Shown here in pieces: positions 1-56,889 of a stretch of DNA of 56,889 nucleotides. Source of the DNA: a virus; IMG/VR virus record IMGVR_UViG_3300042465_004126, positions 1-56,889 of that record; one strand, written 5' to 3'. The notes beneath the pieces are model-generated. The model ran no database searches and was not told where the DNA came from. It saw only the letters and a program-made list of their open reading frames with translations. A program made the translations under genes and the position numbers. Position 1 is the stretch's first letter, and the number at the start of each line of letters is the position of its first letter.

Positions 1-93
1 CAAGCCTTTACCTCAGACTTTAATGTTGATTCAGGCAATAATACCGGATGGAAATTTAATAATGCCGGCGGTGCTTTTCTAATGTTTTTTTAA
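1..93 (+). CDS. 3' end of large beta-repeat tail protein (partial)
   Basis: These are the last 30 codons and the TAA stop of the tail protein encoded in full at 53961..56855. The bases are identical to 56763..56855 and are in the same reading frame. The fragment exists only because the circular genome was cut here; it is not a separate gene. Confidence 0.95.
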   Translation, partial: QAFTSDFNVDSGNNTGWKFNNAGGAFLMFF

Positions 94-127
94 TTTTTAG
101 AGGTACTTTCTAATGGCTCAATCAGGC
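1..127. repeat. Terminal direct repeat, left copy (circular assembly overlap)
   Basis: Identical over all 127 bases to 56763..56889. The length of 127 equals a common maximum k-mer of de Bruijn assemblers, and the repeat lies inside coding sequence, so it is most likely the overlap of a circular contig. That could reflect a circularly permuted genome. A short physical terminal repeat is less likely. Confidence 0.95.
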
Positions 128-733
128 TTCACCTCTATCTCGTTGTACTACAGCACAACTGCCGCAACTGTTCCGACTTCTGGCGATCTTGTTGCTGGTG
201 AGTTGGCGCTTAACACAGTTGATGAAAAGTTGTACTTTAAAAACTCCGCAGGCACTGTCAAGTTGCTTGCAAGTAATGCTGCCACCACACAAGTTTACCC
301 CGGTGCAGGCATAGCAAACTCAACTGGTTCTGCATGGGGAACTTCCTATACAACCAGCGGGTCAGGAACAGTCGTAGCTTTAAACAACACGCCAACCCTG
401 ACCAACCCTACGGTCACCAACTATACCGAAACACCCTACTCAGCCAACAGTTCAACGGCCATCACGCTTGCGCTGACCAACGGCACTGTGCAGATCATCA
501 CGTTGACTGATAACGCCACCATCACCATGCCAACGGCAGTCAGCGGCAAGTCATTTACTCTGCTGCTCAAACAAGATGCCACCGGGTCACGCACAGTCAC
601 TTGGTCAACAGTCTCTTGGCCTTCAGCCACCGCACCAACCATTACCAGCACCGCAAGCAAGATGGACAAGTATGTGTTTATCAGTGATGGTACATATTGG
701 TACGGAAGTACTGCAGGCCAGAACTACACATAA
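113..733 (+). CDS. Tail-fibre-associated structural protein
   Basis: This 206-residue protein is probably on the virion surface. Residues about 22-50 carry a GDLxxGELALN...KLYFK segment, which recurs near the N-terminus of phage fibre proteins. The rest is rich in Thr, Ser, Ala and Gly, as expected for beta structure. The C-terminal ~80 residues (ITLTDNATITMP ... DKYVFISDGTYWYG) resemble the C-terminal module of the fibre at 51807..53792. A TAGAGG Shine-Dalgarno lies 9 nt before the ATG. It follows the large tail protein by 19 bp across the contig junction, and the next fibre gene starts 8 bp after its stop. The exact virion position is inferred. Confidence 0.7.
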   Translation: MAQSGFTSISLYYSTTAATVPTSGDLVAGELALNTVDEKLYFKNSAGTVKLLASNAATTQVYPGAGIANSTGSAWGTSYTTSGSGTVVALNNTPTLTNPTVTNYTETPYSANSSTAITLALTNGTVQIITLTDNATITMPTAVSGKSFTLLLKQDATGSRTVTWSTVSWPSATAPTITSTASKMDKYVFISDGTYWYGSTAGQNYT

Positions 734-741
734 GGACTGAT

Positions 742-2679
742 ATGTTTTCCAGCAACAGTTCACAGGTTAGTTCAGCGGTTAACTACATCGAGGACGTATT
801 TAGCACATACCTTTATACGGGCAACGGCTCTACACAGACCATCACCAACGGGATTGATCTGTCGGGTCAGGGTGGGTTGGTTTGGATTAAAGGACGAACA
901 GATAACACAGCCCATTCTTTGACTGACACTGTAAACGGGGCGGGAACATTTTTAAGTAGTAATACAACTACTGCGTTAACAACTAGTTCAGACAATGTAT
1001 CTGCGTTTTCTACAACTGGTTTTACAGCGTCTTTTAGTGGGCCGGGAAAAACTAATGAAAACAACCAAACCTATGTCTCATGGACATTCCGAGAGCAGCC
1101 AAAGTTTTTTGATATTGTGACGTATACGGGGACGGGTTCAAACACAACTTTTGCCCACAGCCTTGGCTCTGTACCCGGCAGCATCATCGTCAAGCGCACA
1201 GACACCGCAGCAGATTGGGCTGTTTACCACCGCAGCCTTGCAAACACAGAGTATCTTGTTCTTAACACCACAGCCGCAGCAGCCACAGGCGCAACATGGT
1301 GGAACAGCACAACCCCTACAAGCACAGTCTTCAGCGTAGGCACTGACGCAAGTGTTAACGCATCGGGTGGCACTTACGTAGCCTACGTCTTTGCCCATGA
1401 CGCTAGTGGATTTGGCACAGCGGGTACGGACAATGTGATTTCGTGTGGGTCTTATGCGGGCGTTGGCAGTACGCAACAAGACATCACGCTAGGTTACGAG
1501 CCTCAGTGGGTAATGATTAAACGCACAGACATCAGCGATAGCTGGATTATGGTTGACAATATGCGTGGCTTCTTTCAGACCGCCGATAACGCACTTTGTG
1601 CAAACAACGCAAATTCTGAAGCCGCAACAGTTTCTATGTCAGGAGCAATGCAGCCAACAGCAACTGGGTTTCATCTTTACAACGCCAACAGTGCAGTAAA
1701 CGCATCAGGGGGAACCTACATCTACATAGCCATCCGCCGTGGCCCGATGAAGGTGCCTACGCTGGGGACGAGTGTGTTTCAGCCTGTTACATATTCGGGG
1801 ATTGGCTCAAATGATAGGCTTGTAAACACAACGATAACGCCTGATCTATTCATAGATATGCGTAGAGAAAACATCATGCCTAGATATGTGCTTGACCGAT
1901 TAAGAGGTAACGCCCAGCTTTATTCAAACCTTACAAGCGCCGAAAGTGTTAACACTGCACAGGTTCCAACAAACACGTTCAACGTAAACCAAACAGGCAT
2001 TACTGTAAGTGCCGACGAGTTAAACGCAAGCGGCAGAACGTTTGTGATTGAGGCATTTAGACGCGCCCCCGGCTTCTTTGATGTTTGTTGCTATACGGGG
2101 ACGGGAAGTAACACAACATTTACACACAACCTTGGCGTTGTTCCTGAGTTAATGATTGTAAAACGCAGGGACACAACGGCAGATTGGGACAGTTATTGTT
2201 CTGCACTTGCAAATACAGAGTATGTTGTTTTAAATACAACTGCGGCTAAAGCAACAGGTGCAACAAGATGGAATAGCACAACCCCAACATCTTCTGTATT
2301 TAGCGTAGGAACAAGCACCACAACAAATGCGTCTGCTGGAACCTACGTAGCCTACCTTTTTGCCTCAACCGCAGGTGTTTCTAAAGTAGGCTCATACACA
2401 GGCAACGGCACAACCCAGACCATCAACTGCGGCTTCACAGGAGGGGTAAGGTTTGTACTTATCAAGCGAACTGACGCTACTGGTGATTGGTACGTCTACG
2501 ACACCGCCCGTGGCATGACGGTGCTGACAGACCCCTACCTGCTTATAAACAGCACGGCGGCTGAAACTGCTACGCTTGGTTCTGTTACAACAGTATCAAC
2601 GGGCTTTGCGCTGGACTCAGCCATCCTAGCCGCTATCAACGTGAATGCTGGCAGCTACATCTTTTTGGCTATCGCATAA
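742..2679 (+). CDS. Repetitive tail-fibre / receptor-binding candidate protein
   Basis: The 645-residue protein is built from about five related beta-rich units. Two of them, near 1110..1400 and 2080..2370, are close copies containing FD(I/V)..YTGTGSNTTF, VKR.DT.ADW and NTEY.VLNTTAA. This repeat type occurs in phage tail proteins and I believe it is the family called DUF7483. ATG 742 is preferred over an upstream start at 697 because AAGGA lies 6 nt before it and the longer start would overlap the previous gene. It is followed by a tail assembly chaperone, the usual order of fibre then chaperone. A role in host recognition is inferred. Confidence 0.7.
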   Translation: MFSSNSSQVSSAVNYIEDVFSTYLYTGNGSTQTITNGIDLSGQGGLVWIKGRTDNTAHSLTDTVNGAGTFLSSNTTTALTTSSDNVSAFSTTGFTASFSGPGKTNENNQTYVSWTFREQPKFFDIVTYTGTGSNTTFAHSLGSVPGSIIVKRTDTAADWAVYHRSLANTEYLVLNTTAAAATGATWWNSTTPTSTVFSVGTDASVNASGGTYVAYVFAHDASGFGTAGTDNVISCGSYAGVGSTQQDITLGYEPQWVMIKRTDISDSWIMVDNMRGFFQTADNALCANNANSEAATVSMSGAMQPTATGFHLYNANSAVNASGGTYIYIAIRRGPMKVPTLGTSVFQPVTYSGIGSNDRLVNTTITPDLFIDMRRENIMPRYVLDRLRGNAQLYSNLTSAESVNTAQVPTNTFNVNQTGITVSADELNASGRTFVIEAFRRAPGFFDVCCYTGTGSNTTFTHNLGVVPELMIVKRRDTTADWDSYCSALANTEYVVLNTTAAKATGATRWNSTTPTSSVFSVGTSTTTNASAGTYVAYLFASTAGVSKVGSYTGNGTTQTINCGFTGGVRFVLIKRTDATGDWYVYDTARGMTVLTDPYLLINSTAAETATLGSVTTVSTGFALDSAILAAINVNAGSYIFLAIA

Positions 2680-2688
2680 GGAACAACC

Positions 2689-3165
2689 ATGCAAATCAGA
2701 ATCAGATCAACAGGCGCAGTTATGTACGAGGATGAGTTCCGCAGGCTCAACCCAAGCACATCCTTCCCACAACAGATCAGTGCAGCAACCCTCAATGACT
2801 TTGGTGCGGATGTAGTCTTTGAAGGCCCACAAGCATCTGGCGGCACGGTCTACCAATACAGCCAAGCGGCAGGCGTAGAGCAACTTGATGGCAAGTGGTA
2901 CACCAAGTACATCCTCGGCCCGGTCTTCACAGATGGCGAGACAACTGCAGCCGAGCAAGAAGCAGCTTACAAAGCCATGAAGGACACAGAGCAAGCCAAG
3001 TCTGTACGCACCAGCCGCAACGACAAGCTGAAAGAATGCGATTGGACTCAGATTACTGACAGCACGGCTGACAAGACTGCATGGGCAACCTACCGCCAAG
3101 CACTGCGCGACATTACTGCACAAGCAGGCTTCCCTTGGACTATTACTTGGCCTGACGCACCATGA
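2689..3165 (+). CDS. Phage tail assembly chaperone-like protein
   Basis: The 158-residue protein ends in the pattern R.SRNDKLKECDWTQ...D...W..YRQALRDI..QAGFPWTITWPDAP, the signature of the phage tail assembly chaperone (tail fibre assembly) family. That domain covers residues about 105-158. The first 100 residues form a variable domain starting MQIRIRSTG. Proteins of this family assist folding or assembly of the adjacent fibre and often lie directly downstream of it, as here. The stop overlaps the next ATG in ATGA. The family call is firm; the client fibre is inferred from position. Confidence 0.75.
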   Translation: MQIRIRSTGAVMYEDEFRRLNPSTSFPQQISAATLNDFGADVVFEGPQASGGTVYQYSQAAGVEQLDGKWYTKYILGPVFTDGETTAAEQEAAYKAMKDTEQAKSVRTSRNDKLKECDWTQITDSTADKTAWATYRQALRDITAQAGFPWTITWPDAP

Positions 3166-3332
3166 GCGAGATAGACATCCGATTGACAAGCCATGAGGCC
3201 GTTTGTGCAGAGCGGTATGCACAGATCAATGCAAGGCTCAAGCGGCTTGAGGGTGTGATTATGAAGACTACTGGCGTCTTGATTGTCAGTATGTCAGCAA
3301 TCGTTTACGCCTCTCTGACCTTTGGGCGATGA
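3162..3332 (+). CDS. Small membrane protein of the lysis cassette
   Basis: This 56-residue ORF (MSEIDIRLTSHEAV...) starts inside the stop of the tail chaperone (ATGA). A charged N-terminal helix of about 35 residues (YAQINARLKRLEGVI) is followed by one transmembrane segment of about 18 residues ending YASLTFGR. This layout, amphipathic helix then one C-terminal TM, is that of XhlA-type hemolysin/holin accessory proteins, although identity at this length cannot be proven. Two more small membrane genes, a holin and an endolysin follow, so a role in host lysis is likely. Confidence 0.6.
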   Translation: MSEIDIRLTSHEAVCAERYAQINARLKRLEGVIMKTTGVLIVSMSAIVYASLTFGR

Positions 3333-3333
3333 A

Positions 3334-3486
3334 GTGGACCTCTTTGAAGTCCTGTCCAAATCATGGCCGATCCTGCTGGCGCTGATCACTTTGATCATCG
3401 TCTTGGCAAAGCTAGATTTGCGCGTGGCGGTACTGGAAGAGAAGATCAAGGCTCTATTTGAAATGTGGAATAGGCGGGACAAGTGA
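3334..3486 (+). CDS. Small single-TM protein, GTG start
   Basis: A 50-residue ORF begins with GTG one base after the preceding stop. It has a strongly hydrophobic segment WPILLALITLIIVLAKL (about residues 11-27), then a charged helix LEEKIKALFEMWNRRDK. Its stop overlaps the GTG start of the next gene (GTGA). One TM followed by a charged coiled helix, inside a lysis cassette, suggests a holin accessory or pinholin-like protein. No family was recognised. Upstream TTG 3322 in the same frame is a less attractive start. Confidence 0.5.
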   Translation: MDLFEVLSKSWPILLALITLIIVLAKLDLRVAVLEEKIKALFEMWNRRDK

Positions 3487-3938
3487 TTGACGTAACAAAA
3501 GCCATAGGAGCAGTCGCAGCCAGCATTGCAGCTATTGGCGGCGGTTACACGCTTGCAGACAAGTTTGGTTGGTTTGACCGGGCTATCCTTGAATGGTCAC
3601 CAGAGCATTTTAAGATTGTGGCCGAAGCAGGAAAGCCTATCAATGTGACAGTGGCCCGGATCAAAAAGCGGGACGATTGTTCGGTGGAGAGTTTTACCCC
3701 AAGCATCCGTGACGCCGCAGGCATGGTGCATGAGGCAACGACAACGGCAAGTAAGTTCAGTGGCCCCGCTGGGCCAACGATTGATACGTTTACATACCAA
3801 CTCACGATGGTGAGAAAAGAGAAGATTGCACCCGGCACAGCCACACTGCTGGCGACGATCAAGTACAAGTGCCCGGAGGGTGAACGTGTTGTGCAATACC
3901 CCCGCCATGCAAACCTGAGTTTTGATTTAAAGGGCTGA
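3483..3938 (+). CDS. Membrane-anchored protein of the lysis region
   Basis: The 151-residue protein starts with GTG (MIDVTKAIGAV...) overlapping the previous stop. Residues about 7-27 form an Ala/Gly/Ile-rich TM or signal anchor. The remaining ~120 residues look like a small beta domain (FKIVAEAGKPINVTVARIKK, TFTYQLTMVRKEKIAPG, VQYPRHANLSFDLKG) containing two cysteines. N-in/C-out topology would place this domain in the periplasm. No family was recognised. Its position before the holin makes envelope disruption or a lysis accessory role plausible. Confidence 0.5.
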   Translation: MIDVTKAIGAVAASIAAIGGGYTLADKFGWFDRAILEWSPEHFKIVAEAGKPINVTVARIKKRDDCSVESFTPSIRDAAGMVHEATTTASKFSGPAGPTIDTFTYQLTMVRKEKIAPGTATLLATIKYKCPEGERVVQYPRHANLSFDLKG

Positions 3939-3940
3939 TT

Positions 3941-4426
3941 ATGATTACTCTGATTACTACACTGGTCAGCTTTCTTGCCGGTGGTTTACCCAAGCTGTTG
4001 GGTTTCTTTCAAGACCGTGCGGACAAAAGCCACGAGATGGCAATGGCTCGCCTCCAGACTGAGCGGGAACTGGAACTCCGTAAAGCTGGTTTTGAAGCCC
4101 AGCAACGGGTGGAAGAGATCAGGGTAGAGGGCCAGATGATTGAGGCCGCATCAGCAGAGCGCAGCGCCCTGTACGCTCACGACATAGCTATTGGTCAAGG
4201 TGCAAGCCAGTGGATGGTGAATCTCCGTGCTGGTGTTCGTCCCCTTATCACCTATGGCCTGTTCCTGTTGCTGGTGTTTGTTGACGTTGCTGGGTTTGTC
4301 TACGCTTGGCAGCACGGTGTAGATTTCCAGATCATGCTGGACAACATCTGGGATGACGAAACTCAGATCATCTGGGCCAGCGTCATTTCTTTCTGGTTTG
4401 GAAGCCAAGCGTTCAGCAAGAAATGA
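3941..4426 (+). CDS. Holin, three-TM GTA type
   Basis: This 161-residue protein fits the holin family with three TM segments named after gene-transfer-agent release (GTA_holin_3TM). An N-terminal hydrophobic stretch (LITTLVSFLAGGLPKLLGF) is followed by a long charged helix (about residues 30-75, KSHEMAMARLQTERELELRK...). Then come a conserved VNLRAGVRPLITYGLFLLL segment and a last TM near WASVISFWFGSQAFSKK. It would permeabilise the inner membrane so that the endolysin can reach peptidoglycan. Its stop overlaps the ATG of the endolysin at 4423, which supports the call. Confidence 0.8.
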   Translation: MITLITTLVSFLAGGLPKLLGFFQDRADKSHEMAMARLQTERELELRKAGFEAQQRVEEIRVEGQMIEAASAERSALYAHDIAIGQGASQWMVNLRAGVRPLITYGLFLLLVFVDVAGFVYAWQHGVDFQIMLDNIWDDETQIIWASVISFWFGSQAFSKK

Positions 4427-4899
4427 AAGTCTCTGCGCGATGCATGGAGATGATCAAACATCACGAGGGTGTGCGGTTTAAACCTTACCGTTGCCCAGCG
4501 CGTCTTTGGACTGTAGGAGTAGGCCATGTTTTATACCCCGATCAAGGTCGTTTACCTCTGGATCAAAGAGACGCTTTCCCGCTTAAAGCGGAAGATAACC
4601 GCGTATTTTCAGGAGCCGAAGTAGATGGAATCCTTAGTGCTGATCTCCGCCGATTTGAGGTTGGGGTCGCCAAACTTTTTTCTGTGGGTCTTACCCAAGG
4701 TCAAAACGACGCTCTTGTCAGCTTTGCTTTTAATCTCGGTTTGGGCGGCGTACAGCGATCAACCCTCCGTCAGAAGGTTCTTCGGGGTGAGATTGAAGCG
4801 GCGGCAGACGAGTTCTTGAAGTTTACACGGGGTGGGGGCAAAATCCTGCCCGGCTTAGTTAAACGCAGAAATGATGAACGTGCATTATTTTTATCTTAG
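4423..4899 (+). CDS. Endolysin, GH24 lysozyme-like muramidase
   Basis: The 158-residue protein cleaves the N-acetylmuramic acid-N-acetylglucosamine bond of peptidoglycan. The family's catalytic pattern E-8aa-(D/C)-5aa-T is present as Glu15, Cys24 and Thr30, followed by VGVGH. Downstream blocks QNDALVSFAFNLGLG and LPGLVKRRNDERALFL also match the GH24 (T4/P22-type) family. Cys takes the place of the T4 Asp20 residue, a known natural variant. There is no signal peptide or SAR anchor, so it should depend on the holin encoded just before it. The start overlaps the holin stop (ATGA). Confidence 0.92.
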   Translation: MKVSARCMEMIKHHEGVRFKPYRCPARLWTVGVGHVLYPDQGRLPLDQRDAFPLKAEDNRVFSGAEVDGILSADLRRFEVGVAKLFSVGLTQGQNDALVSFAFNLGLGGVQRSTLRQKVLRGEIEAAADEFLKFTRGGGKILPGLVKRRNDERALFLS

Positions 4900-4908
4900 G
4901 AGAAACAG

Positions 4909-5055
4909 ATGAAACCCGGACTCTACGCAAACATCCATGCTAAGCAAGAACGAATCAAGGCCGGAAGTAAAGAGAAGATGAATAAAGTTGGCAGCAAGGC
5001 AGCGCCTACAGCCAAAGACTTTAAAGACTCTGCAAAAACTGCCAAAAAGAAATGA
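4909..5055 (+). CDS. Small basic conserved phage protein
   Basis: A 48-residue Lys/Ala-rich peptide begins MKPGLYANIHAKQERIKAGS and ends AKTAKKK. A strong AGGAGA Shine-Dalgarno lies just before the ATG. Peptides starting MKxGLYANIHxKxxRIxxGS are widespread in environmental phage genomes and usually sit next to the DUF6321-type gene that follows here. The high charge suggests binding to nucleic acid or use as a virion internal peptide; neither has been shown. The stop overlaps the next ATG. Confidence 0.7.
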   Translation: MKPGLYANIHAKQERIKAGSKEKMNKVGSKAAPTAKDFKDSAKTAKKK

Positions 5056-5327
5056 AAGAGTCTGGCAAAAATCCAAAGGGCGGCTTAAATGCTGCAGGTC
5101 GGGCCGCTTACCATTCGGAGACTGGCGGCACCTTAAGGCCACCGGTAAAGTCTGGCGATAACCCTAGGCGTGCATCCTTCTTAGCGCGGATGGGCAATAT
5201 GCCAGGGCCAGAACGCAAAGACGGCGAGCCAACTCGATTGTTGTTGTCATTGAAGGCATGGGGTGCTAGCAGCAAAGAAGATGCACGGTCCAAAGCCAAA
5301 GCAATCTCTGCTCGCAATAAAAAATGA
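5052..5327 (+). CDS. DUF6321-like small protein
   Basis: This 91-residue protein carries the conserved blocks GGLNAAGRAAYH...TGGTLRPPV, RRASFLARMGNMPGP and a C-terminal SLKAWG..SKEDARSKAKAI. I recognise these as the DUF6321 family of short basic phage proteins. The pattern (GLNxxGRxxY, RxxSFxARMxGMPGP) is well kept but has no assigned function. The gene is coupled to the previous one by an ATGA overlap and is the last gene of the lysis-side transcript before a promoter-like site. Confidence 0.65.
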   Translation: MKESGKNPKGGLNAAGRAAYHSETGGTLRPPVKSGDNPRRASFLARMGNMPGPERKDGEPTRLLLSLKAWGASSKEDARSKAKAISARNKK

Positions 5328-5337
5328 CGCTTGTTTC

Positions 5338-5358
5338 CCAAATTGGGTTTATAATTCC
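5338..5358 (+). promoter_or_regulatory. Candidate late promoter (TATAAT with upstream AATTGGG)
   Basis: In the 77-bp gap before the adaptor gene, a perfect TATAAT at 5350..5355 follows AATTGGGT. The same arrangement, A(A/T)(T)TG(A/G)G then TATAAT, recurs before the genes at 47026 and 50530. No convincing -35 hexamer is seen 16-18 bp upstream. Confidence 0.5.
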
Positions 5359-5404
5359 TACCTGAGCATATGCTGCACCAGCTGCTATCATCAACGAGGC
5401 GCTT

Positions 5405-6037
5405 ATGGCATATGTGATGACCTACGATAGCTTACTGGTAGACCTACGCCGATATTTGGAGCGCGGGTTTACGGAAGCTAGCGACCAAATTGTTTACCAG
5501 CAGCTGCCTAGGCTTGTGACCATGGGCGAGCGCAGGATTTCCCGCGAACTAAAGATTCAAGGGTTCATTCGTGCTGTAACCACCCCGTTGTCCGTTGGAG
5601 TAGCGGTATACCTCAAGCCTGACCGCTGGCGCGATACGGTGTCAATGACCGTAGACGGCGTTCCAATCTTTGCAAGATCTTATGAATACCTGCGCAACTA
5701 TTGGCCAGTTGAGACCGTTACAGGCACCCCTGCCTACTATGCTGACTACGATTATCAGCACTGGCTGATCACGCCAACACCGGCTACGGCCAAAACGCTA
5801 GAGATCTTGTACTACGAGCAGCCTCGTTTTCTTGGCGACGATTTCCAGACCAATTGGGTCACTGAGTACATCCCAGATTTGTTGTTGTACGCATCCTTGC
5901 TTGAGGCTACACCTTTCCTTAAAAATGATGAGCGGATCCAGACTTGGCAAGCTATGTACGACCGAGCAGCGCAAGCGGTCAATGGCGAAGATTTGAAGCG
6001 CATTCTTGACCGCTCAGCCAACCGGAGTGAATCATAA
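5405..6037 (+). CDS. Head-tail adaptor / connector-like protein
   Basis: The 210-residue protein has features of the adaptor family found in podovirus connectors (SU10_adaptor type). These are a helical N-terminus (YDSLLVDLRRYLERG..SDQIVYQQLPRLVTMGERRISRELK), a central beta region with GTPAYYADYD..HWLITPTP and LEILYYEQP, and a C-terminal helix with YIPDLLLYASLLEATPFLKNDERIQTW. Such proteins form a dodecameric ring beneath the portal. It sits next to the gp10-like hub gene (7240), as expected for a tail stub. Its stop overlaps the next start (TAATG). Confidence 0.65.
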   Translation: MAYVMTYDSLLVDLRRYLERGFTEASDQIVYQQLPRLVTMGERRISRELKIQGFIRAVTTPLSVGVAVYLKPDRWRDTVSMTVDGVPIFARSYEYLRNYWPVETVTGTPAYYADYDYQHWLITPTPATAKTLEILYYEQPRFLGDDFQTNWVTEYIPDLLLYASLLEATPFLKNDERIQTWQAMYDRAAQAVNGEDLKRILDRSANRSES

Positions 6038-7239
6038 TGCCTATATATAACGACGTGTTTGGTGGCGCAAACATCTACCCAAGCGAGATCAGTTATAGCT
6101 CAGTTGCGCTAAGTGCAGACATCACACTCAGCTGGCCAACTGAGGCGTCTACGAGTGTAAACCTTGCCACTCGCATTATGGACGTGACCGCCACAGCCGG
6201 CAGTTACGTAATCACACTTCCTGACGCCAAAAAGACTGGCACTGGCCAGACCATCCTATTCAACAATCAGGGGTCTTTCACTTTTATAGTCAAAGATGCG
6301 ACAGGTGTACAGGTAGCATCAATTGCTTCTGCAACGATCTGGCAAATTTATTTAACGGACAACACGACGGTTGCAGGTAGCTGGGAGACTTTGCAGTTTG
6401 GGTCTACCACCTCTACCGCAAATGCATCAGCGCTTGCTGGCACCGGTATCGTGGCCGTTGGGACTGTGTTGTCGCAGTCAGTGCCAATCACCAACTTCAA
6501 CTCAAACTACACGGCTGGCGTCACTGACCGCGCCAAGATGTTTGTATGGACAGGCTCAGGCGGTGGGACATTGACATTGCCATCTGCACCCACTATGGGT
6601 GATAACTGGTTCCTCTGCTTCCGTAATGGCGGTGGCGGATCTGTCACAGTAGATCCATCAGGAAGCCCACTTATCAATGGTGCAGCAACCTTAAATTTCA
6701 ACCCAGGCGACTCCGCAATCATTGCCACCGACGGAACCGACTACTTTACGATTGGATTTGGTCAGTCTTCAACTTTTGCTTTTGACTACACCTCAATTGC
6801 CGTTGCTGGGACTGGAAACTACACTTTAACCGGATCAGAACTGAATCGGATTGCTTACAACTTTACCGGAGTTTTGACCGGGAACCGAACCATCATTGTC
6901 CCTGCTACCGTTCAGCAGTACTGGGTAAGCAATGCCACAAGTGGTGCATACACGCTGACTGTAAAAACTTCAGCAGGCACTGGCGTAGTTGTTGCAACAG
7001 GCGCTAGAGGCATATTTTATTGTGATGGCACAAACGTAGTTGATGCTGATACCAGCACGGTGTCTGTTCCAATTTCAATTGCTGACGGTGGCACAGGAGC
7101 CATAACTGCGGCTGGAGCCCGTATCAATCTAGGCTCAACGACTACTGGCGATGCCATCTTTATTGCGGCAACTCAGCAAGCAGCTTGGACAGCCCTAGGT
7201 ATAGCGCCGGCGGGTGTTGTGGTTGGCGGGACGTTCTAA
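6037..7239 (+). CDS. Virion structural protein, beta-rich, fibre-like
   Basis: The 400-residue protein is rich in Thr, Ser, Gly and Ala. It contains repeated patterns such as ITLPDAKKTGTGQTILFNNQG, LTLPSAPTMGDNWFLCFRNGG and NRTIIVPATVQQYWVSNATSG. Each looks like one beta domain ending in an aromatic strand. The segment VPISIADGGTGAITAAGARINLG near the C-terminus is a motif common in phage tail fibres. It lies between adaptor and hub genes, so it may be a minor tail or head-fibre component. Specific function is not recognised. Confidence 0.6.
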   Translation: MPIYNDVFGGANIYPSEISYSSVALSADITLSWPTEASTSVNLATRIMDVTATAGSYVITLPDAKKTGTGQTILFNNQGSFTFIVKDATGVQVASIASATIWQIYLTDNTTVAGSWETLQFGSTTSTANASALAGTGIVAVGTVLSQSVPITNFNSNYTAGVTDRAKMFVWTGSGGGTLTLPSAPTMGDNWFLCFRNGGGGSVTVDPSGSPLINGAATLNFNPGDSAIIATDGTDYFTIGFGQSSTFAFDYTSIAVAGTGNYTLTGSELNRIAYNFTGVLTGNRTIIVPATVQQYWVSNATSGAYTLTVKTSAGTGVVVATGARGIFYCDGTNVVDADTSTVSVPISIADGGTGAITAAGARINLGSTTTGDAIFIAATQQAAWTALGIAPAGVVVGGTF

Positions 7240-9075
7240 ATGCCAGTACCTACCGTTGTACTAAAGTCTGCTCCCGGAATCAAACGGGACGGGACTAAAT
7301 TTGACGGTGATTTCTACACCGATGGCCAATGGGTGCGGTTTCAGCGTGGGTTGCCCCGCAAGATTGGCGGCTACAGGTCAATCAACAAATACTTGACTGA
7401 AATATCTCGGGGCTTTACCTCGTTCACCCAACAGAGTTTGCAGTATTGCCACTCAGCTGGCCCAACGACATTGGAGCGGTTTACGATTGACAGTAGCAAA
7501 AATAGTTCAATCATCAGTAGCCGAACTCCGGTCGCTGTTTATGCAACAGGCACGGTTACTTTATTGACCGGCGCTGCCGGTTCTGTTGATACTGTGACTG
7601 TCAATGGCGTAACTATCACCTCTGGTTCTGTTGCGTACAGCACTAGCTTAGCCGTTACAGCTACAGCCCTTGCTGCAAACATCACGGCATTTACGTCATC
7701 GCCTGACTACACTGCTGTAGCTGTTGGCACCACGGTCACCATTACGGCAACTACGGCAAGTGCGTCTGTGAACGGTTTTGTTGTGGCTGCAACGCTGACC
7801 ACAATTACGGCCTCAACGACCAATATGACAGGCGGTAGCGCAGTATTGGTGAACTCGGTTTACAACAAATGGATGTTCCAGTACATGTACAGCGCGTCCA
7901 CAACCGACAACTCAATCATTGCGCACGTAGCACCCAATGGCCAATGTGTGTGCAATGACACAGGTGGCCAAATCTTTATTGGCGATGTTTTAACGACTGC
8001 CCCGTTAACTGAAATTCTTCTACCCTCCGGGGCTAACGCAACTGGCGGCATCGTATCTCTTCACCCTTACTTGTTCTACTACGGCACGGCAGGGATTGTG
8101 GGTTGGTCTGTGCCAGGAAGCCCAACTGATTTATCTGGTTCCGGTTCTGGCATTGCTCGTGTATGGGGGCAAAAGATTGTCAAAGGTATGCCATTAAGGG
8201 CAGGCTCAGGCTCTGCCCCTGCTGGTTTGTTCTGGGCTTATGACGCTGTAATCCGTGCCACATTCTCAGGCGGCACTACCGTATTCCAGTTTGACGTGAT
8301 TGCTACCGACACATCAATCATGTCTGAGGACTGTGTGGTTGACTATGATGGTGTTTTCTTCTGGGCGGGTGTTGATCGATTCTTGATGTTCAATGGTGTT
8401 GTCCGTGACGTACCAAACACGCTGAACCAGAACTGGTTCTTCAACAATTTGAACGAGAGCCAGCGCAGCAAAGTGTTTGCTTTCAAGATGCCGTATTACG
8501 GTGAGATCTGGTGGTGCTACCCACGGGACGATGCCACAGAGTGTACCCATGCCGTCATCTACAACGTCCGTGAGCAGACTTGGTATGACACTGCATTGCC
8601 AACATCAGGCCGCAGTGCGGGTGGCTTTAACAACGCCTTTGCATCGCCTTTGTTGGTGGATGCCGTTCCGGCGACAAGCGGCTATCGTGTTTGGATTCAC
8701 GAGCAAGGCACGGACGAAATTGATGGAACCACATCAGCACCAGTCCAGTCATACTTTGAAACGGCTGACCTATCCTCACTTGTCCAAGGCAATGATGCAC
8801 GACTTCGCATCACTACGATTGAACCTGATTTCATTCAGTCTGGCCCGATGAGCGTGCAGGTAACAGGTCGCGCTAACGCTAGGGCTCCGGAGGTGCTTAG
8901 TCAGCAATGGATCTTTGAAGAAACAGCTACGCAGCCCTATGAGCAAATTGTGATGATGAAGGAAATGCGCCGAGAATTGCGGGTGCGTTTTGAGTCTAAT
9001 GCTGTGGGTGGCAACTACCAGATGGGCCAAATTATTGGCCACATTGATTCTGGCGACAGGACGGTGTTGGAATGA
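7240..9075 (+). CDS. P22 gp10-like packaged-DNA stabilisation / tail hub protein
   Basis: The 611-residue protein begins with KSAPGIKRDGTKFD.DFYTDGQWVRFQRGLPRKIGGYRSI, the N-terminal pattern of the phage stabilisation protein family related to P22 gp10. Later blocks (HPYLFYYG..GIVGWSVPGSP, DCVVDYDGVFFWAGVDRFLMFNG, VFAFKMPYYGEIWWCYP, THAVIYNVREQTWYDT) look like blades of a beta-propeller. An Ala/Thr-rich stretch at about residues 95-200 looks like an inserted Ig-like or fibre domain. The protein would close the portal channel after DNA packaging. Confidence 0.7.
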   Translation: MPVPTVVLKSAPGIKRDGTKFDGDFYTDGQWVRFQRGLPRKIGGYRSINKYLTEISRGFTSFTQQSLQYCHSAGPTTLERFTIDSSKNSSIISSRTPVAVYATGTVTLLTGAAGSVDTVTVNGVTITSGSVAYSTSLAVTATALAANITAFTSSPDYTAVAVGTTVTITATTASASVNGFVVAATLTTITASTTNMTGGSAVLVNSVYNKWMFQYMYSASTTDNSIIAHVAPNGQCVCNDTGGQIFIGDVLTTAPLTEILLPSGANATGGIVSLHPYLFYYGTAGIVGWSVPGSPTDLSGSGSGIARVWGQKIVKGMPLRAGSGSAPAGLFWAYDAVIRATFSGGTTVFQFDVIATDTSIMSEDCVVDYDGVFFWAGVDRFLMFNGVVRDVPNTLNQNWFFNNLNESQRSKVFAFKMPYYGEIWWCYPRDDATECTHAVIYNVREQTWYDTALPTSGRSAGGFNNAFASPLLVDAVPATSGYRVWIHEQGTDEIDGTTSAPVQSYFETADLSSLVQGNDARLRITTIEPDFIQSGPMSVQVTGRANARAPEVLSQQWIFEETATQPYEQIVMMKEMRRELRVRFESNAVGGNYQMGQIIGHIDSGDRTVLE

Positions 9076-9302
9076 CCACCGTAACACGCCCATCGTACAT
9101 GCAGCTTAATGATTGGGCCGACCAGATCGCGCTTGATTTAGATAGTTATGGTGCCTTTGGTAGGTTGGACAAGGATGGAAACTGGCAAGACTGGGCCATG
9201 CAGTTTTTGAATACTACATCTCTCCGAAATAATTTCCCAAGGCCGTACGATTTTACAGATTGGCGTGAGTGGGCAGAACGTTTCTGCCAGACTTTGTCAT
9301 AG
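9072..9302 (+). CDS. Small Trp-rich hypothetical virion-region protein
   Basis: A 76-residue protein with six tryptophans is translated from an ATG overlapping the stop of the stabilisation gene (ATGA). It includes NDWADQIALDLDSYG, WQDWAMQFLN and FTDWREWAERFC, which look like amphipathic helices repeating a W(A/R)xxxW...F pattern. Similar short proteins occur between hub and internal virion genes in related phages. No function is known. Confidence 0.6.
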   Translation: MTTVTRPSYMQLNDWADQIALDLDSYGAFGRLDKDGNWQDWAMQFLNTTSLRNNFPRPYDFTDWREWAERFCQTLS

Positions 9303-9310
9303 GACAAAAA

Positions 9311-10846
9311 ATGAATAAGCAAGAAATCCTAGAGATAGCTAAAAAAGACTCACGCTTTTCGCAAGCTGTGCTTGCTGTTGAACAGCAAATGGGTGATACG
9401 GATATTGCACCGGAGCAGCTTGATGAGATGGTCAAGATGCTTGAGTTTGCGCTCAACAACAAAGACCGATACCCAGAAATTAGGGAAGCTCTGATCAAAG
9501 ACAAGCTGGTTAATGCTGAGGACATGCCTGAGCAATTTAACCCTGTGGTCTTGATCTCCGTACTAGTCGTGTTGTATGGCTTGCAAGAGAGGTCTACGCA
9601 AAAAATGGCTCGTGGCGGTCTAGCATCTGCCGCTCGTCAGCTTCGCAAAGCCGGGCGCAGCGGTGACACGATGCTAGCGCACATCAACCCACGTGAAGCC
9701 CAGATGCTTCGCCAAGCTGGTGGCAGCGGGACAATCAATCCAAGCACGGGCTTGCCTGAATATTTTAGTTTTGGCGACTTGTTTAAAGTGGTTTTGCCGT
9801 TTGCTATAGATCTTATCGCTCCTGGCATAGGTTCTACGCTGGGTACAGCACTCGGTGCATCTGCATCATTTGCTCCGGCTCTAGGCGGTGCATTGATTGG
9901 TGCTGGCACGTCTGCTATAACTGGCGGCAACCCGCTCCAAGGCGCAATCATGGGCGGCATGGGCGGCGGTCTTGGCAATAACCTTGGACAAATGGTTGCC
10001 CCCAGTGCAAGCGCAGCCACTCAGGGTCTACTTGGTAGTGGGCTTGCCGGGGCTGTGGGTGGTATGGCTACTGGTCGCGGCCCACTTGAAGGTGCTGCCC
10101 AAGGCGCTTTAGGAAGTTACCTTGGGAATGCAGTAGCCGGTGCAGGAGCTCAAGGCGCTCTTGGCACAGGCTTAGCGGCCGGCAGTGAGAATTTTAAGAA
10201 TGCAATGGTAGCTGGCTACGACCCGCAGACGGCTTTGACCAGCGGCGCTTTGTCAGGCTTGGCTTCAAGCATGCGTAAACCGTCGCAAGCGGCGGTTGAT
10301 GGTTTGAGCAAATCGGCCACCAAATCAGGTTTTGGTTTTGACAAGATAGGTGCTTTACTGCCCCTTGCTGGTTTGCTATCAGCACCTAATGAAGCCCAGA
10401 CAGCTGTCAAGTCCATGTCGCCTGAGCAGCAAGAATACTTTAACCGTCCATCCATTAAATGGGACTGGTCAAAAATGCAGCAGGACGCTGCCAAATCCAA
10501 CATGAGCCTTAGCCAGTTCATGGCGCAAAGTTGGCCACAAATTACCTCAGGAACTTATAATAAGCCAACAGGTATGGCTCGGGGTGGTCCGCTATCAAAA
10601 ATGGCTTATTTTGCTGAGGGTTCCGGGTCTGGCAGGGAAGACACGATTGATGCCAAAGTCTCTGATGGGGAGTACGTTTTTGATGCAGAAACGGTGGCAC
10701 TGCTTGGTGACGGATCTAGCAAAGGCGGAGCAAAAAAACTTGACCAAATGCGCCAAGAAATCCGGAAGCACAAGGGCAAATTATTGGCAGCAGGTAAAAT
10801 TAGTTCTGATGCCAAGTCTCCACTTTCTTACATTCGGGGGATATGA
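9311..10846 (+). CDS. Internal virion protein with Gly-rich membrane-like core
   Basis: The 511-residue protein starts at ATG 9311, with AGGA 6 nt upstream, rather than at an earlier in-frame start. It has a helical acidic N-terminus (1-85), one hydrophobic segment (VVLISVLVVLYGL), and a long Gly/Ala-rich region (about 165-310) resembling membrane-inserting segments of ejection proteins. The C-terminal module MAYFAEG.GSGREDTIDAK, SDGEYVFDAETVALLGDGSS and AKKLDQMRQEIRKHKGK recurs in many virion proteins of environmental podoviruses. Two ARGG motifs are present. It is probably ejected with the DNA. Confidence 0.65.
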   Translation: MNKQEILEIAKKDSRFSQAVLAVEQQMGDTDIAPEQLDEMVKMLEFALNNKDRYPEIREALIKDKLVNAEDMPEQFNPVVLISVLVVLYGLQERSTQKMARGGLASAARQLRKAGRSGDTMLAHINPREAQMLRQAGGSGTINPSTGLPEYFSFGDLFKVVLPFAIDLIAPGIGSTLGTALGASASFAPALGGALIGAGTSAITGGNPLQGAIMGGMGGGLGNNLGQMVAPSASAATQGLLGSGLAGAVGGMATGRGPLEGAAQGALGSYLGNAVAGAGAQGALGTGLAAGSENFKNAMVAGYDPQTALTSGALSGLASSMRKPSQAAVDGLSKSATKSGFGFDKIGALLPLAGLLSAPNEAQTAVKSMSPEQQEYFNRPSIKWDWSKMQQDAAKSNMSLSQFMAQSWPQITSGTYNKPTGMARGGPLSKMAYFAEGSGSGREDTIDAKVSDGEYVFDAETVALLGDGSSKGGAKKLDQMRQEIRKHKGKLLAAGKISSDAKSPLSYIRGI

Positions 10847-12603
10847 TGGCTACTAGTCTATTTACTGGGTCTCCACAAAGCGCCCCTTCGTATGCAACCT
10901 CAACAACTGAGACGCCGAAGTGGATGCAAGATGCGATCTATAACCAGATCCAGCTAGCGCAAAATATTGCAAACACGCCGTACCAAGGCTACAGCTTACC
11001 GACTACGGCCACTCTCTCACCGCTACAACAGCAGGCTTATACAAACATTCAGGCCAACCAGGGGTCATGGTCGCCTCAGATGTCGTTGGCACAAATTGGC
11101 ATGCAAAACGTGGCTGCCAATCCCAATGCCAGTACTATGGCTGGATCAGGTGGATTAGGCGCACAAGCTGAATTGCTGAACAAAATTTCTGGCAATGATG
11201 CAATTAGCCAGCCGTACAACACGCTGAACAATTACGTCACTCAATCCACAGGGATGAATGGTGTTACTGCAGCCGCACCGTACATGAATGATGCCTATAT
11301 GAAGGCTGGCGAGGCCGGGAATATTGACACGGCAACCGGACTTCAGACTGCTCAAAATCAGTACCTGAATCCTAATTTAGCAGCTTCAGCATCGGCAGCC
11401 GGCCAGAGTCTTTACGGCCAAGCTGCAGGGATGGATGCCCTTGGCGCGGCTAGCCCATACTTGAACCAGTCTGGGTCAGCAACTGCACAATCTTTGTCTG
11501 AGCGAGCTACAGCAGCGGCTGATCCTTACATGAAGGCTGCTGCCCAAAGTTCAGCGCAAAATGTTGGTCAGTACATGAATCCGTACAACCAAAATGTTAC
11601 TGATCAGATAGCAAAGTTAGGCGCACGCAACTTATCTGAAAATCTGTTACCTGCCGTATCAGATCAGTTTGTTCGTGCAGGGCAGTTTGGTGGTAACCGC
11701 ATGGGCGAGTTTGGATCTAGAGCGCTGCGAGACACTCAAGAGTCCGTGCTTAACCAGCAAGCTCAGGCGTTGCAATCAGGTTACGGTCAAGCACTTGGTG
11801 CTTCGCAAGCAGACCTTGCACGGCAAGCGCAATTGGCCGGAACAGCCGGGTCTATTTCTGGTGCAGACTTGTCACGCATTCTGCAAGGTGCTAGCCAGTA
11901 TGGCAACTTAGGACAGACCGCTGGTCAGTTGACATCAACTCAAATGCAAAACCTTACTAACGTGGGTCAAGCTCAAACGGCGGCAGGACAAACTCAGCAG
12001 CAGTTTGGACTCAATGCAGCCCAATCAGCCCAATCAGCCCAAGCACAAGATGCGGCAAGGAAGTTGCAGTCGTCTCAACAGATCGGCAACATCGGTCAGA
12101 ACATTGCTGGCATGACTCAAGCTCAACAGCAAGCACTACTTTCCGGTGGTCAGGCTCTATCTGCCGCTCAGCAGCAAGCCATCTCGCAGAACCTCAACGC
12201 TGCTAGTCAGTACGGCGCTCTTGGTACAGCATCCGGCCAACTAGCTACAACAGACGCCGCAAGGCAGATGTCTGCACTAAACCAAATAGCTAGCATGGCT
12301 CAACAACGCCAAGGCATGCAGACAGCAGACGCCGCAAGCCTAGAAGCTGCAGGAGCATCTCAGCAAGCGCAACAGCAAGCTCAGCTTAATGCCGCTTATC
12401 AGCAGTTCCAGAACCAGCAGCTTTATCCTAGGCAGCAAGCTGACTTTCTTAGCACGCAAATCCGAGGCATGGCTCCGATTACGCCGCAAACAACAAACAC
12501 TAGTGGTTCTACGACTACTTTTGCACCTTCAACATTGTCACAATTAGCAAGCGGCCTTTATGCATACAAAGGTTTGAACTCGCTAGGCCAACAAATTCCT
12601 TAA
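10843..12603 (+). CDS. Gln/Ala-rich internal virion protein
   Basis: This 586-residue protein is exceptionally rich in Gln and Ala, for example QAQALQSGYGQALGASQADL and QQQAISQNLNAASQYGALG. Heptad-like repeats of about 25-45 residues suggest long helical bundles. The N-terminus has WMQDAIYNQIQLAQNIANTPYQGY, also typical of these proteins. It overlaps the previous stop (ATGATG, either ATG possible) and precedes two further internal proteins. The order and size match the internal core or ejection proteins of podoviruses; no enzymatic motif is seen. Confidence 0.65.
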   Translation: MMATSLFTGSPQSAPSYATSTTETPKWMQDAIYNQIQLAQNIANTPYQGYSLPTTATLSPLQQQAYTNIQANQGSWSPQMSLAQIGMQNVAANPNASTMAGSGGLGAQAELLNKISGNDAISQPYNTLNNYVTQSTGMNGVTAAAPYMNDAYMKAGEAGNIDTATGLQTAQNQYLNPNLAASASAAGQSLYGQAAGMDALGAASPYLNQSGSATAQSLSERATAAADPYMKAAAQSSAQNVGQYMNPYNQNVTDQIAKLGARNLSENLLPAVSDQFVRAGQFGGNRMGEFGSRALRDTQESVLNQQAQALQSGYGQALGASQADLARQAQLAGTAGSISGADLSRILQGASQYGNLGQTAGQLTSTQMQNLTNVGQAQTAAGQTQQQFGLNAAQSAQSAQAQDAARKLQSSQQIGNIGQNIAGMTQAQQQALLSGGQALSAAQQQAISQNLNAASQYGALGTASGQLATTDAARQMSALNQIASMAQQRQGMQTADAASLEAAGASQQAQQQAQLNAAYQQFQNQQLYPRQQADFLSTQIRGMAPITPQTTNTSGSTTTFAPSTLSQLASGLYAYKGLNSLGQQIP

Positions 12604-12612
12604 GGTTAAATC

Positions 12613-15102
12613 ATGGGCTATGAACTTGATAGGTTGATGCGCCAGTACGGTGTCAGTACTCCGGTACTTTCCTATTCTGGGATGCAAGCGCCAGTTAAAC
12701 CGGCTGATTTGTCAGCTACGGCTAGTACGATGGACAGGGCGAACTACGATGCTTTGCTGGCAAAGTACAACGCAGACATGCCGTTGTACCAGTCTGATCA
12801 AGACAAGTACAAGACGTATTCTGACGACTACAAAAATCGTTTAGCTACCACGTCTATGTATGACGCTCCTCAATATCAACGAGGAGCTATGAGCAGCCCA
12901 GGCACTGGTATGTTCACCGACCAATACTCTCAGATGTACCAAGATGTGTTAGGGCGAGCACCCGACCCTGCTGGTTTATCTTATTGGAAAGGTAAATTTG
13001 GCGACACAATTTCTTCAGACGAATACTCTGAATTCATGCAGTCTGCGCAAAGAGAAATGGGTAGCCGACCCCCAACTACTCTGCCTGTTAGTACTGCACG
13101 AACCGTTCTGAATCAGCCTACCTACAGCACCCCAACACAAGCCGCTGTCCTTCAAACCGCAGCAAATAATCCTGTTACCAACGAAACCGTAGTTGAACCT
13201 CCGGCTGGTGGGGAGAATCCTGCTGCTACAACGGCGGATTGGGGTACAACAGACAAAATCGGACAGGCTTTGTCTAGGATGGGGTTAACCACGGTAGGGG
13301 GTTATCTACAAGACCAAGCCTATTTGGGAAGCAGTGTTCCAGGGGGTGGGGTTGACCCGGCCACAGGGCTGCAAGGTCAAGGTAATAAAGGACAAACCGG
13401 CTTGCATGGTGATGCGGCTGACATTTTGGGCGGGAACTTGACTGCTCCGGGTGTTAATACTGGTGGTTTTCCAGAAGGGTATATTGACCCAGGTGCCTAC
13501 GAAGGCGGTTTTGGTTATTTTGGGCCTGACGCTCGATTGGGTGGACTAACCGGACCTAATTATTCAGATTATGGTGGAATGGCTGGCGAAACTGGCGGCA
13601 GCGACACAAAGGGTTTTGGTGGAGAGTATGCCAAGGGCGGCATGGTCAAAATGAAACCACAGATGAACAACCCACCTGGGCCAGACGATGGCTATGCAGA
13701 TGGTGGCCCAGTTGATTCTCGGCTTTATGGGGAGACTGATGAAGTTGCAACCGGCCCTGGCTACTCAGCCCCTCCGATAGATCCTCGCTTGCAAAGTTTA
13801 GCTAGCAAATATCAACAGCCCGGTTTCCAACCTAGCTTTGCTTCAGGCAGCATTGATCCTGGCCAAGCTCAAATGGATATGATCAGGGCGGATGCGCTTC
13901 AAAATGAACTTAGTGCGCCGGTAATAAACATCAGAGCTGATAAGCCGCCAATGAGTTCAAACATGGTCGCACTGCAACAAATGCTGAGGGCCACACAATC
14001 TCAAGCAACTCCATATGCAGATGACTTGCGTGCTGCTAGGGCTGCGGCAAATAGCCAAACGGTTGCATTTAACAAAATGCTGCAAGATGCAATCAAAGGT
14101 CAAGAAGACAGTGGCCCGTCAAAAGCTGAAACGTACTTCCGTCTTGCAGCTGCGTTTGGAGCACCTACAAAGACCGGGCATTTTGCTGAGGGTTTGGCCG
14201 AAGCAAATAAGAGCATGGCTGAGCAAGCTAAAGAGACACGCCTGTCAAACAAAGCGGGTCAAGCACTCAAACTGCAACTTGGCTTAGAAGGTGCTAAAGC
14301 AGGAATGGCTGCGGCAAAAGATGATGTCAACGCGCTGCGAGCATTGACAGGCGAAGAAATGAGAGACAAAGCAGCTTATCAACGCGAGTTGATTAAGGAC
14401 TACTTCACGTCTGGCAAAGCTCAGTCATCTGCAGGCAAGCAAGCGATTGATGAAGGTTTGGTACAAGGTTCGCCTGAGTTTCAAGCTCGCGTGAAAACCA
14501 TCTCTGATGAAGAGTTTAAGAAACTGACTGCTGGTGTTGATGCCTCCGTTGCGGCTGCTAACGCAAGCGTAGCGGCAATGAATAGAGGTGACGCAGCTGC
14601 ACAACTTGCTAGAGAAAAGTTTGAGTTGCAACAAAAGAACGCTGCCAAGCTCACAGCACCTGAGATGAAACTCAAAGTTGAGGCTGACGATATGATTGGG
14701 CAGACTGATGACGCTATGGCTAACTTGCGTCGTGCATTTGCGCTCAACCCACAGACTTTTGATACATCGCTGCCTGATCTTGCACAACGTAAAATTCTTG
14801 AGGTTGCCGGTAGTAAAGACCCCAAAGTTATAGCTACGCGAGAGCTAGAAAACATTCTTGAGAGGGCGGCACTCTCGGCTCTTAAAGCTACGTTCCCAGG
14901 TGCGATCTCTAATGATGAACGCAAGGCTCTGATGAACACTGTGGGCTTGGGTTCAAAGAGCATAGAGGAACGAGCCAGGATTATGATGAGTAGCTATGAA
15001 GCACTTAAGTCTGTTTCTAAAAGAGCCAAGGAACGCCTCAAGCGCATAAATGAAGGTGGTTACCGAGATACCACTCCATCAATCACAGGGGAGATTGAAT
15101 AA
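12613..15102 (+). CDS. Large internal virion protein with DUF4214-like segment
   Basis: The 829-residue protein opens with YELDRLMRQYGV. At about residues 97-150 it has YSQMYQDVLGRAPDPAGLSYWKGKFGD..SSDEYSEFMQSA, a DUF4214-type helical segment. The middle is Gly/Pro-rich with two AKGG/ADGG motifs (near 13624 and 13696). From about residue 440 onward it is helical and Ala/Lys-rich, with YFRLAAAFGAPTKTGHFAEGLAEANK typical of phage internal proteins. The stop shares one base with the ATG of the next gene. It probably forms part of the ejected core. Confidence 0.65.
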   Translation: MGYELDRLMRQYGVSTPVLSYSGMQAPVKPADLSATASTMDRANYDALLAKYNADMPLYQSDQDKYKTYSDDYKNRLATTSMYDAPQYQRGAMSSPGTGMFTDQYSQMYQDVLGRAPDPAGLSYWKGKFGDTISSDEYSEFMQSAQREMGSRPPTTLPVSTARTVLNQPTYSTPTQAAVLQTAANNPVTNETVVEPPAGGENPAATTADWGTTDKIGQALSRMGLTTVGGYLQDQAYLGSSVPGGGVDPATGLQGQGNKGQTGLHGDAADILGGNLTAPGVNTGGFPEGYIDPGAYEGGFGYFGPDARLGGLTGPNYSDYGGMAGETGGSDTKGFGGEYAKGGMVKMKPQMNNPPGPDDGYADGGPVDSRLYGETDEVATGPGYSAPPIDPRLQSLASKYQQPGFQPSFASGSIDPGQAQMDMIRADALQNELSAPVINIRADKPPMSSNMVALQQMLRATQSQATPYADDLRAARAAANSQTVAFNKMLQDAIKGQEDSGPSKAETYFRLAAAFGAPTKTGHFAEGLAEANKSMAEQAKETRLSNKAGQALKLQLGLEGAKAGMAAAKDDVNALRALTGEEMRDKAAYQRELIKDYFTSGKAQSSAGKQAIDEGLVQGSPEFQARVKTISDEEFKKLTAGVDASVAAANASVAAMNRGDAAAQLAREKFELQQKNAAKLTAPEMKLKVEADDMIGQTDDAMANLRRAFALNPQTFDTSLPDLAQRKILEVAGSKDPKVIATRELENILERAALSALKATFPGAISNDERKALMNTVGLGSKSIEERARIMMSSYEALKSVSKRAKERLKRINEGGYRDTTPSITGEIE

Positions 15103-17081
15103 TGGCTGATAAAGTTGACCCCTACCTCAACACTGCCCGTGCGGTGTTGGGTCAAGGTCTTGGCATGGGCTGGGGCGACGAGGCTGAGGCTTGGCTGAGG
15201 TCAAAGTTAGGCAATGAGCCTTACGAGACAGCGTTGCCCAGAATACGTAGTGAGTACGGTCAGTACGCTAAGCAGTACCCCATCACTCAGGGTGTGTCTG
15301 AGTTCGTTGGAGGCGCTGCCCCAGGTGTTGCCATGATGTTCGTGCCGGGTATACAACCAGCAGGTTTAATGCGGCTAGGGGCACTAGGTGCAGTAAGTGG
15401 AGCCTTATCAGGTGCAGGCTCAGCAACCGAAGGCGACCGAATGAGCGGTGCAGGCGGTGGGGCATTAATTGGAGGTGGGCTAGGTGTTAGTCTACCTTTA
15501 GCCTTACGCGGTACTGGTGGTGGTGCTAAATGGCTTCAGGAGCGTCTTTTCTCAACCCCCAAAGTTGTGCAAGACCGGGCATTAGAAAAGATGACAGACG
15601 CTATGCGTCAAGCCAAAGTTAATCCTCAAGATGTTGCGGCAAAGATGGCACAAGACCGGGCGATGGGCGTACCGTCGGTCATGGCCAATGCGAACCCCGC
15701 TCTTAGAGATCTAGCTGAAGCAGTTGCTCAACGTGCTGGTGCGGGTAGTAATGTAATTGAAAAGAATTTGACAGCCCAAAGACTAGGTGCAAAAGGTCGA
15801 GTTGCGGCTCAAACAACAGCCGCGCTAAAGCCAGTTGACTATTACGGCCTAGAAGACAATCTGACTGCACAACTAAGAAATAATGCAAAAGGTCTGTACG
15901 ACAAGGCATATGCGCACGGCGACGTTGATGACCCTAGGATTGTTGAGGTGCTTAAAAACCCGCAGTTTAAAGCGTTCTTTGACAAGGCGCGGTCTATAGC
16001 TGACACAGAAGCTCAGACAGCAAAACTCAAAGGTGAAGATCCACTGAAGTTTGCATTGCCTGAGATCTACAAACCATCAGGTAAATTTGATGCTAGCGGT
16101 GCTGAAATTTTAGACCTAGTCAAGCTGCCAGATGTACGGACACTAGATTACATCAAGCGGGGTATTGATGCCACCATTGACTCAGGGTTCCGGGGCAAGG
16201 GCATGAGTACGGCAGAAGCCTCGGCACTCAGAGATCTGCGCAAGCAGTTTGTAAACGCTATTGACGAAAATGTACCTGACTACAAATTTGCACGAAAAAC
16301 TTATGCTGGCGACTTGGAAACTTTGGACGCCTTGCGGATGGGAAGAGAAGAGTTTAAAGATCTTGACCCTGAGCAAGTTAAGAAAATGATTGATGCAATG
16401 GGTTCTGGCGAAAAAGATGCTTTTAGAACAGGCGTTGCTCGCTACATCTATGGCACCATTGGGAAGCAGTCTAATGAACCAAATATGGCACAGCGAATAA
16501 TTGGCCCTGATGACATGCAAAAGAAATTGGCAATGTTATTTGACAACCCTGCTGAGTTTGACCTATATAAAGCGGCTCTTATGCGCGAGTCCCAGCTATA
16601 TAAGGAATCAAACAAAATTCTAGGTAATTCGGCAACCGCTAGACGTACTGAACTTGGCAAGTCTTTAGACGAAGACACTGGGATGATTGAAAGTGCAGCA
16701 AAAGCAGCCACAGGGAACTTTAGCGGGGCATTGAGTGGCCTGGTCATGGGTGCAATCAGGTCTGGCCAGATGTCCAAAGCACGTGCTGAAAAGATGGCTG
16801 AGATGCTGATGGCCAAAGACCCCAATGATGTGGCGGCTGCTGTGCAAATGATTGAAGACTACGCGACCAAGCAAGCACCTAAAAAGTTCAAGGCCACTCT
16901 AGGTGAAGCTGGCACCGTAACGGGTACGTCTAGCGCAATCTATCCAGCACCGGCAGCCACTGAGTTTGACATGTCGTCACCTACTGTTGACATTGAAAGG
17001 GCTTTGCAAGATCGCAATGAGAACCCAATTCAAGGGCCAGACATTGAAGAAGCATTGAGGAACCGCGACAAAGTAAAGTAA
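15102..17081 (+). CDS. Large internal virion / ejection protein
   Basis: The 659-residue protein starts DPYLNTARAVLGQGLGMGWGDEAEAWLRS, a conserved opening in phage internal proteins. It has two Gly/Ala-rich hydrophobic segments (about 65-135, including FVGGAAPGVAMMFVPG) that could cross a membrane. The rest is mainly helical, with YIKRGIDATIDSGFRGKGMSTAEASALRDLR and VPDYKFARKTYAGD. It is the last gene of the late transcript; terminator hairpins begin 3 bp after the stop. No lytic transglycosylase or peptidase motif was recognised in this or the other internal proteins. Confidence 0.65.
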   Translation: MADKVDPYLNTARAVLGQGLGMGWGDEAEAWLRSKLGNEPYETALPRIRSEYGQYAKQYPITQGVSEFVGGAAPGVAMMFVPGIQPAGLMRLGALGAVSGALSGAGSATEGDRMSGAGGGALIGGGLGVSLPLALRGTGGGAKWLQERLFSTPKVVQDRALEKMTDAMRQAKVNPQDVAAKMAQDRAMGVPSVMANANPALRDLAEAVAQRAGAGSNVIEKNLTAQRLGAKGRVAAQTTAALKPVDYYGLEDNLTAQLRNNAKGLYDKAYAHGDVDDPRIVEVLKNPQFKAFFDKARSIADTEAQTAKLKGEDPLKFALPEIYKPSGKFDASGAEILDLVKLPDVRTLDYIKRGIDATIDSGFRGKGMSTAEASALRDLRKQFVNAIDENVPDYKFARKTYAGDLETLDALRMGREEFKDLDPEQVKKMIDAMGSGEKDAFRTGVARYIYGTIGKQSNEPNMAQRIIGPDDMQKKLAMLFDNPAEFDLYKAALMRESQLYKESNKILGNSATARRTELGKSLDEDTGMIESAAKAATGNFSGALSGLVMGAIRSGQMSKARAEKMAEMLMAKDPNDVAAAVQMIEDYATKQAPKKFKATLGEAGTVTGTSSAIYPAPAATEFDMSSPTVDIERALQDRNENPIQGPDIEEALRNRDKVK

Positions 17082-17084
17082 AAT

Positions 17085-17102
17085 ATTGACGCAGTTGTCA
17101 AT
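17085..17102. terminator. Bidirectional terminator-like hairpin
   Basis: ATTGAC (17085..17090) and GTCAAT (17097..17102) form a 6-bp stem with a 6-nt loop. A T-rich tract follows in the rightward direction (TTTTC) and also in the leftward direction (ATTTTACTTTAC). It sits exactly between two convergent gene sets. Confidence 0.55.
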
Positions 17103-17283
17103 TTTCTACCCCGCTTCGGCGGGGTTCTTTTATGAGCGTTCGGTATGCTGCTATGGCGTCCTTGAGGTCGCCTCTCAACTGCTCAATTTGATCCTGTTGG
17201 ACCTGTAACTGCAGGTAGGCGTCCAAGGCGAACTTGTCCAATGTTGTCCGTTCCCAGGCTGCAAAATTCGGCAGATCGTTCAA
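17098..17283 (-). CDS. Small helical phage protein, TTG start
   Basis: The 61-residue protein LNDLPNFAAWERTTLDKFAL... has conserved-looking AWERTTLDKFALDAY followed by a Gln/Leu-rich coiled helix (LQVQQDQIEQLRGDLKDAIAAYRTLI). This type is common among small early phage proteins. GAGGA lies 7 nt before the TTG start. The first 101 bases overlap the 3' part of the gene starting at 17413 in another frame, and the last codons lie on the terminator hairpins antisense to the late transcript. Its internal coherence makes it more convincing than the overlapping tail of its neighbour. Confidence 0.6.
   Translation of the reverse strand: MNDLPNFAAWERTTLDKFALDAYLQLQVQQDQIEQLRGDLKDAIAAYRTLIKEPRRSGVEN
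17108..17131 (+). terminator. Rho-independent terminator of the late transcript
   Basis: ACCCCGC (17108..17114) pairs with GCGGGGT (17119..17125) around a TTCG tetraloop and is followed by TTCTTTT. It ends rightward transcription after the last internal virion gene. The loop type recurs in the leftward terminators at 22143 and 32216. Confidence 0.85.
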
Positions 17284-17413
17284 TTTGATTCCTCATCCAT
17301 TGCGGACCTAGACGCATAAGCGCAACCCTCTGGCTCTGCGTTACTTTGATTGAGTAGACCACTGACAGCGGCTCACCTACCCGTTTCTGTTTGGAAATGC
17401 GCTTGTCTCTCAT
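17183..17413 (-). CDS. Small basic protein, probable DNA-binding
   Basis: The 76-residue ORF begins MRDKRISKQKRVGEPLSVVYSIKVTQSQRVALMRLGPQWMRNQIE. This resembles short phage proteins with a basic N-terminus and a ribbon-helix-helix-like core (xVxVTxxQRxxLxRLGxxWxRxxI). The final ~30 residues overlap the next gene in another frame and look less conserved. Frameshifting within the overlap, joining MRNQI to NDLPNF, would give a longer fused protein; this is speculative. The start overlaps the stop of the DUF551-like gene (ATGA). Confidence 0.5.
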   Translation of the reverse strand: MRDKRISKQKRVGEPLSVVYSIKVTQSQRVALMRLGPQWMRNQIERSAEFCSLGTDNIGQVRLGRLPAVTGPTGSN

Positions 17414-17655
17414 GGGCGTTTCCTAGGCAATGGTGCCCAATGCGTCCAGAACTGCGTCTCGCCCACCTTGTAGATGTAGTGTCCCATCGTGGCAACACCA
17501 GACCGTCCTAGTAACAGCACCTTGACACCTTGAGGTGTCTGATCGTCAATGGGCAACCAAAAGAAGTCATCCGCTACTGCTGCCGTGAAGGTGCTGTCCA
17601 GCTTGAACTTCTGCTCATGCTTGAAACGCTCAAACTCTTCATCTTCAGTATCCAT
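17410..17655 (-). CDS. DUF551-like protein
   Basis: The 81-residue protein has the DUF551 layout. WLPIDDQTPQGVKVLLLGRSG is followed by a strand-rich middle and the terminal THWAPLP motif. A charged N-terminal helix (EDEEFERFKHEQKFKL) precedes the domain. DUF551 proteins are common in phage accessory regions and have no established role. The start lies within the end of the preceding gene, giving a 10-base overlap. Confidence 0.7.
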   Translation of the reverse strand: MDTEDEEFERFKHEQKFKLDSTFTAAVADDFFWLPIDDQTPQGVKVLLLGRSGVATMGHYIYKVGETQFWTHWAPLPRKRP

Positions 17656-17818
17656 TGCGCTCCTTCAGTTTGGCGTCCATCTGGTCCAGCATTTCTTTAA
17701 AAAACATTAGCCGTATATCAACGTCGGTTAAGATGACAAGCTCGTCTGACATTACCTTTTGAGTACCAAGTTGATTCCCTTCTTCGTCGGCGTGTGTAAC
17801 TTTTATAACCCAAGTCAT
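17645..17818 (-). CDS. Small hypothetical protein ending AKLKERN
   Basis: This 57-residue ORF (MTWVIKVTHADEEGNQLG...) overlaps its upstream gene (ATGA) and its downstream gene (10 bases). AAGGAG lies 9 nt before the ATG, supplied by the coding tail of the upstream gene. Its own tail, DAKLKERNGY, repeats the DNA sequence that carries this Shine-Dalgarno and so provides the next ribosome site. The N-terminus looks like a beta hairpin and the C-terminus a helix. No family was recognised. Confidence 0.6.
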   Translation of the reverse strand: MTWVIKVTHADEEGNQLGTQKVMSDELVILTDVDIRLMFFKEMLDQMDAKLKERNGY

Positions 17819-18603
17819 GTGTTGCGCTCCTTTAGTTTGGCTTCAGCAAGTCTAAAAATTTCCGTGACAATATGTCCGTCATCATCCTCAGTGCATCCCG
17901 CTGCCGTTGCAATTTTCTTTTTGTCCTCATCCGTCAGACTTAGCCACGGGCGCTGTGCTGCGGGTGGGGTGGCAAAGTGATCAGCCAGTTCACGCGCTTT
18001 GTGCTTGTTGATACCCTCTCGGACTAGGGTAACCACCACCATGTCTCGCCATTGACTCGGCTCCTGCTCTAACTGTGCTGACTTTTTAGCTACCCACGCA
18101 AGTCCAGTGTATGTCGGCTCGTACACGTAGCCAAGTGACTTCAAAATTTCTACCGCTTCGTTTGCAGCGGGTTGATAAAACTTCTGCGCTGGCTCTGCTG
18201 GCTGCACTGGTGGGGTGGCAAGACTGCAATCACAAGGCCCAACGGGTAGCGCATCGCCGTTGTGAACAGAGCAATCACTGTCGTGTATATTGCCGTTTTT
18301 GCAGGCGGCGCACTGGCAGTGTGTGGTCGCCCCTCGATTGCGCTCCTTTAGTTTGGCTTCAATGGATCTGGCAAAATCCATCAGTGCACCATCGTGGTCG
18401 GCGGGGATGCTGCTGGGCATCAGGTTCAATATTGTGCTGGCAGTCAGTTCTACCCACGGGCGCTGCACTGATCTTTTACCGTCTGCAAAACCGCTTCGGT
18501 ATGAGACCAACAGAGCAGCCTCATACTCTGCAATATAGACCTGTGCGTCGTTATCGTCCAGCTTGGCTTGCGCTGCTTGGCGCTTTGAATCAAATCCTGT
18601 CAT
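17815..18603 (-). CDS. Composite hypothetical protein, likely in-frame fusion
   Basis: The 262-residue protein looks like two or three accessory modules joined in frame. Residues 1-92 end in ARSIEAKLKERN, the same tail as at the protein's own C-terminus (RLAEAKLKERNT) and in the next gene. After it comes a Cys/His cluster (CQCAACKNGNIHDSDCSVHNGD...CDC) that may bind zinc, a Pro-rich linker, and NEAVEILKSLGYVYE. The last third contains RPWLSLTDEDKKKIATAAGC. Repeated DNA at the module joints suggests tandem duplication and fusion. Function unknown. Confidence 0.6.
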   Translation of the reverse strand: MTGFDSKRQAAQAKLDDNDAQVYIAEYEAALLVSYRSGFADGKRSVQRPWVELTASTILNLMPSSIPADHDGALMDFARSIEAKLKERNRGATTHCQCAACKNGNIHDSDCSVHNGDALPVGPCDCSLATPPVQPAEPAQKFYQPAANEAVEILKSLGYVYEPTYTGLAWVAKKSAQLEQEPSQWRDMVVVTLVREGINKHKARELADHFATPPAAQRPWLSLTDEDKKKIATAAGCTEDDDGHIVTEIFRLAEAKLKERNT

Positions 18604-18842
18604 TTCATACTCCTTCCAATTTCTGCTGCTGCGCGGGTGATGGCGCGGCGGGTTGCTGCGAGGGGGTCAGGATCGTCAAGAAAAGCCCCCATGCCACTGT
18701 GAGTCCAGAGTTTTAACTTCACCGCCAGCCGCAGCGCATCGCCATCGTCGGTGAGAGGGTTCCACTGGTTAAACTCAATCCGCATCTTTGCCTCTTCCAG
18801 CCCACAAGCCTTCGCCGCAAGTTCAAGCAGTTCTCTGTCCAT
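18600..18842 (-). CDS. NinX-like (DUF2591-type) small protein
   Basis: The 80-residue protein reads MDRELLELAAKACGLE...FNQWNPLTDDGDALRLAVKL...AATRRAITRAAAEIGR. The WNPLTDDGDALRLAVKL core and terminal R(A)AAEIGR are familiar from phage proteins related to the NinX/DUF2591 group, a short accessory family with no known function. The stop overlaps the ATG of the next gene (ATGA). Confidence is high that it is a gene and moderate for the family. Confidence 0.65.
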   Translation of the reverse strand: MDRELLELAAKACGLEEAKMRIEFNQWNPLTDDGDALRLAVKLKLWTHSGMGAFLDDPDPLAATRRAITRAAAEIGRSMK

Positions 18843-18852
18843 ATCACATCTC

Positions 18853-19137
18853 CTATAAACCAGAATCGGCCAGTGCTTCGGCCAAGATCAAAAGAAATAA
18901 TTGTTTCTGCATAGCAGTTGCGTTCATGGCTTTGTCCCAGCAATACCCAAATTCATTTGACCGTGATAAGTAATCGTCAATCGCGGCAAGGCCGTAGTGA
19001 CCTAGTACGTCGTGTAGGTACGCCTTTTTCGCGATGGTCTCTGCGGCTTTGCGTACCTCTGTGCTGACAGGTCCGTATTGGTATTCAAGTTGGTCAGGAC
19101 TCGCCCCCCGGGCGGCAGCGTGTAGCAAGCGGCTCAT
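18853..19137 (-). CDS. Hypothetical protein, paralogue of upstream neighbour
   Basis: The 94-residue protein shares its two ends with the adjacent 123-residue protein. MSRLL.AAARGA is at the start and a hydrophobic LFLLILAE(A/V)LAD(S/E)G at the end, with a related Q.EYQYG.(V/I)ST block in between. The pair therefore came from a tandem duplication. The C-terminal hydrophobic helix is too short and polar at its end to be a clear TM segment. The two genes abut with no spacer. Function unknown. Confidence 0.6.
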   Translation of the reverse strand: MSRLLHAAARGASPDQLEYQYGPVSTEVRKAAETIAKKAYLHDVLGHYGLAAIDDYLSRSNEFGYCWDKAMNATAMQKQLFLLILAEALADSGL

Positions 19138-19509
19138 TTACATCCCCTCATCGGCCAAGACCTCGGCCAAGATTAAAAGAAACAAACTGCGGGTTAAATT
19201 CAGTGCAGAGTTCCAACCTGCCTTGCGTTCATCAATTGATGAGTACTCAGCCAATGCTCCCGCAGTCAAAAAGGAATTCATGATGTACAGATATTCTTGG
19301 CAAAGCCAAGAGTACTCATACACATTCTCACTGGCATTTAGCATGTCTGTGCTGATGTGGCCGTACTGCAAGTGTTCGTCATCCGGGTGGATGCGAAAGT
19401 CGTCACCTTTGTAATCTGCGGTAGGGATATACGCAGCATCTACCCAGCCGCCTCGATCATTAGTTTGTATCCTCGCTCCACGGGCGGCAGCAAAAAGTAA
19501 GCGGCTCAT
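19138..19509 (-). CDS. Hypothetical protein, paralogue of downstream neighbour
   Basis: The 123-residue protein MSRLLFAAARGARIQTN... is the longer member of a tandem pair with 18853..19137. It carries an extra ~25-residue aromatic insert near the N-terminus (GGWVDAAYIPTADYKGDDFRIHPDD). The shared blocks are the first 12 residues, the LQYGHISTDM region and the final SLFLLILAEVLADEG. The ATG overlaps the stop of the tiny membrane gene upstream. Function unknown. Confidence 0.6.
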   Translation of the reverse strand: MSRLLFAAARGARIQTNDRGGWVDAAYIPTADYKGDDFRIHPDDEHLQYGHISTDMLNASENVYEYSWLCQEYLYIMNSFLTAGALAEYSSIDERKAGWNSALNLTRSLFLLILAEVLADEGM

Positions 19510-19625
19510 ATCAAATACCCCGCAAAAAAGGACAGCGCCACTAGCGCCAGCAGCGCGAGGACAATTGCCAAGGCGGTGTCGAGCCAGCCGTAGGCAAATA
19601 GGTTTTCTACTTCATCGTCTTTCAT
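19506..19625 (-). CDS. Tiny single-TM protein (39 aa)
   Basis: MKDDEVENLFAYGWLDTALA is followed by a hydrophobic segment IVLALLALVALSFFAGYLI. An acidic N-terminus plus one TM is typical of small phage inner-membrane proteins. ATGA-type overlaps on both sides place it firmly in the operon. No function can be assigned. Confidence 0.6.
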   Translation of the reverse strand: MKDDEVENLFAYGWLDTALAIVLALLALVALSFFAGYLI

Positions 19626-19867
19626 TTGGCTTCTCCTTTAGCTATTGCGGCAGTGGTGCGGACATCCCAATCCTTGACAAGATTGCGCAAACTTAACGCC
19701 CGAATGATCTTGCGCGACTCTTTCAATACCTTTAGCAACTCCTGATTCGCCTCATAGAGTCGGCGCAGTTCGGCTGCGGCTTCTTCTGTGTCTCGCTGGT
19801 GCTTATCACCGGCTGCATATAGGTCAAGTCGGTTAGCCAGCCGCAATGCTTCTGGTTGCTTGATCAT
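19622..19867 (-). CDS. Small coiled-coil protein, QPEAL family copy 1
   Basis: The 81-residue protein MIKQPEALRLANRLDLYAAG... continues with an Ala/Leu/Glu-rich helix AAAELRRLYEANQELLKVLKESRK. ATG 19867 is chosen because AAGGAG precedes it by 7 nt; an earlier in-frame start at 19930 would run far back into the neighbour. The upstream gene shares the QPEAL and AAAELRRL blocks, so the two are paralogues. Such proteins are frequent in phage early regions and have no known function. Confidence 0.65.
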   Translation of the reverse strand: MIKQPEALRLANRLDLYAAGDKHQRDTEEAAAELRRLYEANQELLKVLKESRKIIRALSLRNLVKDWDVRTTAAIAKGEAK

Positions 19868-20055
19868 TTCGTCTCCTTCAGGGCGTTGCGGGCAATGTCC
19901 ACAACGTCTCCGGGATGGTGCGATTGACACGACGCGATAAGACGTAGCGCCGCCCGCAGCCTCTCGACCTCAGCCTGCAACCGGCGCAGTTCGGCGGCGG
20001 CATCTGCGTAAGCGTCTGAGTAAGCCTGCAAGGCTTCTGGTTGTTGTGTTGTCAT
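19864..20055 (-). CDS. Small coiled-coil protein, QPEAL family copy 2
   Basis: The 63-residue protein MTTQQPEALQAYSDAYADAAAELRRLQAEVERLRAALR... is a short coiled coil related to its downstream neighbour. Its final codons (LKETK) contain the AAGGAG Shine-Dalgarno used by that neighbour. Both ends overlap adjacent genes by 4 bases. Function unknown. Confidence 0.65.
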   Translation of the reverse strand: MTTQQPEALQAYSDAYADAAAELRRLQAEVERLRAALRLIASCQSHHPGDVVDIARNALKETK

Positions 20056-20144
20056 AGCGGACTCTCCTCATGATTGTTCGGGTTAAACGGCATCGGCGGG
20101 ATAGGCCGGTTCGGGGGTAGTTGGGTTGGGAAGGGCCACGTCAT
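20052..20144 (-). CDS. Proline-rich mini-protein (30 aa)
   Basis: MTWPFPTQLPPNRPIPPMPF plus ten further residues, with nine prolines. It is supported mainly by context. Its ATG overlaps the stop of the upstream gene and its TGA overlaps the ATG of the next one, continuing the unbroken chain of 4-base overlaps in this operon. The Shine-Dalgarno is weak (GGGGG), so translation is probably by coupling. Confidence 0.45.
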   Translation of the reverse strand: MTWPFPTQLPPNRPIPPMPFNPNNHEESPL

Positions 20145-20404
20145 GTCCGATGCCCCCGTGATGGCAAGCCAAACGCATCCAAACTTCCTGCCCGTGGAAC
20201 CTGCCGCATACTGTCGCCGTCGCCTGAACGGTACACTGGTCGCTGCCACAAGTCGTTCTCAGCCTGTTTAACTTCACCGGGTTGCTTCTCCCGCTCGACA
20301 TACTCGCCCATGATTACCTTAGTCTTCTTTTGTAGCTCAAGGGCTGCGGGGCGCACCATGTGAGTGGGGGTCCTGTTGACCTTAATTTCATCTAGGATGC
20401 TCAT
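20141..20404 (-). CDS. Small hypothetical protein
   Basis: The 87-residue protein MSILDEIKVNRTPTHMVRPAALEL... has a basic helical middle (EREKQPGEVKQAENDLWQR) and ends PRAGSLDAFGLPSRGHR. The ending resembles the RPGAMDAxxLPS motif of short phage proteins. Its ends overlap both neighbours by 4 bases. Function unknown. Confidence 0.6.
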   Translation of the reverse strand: MSILDEIKVNRTPTHMVRPAALELQKKTKVIMGEYVEREKQPGEVKQAENDLWQRPVYRSGDGDSMRQVPRAGSLDAFGLPSRGHRT

Positions 20405-20601
20405 ACTTGTTTCTCCGCGTCAGCTAGGAACTTTCTCAATCGTTTGATTCGGGCGTCCTCGTAGCTGACCACGCTGCTGGCGTACTCTACGGCACTGTGC
20501 GCCTCAAGCCTATGCAGTTCAGCCTCGGCCAGTTCAGTAGCTGCCATCTCCACAGGGGTTAAGCGGCGGGTTATTCTTTTAAATTGTTGTGTCAGTGTCA
20601 T
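20401..20601 (-). CDS. Small helical protein
   Basis: The 66-residue protein MTLTQQFKRITRRLTPVEMAATELAEAELHRLEAHSAVEYA... is mostly helical with a basic C-terminus (DARIKRLRKFLADAEK). ATG 20601 is preferred over ATG 20613 because GGAG stands 6-8 nt upstream and the chain of 4-base overlaps is kept. Related short proteins occur in phages of proteobacteria. Function unknown. Confidence 0.6.
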   Translation of the reverse strand: MTLTQQFKRITRRLTPVEMAATELAEAELHRLEAHSAVEYASSVVSYEDARIKRLRKFLADAEKQV

Positions 20602-20696
20602 GCTGCTCTCCATACAAACAGGTCAAAACAGACGGTAATGAAAGCGGCTATGTACGTGAGTACTAGTGCTATTCTGATGGGGGACAATTCTTTCAT
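20598..20696 (-). CDS. Tiny single-TM protein, first gene of leftward operon A
   Basis: This 32-residue ORF, MKELSPIRIALVLTYIAAFITVCFDLFVWRAA, has one TM helix in its middle. It is the first gene after promoter block A and its ATG follows GGCTGTAACTGAA, a variant of the leader seen before 26709, 32880 and 33149. The stop overlaps the next start (ATGA). Leader plus overlap make it a good candidate gene despite its size. Confidence 0.55.
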   Translation of the reverse strand: MKELSPIRIALVLTYIAAFITVCFDLFVWRAA

Positions 20697-20732
20697 TTCA
20701 GTTACAGCCTTTCAAAGTTAAGAGTTAGGATT

Positions 20733-20779
20733 TGAATTTTAGGTACAACGCTTCTCGGCGTAAAGTTGTATTTTTCAAT
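20733..20779 (-). promoter_or_regulatory. Leftward early promoter block, copy A
   Basis: Read leftward, the block starts TTGAAAAATACAAC and ends CCTAAAATTCA, about 31 bp separating TTGAAA from the -10-like TAAAAT (20736..20741). The same two-part block occurs at 26748 and 33206. Each copy heads a leftward operon. The long separation means that the upstream half is more likely an activator or phage-factor site than a standard -35. Confidence 0.65.
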
Positions 20780-20794
20780 CGGCGGCTACAATTA

Positions 20795-20811
20795 GATTGT
20801 TAAAAACAATC
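20795..20811. other. Short hairpin after the resolvase gene
   Basis: GATTGTT and AACAATC form a perfect 7-bp stem with a 3-base loop just beyond the resolvase stop. It could slow or end the leftward replication transcript before promoter A. There is no clear T tract, so this is uncertain. Confidence 0.3.
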
Positions 20812-21286
20812 AGGCGTATCCGGTCTCCCACAACCATCTAGCGAGTAACAACGCCTCGGCTCGACCGTCATGTTTCTTCAGGTGGAGCGGCGCTGTCGGA
20901 AACAACCGAGTCGCTAACGCACGACTAAGCTCTTTGTCGGCGGTAAGTTTAAAATACTTTTTCCAGGTCGCAGGGTGAACCTGCACGAGTTCAAACCCAG
21001 CTGTTGCGAGCACAGCCCGGGCCGCGCCATAGGAGTCCCCCAAGCTGAACACTGAGCTAACCCCCTGCCCAGGCATAGCGCCTACTTTCTCTATAACCGA
21101 AACAACCGCCTCACCGGGTTGCAGGTGCCCCCTGATGAGCGTTTTCATACCCTGAGGGGAAACTTCTGACTTAACTGAGCCAACCCCCTTGAGAACCACG
21201 GGCATGTCCTCTACGGCCGCATAAACACCATTCCGGAGGAACCCCAGGGCACCTGTTAAGCCGGGGTCAATCGCCACTATAAGCAT
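20810..21286 (-). CDS. RuvC-like Holliday junction resolvase
   Basis: The 158-residue protein starts MLIVAIDPGLTGALGFL, the first RuvC-fold strand with its catalytic Asp7. VVSVIEKVGAMPGQGVSSVFSLG supplies the second acidic residue, and KKHDGRAEALLLARW near the end supplies the last Asp/Glu pair. Phages use this enzyme to resolve recombination and replication junctions before packaging. ATG 21286 is chosen because GAGGAG precedes it; the longer frame from 21355 would run deep into the nuclease gene. It overlaps that gene's end by 10 bases. The fold is confident; substrate is by analogy. Confidence 0.82.
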   Translation of the reverse strand: MLIVAIDPGLTGALGFLRNGVYAAVEDMPVVLKGVGSVKSEVSPQGMKTLIRGHLQPGEAVVSVIEKVGAMPGQGVSSVFSLGDSYGAARAVLATAGFELVQVHPATWKKYFKLTADKELSRALATRLFPTAPLHLKKHDGRAEALLLARWLWETGYA

Positions 21287-22122
21287 TCGTACTCCTCGCA
21301 GGCGGTTTTCTGGGCATGTTTGCTGAGAGTCTCTCCGGTAATGGAACAAACCCACTCGCCCGGCAGCACTGCGGGGTCAACATGCACGCAAGACCGACAG
21401 GTTTTGAGCGGAGCCACCACGCCTGTGCAGACTTCTTTCATGTCGCAAAACTTGCAGCCGAAAGATTCCCCATCAGTGCTGATTCCTGCGGGCTTAAGTG
21501 TTGCGTTCACCAACGTAACAATTTTGTGTTTCGCGGCTTGTTGCACTACCGGGTCAGCTTTAATACGCTCAATATGGAACTGCTCATCGTCTTTGCACAG
21601 CGCGACGTAGAGTCCCCGGTCGAGCCCGCTCATCATAATACCCGCCTGCACTTGGGCATAATGTTCTGGCTTAGACTTTTGGACCCCGTGCTTGGCGACA
21701 CCGGAAAAACTGTTTTTGTTGTGCGTTTTGATTTCTAGCACGTGGGGGGTCTTTTTAGCTTCGGGTACACCTTTTACTATACCATCTAGTTTGACAATAA
21801 AGTGTCCGGTCTCGTCAACGTATTCGAGCTGCTGTCCGGTGTTAAGGTCACGATCCCATACGCTCACCCCTGCCGCACGCAGGTCGGCTACAATCCGCTC
21901 CTCCTGCCAGTGGCCGGTGCCAAACAGCCTGAGCATGCGCCCGCCAAATTTTGCTTGAGCATACGCCCGCCAACTCAGCCAGGTTTTTCTCATACACTCT
22001 TCGCCTAAAAATGAAGCGCCTAAGCGACCCAGGTAGAAACCCCGCTCGGCCTCTTTCACTTCATAGGTCTTGTAGATATTGTCAATGAGCTGCTGCTCGC
22101 TGCTCTTAGGTAGTGCTACCAT
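21277..22122 (-). CDS. PD-(D/E)XK exonuclease, Cas4/RecB-like
   Basis: The 281-residue protein has the core GHFIVKLDGIV...HVLEIKTHNKNSF...KPEHYAQVQAGIM, giving the Asp, EXK and Gln of the PD-(D/E)XK nuclease superfamily. Two Cys clusters follow (CKFCDMKEVC and CRSCVHVD...C). The first may be an iron-sulphur or zinc site as in Cas4-type nucleases. It belongs with the SSB-like and Sak4-like genes upstream as a phage recombination set: end resection, ssDNA binding and annealing. A terminator lies between it and the DUF669 gene. Confidence 0.8.
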   Translation of the reverse strand: MVALPKSSEQQLIDNIYKTYEVKEAERGFYLGRLGASFLGEECMRKTWLSWRAYAQAKFGGRMLRLFGTGHWQEERIVADLRAAGVSVWDRDLNTGQQLEYVDETGHFIVKLDGIVKGVPEAKKTPHVLEIKTHNKNSFSGVAKHGVQKSKPEHYAQVQAGIMMSGLDRGLYVALCKDDEQFHIERIKADPVVQQAAKHKIVTLVNATLKPAGISTDGESFGCKFCDMKEVCTGVVAPLKTCRSCVHVDPAVLPGEWVCSITGETLSKHAQKTACEEYECL

Positions 22123-22142
22123 AGTTATGCCCTTATAAAGCT

Positions 22143-22164
22143 AAAAAAGGGAGCCGAAGCTCCC
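22143..22164 (-). terminator. Rho-independent terminator, leftward
   Basis: Read leftward, GGGAGC-TTCG-GCTCCC is followed by TTTTTT. It lies in the 58-bp gap between the SSB-like gene and the exonuclease gene. It would reduce expression of the exonuclease and resolvase relative to the genes upstream. Confidence 0.85.
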
Positions 22165-22180
22165 CACTAAAAGTTAACCC

Positions 22181-22684
22181 TTAATCCCAAGGGTTGGTAG
22201 GCTTACCACTCGACTTCGCAGCCGGGGGCGGCGCAGCGGGTTTCGAGGCCACGGGTTTAACGGCTGCGGGCTTCTCATCTTCTTCAAACAAGAAGGCTTT
22301 CACCTCGTTGCTGTCGGCATAGCCGCCTGTCCCCTTGCTTATTCCGACCGAAGCCTTAAAAGGTTTGTCAATTAGCTTGTCAGTATCGTCGGCGTTAGGC
22401 TTACCGCACGCGGTGGCCCAAGCTACAAGCTGCTGTCGGCCGATAGCCTGGGCTTTTTCGCTCTTGTTGGTGATGTTGAAGTTTTGCCATATCCAGTGGC
22501 CTGCGTGCATGCCGCCGACCACCTCAAACTTCACTTTAATCATCGTACCGCCGGACTTAGTTTCTTTCTCTTCAGCCTCCAGCGCTTTCAACGTGTAGTC
22601 TCCAGGCTCAATAGGCTCGCGAGACCCCCCACCTACAGATGCAGACGCGTCCACTTCGCTGACGTCAAATCCAAATTTAGCCAT
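22181..22684 (-). CDS. DUF669 single-strand-binding-like protein
   Basis: The 167-residue protein has the DUF669 pattern EPGDYTLKALEAEEKETKSGGTMIKVKFEVVGG.HAGHWIWQNFNI...AQAIGRQQLVAWATACG. It ends with an Ala/Pro-rich linker and NPWD, reminiscent of the acidic tail through which SSBs recruit partners. DUF669 proteins sit beside Sak4-type recombinases and are thought to bind ssDNA. The first residues AKFGFDV are nearly identical to the start of the primase-helicase at 34989, an unexpected resemblance between unrelated proteins. Confidence 0.75.
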   Translation of the reverse strand: MAKFGFDVSEVDASASVGGGSREPIEPGDYTLKALEAEEKETKSGGTMIKVKFEVVGGMHAGHWIWQNFNITNKSEKAQAIGRQQLVAWATACGKPNADDTDKLIDKPFKASVGISKGTGGYADSNEVKAFLFEEDEKPAAVKPVASKPAAPPPAAKSSGKPTNPWD

Positions 22685-22698
22685 GATATATTACTCCA

Positions 22699-23442
22699 TT
22701 AATTAGTAAGAGGGATGAGCTTTGACAAGTTATCGATTGTCATTTCGATGTCTTCCGGGCAGTTGAAACGGTTTTTAGCCGCGTAAGCGGGGCTCTCAAC
22801 GAAATGCAACAGCCGCTCGCCAGTGGTCACCCCACGCGCCTTGGCGACGTCGAAACCCTTAGCGTCGCTCTTCTTGATTATTACTTTAAACGCACAGAAT
22901 GCCAGCACGTCTACCCACTCCTGCATCAGCGCGTTGCAGGCTTTTGGCAGCTTAGGTTGGTAGCGGTCGTAAGGGTCAGTGCGGGGATCTTCAAATTTAA
23001 CCACCGCTGCGTGAGCAATAAGAACCACGTTCATATGCTTCTTGAGCCGCAGCGCATCCAACCCCTGCAAGATCTCTCGAAACTCTTCAGCCATGTACAT
23101 CTGCCCTTTGCCGTAGGCTTGCGCCTTCTCGTCGTACTGAGCGTTGATGCTAGCGCTGATGAGTGGCTCAACCAGCCAATCCACCGAGTCTACCACCACG
23201 GTTTTGAAGTCGTGCTCTTCTTTAAGCAGACTTTTTATGCTACCGACTACGTCAGTAATCACACCCGCCTTGGGGAAACTCACTACATCCAGTGAATCGA
23301 TACCGTCTTCGGTGCTGATGAAGATAGGCTTGGGGAATTGGCTAGCTAAAGTGGACTTGCCAATACCATGCCCACCATATATGCAGATACGCGGGGGGAC
23401 CTGTTGCTTGCCGGAACGCAAGCTATCTTTCCAGTTACTCAT
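22699..23442 (-). CDS. Sak4-like RecA-fold ATPase (ssDNA annealing)
   Basis: The 247-residue protein has Walker A GGHGIGKS (residues 23-30), Walker B-like FKTVVVDSVDWL, and the later blocks GQMYMAEEFREILQGLDALR and VVLIAHA. This is the pattern of the AAA_24/Sak4-type phage ATPases, a reduced RecA-fold family that promotes single-strand annealing together with an SSB. The DUF669 gene lies directly downstream. AAGGAG 8 nt before the ATG supports the start. Confidence 0.78.
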   Translation of the reverse strand: MSNWKDSLRSGKQQVPPRICIYGGHGIGKSTLASQFPKPIFISTEDGIDSLDVVSFPKAGVITDVVGSIKSLLKEEHDFKTVVVDSVDWLVEPLISASINAQYDEKAQAYGKGQMYMAEEFREILQGLDALRLKKHMNVVLIAHAAVVKFEDPRTDPYDRYQPKLPKACNALMQEWVDVLAFCAFKVIIKKSDAKGFDVAKARGVTTGERLLHFVESPAYAAKNRFNCPEDIEMTIDNLSKLIPLTN

Positions 23443-23468
23443 TATAAAGCTCCTTACAGTTAAACAGC

Positions 23469-23810
23469 TTACGCTGCGGAATCGAAACCCCGAGCCTCAG
23501 GACTAAAATCCCAGCGACGCGGAATATACACAAACTCATTACGGTCCCAACTGAGCGTGGTGATGATATCATCAAACTCAGAAGCCACCTTGATACAAAT
23601 AGCACATAAAGCGGGATCACCTATCATTAAAATTGAGTCTCCGGGCTGCCAGTCGGACAATACACGCCGTGCGTGCTCTATCATGCGGGGGGTGTTGTAG
23701 CTTCTCCCCACCGCACTAAAGACATCCAACAGCCGCCCGAACTGCTCGGCTGCTTTTAAGTCTTTGCGCTCATGTGCATGAGCCACGAAGACAGTTCGTT
23801 CATTTCGCAT
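23469..23810 (-). CDS. Conserved hypothetical protein beside DNA polymerase
   Basis: The 113-residue protein MRNERTVFVAHAHERKDLKAAEQFG... overlaps the 3' end of the DNA polymerase gene by 11 bases. A GTG 27 bases upstream would add a Lys-rich segment; ATG 23810 with AAGGA upstream is preferred. Blocks RRVLSDWQPGDSILMIGDPALCAICIKVA and FVYIPRRWDFSPE are distinctive. Its mixed alpha/beta pattern and invariant position next to polymerase in such operons suggest a replication accessory role, but no domain was recognised. Confidence 0.6.
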   Translation of the reverse strand: MRNERTVFVAHAHERKDLKAAEQFGRLLDVFSAVGRSYNTPRMIEHARRVLSDWQPGDSILMIGDPALCAICIKVASEFDDIITTLSWDRNEFVYIPRRWDFSPEARGFDSAA

Positions 23811-25629
23811 TTTTGCTTTTCCTTTCTTTTTTGACACTTGAAATCATTTGCTGTTCATCCAGCGTTAAATAATAGAAACAGCCGCAGGCTTGTGCTATTT
23901 TACAGGCCTCTCGGTAGTACCATGTATAGTCTAGATCAGCGGGTTTACCCACGGGCAGTGCCATGCAAGCTCGAGCGCCTTCGGTCTTAGGCACTTTATT
24001 TCCGTTCTTAACATACCGTAGCGGCTCTAACCCTAACTGGTTTGACATATACCACCGGACCACTTTACCCAAATACTTGCCGCCCTGCTGCCCGCCCCCA
24101 GTTACGTTGCGGGCGCTTATAAAACCCTCAAAGCCTGCGTTTTGTATGGTTTCGAGCAGCGGCGTGCCTGCGGCTAGCCATTGGCCTACAGCGTCCGCAC
24201 AAACCTGTGCAGTGGCGTTTTTATTGAGGCTGAGAGGGGCGTAGATGCCCTTGGCTTTGAGTTTGCGGTCGGTCTTGACTGCGAAGTAATTGTTGACGTC
24301 TTTCATGGCCAACACGCGGTACGGGGTAAACTCAAAATCAAAACCTGAGACCTGACCAAACCGAGCAACAACCCGCGCAACGTCCGCCTGCAGCGCCTGC
24401 GGGTAGCGCATAGCAAGTCCGTCGGTGTTAGCCGACAACGTGACTGCCCCTAGGTGCTCGAGCCATTCAATCAGCATCAGCAGCGTAAACTGGCCGGTTA
24501 ACGTCACCGCCAGCATGAGGTCCGGTGCGTAGAGCACGCTCCAGCGGCTGGCGAGCTTGCCGAATGTGCCGTTCAAACTGATCTTTAGGGTGGCATCGGT
24601 GATCTTGTCTTTGGCCTTCTTAGCGGCGAGCCGCTGCTCGTAAATCGTGCGGTACTCCGTAACAAATCGGGTTCCGAGCCCGGAAGGCACAAACCCACAC
24701 TCAAGGATTATGCTCGGGTAGAAACTAGCAGCGTCGATGTCGGTGATAACATCATCCCCCGCCACGTGGCAAACCGACTTGTCATGGGTGCTGTGAATGC
24801 CCCCAACCCCGAGCTGGTAAGTGCCGGCCCGGAAAGTCACCACCTCAGCCCCCAGGAAGTCCGGCAAGATGACATGCCCAGTAGCTTGATTCATGTCAAA
24901 CACATGCTGTGCGGTACGCTCGAGCAGCGCTTGCAACTCGGGCGTCTTAAACTTGAGGAACGCGGGCGGCTTATAGGTTATGGTCTTAGGGATGGTGTTG
25001 TCGGCACGCTTCAAACCCATTGTCGTTATGTATGCCTGCTCCGCCATTTGAGAGTCCGACTTGCTACGCATGTCGACCCCATATTGCTTGCTCATCTTCA
25101 CGCGGAGCATTAACTCCCCGTCGAGCCGCTTGAGCAACTCCTCCGTAGTGTCTAGGTCATTCACGTTGTATGTGTCAACCATAAGCCGCTGCTCAGGCGT
25201 GATTAACGCGTCATGCGCTATCGGCATGTCCTGCAGCAGCGGCATGTGCATGCGAGCGCCGTAGGCTTTCAAGCTCACAAACGACGGTGCGACCTCAATC
25301 AAGTCAATGCTGTCAAAACCCAGCTGGGGTAGGTTGTACTTGCGTGCCGCAGCCCAAGACTGAAGCCGGTTAACGATGAGGTCATCTGCGATACGCTTCA
25401 TCTCAGCCTCAGTTCGCCCCGCCACAAAAGCTGCAACAATGACGTCGTCAAAAAACTTGTTGTTAAACCCAACAAACGTCGAATCTGGTTGAATGAGAAA
25501 CTGTCGCAGCCGCTCAGCCGCACGGTCCTCATTCCGACGGATTTGCGTGACCTCGCCGGTGTCGACATTCTTGAAGCCGACAACGGTGTAGTTCACTAGG
25601 GTTTCGCAGTCAAACACGTAAGTGCTCAT
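23800..25629 (-). CDS. Family B DNA polymerase with 3'-5' exonuclease
   Basis: The 609-residue replicative polymerase has an N-terminal exonuclease with FDCET (Asp7, Glu9), VGFNNKFFDD (55-62) and YNVNDLDTT (154-162). The polymerase domain has motif A DIDAASFYPS (297-306), motif B KISLNGTFGK (349-358) and motif C SANTDG (399-404). Asn replaces the first Asp of the usual DTD in motif C. It is much shorter than cellular family B enzymes but similar to protein-primed and other phage forms; no terminal-protein gene was recognised. It would have to accept 5-hydroxymethyl-dUTP if the modification pathway works as inferred. The start overlaps the DUF3310 stop (ATGA). Confidence 0.88.
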   Translation of the reverse strand: MSTYVFDCETLVNYTVVGFKNVDTGEVTQIRRNEDRAAERLRQFLIQPDSTFVGFNNKFFDDVIVAAFVAGRTEAEMKRIADDLIVNRLQSWAAARKYNLPQLGFDSIDLIEVAPSFVSLKAYGARMHMPLLQDMPIAHDALITPEQRLMVDTYNVNDLDTTEELLKRLDGELMLRVKMSKQYGVDMRSKSDSQMAEQAYITTMGLKRADNTIPKTITYKPPAFLKFKTPELQALLERTAQHVFDMNQATGHVILPDFLGAEVVTFRAGTYQLGVGGIHSTHDKSVCHVAGDDVITDIDAASFYPSIILECGFVPSGLGTRFVTEYRTIYEQRLAAKKAKDKITDATLKISLNGTFGKLASRWSVLYAPDLMLAVTLTGQFTLLMLIEWLEHLGAVTLSANTDGLAMRYPQALQADVARVVARFGQVSGFDFEFTPYRVLAMKDVNNYFAVKTDRKLKAKGIYAPLSLNKNATAQVCADAVGQWLAAGTPLLETIQNAGFEGFISARNVTGGGQQGGKYLGKVVRWYMSNQLGLEPLRYVKNGNKVPKTEGARACMALPVGKPADLDYTWYYREACKIAQACGCFYYLTLDEQQMISSVKKERKSKNAK

Positions 25630-26045
25630 CGGTCTTGGTTGACGTAGCCGGAGCCTGGGTTTGAACCTTCATACTCCGCAATGAGGGCCGCGAGTAAGTG
25701 CCGAGCAGCCTTCAGCTGCCCGAGTTGCGTCCACTCAAACACAACGTGGATGATGGCGGTCTCAAGCCCGACGATGCCGTTCTCGGCTAAAAACTGGGCA
25801 ACCTCGACACGAGGAACCGGGTTGCCGTGAGAGCCTGGTTGCGCAGAGCGCACCTCGATCAATTTCTGCAGGTAATGGTCAGCCTTTTGCAAGTCCTGCA
25901 GGCCGTTCTTCTTACGAAACCGGGACAAGTACTTGGTGCAGCAGCCCTCAAGGTAACCTACACCCCAAGTGTCAACGATGTCCCAATGCTGTAGGGTAGA
26001 TTGGTAATGCGAGCCCGCAACTTGGCGGGCGTTGGCGGAAATCAT
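25626..26045 (-). CDS. DUF3310 protein (phage nucleotide-kinase-like)
   Basis: The 139-residue protein contains QVAGSHYQSTLQHWDIVDTWGVGYLEGCCTKYLSRFRKKNGLQDLQKADHYLQKLIE, the complete DUF3310 signature. The C-terminal ~60 residues form a second helical segment. DUF3310 proteins are common in phage replication regions and often annotated as nucleotide-kinase-like, without firm biochemistry. It lies between HD nucleotidase and polymerase with 4-base overlaps on both sides, suggesting a role in nucleotide supply. Confidence 0.8.
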   Translation of the reverse strand: MISANARQVAGSHYQSTLQHWDIVDTWGVGYLEGCCTKYLSRFRKKNGLQDLQKADHYLQKLIEVRSAQPGSHGNPVPRVEVAQFLAENGIVGLETAIIHVVFEWTQLGQLKAARHLLAALIAEYEGSNPGSGYVNQDR

Positions 26046-26533
26046 ACAGGTACCCCCTGTTTGATGAGTTCGAAAAGTTCACGCTCGCGGCCAACCAACA
26101 CCATATCAAAAGCGTAGCGGTAGTAGCGGTCAAAAACGGACCGCATGCGGGAGTTGCCCAAGGCGAGATCCCGAGCACAGAACATCGCCCCTTGGGCTAA
26201 GTCAGCCAACTTAAGAATGCGTGCTTCTTCAAGGGTAAGCATAGGGAAATCGATACCCACCGAGCGCATTATCTTGGCCTCCATAGCGGATACCTGGTCG
26301 CTGATGCCGAACTGGCGCTTAGCTGGGCTGGGGATGTCCCCCGTCACCTGCTCAGCGAGGTCATGCAACAGCGCGGCCATCAATAGCTCTCGACTGGCGT
26401 TAGGGTCAATCAAGGTGCACAGCAGCGCGACTTGGTGCGAGTGGTGCCCGACGGTCTCCTGTTGCAATGTGCGCACCGTGTGGTAGCGCAGCACATCCGC
26501 CCCTGCGGCAAAGAAGTCGAGTCGCTCTTTCAC
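26042..26533 (-). CDS. HD-domain 5'-deoxynucleotidase (YfbR-like)
   Basis: The 163-residue protein has an HD phosphohydrolase core: GHHSHQVALL (His33), LLHDLAEQVTGDIPSPAKR (His57-Asp58) and LKLADLAQG (Asp111). The length and the EQVTGD.PSP.KR block match YfbR-type 5'-deoxyribonucleotidases, which remove phosphate from dNMPs. The start is GTG overlapping the upstream stop. Between a thymidylate-synthase homologue and the polymerase, it could deplete dTMP/dUMP pools so that modified nucleotides win; this is inference. Confidence 0.78.
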   Translation of the reverse strand: MKERLDFFAAGADVLRYHTVRTLQQETVGHHSHQVALLCTLIDPNASRELLMAALLHDLAEQVTGDIPSPAKRQFGISDQVSAMEAKIMRSVGIDFPMLTLEEARILKLADLAQGAMFCARDLALGNSRMRSVFDRYYRYAFDMVLVGRERELFELIKQGVPV

Positions 26534-26709
26534 AGGGTCACCTCTTCCTGCTGAACGGTTACGGTGTAACCCAGCAGCTTGATGTGCCGGATCGTTTGTG
26601 CAGTGAGGGTACGGGTTCCGGCGATAGCGGCAAACGACTGAGCGTCAGCACACACCGGGATTACCACTTGTTGGCCGTATTGGTCTTTAATGCGGACGAT
26701 GATCTTCAT
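26530..26709 (-). CDS. Small hypothetical protein, first gene of leftward operon B
   Basis: The 59-residue ORF MKIIVRIKDQYGQQVVIPVCADAQ... reads as a small beta-alpha protein (FAAIAGTRTLTAQTIRHIKLLGYTVTVQQ). It begins 42 bp after the -10-like element of promoter block B and uses the leader AACTGGAGTAACTGAAA. The stop overlaps the GTG of the HD gene. Similar ~60-residue proteins open replication operons in related phages. Function unknown. Confidence 0.65.
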   Translation of the reverse strand: MKIIVRIKDQYGQQVVIPVCADAQSFAAIAGTRTLTAQTIRHIKLLGYTVTVQQEEVTL

Positions 26710-26730
26710 TTTTCAGTTACTCCAGTTATA
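26710..26730 (-). promoter_or_regulatory. Conserved ribosome-binding leader
   Basis: Read leftward, this is TATAACTGGAGTAACTGAAAA before ATG. The 17-base core AACTGGAGTAACTGAAA is shared exactly with the leaders at 32881 and 33150. GGAG is 10-11 nt before the start codon. Confidence 0.7.
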
Positions 26731-26747
26731 GCAGTTATGTGCTGAGG

Positions 26748-26794
26748 TGAATTTTAGGCCGGAAATAACACCCCAGGCGATTGTATTTTCAAAT
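26748..26794 (-). promoter_or_regulatory. Leftward early promoter block, copy B
   Basis: Read leftward, TTGAAAATACAA is followed 30 bp after TTGAAA by CCTAAAATTCA, the same two-part block as at 20733 and 33206. It stands between the thymidylate-synthase-like gene and the first gene of the replication operon, 42 bp upstream of ATG 26709. Confidence 0.65.
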
Positions 26795-26817
26795 CACACC
26801 CGCAAAGGCGATTGTGT

Positions 26818-27813
26818 TTACTCTTTCCCGGAGCGGATTAGGTCTCTCTTATCAATCCAGTCAAAACAGGCTCGACGCCAGTCATCTGCACGCACCTTAG
26901 CGGCCCAGCCCCGCCCGTCACCGGCGTGAATTTTACGCACCCGGCTGACCATTGCCATAGGGTGCGCGACGTGCTTGAGGAACGGGTGCGTATAGGTTGC
27001 CTCCTGGTTAAACGGGTCATCACAGAACCGCTCGCAGTCAACCAAGAATGACTTATATTCCCCGTTAAGCATGAGCGGAGAGGGTCTAATTTTTCCCGAG
27101 GAGTAATGGTCGTAGTCTTCAGCCATCGGCGGTTGTGACACGTAATGTTTGGCCTCATACAGCTCGGTGTAAAGATGCAAATTGTTGCTGATTTGACGGT
27201 AAATTCCAGGACGCAGGCCTACAGAACATGCAATAAACTCTTGCAAAATGCTAAAATGGACCGAGTTAGCCCCGTATGCCCCCCACCAGATATCATTTGA
27301 ACGGTTTAGTACGGTCATGTTCAGCCGACCGCCCCGAGTGTCAAACATCACCTGCGTGTTGCAGGCTTTGTCCCGGGTGCGTCGGTTCAAGTCCACGGGG
27401 TCCCAAATCTGCATGACAGCCTGCCGAGTCTTGGGATCACGCCGTAGCAGGTTGATGACGTCTACAATCTGGTCCCGTCCGAAGTGCTTGCGCAGTCGGT
27501 AACCATAGGCCGCGTTGTACACTTTGCCGTCATCGGAGTACTGCCCGATGCGGCTGTTGAACTGCTGCAGGAAAGCGACATCCCGCCGCCCCGCTAATAT
27601 CCACACGCTCTCAAGTAGATGAAAAATAGGGTTAGCGTCCCGCCCCAAGTGAAACAACACTCGCTCAACTGGGCAGTCGTAAGTGGTAATTACCGGCTCG
27701 GGTATAACCAGCGCGGGCCCGTTGCGCGTGGGCTCGGGCTTTAGACCTTCGGCGTTAAGGCGCCAAAATATCTCGCTGAATGCCTGGTTCACATTGCGGA
27801 CTTTAATTTCCAT
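26818..27813 (-). CDS. Thymidylate synthase family; probable dUMP hydroxymethylase
   Basis: The 331-residue protein has the thymidylate synthase core: catalytic Cys151 in DKACNTQV, NRSNDIWWGAYGAN (170-183, including the RS.D phosphate/base motif and Asn183) and NNLHLY. Asn at 183 favours a uracil rather than a cytosine substrate. The motif WWGAYGAN in place of the usual LGLPFN separates it from host-type enzymes. Coupled to probable 5-hmdU kinase and transferase genes, it most likely makes 5-hydroxymethyl-dUMP from dUMP and methylene-tetrahydrofolate. ATG 27813 is chosen for AAGGAG 8 nt upstream; TTG 27819 lies too close. The family is certain; hydroxymethylation is inferred. Confidence 0.8.
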   Translation of the reverse strand: MEIKVRNVNQAFSEIFWRLNAEGLKPEPTRNGPALVIPEPVITTYDCPVERVLFHLGRDANPIFHLLESVWILAGRRDVAFLQQFNSRIGQYSDDGKVYNAAYGYRLRKHFGRDQIVDVINLLRRDPKTRQAVMQIWDPVDLNRRTRDKACNTQVMFDTRGGRLNMTVLNRSNDIWWGAYGANSVHFSILQEFIACSVGLRPGIYRQISNNLHLYTELYEAKHYVSQPPMAEDYDHYSSGKIRPSPLMLNGEYKSFLVDCERFCDDPFNQEATYTHPFLKHVAHPMAMVSRVRKIHAGDGRGWAAKVRADDWRRACFDWIDKRDLIRSGKE

Positions 27814-27815
27814 GC

Positions 27816-28745
27816 TCAAAACTCCTTCTCAGGTATATAAGTGTTTTTAGGTTTGCCCTCACCCAGCACCGTGCGGCAGTATTTACTGTACTCACACATG
27901 CAGTTCTGCACGTCGTGCAGCGTTAAGTCAGTTATGTTCAATTCGTTCGCGATGCTGTTATTTATATCTTGTAACGCTGAGGTGAACCCGCCTGATTTCC
28001 AAGCCGCAAACGGTGCCCGCCCATGCAAGTAATTTAACCCCCGCAGGCTCCCCGGTCCCATAGGGGCATAGCTATAAAGGTCTGCCGCGCAGCTGAGGTG
28101 GCTATCTGGGTGATAAGTGAGGTCAGCGGCTACTTGCCCGGCCATGAACGTGCTAACGCCGAAACACGTGGATAACGCAGCGACAAACCTTTCAATGCTA
28201 CCCCCCGCCTCCAAGTCCTCTCGCCAGAGCTCATTATGGATAAGAGAGGCGTTTTGAACCACGCTACCGATAATGTACTTGGCCACGGTGCGAGCTTTGT
28301 TGATACCCGGGTTTTTAGTGGGGTAGAGCATATATGCCCCCGAATACACTTTAACCCCGGTAGCACGCAGAGCCTCAAGCACCGACTCAAACCGGGCGGC
28401 ATCGAACTTCGCAGGCGAGCATGGTAGAACCCCCGACTGAATCAAAGCCTGCAGGGTTGGGGGCCAGTTTACTAGGCGAGCCACCAACAACGTGAACCAC
28501 AAATCAAGCCGGTTCTCGTTAAGTTGCATCAAGTGTTTGATAACCCACTGAGAGACTCGGTCATCCCGGCGACGGATGTTGGTGAACTTGTACTTCTGCA
28601 GTACGGGGTCGGCGGTCCAGGGTGCGGGGTGCCCGTTCTCTTTTGCTAAACGAATGGCCTCTCGCTCCCAGATGAAATACAGCAAGCCCGGCATCGAGCA
28701 TACGGTTTCTGCAGTGGGGCGGGGGTAAGGGCAAGACCCAATCAC
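27816..28745 (-). CDS. HMUDK_hel / aGPT-Pplase-type thymine hypermodification protein
   Basis: The 309-residue protein has the family signature FIWEREAIRLAKENGHPAPWT.DPVL (24-49) followed by KFTNIRRRDDRVSQW (53-67). It ends with LHDVQNCMCEYSKYCR and GEGKPKNTY. These blocks define the helical domain related to DNA glycosylases that Iyer and colleagues described in alpha-glutamyl/putrescinyl-thymine pyrophosphorylases and in 5-hmdU DNA kinase fusions. It would act on phosphorylated hydroxymethyluracil in DNA, possibly as DNA-binding partner of the kinase upstream. The start is GTG overlapping the kinase stop; ATG 28694 is an alternative. Exact reaction not proven. Confidence 0.72.
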   Translation of the reverse strand: MIGSCPYPRPTAETVCSMPGLLYFIWEREAIRLAKENGHPAPWTADPVLQKYKFTNIRRRDDRVSQWVIKHLMQLNENRLDLWFTLLVARLVNWPPTLQALIQSGVLPCSPAKFDAARFESVLEALRATGVKVYSGAYMLYPTKNPGINKARTVAKYIIGSVVQNASLIHNELWREDLEAGGSIERFVAALSTCFGVSTFMAGQVAADLTYHPDSHLSCAADLYSYAPMGPGSLRGLNYLHGRAPFAAWKSGGFTSALQDINNSIANELNITDLTLHDVQNCMCEYSKYCRTVLGEGKPKNTYIPEKEF

Positions 28746-29323
28746 TGCTCAGCCCCCCGCAAGTAAACCACCACCCCGCCCACCGCATCGGTATAATCGA
28801 GCCAGCGCACATCGTACCCCCCGGCCAGCGTCAGCAGCTCAGCGCTGCGGTGGCATTGCTCATACGCGCTGCGCATAGTCTTGCCAGGGTCGAACATTTT
28901 ATCGTTACCAGCTGCGGCGCGACGCTGTAGCACCCGCTCCAGGCAGGTCTCCCACGGGGTGTCCAGGAACGCAAAGATGGCGCCATGGTCTTTGAGGATA
29001 GGGGCTACGTGGCCGCCCGCGCTGGACTTGCTCATAAGCAGCCCTTCAACGAGCACGTGCCCTAGCGCATGGGCTTTGACTACACGCCCGGCAATCTCCT
29101 CCTGCGTGTTGATACCGTCGGTGCCGCCGCAGGTGTTCTCGTAACTGCCGACCACAAAGACCGGCACCGAGATACCCCAAGCGGAGGCGTCCACAGTGTA
29201 CCCAGCGGGGCGACCCGGCTTACCCCCGAGGGGTTGACAAGGTAGCCGATCCAGGAACCGACGCACGATGGTGGTCTTGCCCGAGCCGTTGCAGCCTCGA
29301 ATATTGACGATTTGGTGTTTCAT
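28742..29323 (-). CDS. P-loop kinase, probable 5-hmdU DNA kinase
   Basis: The 193-residue kinase has Walker A GCNGSGKT (residues 10-17) directly after a first strand QIVNIR. Later blocks are VGSYENTCGGTDGINTQEEI, LVEGLLMSKS and AFLDTPWETCLERVLQRR, a lid-like Arg-rich segment. Phage 5-hydroxymethyldeoxyuridine DNA kinases are P-loop enzymes of this size that phosphorylate the hydroxymethyl group in DNA before transfer of an amine. Operon position between two thymine-hypermodification proteins supports this over a generic nucleotide kinase. The leader TATAACGGAATAACTGA before ATG is a variant of the operon-start leader. Confidence 0.72.
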   Translation of the reverse strand: MKHQIVNIRGCNGSGKTTIVRRFLDRLPCQPLGGKPGRPAGYTVDASAWGISVPVFVVGSYENTCGGTDGINTQEEIAGRVVKAHALGHVLVEGLLMSKSSAGGHVAPILKDHGAIFAFLDTPWETCLERVLQRRAAAGNDKMFDPGKTMRSAYEQCHRSAELLTLAGGYDVRWLDYTDAVGGVVVYLRGAEQ

Positions 29324-29327
29324 TCAG

Positions 29328-30317
29328 TTATTCCGTTATAAAGTGTTCAAGACGGTATGCTCTACCCGTCTCAGCAAACATTTTAGCCTTATTTGCGCGG
29401 GGTGTTTTCTTTGCGTCGCACTCTACCCGCAGCCAGTCCGGCAGGTGCCCCGCCCGTATAGCTTTAAACGGCTCAGTCTCCCGCTTGAAGTTGCGCTCGT
29501 CATACCACAGGATGCGCTCTTGAGCCATGTCCGCGTAAACGCCTGGGTACCGACGGCTGAAGAACCCATTCTTGAACTGGCAGTACTGGCTCTCAAGGGT
29601 GAAGTAACCCGCATCAGGGTGCTCTACTCCGTTTAAAACCTGGTCTGACTTGTCTCGCAGCCAGTCACACATGCCCGCGAAATTATCGTACTTACCGTCA
29701 AACCCGTTGCCCGCCCGCTTATCAAACACGAGGTGATCCAACCCCTGCAGGAACAGCGCCCCGTTGCGGTGCGACCGGGAGCCGTCAAAGTCTTCAAACA
29801 TGAGGTCAGTGCACGCTGCCCCAAACCCCATTATACGTACATACTCTAGGTATGAGAACGCGCTCAGCCGCCCAAAACTAAATATCTGCGTCGCAGTGTT
29901 CCAGCATTCCTGGTACGTTTTGCCGCTCCAGAGCGCGGCCTGCGACCCCGCTGCGCGGGCGAGTTTGCTGTAACTGTGTAAGGCTTTAAGCGTGTTGCGT
30001 TTGTTCTTGACGCGGTCGGTGTCAAACTGCAGCGTAACCCACTCAGCGTTAAACCACTCGTCTAGCTCCCGCCAGTGGGCGGGCATACGCGGGATCTCTG
30101 GCGACTTGTTAAAGATACGCAAAGAAGTTATGGGGTTCTGGGTGCAGCCGTTAATGACTGCAAACCAGAGCCGTTGCTCAGCACCCCAGCTGTAATGTGC
30201 GGCCAACTCAGGCATGTACAGGTAGACCAACCCGGGCATGACCCGGTGCTCAAGGTTCATCAAATACAGGTCTTTAAAGTACTTGGCTCTATGTTCTTTA
30301 AGGCGATAATCAATCAT
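29328..30317 (-). CDS. Probable amino acid:DNA transferase (aGPT-Pplase superfamily)
   Basis: The 329-residue helical protein contains MPGLVYLYMPELAAHYSWGAEQRLWFAVINGCTQNPITSLRIF (27-69), IFSFGRLSAFSYLEYVRIMGF, HRNGALFLQGLDHL and SQYCQFKNGFFSRRYPGVYADMAQERI. This pattern recalls the amino acid:DNA transferase clade of alpha-glutamyl/putrescinyl-thymine pyrophosphorylases. These displace the pyrophosphate on activated 5-hmdU in DNA with the amine or hydroxyl of an amino acid. The match is from memory of motifs and of context rather than an alignment. It overlaps the 70-residue gene upstream by 4 bases and precedes the kinase by 4 bases. Confidence 0.62.
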   Translation of the reverse strand: MIDYRLKEHRAKYFKDLYLMNLEHRVMPGLVYLYMPELAAHYSWGAEQRLWFAVINGCTQNPITSLRIFNKSPEIPRMPAHWRELDEWFNAEWVTLQFDTDRVKNKRNTLKALHSYSKLARAAGSQAALWSGKTYQECWNTATQIFSFGRLSAFSYLEYVRIMGFGAACTDLMFEDFDGSRSHRNGALFLQGLDHLVFDKRAGNGFDGKYDNFAGMCDWLRDKSDQVLNGVEHPDAGYFTLESQYCQFKNGFFSRRYPGVYADMAQERILWYDERNFKRETEPFKAIRAGHLPDWLRVECDAKKTPRANKAKMFAETGRAYRLEHFITE

Positions 30318-30526
30318 GGTATAACCCCTGCAAGATGAGCCTGGGCATCATCAAAGGCTTCAAACAGGTGCCGGGTGGAGCGGTTTTCTTCAACGTCCTC
30401 CTGGACGTGAGTGAGCAGGGTACTAAGTACCCGCGCAGTGTCCATGTGCTCAGCTATGGCGGCTGCGAGCCGGGTGTCGCCTGAAATGTAAGCCCGCCGC
30501 TCGCGTTCGGTTAAAAGTAATTTCAT
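30314..30526 (-). CDS. Small helical protein within hypermodification operon
   Basis: The 70-residue acidic protein MKLLLTERERRAYISGDTRLAAAIAEHMD... looks all-helical (RVLSTLLTHVQEDVEE, TRHLFEAFDDAQAHL). It overlaps both the PLP enzyme and the transferase gene by 4 bases, so it is translated with them. No family was recognised. Its fixed place between two modification enzymes makes it a candidate accessory subunit or regulator of this pathway. Confidence 0.55.
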   Translation of the reverse strand: MKLLLTERERRAYISGDTRLAAAIAEHMDTARVLSTLLTHVQEDVEENRSTRHLFEAFDDAQAHLAGVIP

Positions 30527-31497
30527 GCTGCCTCCGGGTGTGTGTAGAAAGGCTTAACCACGTTGACATCTGGTGCGCTACCGACTATCCAAAAACCGAC
30601 TGAGTCATTCTTAGGCAGAACATTGCCGAGAACGTTTTGCGCTTTGAGCCAGCGCCACATTTTGGCCTCATACGTGGGGTGAAAGTTGATTCCCGCATAA
30701 GTCTCACCCTTGAAAGCATCGCTGTACTTACTGTAGCCGGTGTCATGTAAGCTGAAGTGCTCCCATTCAAACGGCAGGTTATTAACATCCACCCCGATTA
30801 AATCCAACCTCTCTCGCATCCAGGAGCGTTTGTCAGGGCCAATGCCTAGGGTGAGCAACCGGGATACGCTCCGGGGAGATCTGGACAGCCCGAGGAGTAT
30901 GCTCGTCAGGGAGTTACACGAGCCCGCCGGGGCTATCAACGTAGTAACCTCGTCGGGGAGGTTGGATACCTGGTGTGCGCCGACTTCGTGGAACTTGCGC
31001 ACTGTCTCAGCGTCGTAGGTTTTGTGGTCTACGGTGATGCCATACTCTACGACGAGCGAGTCACCCCGCTTGAGATCGGCCACTTTACGCTGCAGTATGG
31101 GGTTGTACGGCCCGTTGGCGTATTCAAACGCAGCCCCGAAGCCCGCAGCCACTTGTGGGTTGACATGCTTCAACACGGTCTCGGGTTTGCTATAGACGAC
31201 CTGCCGGCAGCGGAGCCCGTAGTGCGCCCCCACAATAGCCGACATGCTCAGCTGCGGGGACTGGATGCTTGCCCCAGTGAGCACGTGCGTCTTGCCACCC
31301 CGGTAGCGGTTCATATACCAGATGAGCTGGCGCATCTTGCTGCCGTTAGGGCCACCGTACCCCAGCGGGGCGAAGTAGTCCTCGCGCTTAAACCAGATGC
31401 CTTCCCGGTTCTGCCACGGGGTGAGCGTGGCCAGTTGGGACTCCCAGGCGAGCTGGGAATGGTTTATAGTGAGAGAGGGGAAGACGGTTTCAATCAT
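30523..31497 (-). CDS. PLP-dependent enzyme, ACC deaminase / D-cysteine desulfhydrase-like
   Basis: The 324-residue fold-type II enzyme has IWFKREDYFAPLGYGGPNGSKMRQL (34-58), which aligns with the IKREDL...GGNKTRKLEY segment of the ACC deaminase/D-cysteine desulfhydrase family. Lys54 is the predicted PLP lysine. A phosphate-binding-loop candidate is LIAPAGSCNSLTSILLGL. In phages ViI and M6, PLP enzymes tailor an amino acid after its attachment to 5-hmdU in DNA; a similar step is likely here. ATG 31497 is preferred over TTG 31527. It overlaps the upstream stop. Substrate and product are unknown. Confidence 0.72.
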   Translation of the reverse strand: MIETVFPSLTINHSQLAWESQLATLTPWQNREGIWFKREDYFAPLGYGGPNGSKMRQLIWYMNRYRGGKTHVLTGASIQSPQLSMSAIVGAHYGLRCRQVVYSKPETVLKHVNPQVAAGFGAAFEYANGPYNPILQRKVADLKRGDSLVVEYGITVDHKTYDAETVRKFHEVGAHQVSNLPDEVTTLIAPAGSCNSLTSILLGLSRSPRSVSRLLTLGIGPDKRSWMRERLDLIGVDVNNLPFEWEHFSLHDTGYSKYSDAFKGETYAGINFHPTYEAKMWRWLKAQNVLGNVLPKNDSVGFWIVGSAPDVNVVKPFYTHPEAA

Positions 31498-31738
31498 TTG
31501 AGGGCCACTCGAGTATTTCGTTTTCAATCCTAGCGACGTCGTCAGCGGTGAGCTTTTTAGCCAACCACGGAGCGGGGCGACCTCGGCGGTCGCAGAGCTC
31601 CCAGTCTATTTCGGAGTAGCCGTGGTAGTCGTGGTCGCTAGCGGCGTGGTAGTTGTAACTACCTTTGACCACATTCACATAGTCAATCCGGGCTGTGCAG
31701 GGTATACCCGCAACCCGAGTCTCCATTAACGTGCTCAC
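31490..31738 (-). CDS. Small hypothetical protein upstream of PLP enzyme
   Basis: The 82-residue protein has the block METRVAGIPCTARIDYVNVVKG followed by a His/Tyr/Asp-rich stretch (SYNYHAASDHDYHGYSEIDWELCDRRG) and a helical end LTADDVARIENEI. Similar short proteins with the VAGIPC..RV and E..W.L.D..G pattern occur widely in phages and prophages, with no known role. The start is GTG with GCAGGAG 8 nt upstream, overlapping the previous stop; ATG 31726 is an alternative. Confidence 0.6.
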   Translation of the reverse strand: MSTLMETRVAGIPCTARIDYVNVVKGSYNYHAASDHDYHGYSEIDWELCDRRGRPAPWLAKKLTADDVARIENEILEWPSND

Positions 31739-32193
31739 GAGAAGAACTCCTGCAGCCGTTTATATAGGGCGTGGGCCTGAGCAAGGGTCATCTTTTCGAT
31801 ATCAATCGCCACGGGGGTAACGGGTTGTGGCGGGGAACGAAGGAACCGCTGCTCAACGTCGGGTTTTGCGGGGGGTACAACTTTTGCGCGAGGCACGACC
31901 GGCAGCAGTTCGTATTTTTGCCCTACGGTAGAATACTGTGCAATTTGCCGATTAACCGTAGAATTCTTTGGCCCTTTCATGCGGACGCGCTCTTTGTGAG
32001 AGACGATAACCATCCCGCGAGAACACATTCCGCTGAGTGCCGAGGCCACGTCGTTGTGGGGGGCATTTATTATTTCAGATATTGCTTTGCTCGAGCGGGG
32101 TATCTTTGAGTCGTGTAGTACCTGCCAAACGCGCTTGCGTAGGGGTGGGAGCTTAACACCGGCTTGGGTTAATGCGGTAGAGATTGTATTCAT
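31735..32193 (-). CDS. Winged-helix DNA-binding protein
   Basis: The 152-residue protein has an N-terminal winged-helix pattern, LRKRVWQVLHDSKIPRSSKAISEIINAPHNDVASALSGMCSRGMVIVSHKERVRM (18-73). Its recognition helix is near HNDVASALSGM. A flexible Pro/Val-rich linker (about 95-130) leads to a short helix ending LYKRLQEFFS. A transcriptional regulator of the early operon or of the promoter blocks is plausible. The leader TATAACTGAAAGATAATT before the ATG is a partial copy of the operon-start leader. Target unknown. Confidence 0.62.
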   Translation of the reverse strand: MNTISTALTQAGVKLPPLRKRVWQVLHDSKIPRSSKAISEIINAPHNDVASALSGMCSRGMVIVSHKERVRMKGPKNSTVNRQIAQYSTVGQKYELLPVVPRAKVVPPAKPDVEQRFLRSPPQPVTPVAIDIEKMTLAQAHALYKRLQEFFS

Positions 32194-32215
32194 AATTATC
32201 TTTCAGTTATAGAGT

Positions 32216-32240
32216 TAAAAGAATAGGGGCCGAAGCCCCC
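32216..32240 (-). terminator. Rho-independent terminator, leftward
   Basis: Read leftward, GGGGGC-TTCG-GCCCCT is followed by ATTCTTTT. It lies in the 54-bp gap after the zinc-binding protein gene, ahead of the regulator gene, so the modification genes downstream must be reached by read-through or by an extra promoter. Confidence 0.8.
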
Positions 32241-32247
32241 GTTTGGT

Positions 32248-32880
32248 TTACCTGACAGCTAAGGCAAACAAGTGCCCGTTGATGCTGATGCTCATCAGGC
32301 GGTTGCCCTGCTTTGCGGCCCCGTACAACACCGCTGACAGGCGGTCACCCTGGCTAGCGGAGACCAGACCTGCCTTCCACACTTGGCAGGCGTTCTTGTA
32401 GACGATACCAGTCAGCACGGATTCGATCTGACGGTCCAGCTTCAAACTCTTGACCATTTCTGGGCGCGAAGCGATAGGCTTACCACTGGGGCGGACATAG
32501 TGGTTGGGGATAGCCGGGCCGAACTCTTTACCGCAGCCCAGGCATTCGAATTCGTATTTGTCGTGCTTGATGCGCTTGCCGTTGACTTCCTGGTTATGCT
32601 GGCCAACGCCGTTAGCAAGGTCGATGCCGCAGGAAGGGCAAACATTGTGACCATACTCACGCATGAGGCGGGATTCGCAGGGGTTGATGTCTTGAGCGGC
32701 TTGCTGGTAGTCGGGGTTGGCCGCTACCATTGCCTGAGTTTCAGCGAACATCTCATCGGCGAGGGCTTGGCAGCGGCGCTCGGCGGTCTTGCGGTCAGCG
32801 AACTTCTTGACTTGAGCGCCGCCGGTGTTAGCGTTGAAGAAGGCCAGCAGTTCAGCGGTGGTAGCGGTAGATACATTCAT
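32248..32880 (-). CDS. Zinc-finger-containing hypothetical protein
   Basis: The 210-residue protein has three parts. Residues 1-45 (TTAELLAFFNANTGGAQVKKFADRKTAERRC) form a short helical module seen at the start of many phage and plasmid proteins. Residues about 78-125 carry two CxxC pairs (CPSCGIDLANG and CLGCGKEFG) forming one zinc site. The last 70 residues read VLTGIVYKNACQVWKAGLVSASQGDRLSAVLYGAA. It is likely a DNA- or RNA-binding protein made early. It is preceded by the operon-start leader and followed by a terminator, so it is expressed at high level in its own segment. Confidence 0.6.
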   Translation of the reverse strand: MNVSTATTAELLAFFNANTGGAQVKKFADRKTAERRCQALADEMFAETQAMVAANPDYQQAAQDINPCESRLMREYGHNVCPSCGIDLANGVGQHNQEVNGKRIKHDKYEFECLGCGKEFGPAIPNHYVRPSGKPIASRPEMVKSLKLDRQIESVLTGIVYKNACQVWKAGLVSASQGDRLSAVLYGAAKQGNRLMSISINGHLFALAVR

Positions 32881-32900
32881 TTTCAGTTACTCCAGTTAAG
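32881..32900 (-). promoter_or_regulatory. Conserved ribosome-binding leader
   Basis: Read leftward, CTTAACTGGAGTAACTGAAA stands directly before ATG 32880. The core AACTGGAGTAACTGAAA is identical to that at 26710 and 33150. Confidence 0.7.
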
Positions 32901-32909
32901 TTAGTTTGT

Positions 32910-33149
32910 TCAAATCATTTTGCGAAGGTGGCTGCTACCTTCACGAACCTCAAGCCCCCCACGCGGGCCGATGAAAGCCAGGAAAAACTCATGGGCGACA
33001 TACCAGGGGCAGCCGATGTTGCTGGCGCTGATCATGACGGGCTTGCTTTTGATCTTATCTAGCACGGTGACCTCGAAGGACATATTGTCAACGAGTTGGC
33101 TCAGGCGAGACGTGAGGTGTTTGACGGTTGCAAGTTGTTTTGAATTCAT
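32910..33149 (-). CDS. Small hypothetical protein, first gene of leftward operon C
   Basis: The 79-residue protein MNSKQLATVKHLTSRLSQLVDNMSFEVTVLDKIKSK... has a basic N-terminal helix and a beta-rich middle with CPWYVAHEFFLAFIGPRGGLEV. It is the first gene after promoter block C, with the conserved leader directly before its ATG. This predicts early and abundant expression. No family was recognised. An inhibitor or modifier of a host process is possible for such first-expressed phage proteins, but nothing in the sequence shows it. Confidence 0.6.
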   Translation of the reverse strand: MNSKQLATVKHLTSRLSQLVDNMSFEVTVLDKIKSKPVMISASNIGCPWYVAHEFFLAFIGPRGGLEVREGSSHLRKMI

Positions 33150-33168
33150 TTTCAGTTACTCCAGTTAA
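33150..33168 (-). promoter_or_regulatory. Conserved ribosome-binding leader
   Basis: Read leftward, TTAACTGGAGTAACTGAAA precedes ATG 33149. It contains GGAG 9-10 nt before the start codon and the same 17-base core as two other operon genes. Confidence 0.7.
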
Positions 33169-33205
33169 ATAAGTTAAAGTGACATCTGGTTTGGGGCCAG
33201 TGGAG

Positions 33206-33253
33206 TGAATTTTAGGTGCATATTCGGCAGCAGGTAAAGTTGTATTTTTGAAT
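33206..33253 (-). promoter_or_regulatory. Leftward early promoter block, copy C
   Basis: Read leftward, TTCAAAAATACAACTTTAC is followed by CCTAAAATTCA, with TAAAAT at 33209..33214. It occupies the divergent region between the leftward operon starting at 33149 and the rightward helicase starting at 33349, so it could influence both. The remaining divergent sequence (33254..33348) shows no clear further site. Confidence 0.65.
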
Positions 33254-33348
33254 GGACTTCGTGTTCTTGATTGGGAAAAACAATTTTGCTTTTACGCCGG
33301 TTGTCAGCGAAAATAAAAGGCCAACTTGTTTTAACTCTTATAACTCGC

Positions 33349-34914
33349 ATGCAACTCAGACCTTACCAACGCTCGGCTGCGCAGGCCGCACTCACCGCCC
33401 TACAGCACGGAAGCAACCCCGCCCTACAGCTAGCTACCGGCACGGGCAAGTCCCTCATCATCGCTGAAATTGCGCACCACCTGCACGGGAACGCGGGGCG
33501 CACTTGGGTGCTAAGCCATGCGCAGCAGTTGATAGGGCAGAACGCTGACACTTTCACCAGCCATACGGGTCTCCCAGCTGGAATAGTGTGCTCAGGGCTG
33601 AACCGGGCAGACTACCACCAGCCCGTCACCTTCGCTACCATACAGTCTATGGTGTCGCCGGGGTTGCGCGGTGACCTGCCCGAGCCACACCTCATCATAG
33701 TGGACGAGGCGCACCGCGTGCCCCACAAAACCGGTGAGCAGGGCCAGTACGAGAGGCTGCTCAGCCGTTACCCCGAGGCGCGACGCATAGCTATGACCGC
33801 AACGCCGTGGCGTACCGACGGGGGGCTCATTTACGGAGCGGGGGCGGGGTTCTGGTTTGACCGGCTGGCGTACCGTTATACCGTGCCCGAGGCCGTGCGG
33901 GACGGCTGGCTGAGCCCGCTGGTGGGGGTTGAGACCGAAGAGCAGCTGGCACTAGATGAGGAGCCCCTGGGTGGTGACTTCATCATGGCGGACGTAGCCG
34001 AGCGACAGACCGCAGTGTGGCTTAAAGGGGTGGCGGAGTCTATAGCCAAGTTGGGCGCTAATCGTAAACACATCGCGGTGTACTGCCCTAACCTCACGGC
34101 TGCGGCCCGGGCAGCTGGAGCAATAGCTCGGGCCACTGGCTGGAATACCGGCATATTGTCGGGTGGAATGGCTAAGGAAGCCCGGCAAGACGCCCTGCAG
34201 CGGTTCCGCTCGGGGCAGATGCGGGTGCTGTGCTCAGTGGACACCATTACCACGGGGTTTGATTTCCCCGCATTAGACTGCATCGTTTGTCTTCGGCCCA
34301 CAACGGCGTCTAATTTGTGGGTGCAGATTATGGGCCGGGGCACGCGGCTCAGCCCGGGTAAAGTAAACTGCCTGCTACTCGACTACGTGGGCAACCTGCA
34401 GCGCCTGGGCGGGGTGGACATGCTTGAATCATTTGTCAAGGAGCGTTCCCCGCATGAGCCCCTGCCGGCGCTGCCCGCCCCCCGGCGCGAACCTCGGCGG
34501 GTGTTGCCCGGGGTGCGCACCTTGGCGGTGCTGGACCCCACCTCCGGCGAGCAAGCCCGCGACGGGGCCACGCTACAACTGGAGGTTCACGCGGTCAGCT
34601 GTGTGGCTATACCTACCCGGCGCAGCCCTACGCAGCCGGTGCTCCTCGTGCAGTATGCCTGCACCACGGTGGAAGGTGCGCGGGTGGATGCCTCCGCGTT
34701 CATCACCACTGAGACCAGCAACGCTGAGGCTGAAGACTTTTTTGCTCGGCGGGCGTTGGCGGTGCGGCTCCCCACAGCGGCCCGCAACGTGACTTGGCAG
34801 ATGAAAGGGGCAGCCCAACCCGCCTATATTACGGCACGCAAAAGCGGAAAATATTGGAACTGCGTAAACGAAAATTTTGGGGCTATAATTACCGCAGAAC
34901 ACCGGCTAGGGTAG
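33349..34914 (+). CDS. SF2 DEAD/DEAH helicase (RadD-like)
   Basis: The 521-residue helicase begins MQLRPYQRSAAQAAL, with Walker A ATGTGKS (29-35), DEAH (119-122), AMTATPWR (motif III), SVDTITTGFDFPALDCIV (motif V) and QIMGRGTR (motif VI). This order matches RadD/YejH-type superfamily 2 helicases in phage replication modules. The last ~130 residues form an additional domain ending KSGKYWNCVNENFG. ATG 33349 is preferred; the frame is open back to TTG 33271 but the family starts at MxLRPYQ. No strong Shine-Dalgarno is seen. Base composition is markedly GC-rich. Confidence 0.82.
   Translation: MQLRPYQRSAAQAALTALQHGSNPALQLATGTGKSLIIAEIAHHLHGNAGRTWVLSHAQQLIGQNADTFTSHTGLPAGIVCSGLNRADYHQPVTFATIQSMVSPGLRGDLPEPHLIIVDEAHRVPHKTGEQGQYERLLSRYPEARRIAMTATPWRTDGGLIYGAGAGFWFDRLAYRYTVPEAVRDGWLSPLVGVETEEQLALDEEPLGGDFIMADVAERQTAVWLKGVAESIAKLGANRKHIAVYCPNLTAAARAAGAIARATGWNTGILSGGMAKEARQDALQRFRSGQMRVLCSVDTITTGFDFPALDCIVCLRPTTASNLWVQIMGRGTRLSPGKVNCLLLDYVGNLQRLGGVDMLESFVKERSPHEPLPALPAPRREPRRVLPGVRTLAVLDPTSGEQARDGATLQLEVHAVSCVAIPTRRSPTQPVLLVQYACTTVEGARVDASAFITTETSNAEAEDFFARRALAVRLPTAARNVTWQMKGAAQPAYITARKSGKYWNCVNENFGAIITAEHRLG
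34872..34892 (+). promoter_or_regulatory. Candidate promoter inside the helicase 3' end
   Basis: TATAAT at 34884..34889 follows ATTTTGGGGC, matching the TTG(A/G)G-TATAAT pattern found before other rightward genes. It lies about 100 bp before the primase-helicase start. Because it also encodes part of the helicase (GAIITA), coincidence is possible. Confidence 0.35.
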
Positions 34915-34988
34915 CTCCCGAAGCAGTGGTTGACCCCCACTTGCCGGATGTTTTTATTTTAGGGTCGCAACACATTGGTTAGGTCACA

Positions 34989-37091
34989 ATGAGTAAATTC
35001 GGTTTTGACGTCGAGGCGGTTCGCCTCACGTTGGTCACCCCGCAGGCGGTGGCGGAGCACCCCCAGATAACAGATACGACGTTGGACTACGCGCTACGTT
35101 ACGCTGAGCTGGGGTGGTACGTTATACCCGTCAGAGCTGACAAAAAGCCGGTAGACGGCTATGGCCTGAACAGCGCCACAAAAGACCCCGCCGTAATCCG
35201 CAACATCTGGACCCAGCACCGCAACGCGGGTATAGCGGTGGCGTGCGAAAAGTCAGGGCTCGTGGTGTTGGACATCGACCCCCGCAACGGCGGGCGCGAG
35301 ACCCTGGCGCAGCTCGAGGCCGAACACGGGCTGGTTTACGCAGCGGTGGCCTCGGTAACCCAAAGCGGGGGCGAGCACCGGGTGTTTAAAGCCGCCCCAG
35401 GGCAGCCCTACCCGGGCACGCTGGGGGCGGGGCTTGACGTAAAGCACCGGGGCTATATCTTGGTGGAGCCGTCGCGGGGGGAGTCCGGAGCGTACAGCTG
35501 GCAGGGCGAGCGCAACCCGCTTAAAGGGGCGCTCCCGCTGGATGCGCCAAAGGTGCTGCACGGAGCCCCCACCCCCGGCGAGGAACGCCCCCTGGGCCAC
35601 AAGAACCGCCCGGGTTCAATAATAGAAGCCCCCCAGTTCTACGCAGACCTGCGGGCCGCGCTGGCGGTAATACCCCCGGAGTGCGAGTACCCGCAGTGGC
35701 TGCGCATACTGCAAGGGTTGAGCCGCCTGAGTGACCGGGAGGCCGCATACGAGTTGGCGCGGGGGTGGAGCATGGGCAGCGTTAAGCCCGGACACACGGA
35801 ACACGCGCTCAAGGAGAAATGGCGCTCGCTGATGCGCGAAGACTCCGAGGTCGGCCCCCGCACCGTGTTTTACGTGGCAAACCAATTCAACCCTGAATGG
35901 TCAACAAGCCGTGCACCGGAGCCCCTAACTCCAGAGCCCGACCATCCCCTGTCGTTTGCGCATGCGTTGAATTCGGGGGCGGGCACGGTCTCCGCATTTG
36001 AGTACGTATACGACCGCTTCATGTCCACGGGGGTAAACGTAGTGGCGGGTGCGCCCGGGGTGGGCAAGACCACGTTGGTGATACCGCTGGCGCTGGCGGC
36101 GGCGCACCTTTGCCCGCCCGACCACCCCCTGAAGCCCCGGGTGCGCCGCAACGTCATCATCATCACGGAGTCTACGGTGCAGGTGCAGCGGGTCATTTAC
36201 TCCCTGGCCACCTGGGGCGGCACCGGGCTCGCGGCTGAAGAGTTCGACCGCCACGTGCGGGTAATCCCGGCCCAGCGGCTCGCCCCTTCACTCGTGGCCC
36301 AAGTGGCCGAACACTACCGCAGCTGGACCTACGACAACCCCCGCACCGACGGCTCGCAGCACGCCGCGCTGCCGTTAGTTGTGCTGGACACCGCCAACGC
36401 AGTGTTGGAGCTGGAGAGCGAGAATGACAACGCTGAGGTGGGCCGCGCCATGGCACTCATAAAGCAGGCGTTCAGCGAGTTTCCCCTCCTCATTGTGGCG
36501 CACACCAGTAAGATAATGGGGACCGGGGAGACCGATGGGCTGAGCCCCCGTGGTGCCTCAGCGTGGACAGGGGACGCGCAGGGCGTGTACACCGTGTTTA
36601 AGGACGGGGAGCACCCCGACTCGCCCCGAGTGCTTAAGGCCACCAAGGTGCGGTTCCCCACAGCGTATCCGGAGATGATGTTTGAGTTGGTGAGCCACAA
36701 AGAGGCCCACCCCAACGTGCTGGGGGAGAGCGAGGACGAGTGGTTTGCGCACTCGGTGGCCCGCCCGCTTAAACCAGGCGAACGCACACAATTAAAAGAG
36801 GACAACAAAGAGCTCAAACAGCAGGACGAGTGGTCCGCGCTGTGCGATGCCCTGCTCGACCTCGTCCGCACGCAGCCCGAGCACGCCCGCTCGTATTACG
36901 AAAGACTGCCGAAATCGGAAGGCGGGCCGGGCTACTCACAAGAGCGCAAAGAGAGGGCGATAACGTCCTTAATCAACGATGGGTGTCTTAAGATAGTGCT
37001 GCTCGAGAAGCCCCGGGGCCGCTCCGACCACTATCTCATCGTGGATGAGGAGGTTGTGGCTGCGGTTGATAAAGGGCGGTATAGTGTTTAA
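34989..37091 (+). CDS. Bifunctional primase-polymerase / RepA-like helicase
   Basis: The 700-residue protein joins two domains. Residues about 30-185 are a prim-pol (archaeo-eukaryotic primase) domain, with VVLDIDPRNGG (Asp95, Asp97), SGGEHRVFK (126-134) and GLDVKHRGYILVEPS. Residues about 335-590 are a RecA-fold ATPase of the RepA/AAA_25 type, with Walker A GAPGVGKTT (354-362) and Walker B LPLVVLDTAN (Asp467). It would synthesise primers and unwind DNA for the family B polymerase. The first residues SKFGFDVEAV match the start of the DUF669 protein. A winged-helix-like C-terminus (RAITSLINDGCLKIV) may bind DNA. GC-rich; iteron-like repeats follow at once. Confidence 0.85.
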   Translation: MSKFGFDVEAVRLTLVTPQAVAEHPQITDTTLDYALRYAELGWYVIPVRADKKPVDGYGLNSATKDPAVIRNIWTQHRNAGIAVACEKSGLVVLDIDPRNGGRETLAQLEAEHGLVYAAVASVTQSGGEHRVFKAAPGQPYPGTLGAGLDVKHRGYILVEPSRGESGAYSWQGERNPLKGALPLDAPKVLHGAPTPGEERPLGHKNRPGSIIEAPQFYADLRAALAVIPPECEYPQWLRILQGLSRLSDREAAYELARGWSMGSVKPGHTEHALKEKWRSLMREDSEVGPRTVFYVANQFNPEWSTSRAPEPLTPEPDHPLSFAHALNSGAGTVSAFEYVYDRFMSTGVNVVAGAPGVGKTTLVIPLALAAAHLCPPDHPLKPRVRRNVIIITESTVQVQRVIYSLATWGGTGLAAEEFDRHVRVIPAQRLAPSLVAQVAEHYRSWTYDNPRTDGSQHAALPLVVLDTANAVLELESENDNAEVGRAMALIKQAFSEFPLLIVAHTSKIMGTGETDGLSPRGASAWTGDAQGVYTVFKDGEHPDSPRVLKATKVRFPTAYPEMMFELVSHKEAHPNVLGESEDEWFAHSVARPLKPGERTQLKEDNKELKQQDEWSALCDALLDLVRTQPEHARSYYERLPKSEGGPGYSQERKERAITSLINDGCLKIVLLEKPRGRSDHYLIVDEEVVAAVDKGRYSV

Positions 37092-37286
37092 TCGTTCGGT
37101 GGTTCGTTTGGGTAATCGTTCGGCCAAACCAACCGAACGAACGATTACCCCGTGCACTCCTGTTAAAACCGCTCGATGGTCGGAGGGAGGGGGTTCAACC
37201 CTCCTCCCAGAGACGATCAGAGTGGTTGAGTTTGATCGTTCGTTTGGGTGTAGTTTACTAGATATAGAGGCCGAACGAACGATTGG
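37091..37286 (+). repeat. Iteron-like inverted repeats (ATCGTTCG family)
   Basis: The 240-bp gap after the primase-helicase gene holds at least six copies of (A)ATCGTTCG(TT)(T/C)GG in both orientations: 37091, 37103, 37114, 37133 (inverted), 37234 and 37269 (inverted). GGGTAATCGTTCG (37111..37123) pairs perfectly with CGAACGATTACCC (37138..37150), a 13-bp stem. ATCGTTCGTT (37235..37244) pairs with AACGAACGAT (37273..37282). Between them lies a G-rich/C-rich palindrome at 37182..37208. Repeats of this type are typical of replication origins or of multi-site operators. Confidence 0.65.
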
Positions 37287-37331
37287 TTTGAGTGGTGTTG
37301 TAGGTATGTTTAACTTTAAGGAGAAATGTGT

Positions 37332-37631
37332 ATGGTTGAGAAATTAAATGGTTCTGAATTTGATATGGCCTTTGTGCCTGTGAGTCTTGATGACTTGGAT
37401 ACGGTAATTGAGCGTAATGTGTGTTGGTTGACTGCGGAGGGGGTTGAGTTCCCGTGGCCAGAGGCCGGGGGTTACCGTATTCAGTGGTCGAGGCTTAAAA
37501 CGCAAAAGCACTTGCTGGGGTGGGTGGCGCAAGTGTGCACAAAGAGCTGGATGACGGGTATACGTTTGAATTACTTTGTCAACCAGGTGTGTACCCACAA
37601 AGGTTGGGTCATTCACCCTTTGCCAGTATAA
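37332..37631 (+). CDS. Hypothetical protein before terminase
   Basis: The 99-residue protein MVEKLNGSEFDMAFVPVSLDDLD... has AAGGAG 8 nt before ATG 37332; ATG 37326 lies too close to that site. It contains WLTAEGVEFPWPEAGGYRIQWSRL and a C-terminal part with two Cys (QVCTKSW, NQVCTHKGW). The Trp-rich beta-like pattern was not recognised as a known family. It lies between the iteron region and the terminase genes, so packaging, DNA binding at the repeats, or an HNH-free accessory role are all open. Confidence 0.6.
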   Translation: MVEKLNGSEFDMAFVPVSLDDLDTVIERNVCWLTAEGVEFPWPEAGGYRIQWSRLKTQKHLLGWVAQVCTKSWMTGIRLNYFVNQVCTHKGWVIHPLPV

Positions 37632-37632
37632 T
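37604..37632 (+). promoter_or_regulatory. Candidate sigma70-like promoter before small terminase
   Basis: TTGGGT (37604..37609), a 17-bp spacer and a perfect TATAAT (37627..37632) lie just before ATG 37639. Transcription from it would give an almost leaderless mRNA. The site is inside the 3' end of the preceding gene. Confidence 0.4.
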
Positions 37633-37638
37633 CGCACC

Positions 37639-38181
37639 ATGGCTACAACAAAGAAACAAAACTCGCCCCCCTTGCCGGGTGGGGCAGCGGTGCGGGTCAA
37701 GCGCCCCCGGGTCGAGGTGCTGCGGGATATTTGCGTGCACCTGGAGAAAGGGCTGAGTTTGTGGGAGTCCTGTGCAGCGGTGAGCGACTCCCCGACCCCG
37801 GGTACGGTGTTGGATTGGGTAGAAAAGGACCCCGCCCTGGCCGAACAATACGCGCACGCGAGATCTGTCGGCTACCGACTTCTGGCTGATGAAATCATCG
37901 CAATCAGCGACGAGACGGAAGTCGAAGCGCGGTACCAGAACGAAGACATCAAGCTGGCGCTGGATGCGACTGCGGTGGCCCGCAACCGGCTGCGGGTGGA
38001 CACTCGGAAGTGGATGCTGAGCAAGATGCTCCCCAAGATCTACGGCGACAAAGTGACGCAGGAACACGTGGGTGCTGGCGGAGGGGCAATCCAACTCTCC
38101 GCTGTAGACCTGCGCGGGCTAAGCGACGCCGAGCTAGTGCAGATGCAGACCCTGCTAGGTAAGGCTGCCCCCAGCGCATGA
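37639..38181 (+). CDS. terS: Terminase small subunit
   Basis: The 180-residue protein has a basic Pro-rich N-terminus and a helix-turn-helix-like segment (VLRDICVHLEKGLSLWESCAAVSDSPTPGTVLDWVEKDPALAEQYAHAR, about 28-76). A long helix (LADEIIAISDETE, IKLALDATAVARNRLRVDTRKWMLSKMLPKIYGDKV) follows. This is the layout of phage small terminases, which recognise the packaging site and recruit the large subunit. ATG 37639 is preferred over a start at 37576, which would overlap the preceding gene. The stop overlaps the ATG of the large subunit (ATGA). Confidence 0.82.
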   Translation: MATTKKQNSPPLPGGAAVRVKRPRVEVLRDICVHLEKGLSLWESCAAVSDSPTPGTVLDWVEKDPALAEQYAHARSVGYRLLADEIIAISDETEVEARYQNEDIKLALDATAVARNRLRVDTRKWMLSKMLPKIYGDKVTQEHVGAGGGAIQLSAVDLRGLSDAELVQMQTLLGKAAPSA

Positions 38182-39755
38182 ATGCCCCGCTGACCCCGGC
38201 AGCGATGCTGGAGATGATTCAGCGGGAGCAGTTGCGGCGCAAAGCTGAGAGTTGCTTGTACGAGTTCGTTAAGCAGAGCTGGCACGTGGTGGAGCCGGGG
38301 ATACCGTTCATCCCGTCTTGGCACATACAGGAGATCTGCGAACACCTTGAGGCCATTTCATGCGGCGATATTCGGCGGTTGCTCATCAACATTCCGCCAA
38401 GGCATTCTAAGTCCACAATCGTGTCGGTGATGTGGCCGATGTGGGAATGGCTGACCACCCCGGAGCAGAAGTTCCTGTGCGCCAGTTACGCAGGCAACTT
38501 GAGCATCCGGGACAACCTGAAGGCTCGGCGGTTGGTGCAGTCGCCTTGGTACCAAGAGAGGTGGGGTGGGTTGTTTGAACTGTCCGGCGACCAGAACGCC
38601 AAGCAACGGTTTGAGAACAGCAAGACGGGCTACCGCATTGCTACCTCACCGGGCGGTATGGCGACCGGAGAAGGAGGCTCTCGGCTAGTGCTGGACGATC
38701 CCCATGGGGCTCAGGAGGCCCAGTCCGATGCGATGCGAGAGAGCACGCTGGAGTGGTTCGACGTTGTGTGGAGCACACGGCTGAACAACCCCAAGACCGA
38801 CGCCATGGTGGTGGTGATGCAGCGGCTGCATGAGCGCGACATCAGCGGCCACATTCTTGATGACATTAAGGGCTGGGAGCATGTCTGCATTCCTGCCGAG
38901 TGGGACGGCAAAGTGCGCAGCACGGTGCTGGGCCCATATGACCCCCGCACAAAGAAGGGCGAGCTTATCTGCCCTGAGCGGTTTGGGCCGGTGGAGATTA
39001 CAGCGCTCAAGCAGCTGCTCGGCTCGTACGGCACCAGCGGCCAACTACAGCAAGACCCCGTACCGAGCACTGGCGGCCTGCTCAAGACTAGCTTCTTTGA
39101 ACTCTGGCCGCACAGCGACCGGCTGCCGCAGTACGAGTACATACTGCAGAGTTACGACTGCGCGTTTACCGAAAAGACTACGGGCGACCCCACGGCGTGC
39201 ACAGTCTGGGGTGTGTTCACGCACAACCGGGAACGGCATTGTATGTTGCTCGATGCCTGGGATGAGCACTTGAGCTACCCGGACTTGAGGACAAAAGCGG
39301 TCAAGGACTGGACGACAGAGTACGGCGGTGACAACAACAATGGCGCAGGCATGCCAACTCGTGCTCGACGGCCCGACAGGATCCTAGTTGAGGCGAAAGC
39401 CAGTGGGCAATCGCTGCTGCAGGACTTGCGCTTGGCGAAAGTGCCCGCCGTGGGTTATAATCCGGGAAACGCAGATAAAATCAGCCGTGCGCATCAAGCC
39501 GCACCCACTTTGGAGCTTGGACTATTGTGGATACCCGAGTCAAAGCGCAACCCGGGCCAGCCTGTCAGCTGGGCAGCGGCGTTCCTCAAACAGTTGGCCA
39601 AGTTCCCACTGGCCGAGCATGACGATTATGTTGACACATTCACGCAGGCCGTCATCTACCTTAAGAACGATGGATGGTTTGAGCTGCCACAAGCCAAGGA
39701 CGTTGACGAACCACGGCCTAAGAGCAAAGACAAAGTCAATCCTTACGCAGCCTAG
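38178..39755 (+). CDS. terL: Terminase large subunit
   Basis: The 525-residue packaging motor has the ATPase motifs PPRHSKST (Walker A, 73-80), a TSPGGMATGEGGS segment and SRLVLDDPH (Walker B, 169-175). The C-terminal nuclease has YDCAF (Asp327), ILVEAKASGQSLLQDL and HDDYVDTFTQA. It pumps DNA through the P22-type portal and cuts concatemers. Its headful or cohesive-end mode cannot be deduced directly; the circular assembly fits headful packaging. An internal TATAAT at 39455..39460 (codons GYNP) is probably chance. Confidence 0.93.
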   Translation: MNAPLTPAAMLEMIQREQLRRKAESCLYEFVKQSWHVVEPGIPFIPSWHIQEICEHLEAISCGDIRRLLINIPPRHSKSTIVSVMWPMWEWLTTPEQKFLCASYAGNLSIRDNLKARRLVQSPWYQERWGGLFELSGDQNAKQRFENSKTGYRIATSPGGMATGEGGSRLVLDDPHGAQEAQSDAMRESTLEWFDVVWSTRLNNPKTDAMVVVMQRLHERDISGHILDDIKGWEHVCIPAEWDGKVRSTVLGPYDPRTKKGELICPERFGPVEITALKQLLGSYGTSGQLQQDPVPSTGGLLKTSFFELWPHSDRLPQYEYILQSYDCAFTEKTTGDPTACTVWGVFTHNRERHCMLLDAWDEHLSYPDLRTKAVKDWTTEYGGDNNNGAGMPTRARRPDRILVEAKASGQSLLQDLRLAKVPAVGYNPGNADKISRAHQAAPTLELGLLWIPESKRNPGQPVSWAAAFLKQLAKFPLAEHDDYVDTFTQAVIYLKNDGWFELPQAKDVDEPRPKSKDKVNPYAA

Positions 39756-39760
39756 TTAAA

Positions 39761-42757
39761 ATGTCTATTGTCAAATGGGCCACTGAATTAGCAGAGTCTC
39801 TAGGTAAGCCCGAGGCTGCTAAGTTTATTTATGACTGGGCAAAAACTTCGGGTGGTAAGATACCCAACGCAGCCGAAACCGAGAGACTTTCGCGGGCGGT
39901 GGGTGAGGGCTTTAACGCTGTGGGCTACCGTTATAGCGCTAACCCAGCCAAAGATGAGCAGCACTTGCAGAAGATGCTCCTTGACCCCAAGCGTTTAGCT
40001 GATGAAAACCGAGCGTTTCACGTAGACCTTACTCCAGGCGGTCCCGCTGCGCGAGCCCGAGCCTTCAACGTCACGGGCAACTACGATGTGTTTGAACCCG
40101 GGTATGCCAATGTTCGACCGTTAGCTTTGCGCTTGGAGAACGTGGCGCGTGGGAGCGATGAACAAGCCAACGCTACGCGCTTTTTAACCGAGGCGCTCAA
40201 GCGCAACTCGTCAGGCGTTAGGTACACGCCCACTGCAGGTGAGCTTGCGGGTCCCGCTCGTGATGTTGATTCACTTTTTTATACACTTGCTAAGAGTTCC
40301 GGCTCAAACTATCAGCCTTCAGTCGCCATGATTGACCCTACCGCAGTACGAGATTTACGTACCGCAGCGTTTACACCTCGCACAAAAGCGGCTCTTGCTG
40401 CCGCAGTCGCTGCGGGTGCCACACCCCTACTTCAAGCAAAAGAGGTTTCTACCATGGCTAACCCTCTTGACGAGTTTTCGCCTCCACGCTATCGGTCTGC
40501 TGGTCGTAGGCCTGAGGCCAACAACGACAGAACCGCCTCTGCTAATGCGCCATTGTCAGCACTCCGGGGCTACGCAGCAGGTACTGCCGGATTGCCAGGA
40601 GACATTGAAGGATTGCTGCGTTCAGGCTTGTCCCAAGTCCCTTCACAGTTCCTGAATGCTCTGCCTGCGCTACGTGCATTTGGCATCGGCAGCCGTGCAG
40701 ACCCTACGCCGCAGCTACCGACTACAGAGTTCTACAATCAATATCTGCCAGGTGCTCAGCTAAACGCAACCCCGACCGGCAAAGCCTTCACCGGTGCAGG
40801 CAATATGCTAGGAGGTACTGGAGCTACAACCATTGCAGGCTTAGGTGCTAAGAGCACAGCTGAACTAGCAAACCTAGCCGCAAGGATAGCAGCAGAGTCT
40901 CCACGTGCAGGTAGTCGTGCTGCACAGTTGGGTGTCATCAAAATGCCAGGCGGTAACTTTCTTAAAGGTTCGGTGGAAGATGCTGTGAGACCGATGAAGA
41001 CGCCGCTTCCTGATGTTGAGCTGGTACGCGCTGCCGGAATGGATCCTATGAACCCGGGCCGTGCTCAGGCTGAAGCCCTCAACACCTTCATTGACAAGAA
41101 GATTGCGCCGTACATTAAGAATGAGATGGCCACACCTGGCGATCCTTTACGTGCAATGGCCGAGAAGTATGCCGTGGACAAACCTGCCAAGTTGGCTGAG
41201 GTGCAAGGACGTATTGATGCTTTTGCCGCCAAGATGGAACAGACAGCTAGAGAGCGTGGTGTGCCGGTTGGGGATCTGACCTCAATGCGTCAGCAGATGA
41301 TTGGCTTAGAGAAAGAGAAGGCTTTAGTTGAGGCTAGACAAGCGCTCCATACCTACAACGCAGAAGATGCATTCCATGGGGATTGGCTGCCGGAGCAAGT
41401 GGCTGTGGCAAGAATGCAAGCAGGGTTTCCAACCCATGGGTTAGGTGTTTCGCCTGTTGCCAGAGCATGGGAGAATGCATCTGACTCGGCCCTAAATGCA
41501 TCAACTGCAAGTGAACATACTCGCCCGTTAACAAATTCTGAGATTCGCCGAGGTCTAGGCTCCACTGTTGATAATAATTCGTGGCTGCTCAAAGTGCCAC
41601 CAGAAACCCCTGTTTATTATCCTGAAAGAGGTCTTACTGAAGACCTTGGCTTCAACCACCTAGTTGACGAGCTACGCAACGCCGCCAACCCTGAATCTGG
41701 CTTGCCTAAAAACCTGCATATTGACCCTGCTGACTTGGGCAAGCTCACTATGCCCAAAGCGGTTGAACTTGTAGCTGACATCAATGCTTGGCGTGCTACA
41801 CAAAAGGCTGAGGCTGATCTTTTAAGAGCCAACAACGCAGCTACGCAATTGGTCAAGGAGTATCCAGGGCAGGGGATGAAGTGGGTGGAGTTGAAGACGC
41901 CAGAAGCCAAGTTACCAGAAGGGGTGTCAGTAATTAAGTATGGAGACCTGTACCACGTCGTAGATGACGTAGGCACTAGCCTATCTGTAGGGGCGACTGA
42001 GAAAGAGGCATTAAATCTACTTTCCCGCTCTGAGAGAGAAACAACGCTCGCCGACGCCCTCAAGTACGAAGGCGACACCATGGCCCACTGCGTTGGCGGG
42101 TACTGTCCTGACGTTGTGGAGGGTAAGTCTCGTATCTACTCCCTGCGTGATGCCAAAGGCCAGCCGCGTGTGACGATTGAGGTTGGGAAACACAACCCAA
42201 ATCTTGATTTTCAATATGCAAAAGAAAATCTTGCGGAGCTATACGCAAAGTACAGAGCAAACCGAAATGATTACTTTAATAGTTGGCCTGATTTTTTGAA
42301 AAAAGAAGCGCCTGAACTTTTAGAATCAACGGAAAGCAAGATCGTCCAAATCAAAGGCTTCAGGAACAAAAAGCCTGCCGACGAGTTCCTGCCATTTGTG
42401 CAAGATTTTGTTAAGAGCGGTCAGTGGTCTAATGTGAAGGACTTGGAGAATTCCGGGTTGCTCCGGATTGGAGACAAGTATGTGGACGAAAACAAGTACC
42501 GCGAGGTGGCAGGCGACTTGAATCCAGATTACATCAGCAACTTGATTAACAATCGCGTAAAAGATCTTTCGCCAGATGATGCAGAGATCATCCGCCGTTT
42601 GCAGGAACCAGAACCCGGCTTTGCCCAAGGTGGTATGGTCTCATCAAACCACTTTGACCCAATTAGAATTAAACAGATAATTACTAGTTTGGATGATGAC
42701 TTTGATCCTGAACGAATTCAGCAAATAGTTGCGCAACGTGAAAGTGCATATGCCTAA
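39761..42757 (+). CDS. Large polyvalent virion protein with PcfJ-like domain
   Basis: The 998-residue protein combines several parts. The first ~215 residues include FHVDLTPGGPAARARAFNV. A hydrophobic Ala-rich segment (AALAAAVAAGATPLL) precedes MANPLDEFSPP, which looks like a fresh protein start at ATG 40454 with AGAGG upstream. A Gly/Ala-rich middle follows. Near residues 760-810 a PcfJ-like motif appears: YEGDTMAHCVGGYCPDVVEGKSRIYSLRDAKGQPRVTIEV. It ends with an AQGGMV motif. It lies between terminase and portal and may be packaged and injected. An internally initiated shorter product is possible. Confidence 0.65.
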   Translation: MSIVKWATELAESLGKPEAAKFIYDWAKTSGGKIPNAAETERLSRAVGEGFNAVGYRYSANPAKDEQHLQKMLLDPKRLADENRAFHVDLTPGGPAARARAFNVTGNYDVFEPGYANVRPLALRLENVARGSDEQANATRFLTEALKRNSSGVRYTPTAGELAGPARDVDSLFYTLAKSSGSNYQPSVAMIDPTAVRDLRTAAFTPRTKAALAAAVAAGATPLLQAKEVSTMANPLDEFSPPRYRSAGRRPEANNDRTASANAPLSALRGYAAGTAGLPGDIEGLLRSGLSQVPSQFLNALPALRAFGIGSRADPTPQLPTTEFYNQYLPGAQLNATPTGKAFTGAGNMLGGTGATTIAGLGAKSTAELANLAARIAAESPRAGSRAAQLGVIKMPGGNFLKGSVEDAVRPMKTPLPDVELVRAAGMDPMNPGRAQAEALNTFIDKKIAPYIKNEMATPGDPLRAMAEKYAVDKPAKLAEVQGRIDAFAAKMEQTARERGVPVGDLTSMRQQMIGLEKEKALVEARQALHTYNAEDAFHGDWLPEQVAVARMQAGFPTHGLGVSPVARAWENASDSALNASTASEHTRPLTNSEIRRGLGSTVDNNSWLLKVPPETPVYYPERGLTEDLGFNHLVDELRNAANPESGLPKNLHIDPADLGKLTMPKAVELVADINAWRATQKAEADLLRANNAATQLVKEYPGQGMKWVELKTPEAKLPEGVSVIKYGDLYHVVDDVGTSLSVGATEKEALNLLSRSERETTLADALKYEGDTMAHCVGGYCPDVVEGKSRIYSLRDAKGQPRVTIEVGKHNPNLDFQYAKENLAELYAKYRANRNDYFNSWPDFLKKEAPELLESTESKIVQIKGFRNKKPADEFLPFVQDFVKSGQWSNVKDLENSGLLRIGDKYVDENKYREVAGDLNPDYISNLINNRVKDLSPDDAEIIRRLQEPEPGFAQGGMVSSNHFDPIRIKQIITSLDDDFDPERIQQIVAQRESAYA

Positions 42758-45299
42758 AAATACAGACCTGACCATTGAAGATGATGAAGACGAAATCGTT
42801 GAGGTAGATGATGACGAGTCAGATACCGAGGATACTGATGACGGTGGAGCAATGGTCAAACTCAAGAACGAGGACGACCAACGGCAAAAGCAAGCGCACT
42901 TTGCCAACATTGCTGATGAGGTTGACCAAGGTGACTTGCAAGACGCCGTTACAGACCTGCTAGACAAGGTTGCCAAGGACAAGGACGCACGGCAGAAGCG
43001 GGACAAGCTGTACGAGGAAGGCTTGCGCCGTACAGGTCTAGGCGATGACGCTCCTGGCGGGGCGCAGTTCACAGGCTCAACAAAGGTTGTCCACCCTATG
43101 CTGGTGGAAGCCTGCGTTGACTTCTCTAGCCGAGTGATGAAGGAGATCTTCCCTCCCGGCGGCCCAGTCAAGAGCAAGATCCTGGGCGAGAAGGAGAAGG
43201 ACAAGGTCGCCAAGGCCGAGCGCAAGACTGACTTCATGAACTGGCAGACTACTGAGCAGATGCCAGAGTTCAGGGGTGAACTAGAGCAACTCAGTACGCA
43301 ACTGCCCTTGGGCGGTGCTCAGTACCTTAAGATGATGTGGAGCACTCAATACCTGCGACCATGCGCTGAGTTCATCCCCATCGATGATGTGTACCTGCCC
43401 TTTGCGGCCACCAATTTCTATTCCGCAGAGCGCAAGACCCACGTCCAGTACGTGACCGAGATGGAGTACCAGCGCCGTGTTAGGTCTGGAATGTACATTG
43501 ACGTTGACATCGGCTCGCCAGAAGAGCCTGACTACAGCAAGGCGTCAATTGCCAATGACAAAATTGAAGGGCGCAAGGACACCTCCTACAATGAAGACGG
43601 TCTGCGTACCATCTTTGAGATCTACACGCACCTAGACTTTGGTGATGGGGTCGAGCCGTACATCATTAGCATTGACAAGACCAGCGGCAAGGCTGTGGCT
43701 CTGTACCGCAACTGGGAACCTGAAGACGAGCGCCGTGTAGAGCTTGACTGGATTGTGGAGTTCCCATTTGTGCCTTGGCGTGGCGCTTACCCCATCGGCC
43801 TGACCCACATGCTTGGTGGCTTGTCGGGTGCGGCTACAGGTGCATTACGCGCCTTGCTGGACTCAGCCCACATTCAAAACATCCCAACCCTGCTCAAACT
43901 AAAAGGCGGTCCTGGTGGCCAGACTCTTAACGTCCAACCAACCGAGGTTGTAGAACTTGAAGGCGGTGCGCTCATTGATGACGTGCGCAAACTGGCTATG
44001 CCGTTGCCGTTTAACGGCCCGAGCCCAGTGCTGTTCCAGCTGCTTGGCTTTGTGGTTGACGCCGGCAAGGGTGTTGTGCAGACCAGCTTTGAGAAGCTGA
44101 GTGATGCCAACCAAGCGCAACCTGTTGGCACAACCCTAGCACTCATTGAGCAGGGTATGGTGGTCTTCAGCAGCATCCACTCCCGCATCCATGGCTCAAT
44201 GAGCCGTGTATTCAAGATCCTGCACCGCATCAACAGTGCCTATCTAACCATAGAAGACATCAAGGCGCAGGCATCTGGTTTGGATGTTAAGCCTGAAGAC
44301 TTTGACGGCCCGATGGACGTTGTGCCGGTGAGTGACCCTGCAATCTTCAGTGAGACACAGAGGTTTGCTCAAACTCAAGCAGTCCTACAACGCGCAGCAA
44401 CCATGCCGCAGATGTATGACCAGCGCAAAGTTGAGCAGCTGTTTTTGCGCACACTGAAGATCAGTGCTGACGATGTACTGCAACCAGCCCCAGGCACCGA
44501 GGACATTGACCCAGTGAGCGAGAACGTGGCTGCTGCAATGGGAACGCCTGTTTATGTTCTGCCGCAGCAAGATCACATTGCTCACCTCAAAACTCATCTG
44601 GCGTTTTTAAAGTCACCACTATTTGGCCAGAACCCAGCCATTGTCAAGACCTACATGTTCCCAATGGCCACTCACCTGCGCGACCACTTGCTGAACTACT
44701 ACCTAACCGAGGCGCATGAGGCGGTAGACGTTGCTCAGAAGAAAGACTTGATTGAGAAAGAAGCAGAGCAACAGGTAGGCGTGATCTTGAAGGTGCAGCA
44801 AATCATTGAGCAGCAGCTTGGTGGCTTTGCCCAAGAGTTGGCACAGATTGACCAAGCCGCTCAGCAGTTCAAGCCCCAGCCGCCGATGCCGCCTGACAGC
44901 AGCATGCAGATAGCTCAAATGAATGCACAGTTGCAAGGCCAAGCACTCCAGCAACGGACGCAACTTGACCAAGCAAAAATGCAGCAAGCCGCCCAAGCTG
45001 AGCAGGCAAAAATGCAAGCTGAGCAAACCAAACTGCAACTTGAGCAAGCTAAGCTGCAACTGGAGCAAACCAAGATCCAGCAAGATGCCCAGCAAAATGC
45101 ACAGCAGGTAGCTGCAGATGCTCAGCAAACAATGCTCAGAGAGCAGGCAGAGAACGAACGCACAAAGGTTGAACTACAAACCCGCTATCAAATGAACACA
45201 GACGACAACAATACCGCCCTACGCTTAGCCGCAGCCGAGCTAGCCACAGGCGAGAAGTTTGCCGTCTCAACAGGCACAGGCGTCAATCCCGGCGCTTGA
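42750..45299 (+). CDS. Portal protein, P22-like
   Basis: The 849-residue protein has an acidic N-terminus (DDEDEIVEVDDDESDTED) and the portal-family blocks VHPMLVEACVDFSSRVMKEIFPPGGPVKSKI, DVYLPFAATNFYSAERKTH, PFVPWRGAYPIGLTHMLGGLSGAATGALRALLDSAHIQNIPT and LIEQGMVVFSSIHSRIHGSMSRVF. The last ~180 residues are a Gln/Lys-rich coiled coil, comparable to the P22 portal barrel. It forms the dodecameric DNA channel at the head vertex. ATG 42750 overlaps the previous stop by 8 bases; an upstream TTG is less likely. Confidence 0.85.
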   Translation: MPKNTDLTIEDDEDEIVEVDDDESDTEDTDDGGAMVKLKNEDDQRQKQAHFANIADEVDQGDLQDAVTDLLDKVAKDKDARQKRDKLYEEGLRRTGLGDDAPGGAQFTGSTKVVHPMLVEACVDFSSRVMKEIFPPGGPVKSKILGEKEKDKVAKAERKTDFMNWQTTEQMPEFRGELEQLSTQLPLGGAQYLKMMWSTQYLRPCAEFIPIDDVYLPFAATNFYSAERKTHVQYVTEMEYQRRVRSGMYIDVDIGSPEEPDYSKASIANDKIEGRKDTSYNEDGLRTIFEIYTHLDFGDGVEPYIISIDKTSGKAVALYRNWEPEDERRVELDWIVEFPFVPWRGAYPIGLTHMLGGLSGAATGALRALLDSAHIQNIPTLLKLKGGPGGQTLNVQPTEVVELEGGALIDDVRKLAMPLPFNGPSPVLFQLLGFVVDAGKGVVQTSFEKLSDANQAQPVGTTLALIEQGMVVFSSIHSRIHGSMSRVFKILHRINSAYLTIEDIKAQASGLDVKPEDFDGPMDVVPVSDPAIFSETQRFAQTQAVLQRAATMPQMYDQRKVEQLFLRTLKISADDVLQPAPGTEDIDPVSENVAAAMGTPVYVLPQQDHIAHLKTHLAFLKSPLFGQNPAIVKTYMFPMATHLRDHLLNYYLTEAHEAVDVAQKKDLIEKEAEQQVGVILKVQQIIEQQLGGFAQELAQIDQAAQQFKPQPPMPPDSSMQIAQMNAQLQGQALQQRTQLDQAKMQQAAQAEQAKMQAEQTKLQLEQAKLQLEQTKIQQDAQQNAQQVAADAQQTMLREQAENERTKVELQTRYQMNTDDNNTALRLAAAELATGEKFAVSTGTGVNPGA

Positions 45300-45317
45300 C
45301 ACATAGGAGAAACCGAA

Positions 45318-45446
45318 ATGAACAATACCCCCGCAGTCCCAATGAATAACGGCGCAGTCAAGCAGCACCACCGCATGGCGGCAGGAGAGCCTTGCAATGG
45401 CCAGACTTTGCCTGCACCACCCGCAATGCCAAAGACGCCTGCGTGA
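45318..45446 (+). CDS. Small Pro/Ala-rich protein (42 aa)
   Basis: MNNTPAVPMNNGAVKQHHRM is followed by a segment ending LPAPPAMPKTPA. TAGGAGA lies 9 nt before the ATG. The stop overlaps the GTG start of the next gene (GTGA). Short peptides of this composition often follow portal genes in environmental podoviruses. Function unknown. Confidence 0.6.
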   Translation: MNNTPAVPMNNGAVKQHHRMAAGEPCNGQTLPAPPAMPKTPA

Positions 45447-45640
45447 GAATAGAAGACGTTTTATTGCATCGGCTTAAAGCCGCGCAAGCTAGTTTTGCGC
45501 TTGAATCACTCAAGCGTCCCCAAAACCGCGATAGCTTTGAGTACGGCTATCGCGTGGGCGTCGTATCTGGTTATGACGCAGCGTTAGATGTGCTTTTTAA
45601 CATTTTGGAAGAGGAGAAAAACAGTGGCAATGACTTATGA
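45443..45640 (+). CDS. Small helical hypothetical protein, GTG start
   Basis: The 65-residue protein VRIEDVLLHRLKAAQASFALESLKRPQNRDSFEYGYRVGVVSGYDAALDVLFN... starts at GTG overlapping the previous TGA. An earlier start at 45392 would run through the preceding gene. The block FEYGYRVGVVSGYDAALD is conserved-looking, as in small phage proteins counted in the head module. Its end contains GAGGAG, which serves the following chaperonin gene. Confidence 0.6.
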   Translation: MRIEDVLLHRLKAAQASFALESLKRPQNRDSFEYGYRVGVVSGYDAALDVLFNILEEEKNSGNDL

Positions 45641-46031
45641 GGACGCACTAGCAGAGGCTTTTCCGGCTGCAGAAGCCGGCATTCAGCCTTTTGGAAGCCG
45701 TGTTCTGGTACAAATTCGTAGTCCCAAACAACGTACCGCTTCGGGCATTATTTTGGACATTGGCTCTCGAGACACTGAAAAGTGGAACACTCAGGTAGCT
45801 AAAGTCATCTCAATTGGCCCATTGGCATTTAAGAACCGTAACACTATGGCCAGTTGGCCGGAGGGTTCTTGGTGCGAGGAAGGTGAGTATGTGCGAGTTG
45901 CCAAGTATGGTGGCGATAGGTGGGAAGTTCCCATGTCAAATGGCGAATCGGCGCTGTTTGTAATCTTTAACGACTTGGACATCATCGGGCGAGTTAACGT
46001 CGATCCACTGTCCATTCGTGCATTCATCTGA
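45624..46031 (+). CDS. GroES-like co-chaperonin
   Basis: The 135-residue protein contains GIQPFGSRVLVQIRSPKQRTASGIILDIGSRDTEKWNTQVAKVISIGPLAF, the Cpn10 pattern of a GroES-type beta barrel with a mobile loop (KQRTASGIILD). The second half includes GEYVRVAKYGGDRWEV and VIFNDLDIIGRV. Phage GroES homologues such as T4 gp31 pair with host GroEL to fold the capsid protein. No GroEL gene is present here. GTG 45624, 7 nt after GAGGAG, is the best start; ATG 45630 is the alternative. Confidence 0.82.
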   Translation: MAMTYEDALAEAFPAAEAGIQPFGSRVLVQIRSPKQRTASGIILDIGSRDTEKWNTQVAKVISIGPLAFKNRNTMASWPEGSWCEEGEYVRVAKYGGDRWEVPMSNGESALFVIFNDLDIIGRVNVDPLSIRAFI

Positions 46032-46044
46032 AAGGAGATGAGAA

Positions 46045-46965
46045 ATGGCTGAAACATTGAATGAGCAAGACGAGGACATTAAAAAGCCTCCGGAAGATCT
46101 CGTCATCGTGGAAGACAAACCACAACGTGACGATGCTGACGAAGATGATGACCGGATTAAGGCTGACGAAGACAGTGGTACTGATTCTGAGCGAGAAGCA
46201 ATCCGTGAACGGCGTCGGCTAGAGAAAATTGAGCGTCGTGACCGCAAAGAAAAGGCCATAACCCGCGACAAAACGGAACTAGACTTCCTGCGCAAGCGCA
46301 ACGATGAGCTAGAACGCCGCATGGGGGCGCAAGAGCAGCGTGCTCACCAGACTGACCTGCAAAACATTGATGCACACATCCGCCGTGCTCAAGAAGAAGC
46401 TGAATTGTCAGACCGAGTCATTGCCAAGGCCGTTGAGTCAAGCAACGGTGCTGATGTAGCGCAGGCTTTGAAGTACCGTGATCAGGCACTAGCCAAAATC
46501 AATCAACTTCAGGCACTTAAAGCGCAGGCTGCACAGATTCCAGCAAAGCCGCAACATGGCATTGATGACATGACCATGCAGCATGCTCGGGAATTCATGT
46601 CTGAAAACCCTTGGTATGACTCCAACGGGCGCGATGAGGACAGTGCAATTGTGATAGCGATTGACCAATCTCTAAGCAAAGACGGTTATGACCCCAAGTC
46701 TGAAGAGTATTGGTCGGAATTGAAACGCCGTGCCGCTCGCCGCCTACCAGAGCGGTTTAAGACTGAGACTCGGGTTGCACGAGGCGGTCCTGCCGTCGGT
46801 TCTGGCCGAGAACACGCACCAACCTCAACTCGAAATGAGGTTTATATCAGTCCAGAACGCAAGCAGGCTTTGATTGAGGCCGGTGTGTGGGATGACCCAA
46901 TACTGCGCAAGAAATACGCCGCTCGGTATCAGGAATATGACCGCAACAATCGCAATCAAGCATAA
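46045..46965 (+). CDS. Head scaffolding-like protein
   Basis: The 306-residue protein is highly charged. An acidic N-terminus (EQDEDIKKPPEDLVIVEDK) is followed by an Arg/Glu-rich coiled coil (REAIRERRRLEKIERRDRKEK, FLRKRNDELERRMG). The C-terminal part contains FMSENPWYDSNGRDEDSAIVIAIDQSL..DGYDP and ERKQALIEAGVWDDP. This composition and its place between GroES-like and capsid genes fit a scaffolding protein that guides procapsid assembly. AAAGGAG lies 8-9 nt upstream. Confidence 0.75.
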   Translation: MAETLNEQDEDIKKPPEDLVIVEDKPQRDDADEDDDRIKADEDSGTDSEREAIRERRRLEKIERRDRKEKAITRDKTELDFLRKRNDELERRMGAQEQRAHQTDLQNIDAHIRRAQEEAELSDRVIAKAVESSNGADVAQALKYRDQALAKINQLQALKAQAAQIPAKPQHGIDDMTMQHAREFMSENPWYDSNGRDEDSAIVIAIDQSLSKDGYDPKSEEYWSELKRRAARRLPERFKTETRVARGGPAVGSGREHAPTSTRNEVYISPERKQALIEAGVWDDPILRKKYAARYQEYDRNNRNQA

Positions 46966-46979
46966 ATATTTTATTTTTT

Positions 46980-47000
46980 GAAAATTGAGGTATAATCCTC
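46980..47000 (+). promoter_or_regulatory. Candidate late promoter framed by an inverted repeat
   Basis: TATAAT (46991..46996) is flanked by TGAGG and CCTCA, so the -10 sits inside a short palindrome. It is preceded by AAAATTGAGG, matching the motif before 5405 and 50530. It lies in the 60-bp gap before the gene at 47026. Confidence 0.5.
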
Positions 47001-47025
47001 ACCAATCGCTGAAAGGAGCGAGAAT

Positions 47026-47556
47026 ATGTCAGACGAACGCTTAAAGAAATCCGCTGGTGACAACCGCGAGCAACGCGCAGTGCAAGACCGCACCGCGACC
47101 GAGAATCGTGAGTTGTCTGATGATGAGCGAGTTGAAATGTTCCGTCAACAGTTTTTCCAGTCCTCGTTACCTGATTTACCAAAGCTGCCCGGCTGGCATC
47201 CTTGCTGGCTAACAACGACGAACCCACGTGATTCAATCCAAACACGTATCCGCTTGGGCTACCAGCCCATCAAGCCAGAAGATGTTCCTGGCTGGGAATA
47301 CGCCACCCTTAAAACAGGTGATTGGGCAGGATTCATTGGGGTCAATGAGATGCTTGCGTTCAAGTTGCCCATGAGCCTGTACGAAAAGTACATGCGCGAA
47401 GCCCATCATGATGCCCCTCTACGCGAAGAGGAAAAGCTCACCGATACGGCTGACTTTCTTGAGCAACAAGCGCGATCATCTAAATCGAAGTTGACGCTGG
47501 GCGACGGTAATACAGAATTGGGACAAAAGCGGCAAGCTCAGTTTGATCTTGCTTGA
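47026..47556 (+). CDS. Virion-associated structural protein
   Basis: The 176-residue protein starts with a charged disordered region (SDERLKKSAGDNREQRAVQDRTATENR). A core follows with MFRQQFFQSSLPDLPKLPGWHPCWLTTTNPRDSIQTRIRLGYQPIKPEDVPGWEY and VNEMLAFKLPMSLYEKYMREAHHDAP. Proteins with this HxCWLTTTNxxDSIxxRxxxGY pattern precede capsid genes in many uncultured phages. It may be a head vertex or decoration component. AAAGGAG lies 8 nt before the ATG. Confidence 0.6.
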   Translation: MSDERLKKSAGDNREQRAVQDRTATENRELSDDERVEMFRQQFFQSSLPDLPKLPGWHPCWLTTTNPRDSIQTRIRLGYQPIKPEDVPGWEYATLKTGDWAGFIGVNEMLAFKLPMSLYEKYMREAHHDAPLREEEKLTDTADFLEQQARSSKSKLTLGDGNTELGQKRQAQFDLA

Positions 47557-47586
47557 CAGACTTTTAACCATCTTAGGAGAAAGCTA

Positions 47587-48186
47587 ATGTCTTCGACTAG
47601 CGCACCCTTTGGTTTTAGGCCCAGTTTCCACAACAGTGGACAAATGCGGCCTAAAGCCTACACAATCGCCAGCACTTACGCTGCCAACATTTTCGAGGGA
47701 GATCCCGTAAAGTTGGTAGATGCAGGTACTGTTCAACTCGGCACGTCTGACGGCACCCGCTCGGGTACTGTTGCTGGTATTTTGCTGCTTGGCATCTTTG
47801 CCGGCTGCCAATATACCGATGCATTGGGCAAGCCAACCGTATCATCTTTCTGGCCTACCGGCACCACAGCAACAGATATTACGGCTTGGGTTTATGACGA
47901 TCCAGAGACCTTGTTCAATGTGCAGTACAGCAATCCGGGTACACCTGGCACCACGACAATGCAAACTGCTGTTGGTGAGCAGATGGATTGGGTTGTAGCC
48001 TCACCGGGCGGCTCTACCTCCACAGGGTTGTCAAACACCCAAATCGGCGTCATTGAAGCTACTTCTGGTCAATTCCAGTTGACTGGCTTTGGTGGCGAAA
48101 TCAACGACTCCATAACAGACGCATACATTGTAGCCATTGTTCGTATCAACGAGCACATCTACAAAGCTGCTGTTAACTCAATCTAA
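47587..48186 (+). CDS. Head decoration-like protein
   Basis: The 199-residue protein begins SSTSAPFGFRPSFHNSGQMRPKAYTIASTYAANIFEGDPVKL, followed by beta-rich segments such as GTVAGILLLGIFAGCQYTD and ITAWVYDDPETLFNVQYS. It lies directly before the major capsid gene, where decoration or stabilising proteins are usually found. It has a strong AGGAGAAA Shine-Dalgarno, fitting high expression. No enzyme motif is present. Confidence 0.65.
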   Translation: MSSTSAPFGFRPSFHNSGQMRPKAYTIASTYAANIFEGDPVKLVDAGTVQLGTSDGTRSGTVAGILLLGIFAGCQYTDALGKPTVSSFWPTGTTATDITAWVYDDPETLFNVQYSNPGTPGTTTMQTAVGEQMDWVVASPGGSTSTGLSNTQIGVIEATSGQFQLTGFGGEINDSITDAYIVAIVRINEHIYKAAVNSI

Positions 48187-48199
48187 GGAGGGCTGACAA

Positions 48200-49114
48200 A
48201 TGGCTACCCCAATGAGAAGTACCGACTTTAGGTCGGTTGTTGAGCCCATCATGAACGAGGTGTTTGACGGTGTTTACGAACAGCGTGCAGACGAATGGAA
48301 GATGGTTTTCCGTGAGCAAAAAGGTATTCCTCGGAATTACCACGAAGAACCCGTCCTGTACGGTTTCGGCGCGGCTCCTGAGTTGCCTGACGGCATGGCT
48401 GTGACCTACCAAAGCGGTGGTGTGCTCTTTATTCAGCGTTACCTTTACAAAGTGTATGGCCTTGCCTTTGCTTTGACCAAGGTGCTCGTTGAAGACGGCG
48501 ACCACATCCGCATTGGTCAGACCTATGCCAAGCACTTGGCTCAGTCGCTGATTGAGACTAAGGAAACACTAGCTGCCAACATCCTGAACCGTGCTTTCAA
48601 CGGCGCGTATCTGGGAGGTGACGGTGTTTCTCTGGTGTCAACGGCACACCCGATTGTCAGTGGTACGTTTAGCAACCAGCTAACCACCGCTGCCGCTCTG
48701 TCGCAAACATCGCTTGAGCAGATTTTAGTTCAGATCCGCAACGCTGTTGACAACAACGGCAAGCGTATTCGTCTGGTGCCTAAGAAAATCGTTTCTGGAC
48801 CCAGCAATGTGTTCCAGGCCGAAGTTCTGCTCAAGTCGGTACTGCGCACCGGCACAGCTGACAATGACATCAACCCGGTCAAGTCCATGGGCTTGCTGGC
48901 TGAAGGTCAAGGCAATCTGTCACGTATTACGTCTACCACCGCTTGGTGGGTGCAGACTGATGCGCCAGATGGCCTGAAGCTGTTGATGCGTCGTGGCTTG
49001 GAGAAGTCTATGGAAGGTGACTTTGAGACTGACTCCATGCGCTACAAAGCGACAGAGCGTTACACGCTGGGTTGGACTGACCCACGCGGCGTTTTCGGCA
49101 CCGCTGGAGTCTAA
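48200..49114 (+). CDS. Major capsid protein
   Basis: The 304-residue protein contains DFRSVVEPIMNEVFDGVYEQRADEWKMVF (an N-terminal helix), YLYKVYGLAFALTKVLVEDGDHIRIGQTYAKHLAQSLIETKETLAANILNRAF (the long spine-helix region) and VPKKIVSGPSNVFQAEVLLKS. It ends ATERYTLGWTDPRGVFGTAGV, typical of HK97-fold capsid proteins of the Mu gpT/P22-like environmental type. Size, position after the scaffold and decoration genes, and AAGGAGG upstream agree. A terminator-like hairpin follows closely, as often seen after capsid genes. Confidence 0.85.
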   Translation: MATPMRSTDFRSVVEPIMNEVFDGVYEQRADEWKMVFREQKGIPRNYHEEPVLYGFGAAPELPDGMAVTYQSGGVLFIQRYLYKVYGLAFALTKVLVEDGDHIRIGQTYAKHLAQSLIETKETLAANILNRAFNGAYLGGDGVSLVSTAHPIVSGTFSNQLTTAAALSQTSLEQILVQIRNAVDNNGKRIRLVPKKIVSGPSNVFQAEVLLKSVLRTGTADNDINPVKSMGLLAEGQGNLSRITSTTAWWVQTDAPDGLKLLMRRGLEKSMEGDFETDSMRYKATERYTLGWTDPRGVFGTAGV

Positions 49115-49126
49115 GACTACGGCTTT

Positions 49127-49153
49127 AACCCTCAACTCACAAGGTTGGGGGTT
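49127..49153 (+). terminator. Hairpin after the capsid gene (attenuator-like)
   Basis: AACCCTCAAC (49127..49136) pairs with GTTGGGGGTT (49144..49153), ten base pairs with one G-T, and a 7-nt loop. No T tract follows directly; TTTT appears 11 bases later. It may protect or partly end the capsid mRNA. Confidence 0.55.
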
Positions 49154-49168
49154 ATGGAGGTAGTTTTA

Positions 49169-49218
49169 ATGCGTCTGACAGCTTAAACCTCAAGCTGACG
49201 ACATGCAGACAGACGCAT
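49169..49218 (+). promoter_or_regulatory. Structured leader with a five-codon minigene
   Basis: ATGCGTCTG (49169..49177) and CAGACGCAT (49210..49218) are perfect inverted repeats. Inside them CAGCTT and AAGCTG form a second stem. The outer repeat begins at an ATG preceded 8-9 nt by GGAGG, opening a minigene MRLTA-stop (49169..49186). ACATGCA/TGCATGT repeats overlap the 3' side. This looks like translational or mRNA-stability control of the gene at 49241. Confidence 0.45.
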
Positions 49219-49240
49219 CACTTGCATGTAAGGAAATATC

Positions 49241-49699
49241 ATGGCATCAACGACCTTTTCGGGACCAGTAACCTCCACCAATGGCTTTATCGGCGCTTTG
49301 ACTGGCAACGTCACTGGCAACATTGCTGGCACAGGTAGAATCACCCACACGCCAACGGCAATCAATGCCACTGCAACCGCTACAGCAGCACAGGTAGCAA
49401 CCGGCTACATCACCTCCACCTCGGTTGGAACAGTCACCATTACGCTGCCTACAGGCACGTTGCTTGGCACAGCACTGGGTGCAACTCAAGGTACTGTGTT
49501 TGACTTGTACATTGACAACACCGCTGGCGCAAGCGTAGTGACTGTAGCTGTGGCAACCAACGGCATCTTGTCTAGTGGCGCTGCTGACACCCCCGGTAGT
49601 TTTGGTGACCTGACGATTGCTGCTGGCGTCACGGGTTTGGCTCGGTTCACGCTGATGTTCTCTAGCGCAACGGCCTATGTGTTTACCCGTACAGCCTAA
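49241..49699 (+). CDS. Head fibre / decoration-like beta protein
   Basis: The 152-residue protein starts ASTTFSGPVTSTNGFIGALTGNVTGNIAG, a pattern seen in phage head-fibre and tail-fibre proteins. The C-terminal ~90 residues form a beta domain (VTITLPTGTLLGTALGATQGTVFDLYIDNTAGASVVTVAVATNG). It probably lies on the capsid surface. AAGGA precedes the ATG. A structured leader upstream suggests separate translational control from the capsid gene. Confidence 0.6.
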   Translation: MASTTFSGPVTSTNGFIGALTGNVTGNIAGTGRITHTPTAINATATATAAQVATGYITSTSVGTVTITLPTGTLLGTALGATQGTVFDLYIDNTAGASVVTVAVATNGILSSGAADTPGSFGDLTIAAGVTGLARFTLMFSSATAYVFTRTA

Positions 49700-49711
49700 T
49701 CAGAGAATGAC

Positions 49712-50122
49712 ATGGCTGACGCAGTAGCATCCCAAACGCTACTTGACGGTGAACGGCTGTTCATCGCCAAGTTTACAAACGTATCTGACGGCACGGGTGA
49801 AACCGGCGTTGTGAAAATTGATGTTTCTACTCTTGCTCCAAATGCATTTAATTTGGCTTGCAATGGCGTGAAAATCAACAAAATCTGGTCTACAACGCAC
49901 GGTATGGAAGTAAAAATCCTTTGGGATGCATCTACCGATGTGCTTGCGTGGATGATTCAGCAAAATGCAAACTACCTGATGGATTTCTCGTCGTTTGGCG
50001 GCTTGCAAAACAATGGCGGTGCAGGAGTCACCGGGGATGTACTTTTTACCACCTCAGATGCCTCATCGGGTGATATGTACACCATTGTCATTGAATGTAT
50101 CAAAACTTACGCAAGCGCGTAA
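49712..50122 (+). CDS. Small structural protein
   Basis: The 136-residue beta-rich protein has GERLFIAKFTNVSDGTGETGVVKIDVSTL, the block VKINKIWSTTHGMEVKILWDAS, and ends DMYTIVIECIKTYASA. Proteins with the KFTNxSDGTGE and (I)ILWDA patterns are frequent beside capsid genes of environmental phages and are taken as head components. Function is inferred from context only. Confidence 0.6.
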   Translation: MADAVASQTLLDGERLFIAKFTNVSDGTGETGVVKIDVSTLAPNAFNLACNGVKINKIWSTTHGMEVKILWDASTDVLAWMIQQNANYLMDFSSFGGLQNNGGAGVTGDVLFTTSDASSGDMYTIVIECIKTYASA

Positions 50123-50133
50123 AAGGAAATAAC

Positions 50134-50460
50134 ATGGGCTGCACTTACGTTAAAGAGTTTAGTTTCGGCGGCAAGGTTACACCCGCAGCTGCTGTGCATA
50201 AGCATGAGAAAGCCTTGCACCCTGACAAGCCAATGACCAAGATGGCCAAAGGCGGCAAGGTGATGGAGAAGGCAACTGGGGAAACCTACCCAAGCCGCAA
50301 GGCCATGATGAAGCATGAGAAGGAAGAGACTCCTAGGATGCAACGCGAAGAGATCATGCAGAAATCTAGTATGCGTGCGCCTCGCCGGTCAGTGTTAGTA
50401 GCTCCAATGGCTCCAATGATTGCCATGAAAAAAGGCGGCATGACGAGGCCAAATTGCTGA
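50134..50460 (+). CDS. Small basic protein with GGKV motifs
   Basis: The 108-residue Lys/Met/His-rich protein MGCTYVKEFSFGGKVTPAAAVHKHEKALHPDKPMTKMAKGGKVMEKATG... contains repeated MxKHEK and A(K)GGKV segments and ends KKGGMTRPNC. ATG 50134 has AAAGGA upstream; a longer start at 50095 would overlap the previous gene. Short basic proteins of this kind occur in environmental podoviruses, and the GG(M/K) motif reappears in the internal virion proteins. Function unknown. Confidence 0.6.
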   Translation: MGCTYVKEFSFGGKVTPAAAVHKHEKALHPDKPMTKMAKGGKVMEKATGETYPSRKAMMKHEKEETPRMQREEIMQKSSMRAPRRSVLVAPMAPMIAMKKGGMTRPNC

Positions 50461-50478
50461 TTTGAGTTTATAATTTAG
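50458..50478 (+). promoter_or_regulatory. Candidate late promoter before the 50530 gene
   Basis: TATAAT at 50469..50474 follows ATTTGAGTT, closely matching AATTGGGTT-TATAAT at 5350. It is in the 69-bp gap before a connector-type gene, as is the 5350 copy. Confidence 0.5.
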
Positions 50479-50529
50479 TCTTCCGGGCGTGCTGAAACAG
50501 CGGCCACTTGACCCCAACCCGGAGCTAGC

Positions 50530-51510
50530 ATGGCGTTTTCTGGCAATGTAAGCGGCACAACATTCAATGCGTTGAAGGTAGTTGACCATGCCTTTAGGCG
50601 TTGCCGTTTGCCTGCGCAAGCCATTACCGCCGAAATGCAGAGCTATGCACTAGAGTCGCTCTACTTGCAGTTGTCAGACATGGCAAACATCAAGGCTCCG
50701 AGTTGGTGTATTGAAAAACTCATCTTGCCCTTCTACGAAAACCAGCCCCTCATTCCGCTGCCTGTGGGTACGATTGAGGTGCTCAATGCTAACTATCGGG
50801 TTATTCAGCCGGTGACCGGCACCACCGTAACGGCTAGCACTTCGTATACGGTAGATTTCGGCTCAGCCACGGTGGTAGACACCATTGGCATTGAATGGTC
50901 AGGCACCTCAGTCACCGTCACGTTCCAAGTCTCAACAGATGGCACAACCTGGGTCACAGTTGGTACCTCATCGGTAACCGCTGCCGCTGGTGAGATTGTT
51001 TGGACAGACATCTCAGGAGCTCTTGCGTACCAGTACTTCAGGATAACCTCGGCTAGTCCAATCCTTTATACGACGATCACGCTAGGCAACATGCCACAGG
51101 AAATACCCTTTGGTGTGTTGAATAGAGATACCTACGTTGCTCAGTCAAACAAGGTCTTCCCTGGCCGGCCCAATAGCTACTGGTTTCAACGAGACATCCC
51201 TCAACCAGTAATGCATGTGTGGCCTGCGCCTTTTGCTGGCGCTGAGCAAGCCCAACTTATTGTTTGGCGGCATCGGCACATCATGGACACTGAAAACCTG
51301 CAGCAAGACGTTGAGGTGCCGCAGCGCTGGTTGGAAGCCATTGTCAACGGGTTAGCTGCCAAAATGGCCGCAGAAACGGCTCAAGTGGACATCAATTTGA
51401 TTCCAATCCTTGAACAGAAATATTTGGCGTCTCGTCAAACAGCTTGGGATGGCGACAATGATGGTTCGCCAATCTTTATCCAGCCTGCCATCGGTGCGTA
51501 CACGCGATGA
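50530..51510 (+). CDS. Head-tail connector-like protein with inserted beta domain
   Basis: The 326-residue protein starts with helices (FNALKVVDHAFRRCRLPAQAITAEMQSYALESLYLQLSDMANIKAPSW) and ends with EVPQRWLEAIVNGLAAKMAAE..QVDINLIPILEQKYLASRQTAWDGD, like P22 gp4-type tail accessory proteins. Between them, residues about 85-190 form an inserted beta domain resembling discoidin/F5-8C modules (VDTIGIEWSGTSVTVTFQVSTDGTTWVTVGTS, YQYFRITSAS). The outer parts continue PFGVLNRDTYVAQSNKVFPGRPNSYWFQRD and MHVWPAP. It likely bridges portal and tail; the insert may be surface-exposed. Confidence 0.65.
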   Translation: MAFSGNVSGTTFNALKVVDHAFRRCRLPAQAITAEMQSYALESLYLQLSDMANIKAPSWCIEKLILPFYENQPLIPLPVGTIEVLNANYRVIQPVTGTTVTASTSYTVDFGSATVVDTIGIEWSGTSVTVTFQVSTDGTTWVTVGTSSVTAAAGEIVWTDISGALAYQYFRITSASPILYTTITLGNMPQEIPFGVLNRDTYVAQSNKVFPGRPNSYWFQRDIPQPVMHVWPAPFAGAEQAQLIVWRHRHIMDTENLQQDVEVPQRWLEAIVNGLAAKMAAETAQVDINLIPILEQKYLASRQTAWDGDNDGSPIFIQPAIGAYTR

Positions 51511-51806
51511 TATATCTTGACGTTTCGGGCCAGGCTACCTACGGGATTGCCATATGCGGGCGCTGCTCACGCAAGTTCTTGCTTGCTGAACTGTCGCCGG
51601 ACCCAAATTCGCCAGGTCTCATGGTTTGCAAAGAAGACCTAGATGACTACGACCCGTATCGACTTGCACCCCGAGCGCCTGACCAGATCGTGCTGCCTTT
51701 CACCCGCCCTGACACTCCTATCAATACTCATCCTGCAGGATTGATACAGGAAGCAGGTGACTTGTTCATCGTTACCGAAGACGGCGACGGATACTTGGAG
51801 TTCTAA
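51507..51806 (+). CDS. Small protein with Cys cluster
   Basis: The 99-residue protein MIYLDVSGQATYGIAICGRCSRKFLLAELSPDPNSPGLMVCKEDLDDYDPYRL... carries CxxC and one further Cys 22 residues later. The second half of the metal-binding pattern is reduced, since only three cysteines are visible. Very similar short proteins follow connector genes in other environmental phages and are assumed to be structural. It overlaps the preceding stop (ATGA) and is followed immediately by the fibre gene. Confidence 0.6.
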   Translation: MIYLDVSGQATYGIAICGRCSRKFLLAELSPDPNSPGLMVCKEDLDDYDPYRLAPRAPDQIVLPFTRPDTPINTHPAGLIQEAGDLFIVTEDGDGYLEF

Positions 51807-53792
51807 ATGTCTGACGTTCCAAGCAACCTAATACCCACGCGAATTACGCAGCTGCCAACAGCTCCTGTGGCTGACGAAAACAGCCTGATGATGATTGTCT
51901 ACCAAGGCAATAATTACCAGATCCGTGTTGGTGACTTGCTCAGTGTGACCGGAGTGCCTATAACTAGGCAAGTGATTGCTGGTACGGGTCTGACAGGCGG
52001 CGGTGCGCTCTCTAGCAACGTGACGCTTAGCGTTGCTGTTGGTGGGATTGGTGGCACTCAGCTTAACTCAACTGGCGTGACTCCCGGTGTTTACGGCAAC
52101 TCCACGAACATCCCGGTTTTTACCGTTGACACGAATGGCCGCGTGTCTGCAGCAACTACCATTCAAGCTGCCGTCCCATCGGTCACAGGAACCCCAGACC
52201 AAATTGCCATTTCAGCAGGGCCAACTGTAGCCATAGCTAGTAACCCAGTTCTGCCGGGTAGTGGCGGTGTTGTTGTGCCAGCGGGAACAACAGGCCAACG
52301 CGGTACGGCCGTTGATGGCAATTTCCGCTACAACTCAACAACTGCATCTTTTGAGGGATACGCCAACGGCCTTTGGGGCACAATTCCTAGCGGTGTTGGC
52401 GTCAACTCAATATCGTTTGGCACAACGGGACTGACTCCAGCAACAGCAACTACAGGCTCGGTGACGGTTGCCGGAGTTCTTGCAATTGCAAACGGCGGTA
52501 CGGGGAACACGAGTGGAACCGCAACAGTAAACGCAAACCTGACAGGCGCAGTCACATCCGTTGGAAACGCAACCTCACTGGGTTCGTTCACCTCTGCCCA
52601 GTTGCTCGCAGCTCTAACCAACGAAACAGGCACCGGCGTTGCAGTGTTCGGAACTTCACCTACAATTACCACCAGCTTAGGCACCGGATCTACTACATTT
52701 GCATTGATTAACACCAACGCAACCACAATCAATTTTGGCGGCGCAGCTACAGCCGTAAACATTGGTGCAGCAACAGGCACTGCTACTGTTAACAACACAA
52801 CCCTCGCAGCCAAAGCTATCACAGCATCCACTACGTTGGGCGTGACGGGCTTATCCACATTGTCAAGCGGCGCTATTGTTCAAGGCTTGACTGTTGGGTT
52901 GGGCGGTAGCGCGGTAGCTACCAATACTTCAATTGGCTACCAAGTCCTAGGGACTAACACTTCTGGCAGCAATAATACCGGGGTGGGTTATAACGCGCTA
53001 CTCAATAATAATACAGGCAGTTCTAATACTGGGATAGGGTATCTTGCACTAACCAACACTACTGACAGTTCTAATACTGGGATAGGTAGTACCGCATTAC
53101 TCAATAATACTACGGGCAATTATAATACTGGGGTAGGGGATTCTGCGTTATATAGCAACGTCGTAGGCATTCGCAATGTTGCGGTGGGAGCTGATGCACT
53201 AGTCCAAAACACCGGAAGTTTTAATACTGCATGCGGAAGTGGGGCACTTGGCACAACCACTACAGGCAGCAATAATACTGCAATTGGTTATAACTCCGGC
53301 AATGCGATTACTACAGGAGCTAACAACGTAGTCGTCGGCAGCTACACAGGCTCTGCCGCACCAATTTCCGCAATAGGTAGCAATTACATAGTATTGAGCG
53401 ATGGCGCTGGTACAGTTCGCCAAACCATCGACCCATCAGGTAATGTCAGTTTTACTGGAGGAATTACATCCCGTGTAGTGGTAATTGCAGACGCAACATC
53501 CGTCACTGTCAATACCGACACAACCGACATTGCAACTCAGGCCAATACGCAGGCAGTGGGCACGTTGACAGTTAATGCTCCAACGGGCACGGCTGTTAAT
53601 GGGCAAAAATTCATCCTGAGACTGACCAGCACTAACGTCCAAACTTTTGCTTGGAATGCGGTTTTTGCAGGCTCGGTAGACATCACTTTGCCAACGGTAT
53701 CGAGCGGCGGCGGTAAAACAGATTACCTTGGCTTTATCTACAACAGCACCGCTGCTAAGTGGCAGATGATTGCTAAAGTCTTTGGGTTCTGA
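51807..53792 (+). CDS. Tail fibre with trimeric-adhesin-like repeats
   Basis: The 661-residue protein has an N-terminal attachment domain (TRITQLPTAPVADENSLMMIVYQGNNYQIRVGDL), IAGTGLTGGGALSSNVTLSV, and LAIANGGTGNTS linker motifs. From about residue 378 to 510 there are 6-7 repeats of ~20 residues with the pattern (N)NTG(V/I)GY.AL..(N)TTG, like trimeric autotransporter head repeats, which build beta-rolls. A C-terminal module (GQKFILRLTSTNVQTFAW ... DYLGFIYNSTAAKWQMIAKVF) resembles that of the protein at 113. It is a strong candidate for receptor binding. Confidence 0.7.
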   Translation: MSDVPSNLIPTRITQLPTAPVADENSLMMIVYQGNNYQIRVGDLLSVTGVPITRQVIAGTGLTGGGALSSNVTLSVAVGGIGGTQLNSTGVTPGVYGNSTNIPVFTVDTNGRVSAATTIQAAVPSVTGTPDQIAISAGPTVAIASNPVLPGSGGVVVPAGTTGQRGTAVDGNFRYNSTTASFEGYANGLWGTIPSGVGVNSISFGTTGLTPATATTGSVTVAGVLAIANGGTGNTSGTATVNANLTGAVTSVGNATSLGSFTSAQLLAALTNETGTGVAVFGTSPTITTSLGTGSTTFALINTNATTINFGGAATAVNIGAATGTATVNNTTLAAKAITASTTLGVTGLSTLSSGAIVQGLTVGLGGSAVATNTSIGYQVLGTNTSGSNNTGVGYNALLNNNTGSSNTGIGYLALTNTTDSSNTGIGSTALLNNTTGNYNTGVGDSALYSNVVGIRNVAVGADALVQNTGSFNTACGSGALGTTTTGSNNTAIGYNSGNAITTGANNVVVGSYTGSAAPISAIGSNYIVLSDGAGTVRQTIDPSGNVSFTGGITSRVVVIADATSVTVNTDTTDIATQANTQAVGTLTVNAPTGTAVNGQKFILRLTSTNVQTFAWNAVFAGSVDITLPTVSSGGGKTDYLGFIYNSTAAKWQMIAKVFGF

Positions 53793-53793
53793 C

Positions 53794-53958
53794 ATGGTCA
53801 CAATCAATTTTGAGTTTGATAGCCCATACGGCAAGTATGCGGATGCTATTGTCTTGCTTGACGGCCAAACCATGACCGACGCAGAGATTGAAGCCATGAA
53901 GCAAGCTCGGTACGACAACTGGCTTGCGGCTATCACAAACCTTCCGGTTGAGGAATAA
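53794..53958 (+). CDS. Small hypothetical protein between fibre genes (54 aa)
   Basis: MVTINFEFDSPYGKYADAIVLLDGQTMTDAEIEAMKQARYDNWLA... looks like a strand-loop-helix protein. ATG 53794 directly follows the fibre stop; an earlier in-frame start overlaps the fibre gene. Similar short proteins with TDAEIEAMKQ(A/E)RYDNW are common among phage tail genes. Its role may be fibre assembly, which is inference. Confidence 0.6.
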   Translation: MVTINFEFDSPYGKYADAIVLLDGQTMTDAEIEAMKQARYDNWLAAITNLPVEE

Positions 53959-53960
53959 GC

Positions 53961-56855
53961 ATGGCTGATAGATACTGGGTAGGCGGTGCGGGAACGTGGG
54001 ACGCAACCACTACGACCAACTGGTCTGCCACATCAGGCGGGTTAGGCGGTGCTTCTGCACCTACGTCTATTGATAACGCCATCTTCAACACGCTATCCAA
54101 CGCCACGGCCTATGCGGTCACTGTAGGCACAAACGCCAACGCGCTGGACATCACCATTGCTGGCCCTGCTGTGGGCAACGTAACTATCACATCTGGTGCT
54201 ACAGCGGTTATCAACTGCTACGGTAGCTGGACAAACGCAGCGACTGGCGTTGTATTTACTACGACTACTGGCGCAACCATTAACTTTTTAGCAACCACAA
54301 CTGGCAAAACCATCACGACTAACGCCGTGACGTTAGGTGGTATGCAAGTTATTTTTAACGGCGTAGGCGGCGCATGGACACTTGGTAGTGCATTAACTAC
54401 TACGCAAGGAATTGTTGTAACTGCGGGAAGTTTTAGTACAAGTGGCAGTAATTACGCACTTGCCACCACTCAAATTTCTTCAAGCAACAGTAATGTTCGT
54501 TCCATATTGTTGAACGCATCTGTCGTAACTATTAGCGGCGCAACTTTTGTAAACTTTACTATAACAACTAATCTGACGTTCGACGCTGGTACTTCCACAA
54601 TTACCGCAAGTAGTGCTTCCAATACTCTTAATAGTGGTGGATTGACTTTCTACAACGTCAGTTTTACTGGCGTGACTGCTCTCACGCACACAATTAACGG
54701 CGCAAATACATTCAATAATTTGACGTTTACGAGCAGAACCACTGATGGTGTTGGTTCTATTAATATTTCGGCAAACCAGACCATCAGCGGGACACTAACA
54801 CTTGGGGCAGCTAATACGGCAGTCCGCAGGTTGTTTGTTCGTTCTGACACGATTGGCACTCAACGCACGTTGACGGTTGCTACGATAGCCACCCTTGCAG
54901 ACGTAGATTTCCAAGACATTGTGGCGGCAGGCGCATCTGGAACTTGGTCTGGCACACGTTTGGGCAATTGCACCAACAACAGCAACATCACATTTGGCGC
55001 GGGACAAACTGTTTATTGGAATTTAGCGGGAGCACAGAACTGGAGTGCAGTTGCTTGGGCTACATCGTCGGGTGGCGCTCCAGCGGTAAACAATTTTCCA
55101 TTGGCTCAAGACACGGCAATCTTTGACAATACAGGCAGTGTTACTGGAACTATCACGATTCAAATTGGCTGGGCTTTACCAGCAATAAACATCACCAAGA
55201 CAGGCGCAATGACGCTTGCAAGTGGTACACAAACGCCTCGTATTTTTGGTAATCTGACCTTGCAAGCAGCTACTGTAACTACTGGCTCAGGAATATTGAC
55301 GTATGCTGCCTACGGGGTTACATCGACCATTACATCCAATACGGCAACCTTTGCGCCTCCATTGACGGTTAACTCGACCGCAGGAGGCATAACGTTTGCA
55401 GATGGATTTACACAGCCAAACACGGTTACAACCGTACTGACCAATGGCACGTTGGATTTAAACGGTTTTACGTTGACTACTGGGTTGTTTATCTCAAACA
55501 ACAACAACACCAGAGCAATAGCTTTTGGTACGGGTAAGATTGTTTTGACTGCTACTTCTGGAGTTATTTTTAACATTGCCGGAAGCAATATAACAGCTAC
55601 CGGAACAAACCCATTAATTCAAGCAACTGCTGGCGGCGCTGGAACTCGTACCATTTCTATGTCGGCAAATGGTGAGGCTAATGCCATAAGTGTAGATGTC
55701 ACTTCTGGCTCGGACATAATTAGCATTGGAACAACAAATGGCGCATACAAAAATGTGGACTTTACAGGGTTTACTGGTACGGTTTCTTTGGGAAATTCAA
55801 TTTTAGTTTTTGGCAATTGGAATTACGGCGGCACAACTATACAAGGTGCGGGTGCAGGCACAGTAAATTTTGCAGCCACATCAGGCACAAAAACAATTAC
55901 GTCAAACGGTTTTAGTTTTCCGGGAAACGTAACTTTCAGCGGTGTAGGCGGCACTTTTCAACTTCAAGACGATCTAACTTCTGGTGCTACTCGCACTTGC
56001 ACACTAACCACTGGTACGCTGGATTTTAATGGTTTTACGCTGACTACTGGTATTTTTAGTGGAACAGGTAGTGGCGTTCGTAAATTTGCAAATAATACGG
56101 CAAGTATTATTGTTACTGGTAACGCTACTACGGTTGTTGGTTTTGGAACAACTGGAAATTTTACTGCGGACTTTACCCCCGTATTTGAGTTGAACTATTC
56201 TGGTTCTGTTGGAACGCGAACTGTTTCGTGGGGTTCGTTAAATTTACTTTATGTTCCTAATATAAACGTAACGGCTGGAAGCGATATAGTCACAACGGGC
56301 GGTACAACTACAGTAAACAATTTTAACTTTACAGGTTTTACCGGAACTTTAGGCAATGCTACCCGCAACATTTACGGAAACCTCACGCTTGTTTCTGGAA
56401 TGGCTACCCCGTCTTCAGGTTCTTTAGTTACTAGTTTTATTGGCGTTAGCTCCCAAACTATAACCACCGCAGGGCAAACGCTAGATTTTCCCGTTACCTT
56501 TAATGGTGTAGGCGGTACGTTTGCTTGCCAAGACGCATTAACGCTTGGCTCAACGCAACCGCTGACGCTGACCAACGGCACGTTGCAACTCAAGTCAGGC
56601 ACAACAAACACAGTCGGTTCGTTTGCCACATCAGGTACAAACCAGAAGTTTCTGTCAGCAACAACACCCGGTTCACAAGCTACACTATCTGATGCCAGCG
56701 GTACAAACAGCGTCAGCTACCTAACCATCCAAGACAGCAATGCTACGGGTGGTGCAGTATTCCAAGCCTTTACCTCAGACTTTAATGTTGATTCAGGCAA
56801 TAATACCGGATGGAAATTTAATAATGCCGGCGGTGCTTTTCTAATGTTTTTTTAA
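53961..56855 (+). CDS. Very large beta-repeat tail protein / tailspike candidate
   Basis: The 964-residue protein begins MADRYWVGGAGTWDATTTTNWSATSGG, a common start of large environmental phage tail proteins. It is built from irregular beta repeats with two recurring elements, TNGTLDLNGFTLTTG(I/L)F and F.GVGGTF.LQDDLT, spaced as in parallel beta-helix proteins. The C-terminus YLTIQDSNATGGAVFQAFTSDFNVDSGNNTGWKFNN is typical of beta-helical sheath ends. No catalytic residues of a lyase were recognised. It is the most AT-rich large gene of the window. It runs across the contig junction into 1..93. Confidence 0.7.
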   Translation: MADRYWVGGAGTWDATTTTNWSATSGGLGGASAPTSIDNAIFNTLSNATAYAVTVGTNANALDITIAGPAVGNVTITSGATAVINCYGSWTNAATGVVFTTTTGATINFLATTTGKTITTNAVTLGGMQVIFNGVGGAWTLGSALTTTQGIVVTAGSFSTSGSNYALATTQISSSNSNVRSILLNASVVTISGATFVNFTITTNLTFDAGTSTITASSASNTLNSGGLTFYNVSFTGVTALTHTINGANTFNNLTFTSRTTDGVGSINISANQTISGTLTLGAANTAVRRLFVRSDTIGTQRTLTVATIATLADVDFQDIVAAGASGTWSGTRLGNCTNNSNITFGAGQTVYWNLAGAQNWSAVAWATSSGGAPAVNNFPLAQDTAIFDNTGSVTGTITIQIGWALPAINITKTGAMTLASGTQTPRIFGNLTLQAATVTTGSGILTYAAYGVTSTITSNTATFAPPLTVNSTAGGITFADGFTQPNTVTTVLTNGTLDLNGFTLTTGLFISNNNNTRAIAFGTGKIVLTATSGVIFNIAGSNITATGTNPLIQATAGGAGTRTISMSANGEANAISVDVTSGSDIISIGTTNGAYKNVDFTGFTGTVSLGNSILVFGNWNYGGTTIQGAGAGTVNFAATSGTKTITSNGFSFPGNVTFSGVGGTFQLQDDLTSGATRTCTLTTGTLDFNGFTLTTGIFSGTGSGVRKFANNTASIIVTGNATTVVGFGTTGNFTADFTPVFELNYSGSVGTRTVSWGSLNLLYVPNINVTAGSDIVTTGGTTTVNNFNFTGFTGTLGNATRNIYGNLTLVSGMATPSSGSLVTSFIGVSSQTITTAGQTLDFPVTFNGVGGTFACQDALTLGSTQPLTLTNGTLQLKSGTTNTVGSFATSGTNQKFLSATTPGSQATLSDASGTNSVSYLTIQDSNATGGAVFQAFTSDFNVDSGNNTGWKFNNAGGAFLMFF

Positions 56856-56889
56856 TTTTTAGAGGTACTTTCTAATGGCTCAATCAGGC
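56763..56889. repeat. Terminal direct repeat, right copy
   Basis: Exact repeat of 1..127; it shows that the contig closes into a circle of 56,762 bp. Confidence 0.95.
56875..56889 (+). CDS. First five codons of the gene at 113 (partial)
   Basis: MAQSG is the start of the same gene found complete at 113..733, repeated because of the terminal overlap. It is not an extra gene. Confidence 0.95.

What the first reader, a model, noticed from the sequence alone, without database searches (positions are those of the whole stretch)
26818..31497. Complete-looking operon for thymine hypermodification of the phage genome
Seen: a thymidylate-synthase homologue, an HMUDK_hel/aGPT-Pplase-type protein, a P-loop kinase, a probable amino acid:DNA transferase, a 70-residue unknown and a fold-type II PLP enzyme lie consecutively on one strand, overlapping by 4 bases or separated by at most 4. 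Known: in phages ViI, M6, SP10 and PhiW-14, dUMP hydroxymethylase, 5-hmdU DNA kinase, amino acid transfer and PLP-dependent tailoring give aminated thymine derivatives. Inferred: this phage replaces some or all thymine with an amino-acid-derived base, which would protect it from restriction.
Basis: partly seen in the sequence, partly recalled or inferred. Interest (0 to 1): 0.93.

Follow-up and report, generated by a model that had tools for sequence, protein, structure and literature searches.

The report
Phage operon predicted to modify thymine
An uncultivated freshwater-type phage carries a compact gene set that very probably adds serine-derived amine groups to some thymines of its DNA to resist restriction enzymes; the chemistry is known from other phages, but this mix of parts, and a DNA-kinase gene that relatives repeatedly swap, have not been described as far as I could find.

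Summary
Six minus-strand genes at 26818-31497 overlap by 4 bases or are separated by at most 4. Profile searches name a TS-family hydroxymethylase candidate, HMUDK_hel (E 6e-44), a P-loop kinase and ADDT (E 8e-12). A predicted ADDT structure matches the solved 5-PmdU glycinyltransferase of phage PaMx11 far above anything else (Z 16.9). So this is a 5-hmdU-derived thymine-hypermodification cassette.

The front half (TS, kinase, HMUDK_hel) and gene order resemble M6/YuA siphophages. The transferase and PLP enzyme belong to the ViI (Ackermannviridae) clades, and no radical-SAM, FAD-lyase, acetyltransferase or Nmad5 homologue was found. The best prediction is therefore serine transfer and decarboxylation to 5-NeOmdU, not M6's 5-NedU. 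The base itself is unmeasured.

The 70-residue gene is not core: it occurs only in the two nearest relatives. At least 80 IMG/VR contigs carry the PLP gene, mostly in this cassette; the structural genes are podovirus-like.

Unexpected: the kinase exists as two roughly 48%-identical classes, exchanged at gene boundaries at least seven times while neighbouring genes stay 83-97% identical. If the kinase chooses which thymines are modified, the swap would change site choice.

New member of a known kind; interest moderate.

The parts
30523..31497 (-). Fold-type II PLP enzyme, predicted decarboxylase of the DNA-linked amino acid (ATG at 31497; in-frame TTG 31527 less likely)
   Evidence: phrog_3650 E 1e-76; ViI Vi01_182 32% E 1e-55, M6 PLP only 58 aa at E 0.02; profile hits to ACC deaminase/D-cysteine desulfhydrase; K64, S203, N205 (numbered from TTG 31527) conserved with the ViI-type enzymes
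30314..30526 (-). 70-aa ORF of unknown function, accessory cargo in a variable slot; not core to the pathway
   Evidence: no Pfam/PHROG/NCBIfam match, no phage hit, homologues only in L013 and L014; other relatives have unrelated ORFs or a 4-8-bp overlap
29328..30317 (-). Amino acid:DNA transferase (ADDT, aGPT-Pplase2), ViI-type clade; predicted serine transfer to 5-PmdU
   Evidence: PF18724 E 8e-12; clade with ViI/phiA8-29/VioletZ/Montesquieu against M6/PaMx11, 100/100; AF2 model pLDDT 93.8 matches 8z2m/8z2n 5-PmdU glycinyltransferase
28742..29323 (-). P-loop kinase, predicted 5-hmdU DNA kinase catalytic subunit, class A allele
   Evidence: M6 gp54 29% E 1.5e-10, Sonora 33%; PF18748 E 5e-4, below cut-off; Walker A GCNGSGKT; AF2 pLDDT 92.3, NMP-kinase/PNK-like fold
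27816..28745 (-). HMUDK_hel (aGPT-Pplase1) partner of the 5-hmdU DNA kinase
   Evidence: PF18723 E 6e-44; M6 gp55 32% E 1e-42
26818..27819 (-). TS-family protein, predicted dUMP hydroxymethylase (ATG 27813 or TTG 27819)
   Evidence: phrog_5131 E 2e-103; M6 TS 42%; best PDB match CMP hydroxymethylase 5b6d, ahead of all thymidylate synthases; Cys153 and Asn185 invariant
26042..26533 (-). HD-domain phosphohydrolase (YfbR-like 5'-deoxynucleotidase), candidate dTMP/dNMP pool enzyme
   Evidence: PF12917 E 1e-10; same position in M6 and in most relatives
25626..26045 (-). DUF3310 protein, conserved neighbour
   Evidence: PF11753 E 2e-7; M6, Sonora and RHph_I65 homologues in the same position
23800..25629 (-). 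DNA polymerase of the linked replication module; not homologous to M6 polymerase
   Evidence: phrog_1252 E 3e-157; no hit to M6 polymerase; best hits 38-39% to Rhodobacter, Pseudomonas and Achromobacter phages
31490..31738 (-). YuA Gp49-like small protein, loosely linked upstream gene
   Evidence: PF20788 E 2e-18; present in only part of the relatives

Best explanation
The operon makes an amine-bearing thymine in the phage DNA. Proposed steps: (1) the TS-family enzyme hydroxymethylates dUMP to 5-hmdUMP, which host or phage kinases carry to the triphosphate; the adjacent HD hydrolase probably lowers competing dTMP pools; (2) the polymerase puts 5-hmdU into DNA in place of some T; (3) the P-loop kinase with HMUDK_hel phosphorylates 5-hmdU in DNA to 5-PmdU; (4) the ADDT replaces the phosphate with an amino acid, most likely serine through its side-chain oxygen; (5) the fold-type II PLP enzyme decarboxylates it, giving 5-(2-aminoethoxy)methyl-dU (5-NeOmdU), the ViI base. 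The result blocks many restriction enzymes. Shown here: gene identity, order, clade membership, ADDT fold, conserved catalytic residues, absence of detectable M6-type and PaMx11-type tailoring genes. Inferred: every reaction, the amino acid, the product and the protection.
For: Family matches; cassette recurs in most of 80 related loci; ADDT and PLP fall with ViI-type enzymes and apart from M6/PaMx11 at 100/100 support, and window ADDT finds no M6 ADDT by tblastn while PLP finds M6 PLP only over 58 aa; ViI-type-only motif DxxGSxSxRNG at 176-186; ADDT model matches 5-PmdU glycinyltransferase 8z2n at Z 16.9 over 247 residues, next unrelated row 9.3; no radical SAM in the record; no M6 rSAM, Nmad5, PaMx11 FAD enzyme or acetyltransferase by tblastn in the window. 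Literature: 5-NeOmdU in Vi01/CBA120 replaces about 40% of T and 60% of tested endonucleases fail to cut (PMC11721090); M6 cassette content (PMC9476957). The serine origin of 5-NeOmdU and the glycine/radical-SAM route to 5-NedU are from Lee et al. 2018/2021, known to me but not readable here.
Against: ADDT is only 26% and PLP 32% identical to ViI, so the amino acid could differ. The ADDT's nearest named relatives are Mycobacterium VioletZ and Glutamicibacter Montesquieu, whose bases are unknown to me. The kinase does not reach the Pfam HMUDK_HMUD1 cut-off (20.0 against 27). Hydroxymethylase versus methylase activity cannot be told from sequence. The record is an uncultivated linear contig, so genes may be missing and no DNA chemistry exists. 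The restriction-palindrome test was not discriminating.
Confidence: 0.62

Rival explanations
1. Thymine hypermodification occurs, but the amino acid is not serine (for example threonine, glycine or another), or the PLP enzyme does something other than decarboxylation, so the base is not 5-NeOmdU and may be unknown.
For: 26-32% identity to the characterised ViI pair; ADDT sits nearer to VioletZ and Montesquieu than to ViI; fold-type II PLP enzymes such as ACC deaminase and D-cysteine desulfhydrase, the closest solved relatives, do eliminations or deaminations.
Against: Both late enzymes belong to the same clade as ViI's and keep its invariant residues; the pair occurs without extra tailoring enzymes in most relatives.
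Confidence: 0.25
2. The operon is a degenerate or partial pathway that stops at 5-hmdU or 5-PmdU, or the TS homologue simply makes dTMP.
For: Kinase below Pfam cut-off; activities cannot be read from sequence.
Against: All enzymes keep conserved catalytic residues and are intact across dozens of relatives with conserved order; the TS is closer in PDB searches to a nucleotide hydroxymethylase than to any thymidylate synthase.
Confidence: 0.07
3. M6-type route: glycine transfer, radical-SAM rearrangement and decarboxylation to 5-NedU.
For: TS, kinase, HMUDK_hel and gene order are M6-like.
Against: No radical SAM in the record; ADDT and PLP are not of the M6 clade.
Confidence: 0.04
4. The genes act on free nucleotides or on metabolism and do not modify DNA.
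For: TS, HD hydrolase and P-loop kinase have nucleotide-metabolism relatives.
Against: ADDT has the fold of an enzyme solved as a 5-PmdU glycinyltransferase and HMUDK_hel is a DNA-modification family.
Confidence: 0.02

Closest known systems
Salmonella phage ViI (Vi01) / Ackermannviridae 5-NeOmdU pathway
   Same: ADDT and PLP enzymes in the same clades, same invariant residues; TS, kinase and HMUDK_hel families all present; no radical SAM needed
   Different: ViI genes are scattered over 157 kb and here form one operon; TS, kinase and HMUDK_hel here are closer to M6 than to ViI; 26-32% identity in the late enzymes; different virion type
Pseudomonas phage M6 / YuA (Mesyanzhinovviridae) 5-NedU cassette
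   Same: Order kinase-HMUDK_hel-TS-HD-DUF3310-polymerase; TS 42%, HMUDK_hel 32%, DUF3310 38%
   Different: M6 has radical SAM, Nmad5 and glycine-type ADDT and PLP, not found here; polymerase not homologous; M6 is a siphovirus
Pseudomonas phage PaMx11 (5-PmdU glycinyltransferase PDB 8z2m/8z2n, FAD enzyme, acetyltransferase)
   Same: Same ADDT fold (Z 16.9); TS/HMUDK_hel/kinase module
   Different: About 10% identity in ADDT, other clade; no FAD enzyme or acetyltransferase found here
Glutamicibacter phage Montesquieu
   Same: Same gene set: HMUDK_hel, TS, ADDT (34%), PLP (31%), kinase; ViI-type late enzymes
   Different: TS and HMUDK_hel are distant (33% and 26%); two kinase-like genes; its base is not known to me
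HTVC023P-type pelagiphages (PMC9599517) and Caulobacter phages RW/KcrB/RLK/GB2A
   Same: Related portal (58% to RW, 34% to HTVC023P); pelagiphage clades V, VIII and IX carry TS and aGPT-Pplase1
   Different: The 48 kb of RW that I read holds no cassette gene; for pelagiphages only TS and aGPT-Pplase1 are reported

Membership tests
5-hmdU-derived thymidine hypermodification pathway | TS-family dUMP hydroxymethylase homologue | tested here: met
   phrog_5131 E 2e-103, catalytic Cys153 and Asn185; the activity itself is not testable here
5-hmdU-derived thymidine hypermodification pathway | HMUDK_hel / aGPT-Pplase1 protein | tested here: met
   PF18723 E 6e-44, 150.9 bits against cut-off 25
5-hmdU-derived thymidine hypermodification pathway | P-loop 5-hmdU DNA kinase next to it | tested here: met
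   homologous to M6 gp54 and Sonora kinase in the same position; P-loop kinase fold; kinase activity on DNA not testable here
Pfam HMUDK_HMUD1 (PF18748) | score over the curated cut-off | tested here: not met
   20.0 bits against 27; M6's own kinase scores 65.1
5-hmdU-derived thymidine hypermodification pathway | ADDT / aGPT-Pplase2 amino acid:DNA transferase | tested here: met
   PF18724 45.9 bits against 26.2; fold match to 8z2n, Z 16.9, 247 aligned, rmsd 3.9
5-hmdU-derived thymidine hypermodification pathway | modified thymine in virion DNA | not testable with these tools
   no phage DNA available
ViI (5-NeOmdU) branch | ADDT in the ViI clade | tested here: met
   bipartition 100/100
ViI (5-NeOmdU) branch | PLP enzyme in the ViI clade | tested here: met
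   bipartition 100/100; tblastn E 1e-55 against 0.02 to M6
ViI (5-NeOmdU) branch | serine as donor and 5-NeOmdU as product | not testable with these tools
   inferred from clade only
M6 (5-NedU) branch | radical SAM isomerase | tested here: not met
   PF04055 absent from the record, controls rang in 14 of 14 genomes; M6 rSAM no hit in window or 80 loci
M6 (5-NedU) branch | Nmad5 | tested here: inconclusive
   no hit, but no control genome rang either
PaMx11 branch | FAD-dependent enzyme and acetyltransferase | tested here: not met
   tblastn of PaMx11 gp47 and gp48 found nothing in the window or 80 loci

The most novel reading that the evidence does not exclude
The 5-hmdU DNA kinase is a swappable specificity module: two kinase classes are exchanged in place under otherwise nearly constant cassettes, so that related phages place the same hypermodified base at different thymine contexts, much as restriction systems swap target-recognition subunits.
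Probability: 0.3. Interest if true: 0.75.

Novelty: new member of a known kind. Interest (0 to 1): 0.55.

Why it matters
It points to a large uncultivated podovirus-like group (at least 80 IMG/VR contigs carry the PLP gene, mostly in this cassette) that very probably carries aminated thymine, and suggests that the M6-type front half and the ViI-type back half of the pathway are separable modules. Pairs of natural cassettes that differ mainly in the kinase (L034 against L026) make the open question of what sets the sequence context of thymine hypermodification directly testable. The compact five-enzyme set, if active, would be a convenient route to enzymatic installation of reactive amines in DNA.

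Tried and rejected
Palindrome-avoidance signature: T-free hexamer palindromes are depleted more than T-containing ones in the window (0.37 against 0.80), relatives, ViI and PaMx11, but M6 shows the opposite and the control phage RcHartney, whose annotation shows no modification genes, has 0.03 against 0.57, so the signature is not specific and is not used. M6-type rSAM route rejected. The 70-aa ORF as pathway component rejected. Assembly chimerism as cause of the kinase swap considered unlikely because each class recurs in independent metagenomes. Whole-operon DNA similarity in cultured phages: only 1% coverage. PADLOC search gave only generic helicase matches. One genome-contig scan for the PLP gene found no relative, so no host link. 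PDB sequence search with the window ADDT or the ViI-type profile found nothing. Key papers (Lee 2018, Lee 2021, Wen 2024) are not held in the library.
Full report
Observation. Six minus-strand ORFs occupy 26818-31497 as described. The junctions overlap by 4 bases or leave gaps of at most 4. The window is a single IMG/VR virus record of 56,889 bases classed as linear; it has no tRNA genes.

Identity of the parts. Pfam: thymidylate synthase 3e-20, HMUDK_hel 6e-44, P-loop kinase with sub-threshold HMUDK_HMUD1 (20.0 bits against 27), ADDT 8e-12; nothing for the 70-aa ORF; no Pfam hit but phrog_3650 at 1e-76 and weak D-cysteine desulfhydrase/ACC deaminase matches for the PLP enzyme. The TS matches a CMP hydroxymethylase in the PDB better than any thymidylate synthase and keeps Cys153 and Asn185. 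The AlphaFold2 model of ADDT (pLDDT 93.8) finds the PaMx11 5-PmdU glycinyltransferase 8z2m/8z2n as its top matches (Foldseek probability 1.00; VIA-align Z 16.9 over 247 residues, rmsd 3.9, next row Z 9.3), at about 10% sequence identity. The wider matches are HhH DNA glycosylases and queuine salvage enzymes, in keeping with a DNA-base-binding fold. The kinase model (pLDDT 92.3) has an NMP-kinase/polynucleotide-kinase fold.

Which pathway branch. TS, HMUDK_hel, kinase and DUF3310 are closest to M6/YuA/Sonora, and gene order through HD, DUF3310 and polymerase matches M6, although the polymerase itself is not homologous. ADDT and PLP are not M6-like: ADDT does not find M6 ADDT and PLP finds M6 PLP only over 58 residues, whereas both find ViI. 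Trees separate ViI, phiA8-29, VioletZ, Montesquieu and the window group from M6, PaMx11, Sonora, RHph_I65, Pam3, PhiW-14 and P26218 for ADDT, and ViI-type from M6-type for PLP, both at 100/100, with the caution that these are long branches. A DxxGSxSxRNG motif is confined to the ViI-type ADDTs among the sequences compared. No radical SAM, no Nmad5, FAD enzyme or acetyltransferase homologue was found. M6-like cassettes contain radical SAM and Nmad5 (PMC9476957). ViI-type phages carry 5-NeOmdU at about 40% of T (PMC11721090). I therefore predict 5-NeOmdU by serine transfer and decarboxylation; serine as donor comes from Lee et al., which I could not open.

Relatives. A scan of IMG/VR with the PLP gene gave 111 matching stretches, 80 loci kept. 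Most carry PLP-ADDT-kinase-HMUDK_hel-TS-HD-DUF3310-polymerase in this order, though in some ADDT is far away or inverted (L050, L053, L081-L087). The PLP-ADDT interval is a cargo slot: a 4-8-bp overlap in many, unrelated 60-100-aa ORFs in others, a 248-256-aa ORF in ten (no Pfam match for the one tested); the window's 70-aa ORF is shared only with L013 and L014. The structural module is podovirus-like: portal 58% to Caulobacter phages RW/KcrB/RLK/GB2A, 34% to HTVC023P, terminase 47% to Roseobacter CRP-901. The stretches of RW, CRP-901 and ctpbd312 that I read hold no cassette gene, so the cassette was probably acquired on this backbone.

Kinase exchange. Kinase identities among relatives are bimodal. 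Two classes, A (24 loci with the window) and B (35 loci), are about 48% identical to each other in pairs whose PLP, ADDT, HMUDK_hel and TS are 83-97% identical. In L034 against L026 nucleotide identity is mostly 80-95% on both sides (ADDT patchy, down to 65%) and falls to 45-69% over the kinase ORF. Each class is one side of a supported branch when the two are set against each other, although L081/L085/L087 of class B are drawn nearer to A. On a PLP+HMUDK_hel+TS tree the class changes 9 times, at least 7 forced by well-supported branches (quick tree). Flodman et al. (PMC6449724) suggest that the kinase confers the TG/TC context of modification; if so, exchange would change which thymines are modified. 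That step is inference; host-defence or partner-driven selection on the kinase are alternatives.

Verdict. A real, complete-looking thymine-hypermodification cassette, a new member of a known kind with a mosaic composition. No chemistry is demonstrated.

Noticed in passing
window 28742-29323; L034 3198-3776 vs L026 10161-10736: The kinase gene of the cassette exists as two classes (about 48% identical) replaced at gene boundaries at least 7 times while neighbouring genes stay 83-97% identical.
   Followed up: yes
L036, L039, L042, L051, L054, L070, L071, L073, L078, L079 between PLP and ADDT: A 248-256-aa ORF with a motif that looks methyltransferase-like (VEPFGGCGVFSVA, DFPFF) sits in the PLP-ADDT slot of ten relatives; no Pfam match for the one tested (L073).
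   Followed up: partly
L079 1218-2482: A TET/JBP-like oxygenase (33% to Mycobacterium VioletZ gp2) next to a second, M6-type ADDT, upstream of the ViI-type PLP/ADDT pair: two transferase types in one locus.
   Followed up: partly
L010 785-3465 (Mycobacterium phage VioletZ genes 2-4): A TET/JBP-like protein (below Pfam cut-off), ViI-clade ADDT and Ploopntkinase3 lie together; this predicts an amino-acid-modified thymine in these mycobacteriophages, made by oxidation of T in DNA. The genes are annotated as hypothetical or adenylate kinase.
   Followed up: partly
L050 and L053: ADDT lies upstream of PLP on the opposite strand, unlike the other relatives.
   Followed up: no
window 1-56889: T-free hexamer palindromes CCGCGG, CGCGCG and GCGCGC are absent and TCGA is strongly depleted (0.35); similar T-free depletion in ViI and PaMx11 but not M6, so not diagnostic.
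   Followed up: partly
window 23800-25629: The polymerase occupies the position of M6's polymerase but is not homologous to it (best 38-39% to Rhodobacter, Pseudomonas and Achromobacter phages): non-homologous replacement in a conserved slot.
   Followed up: partly
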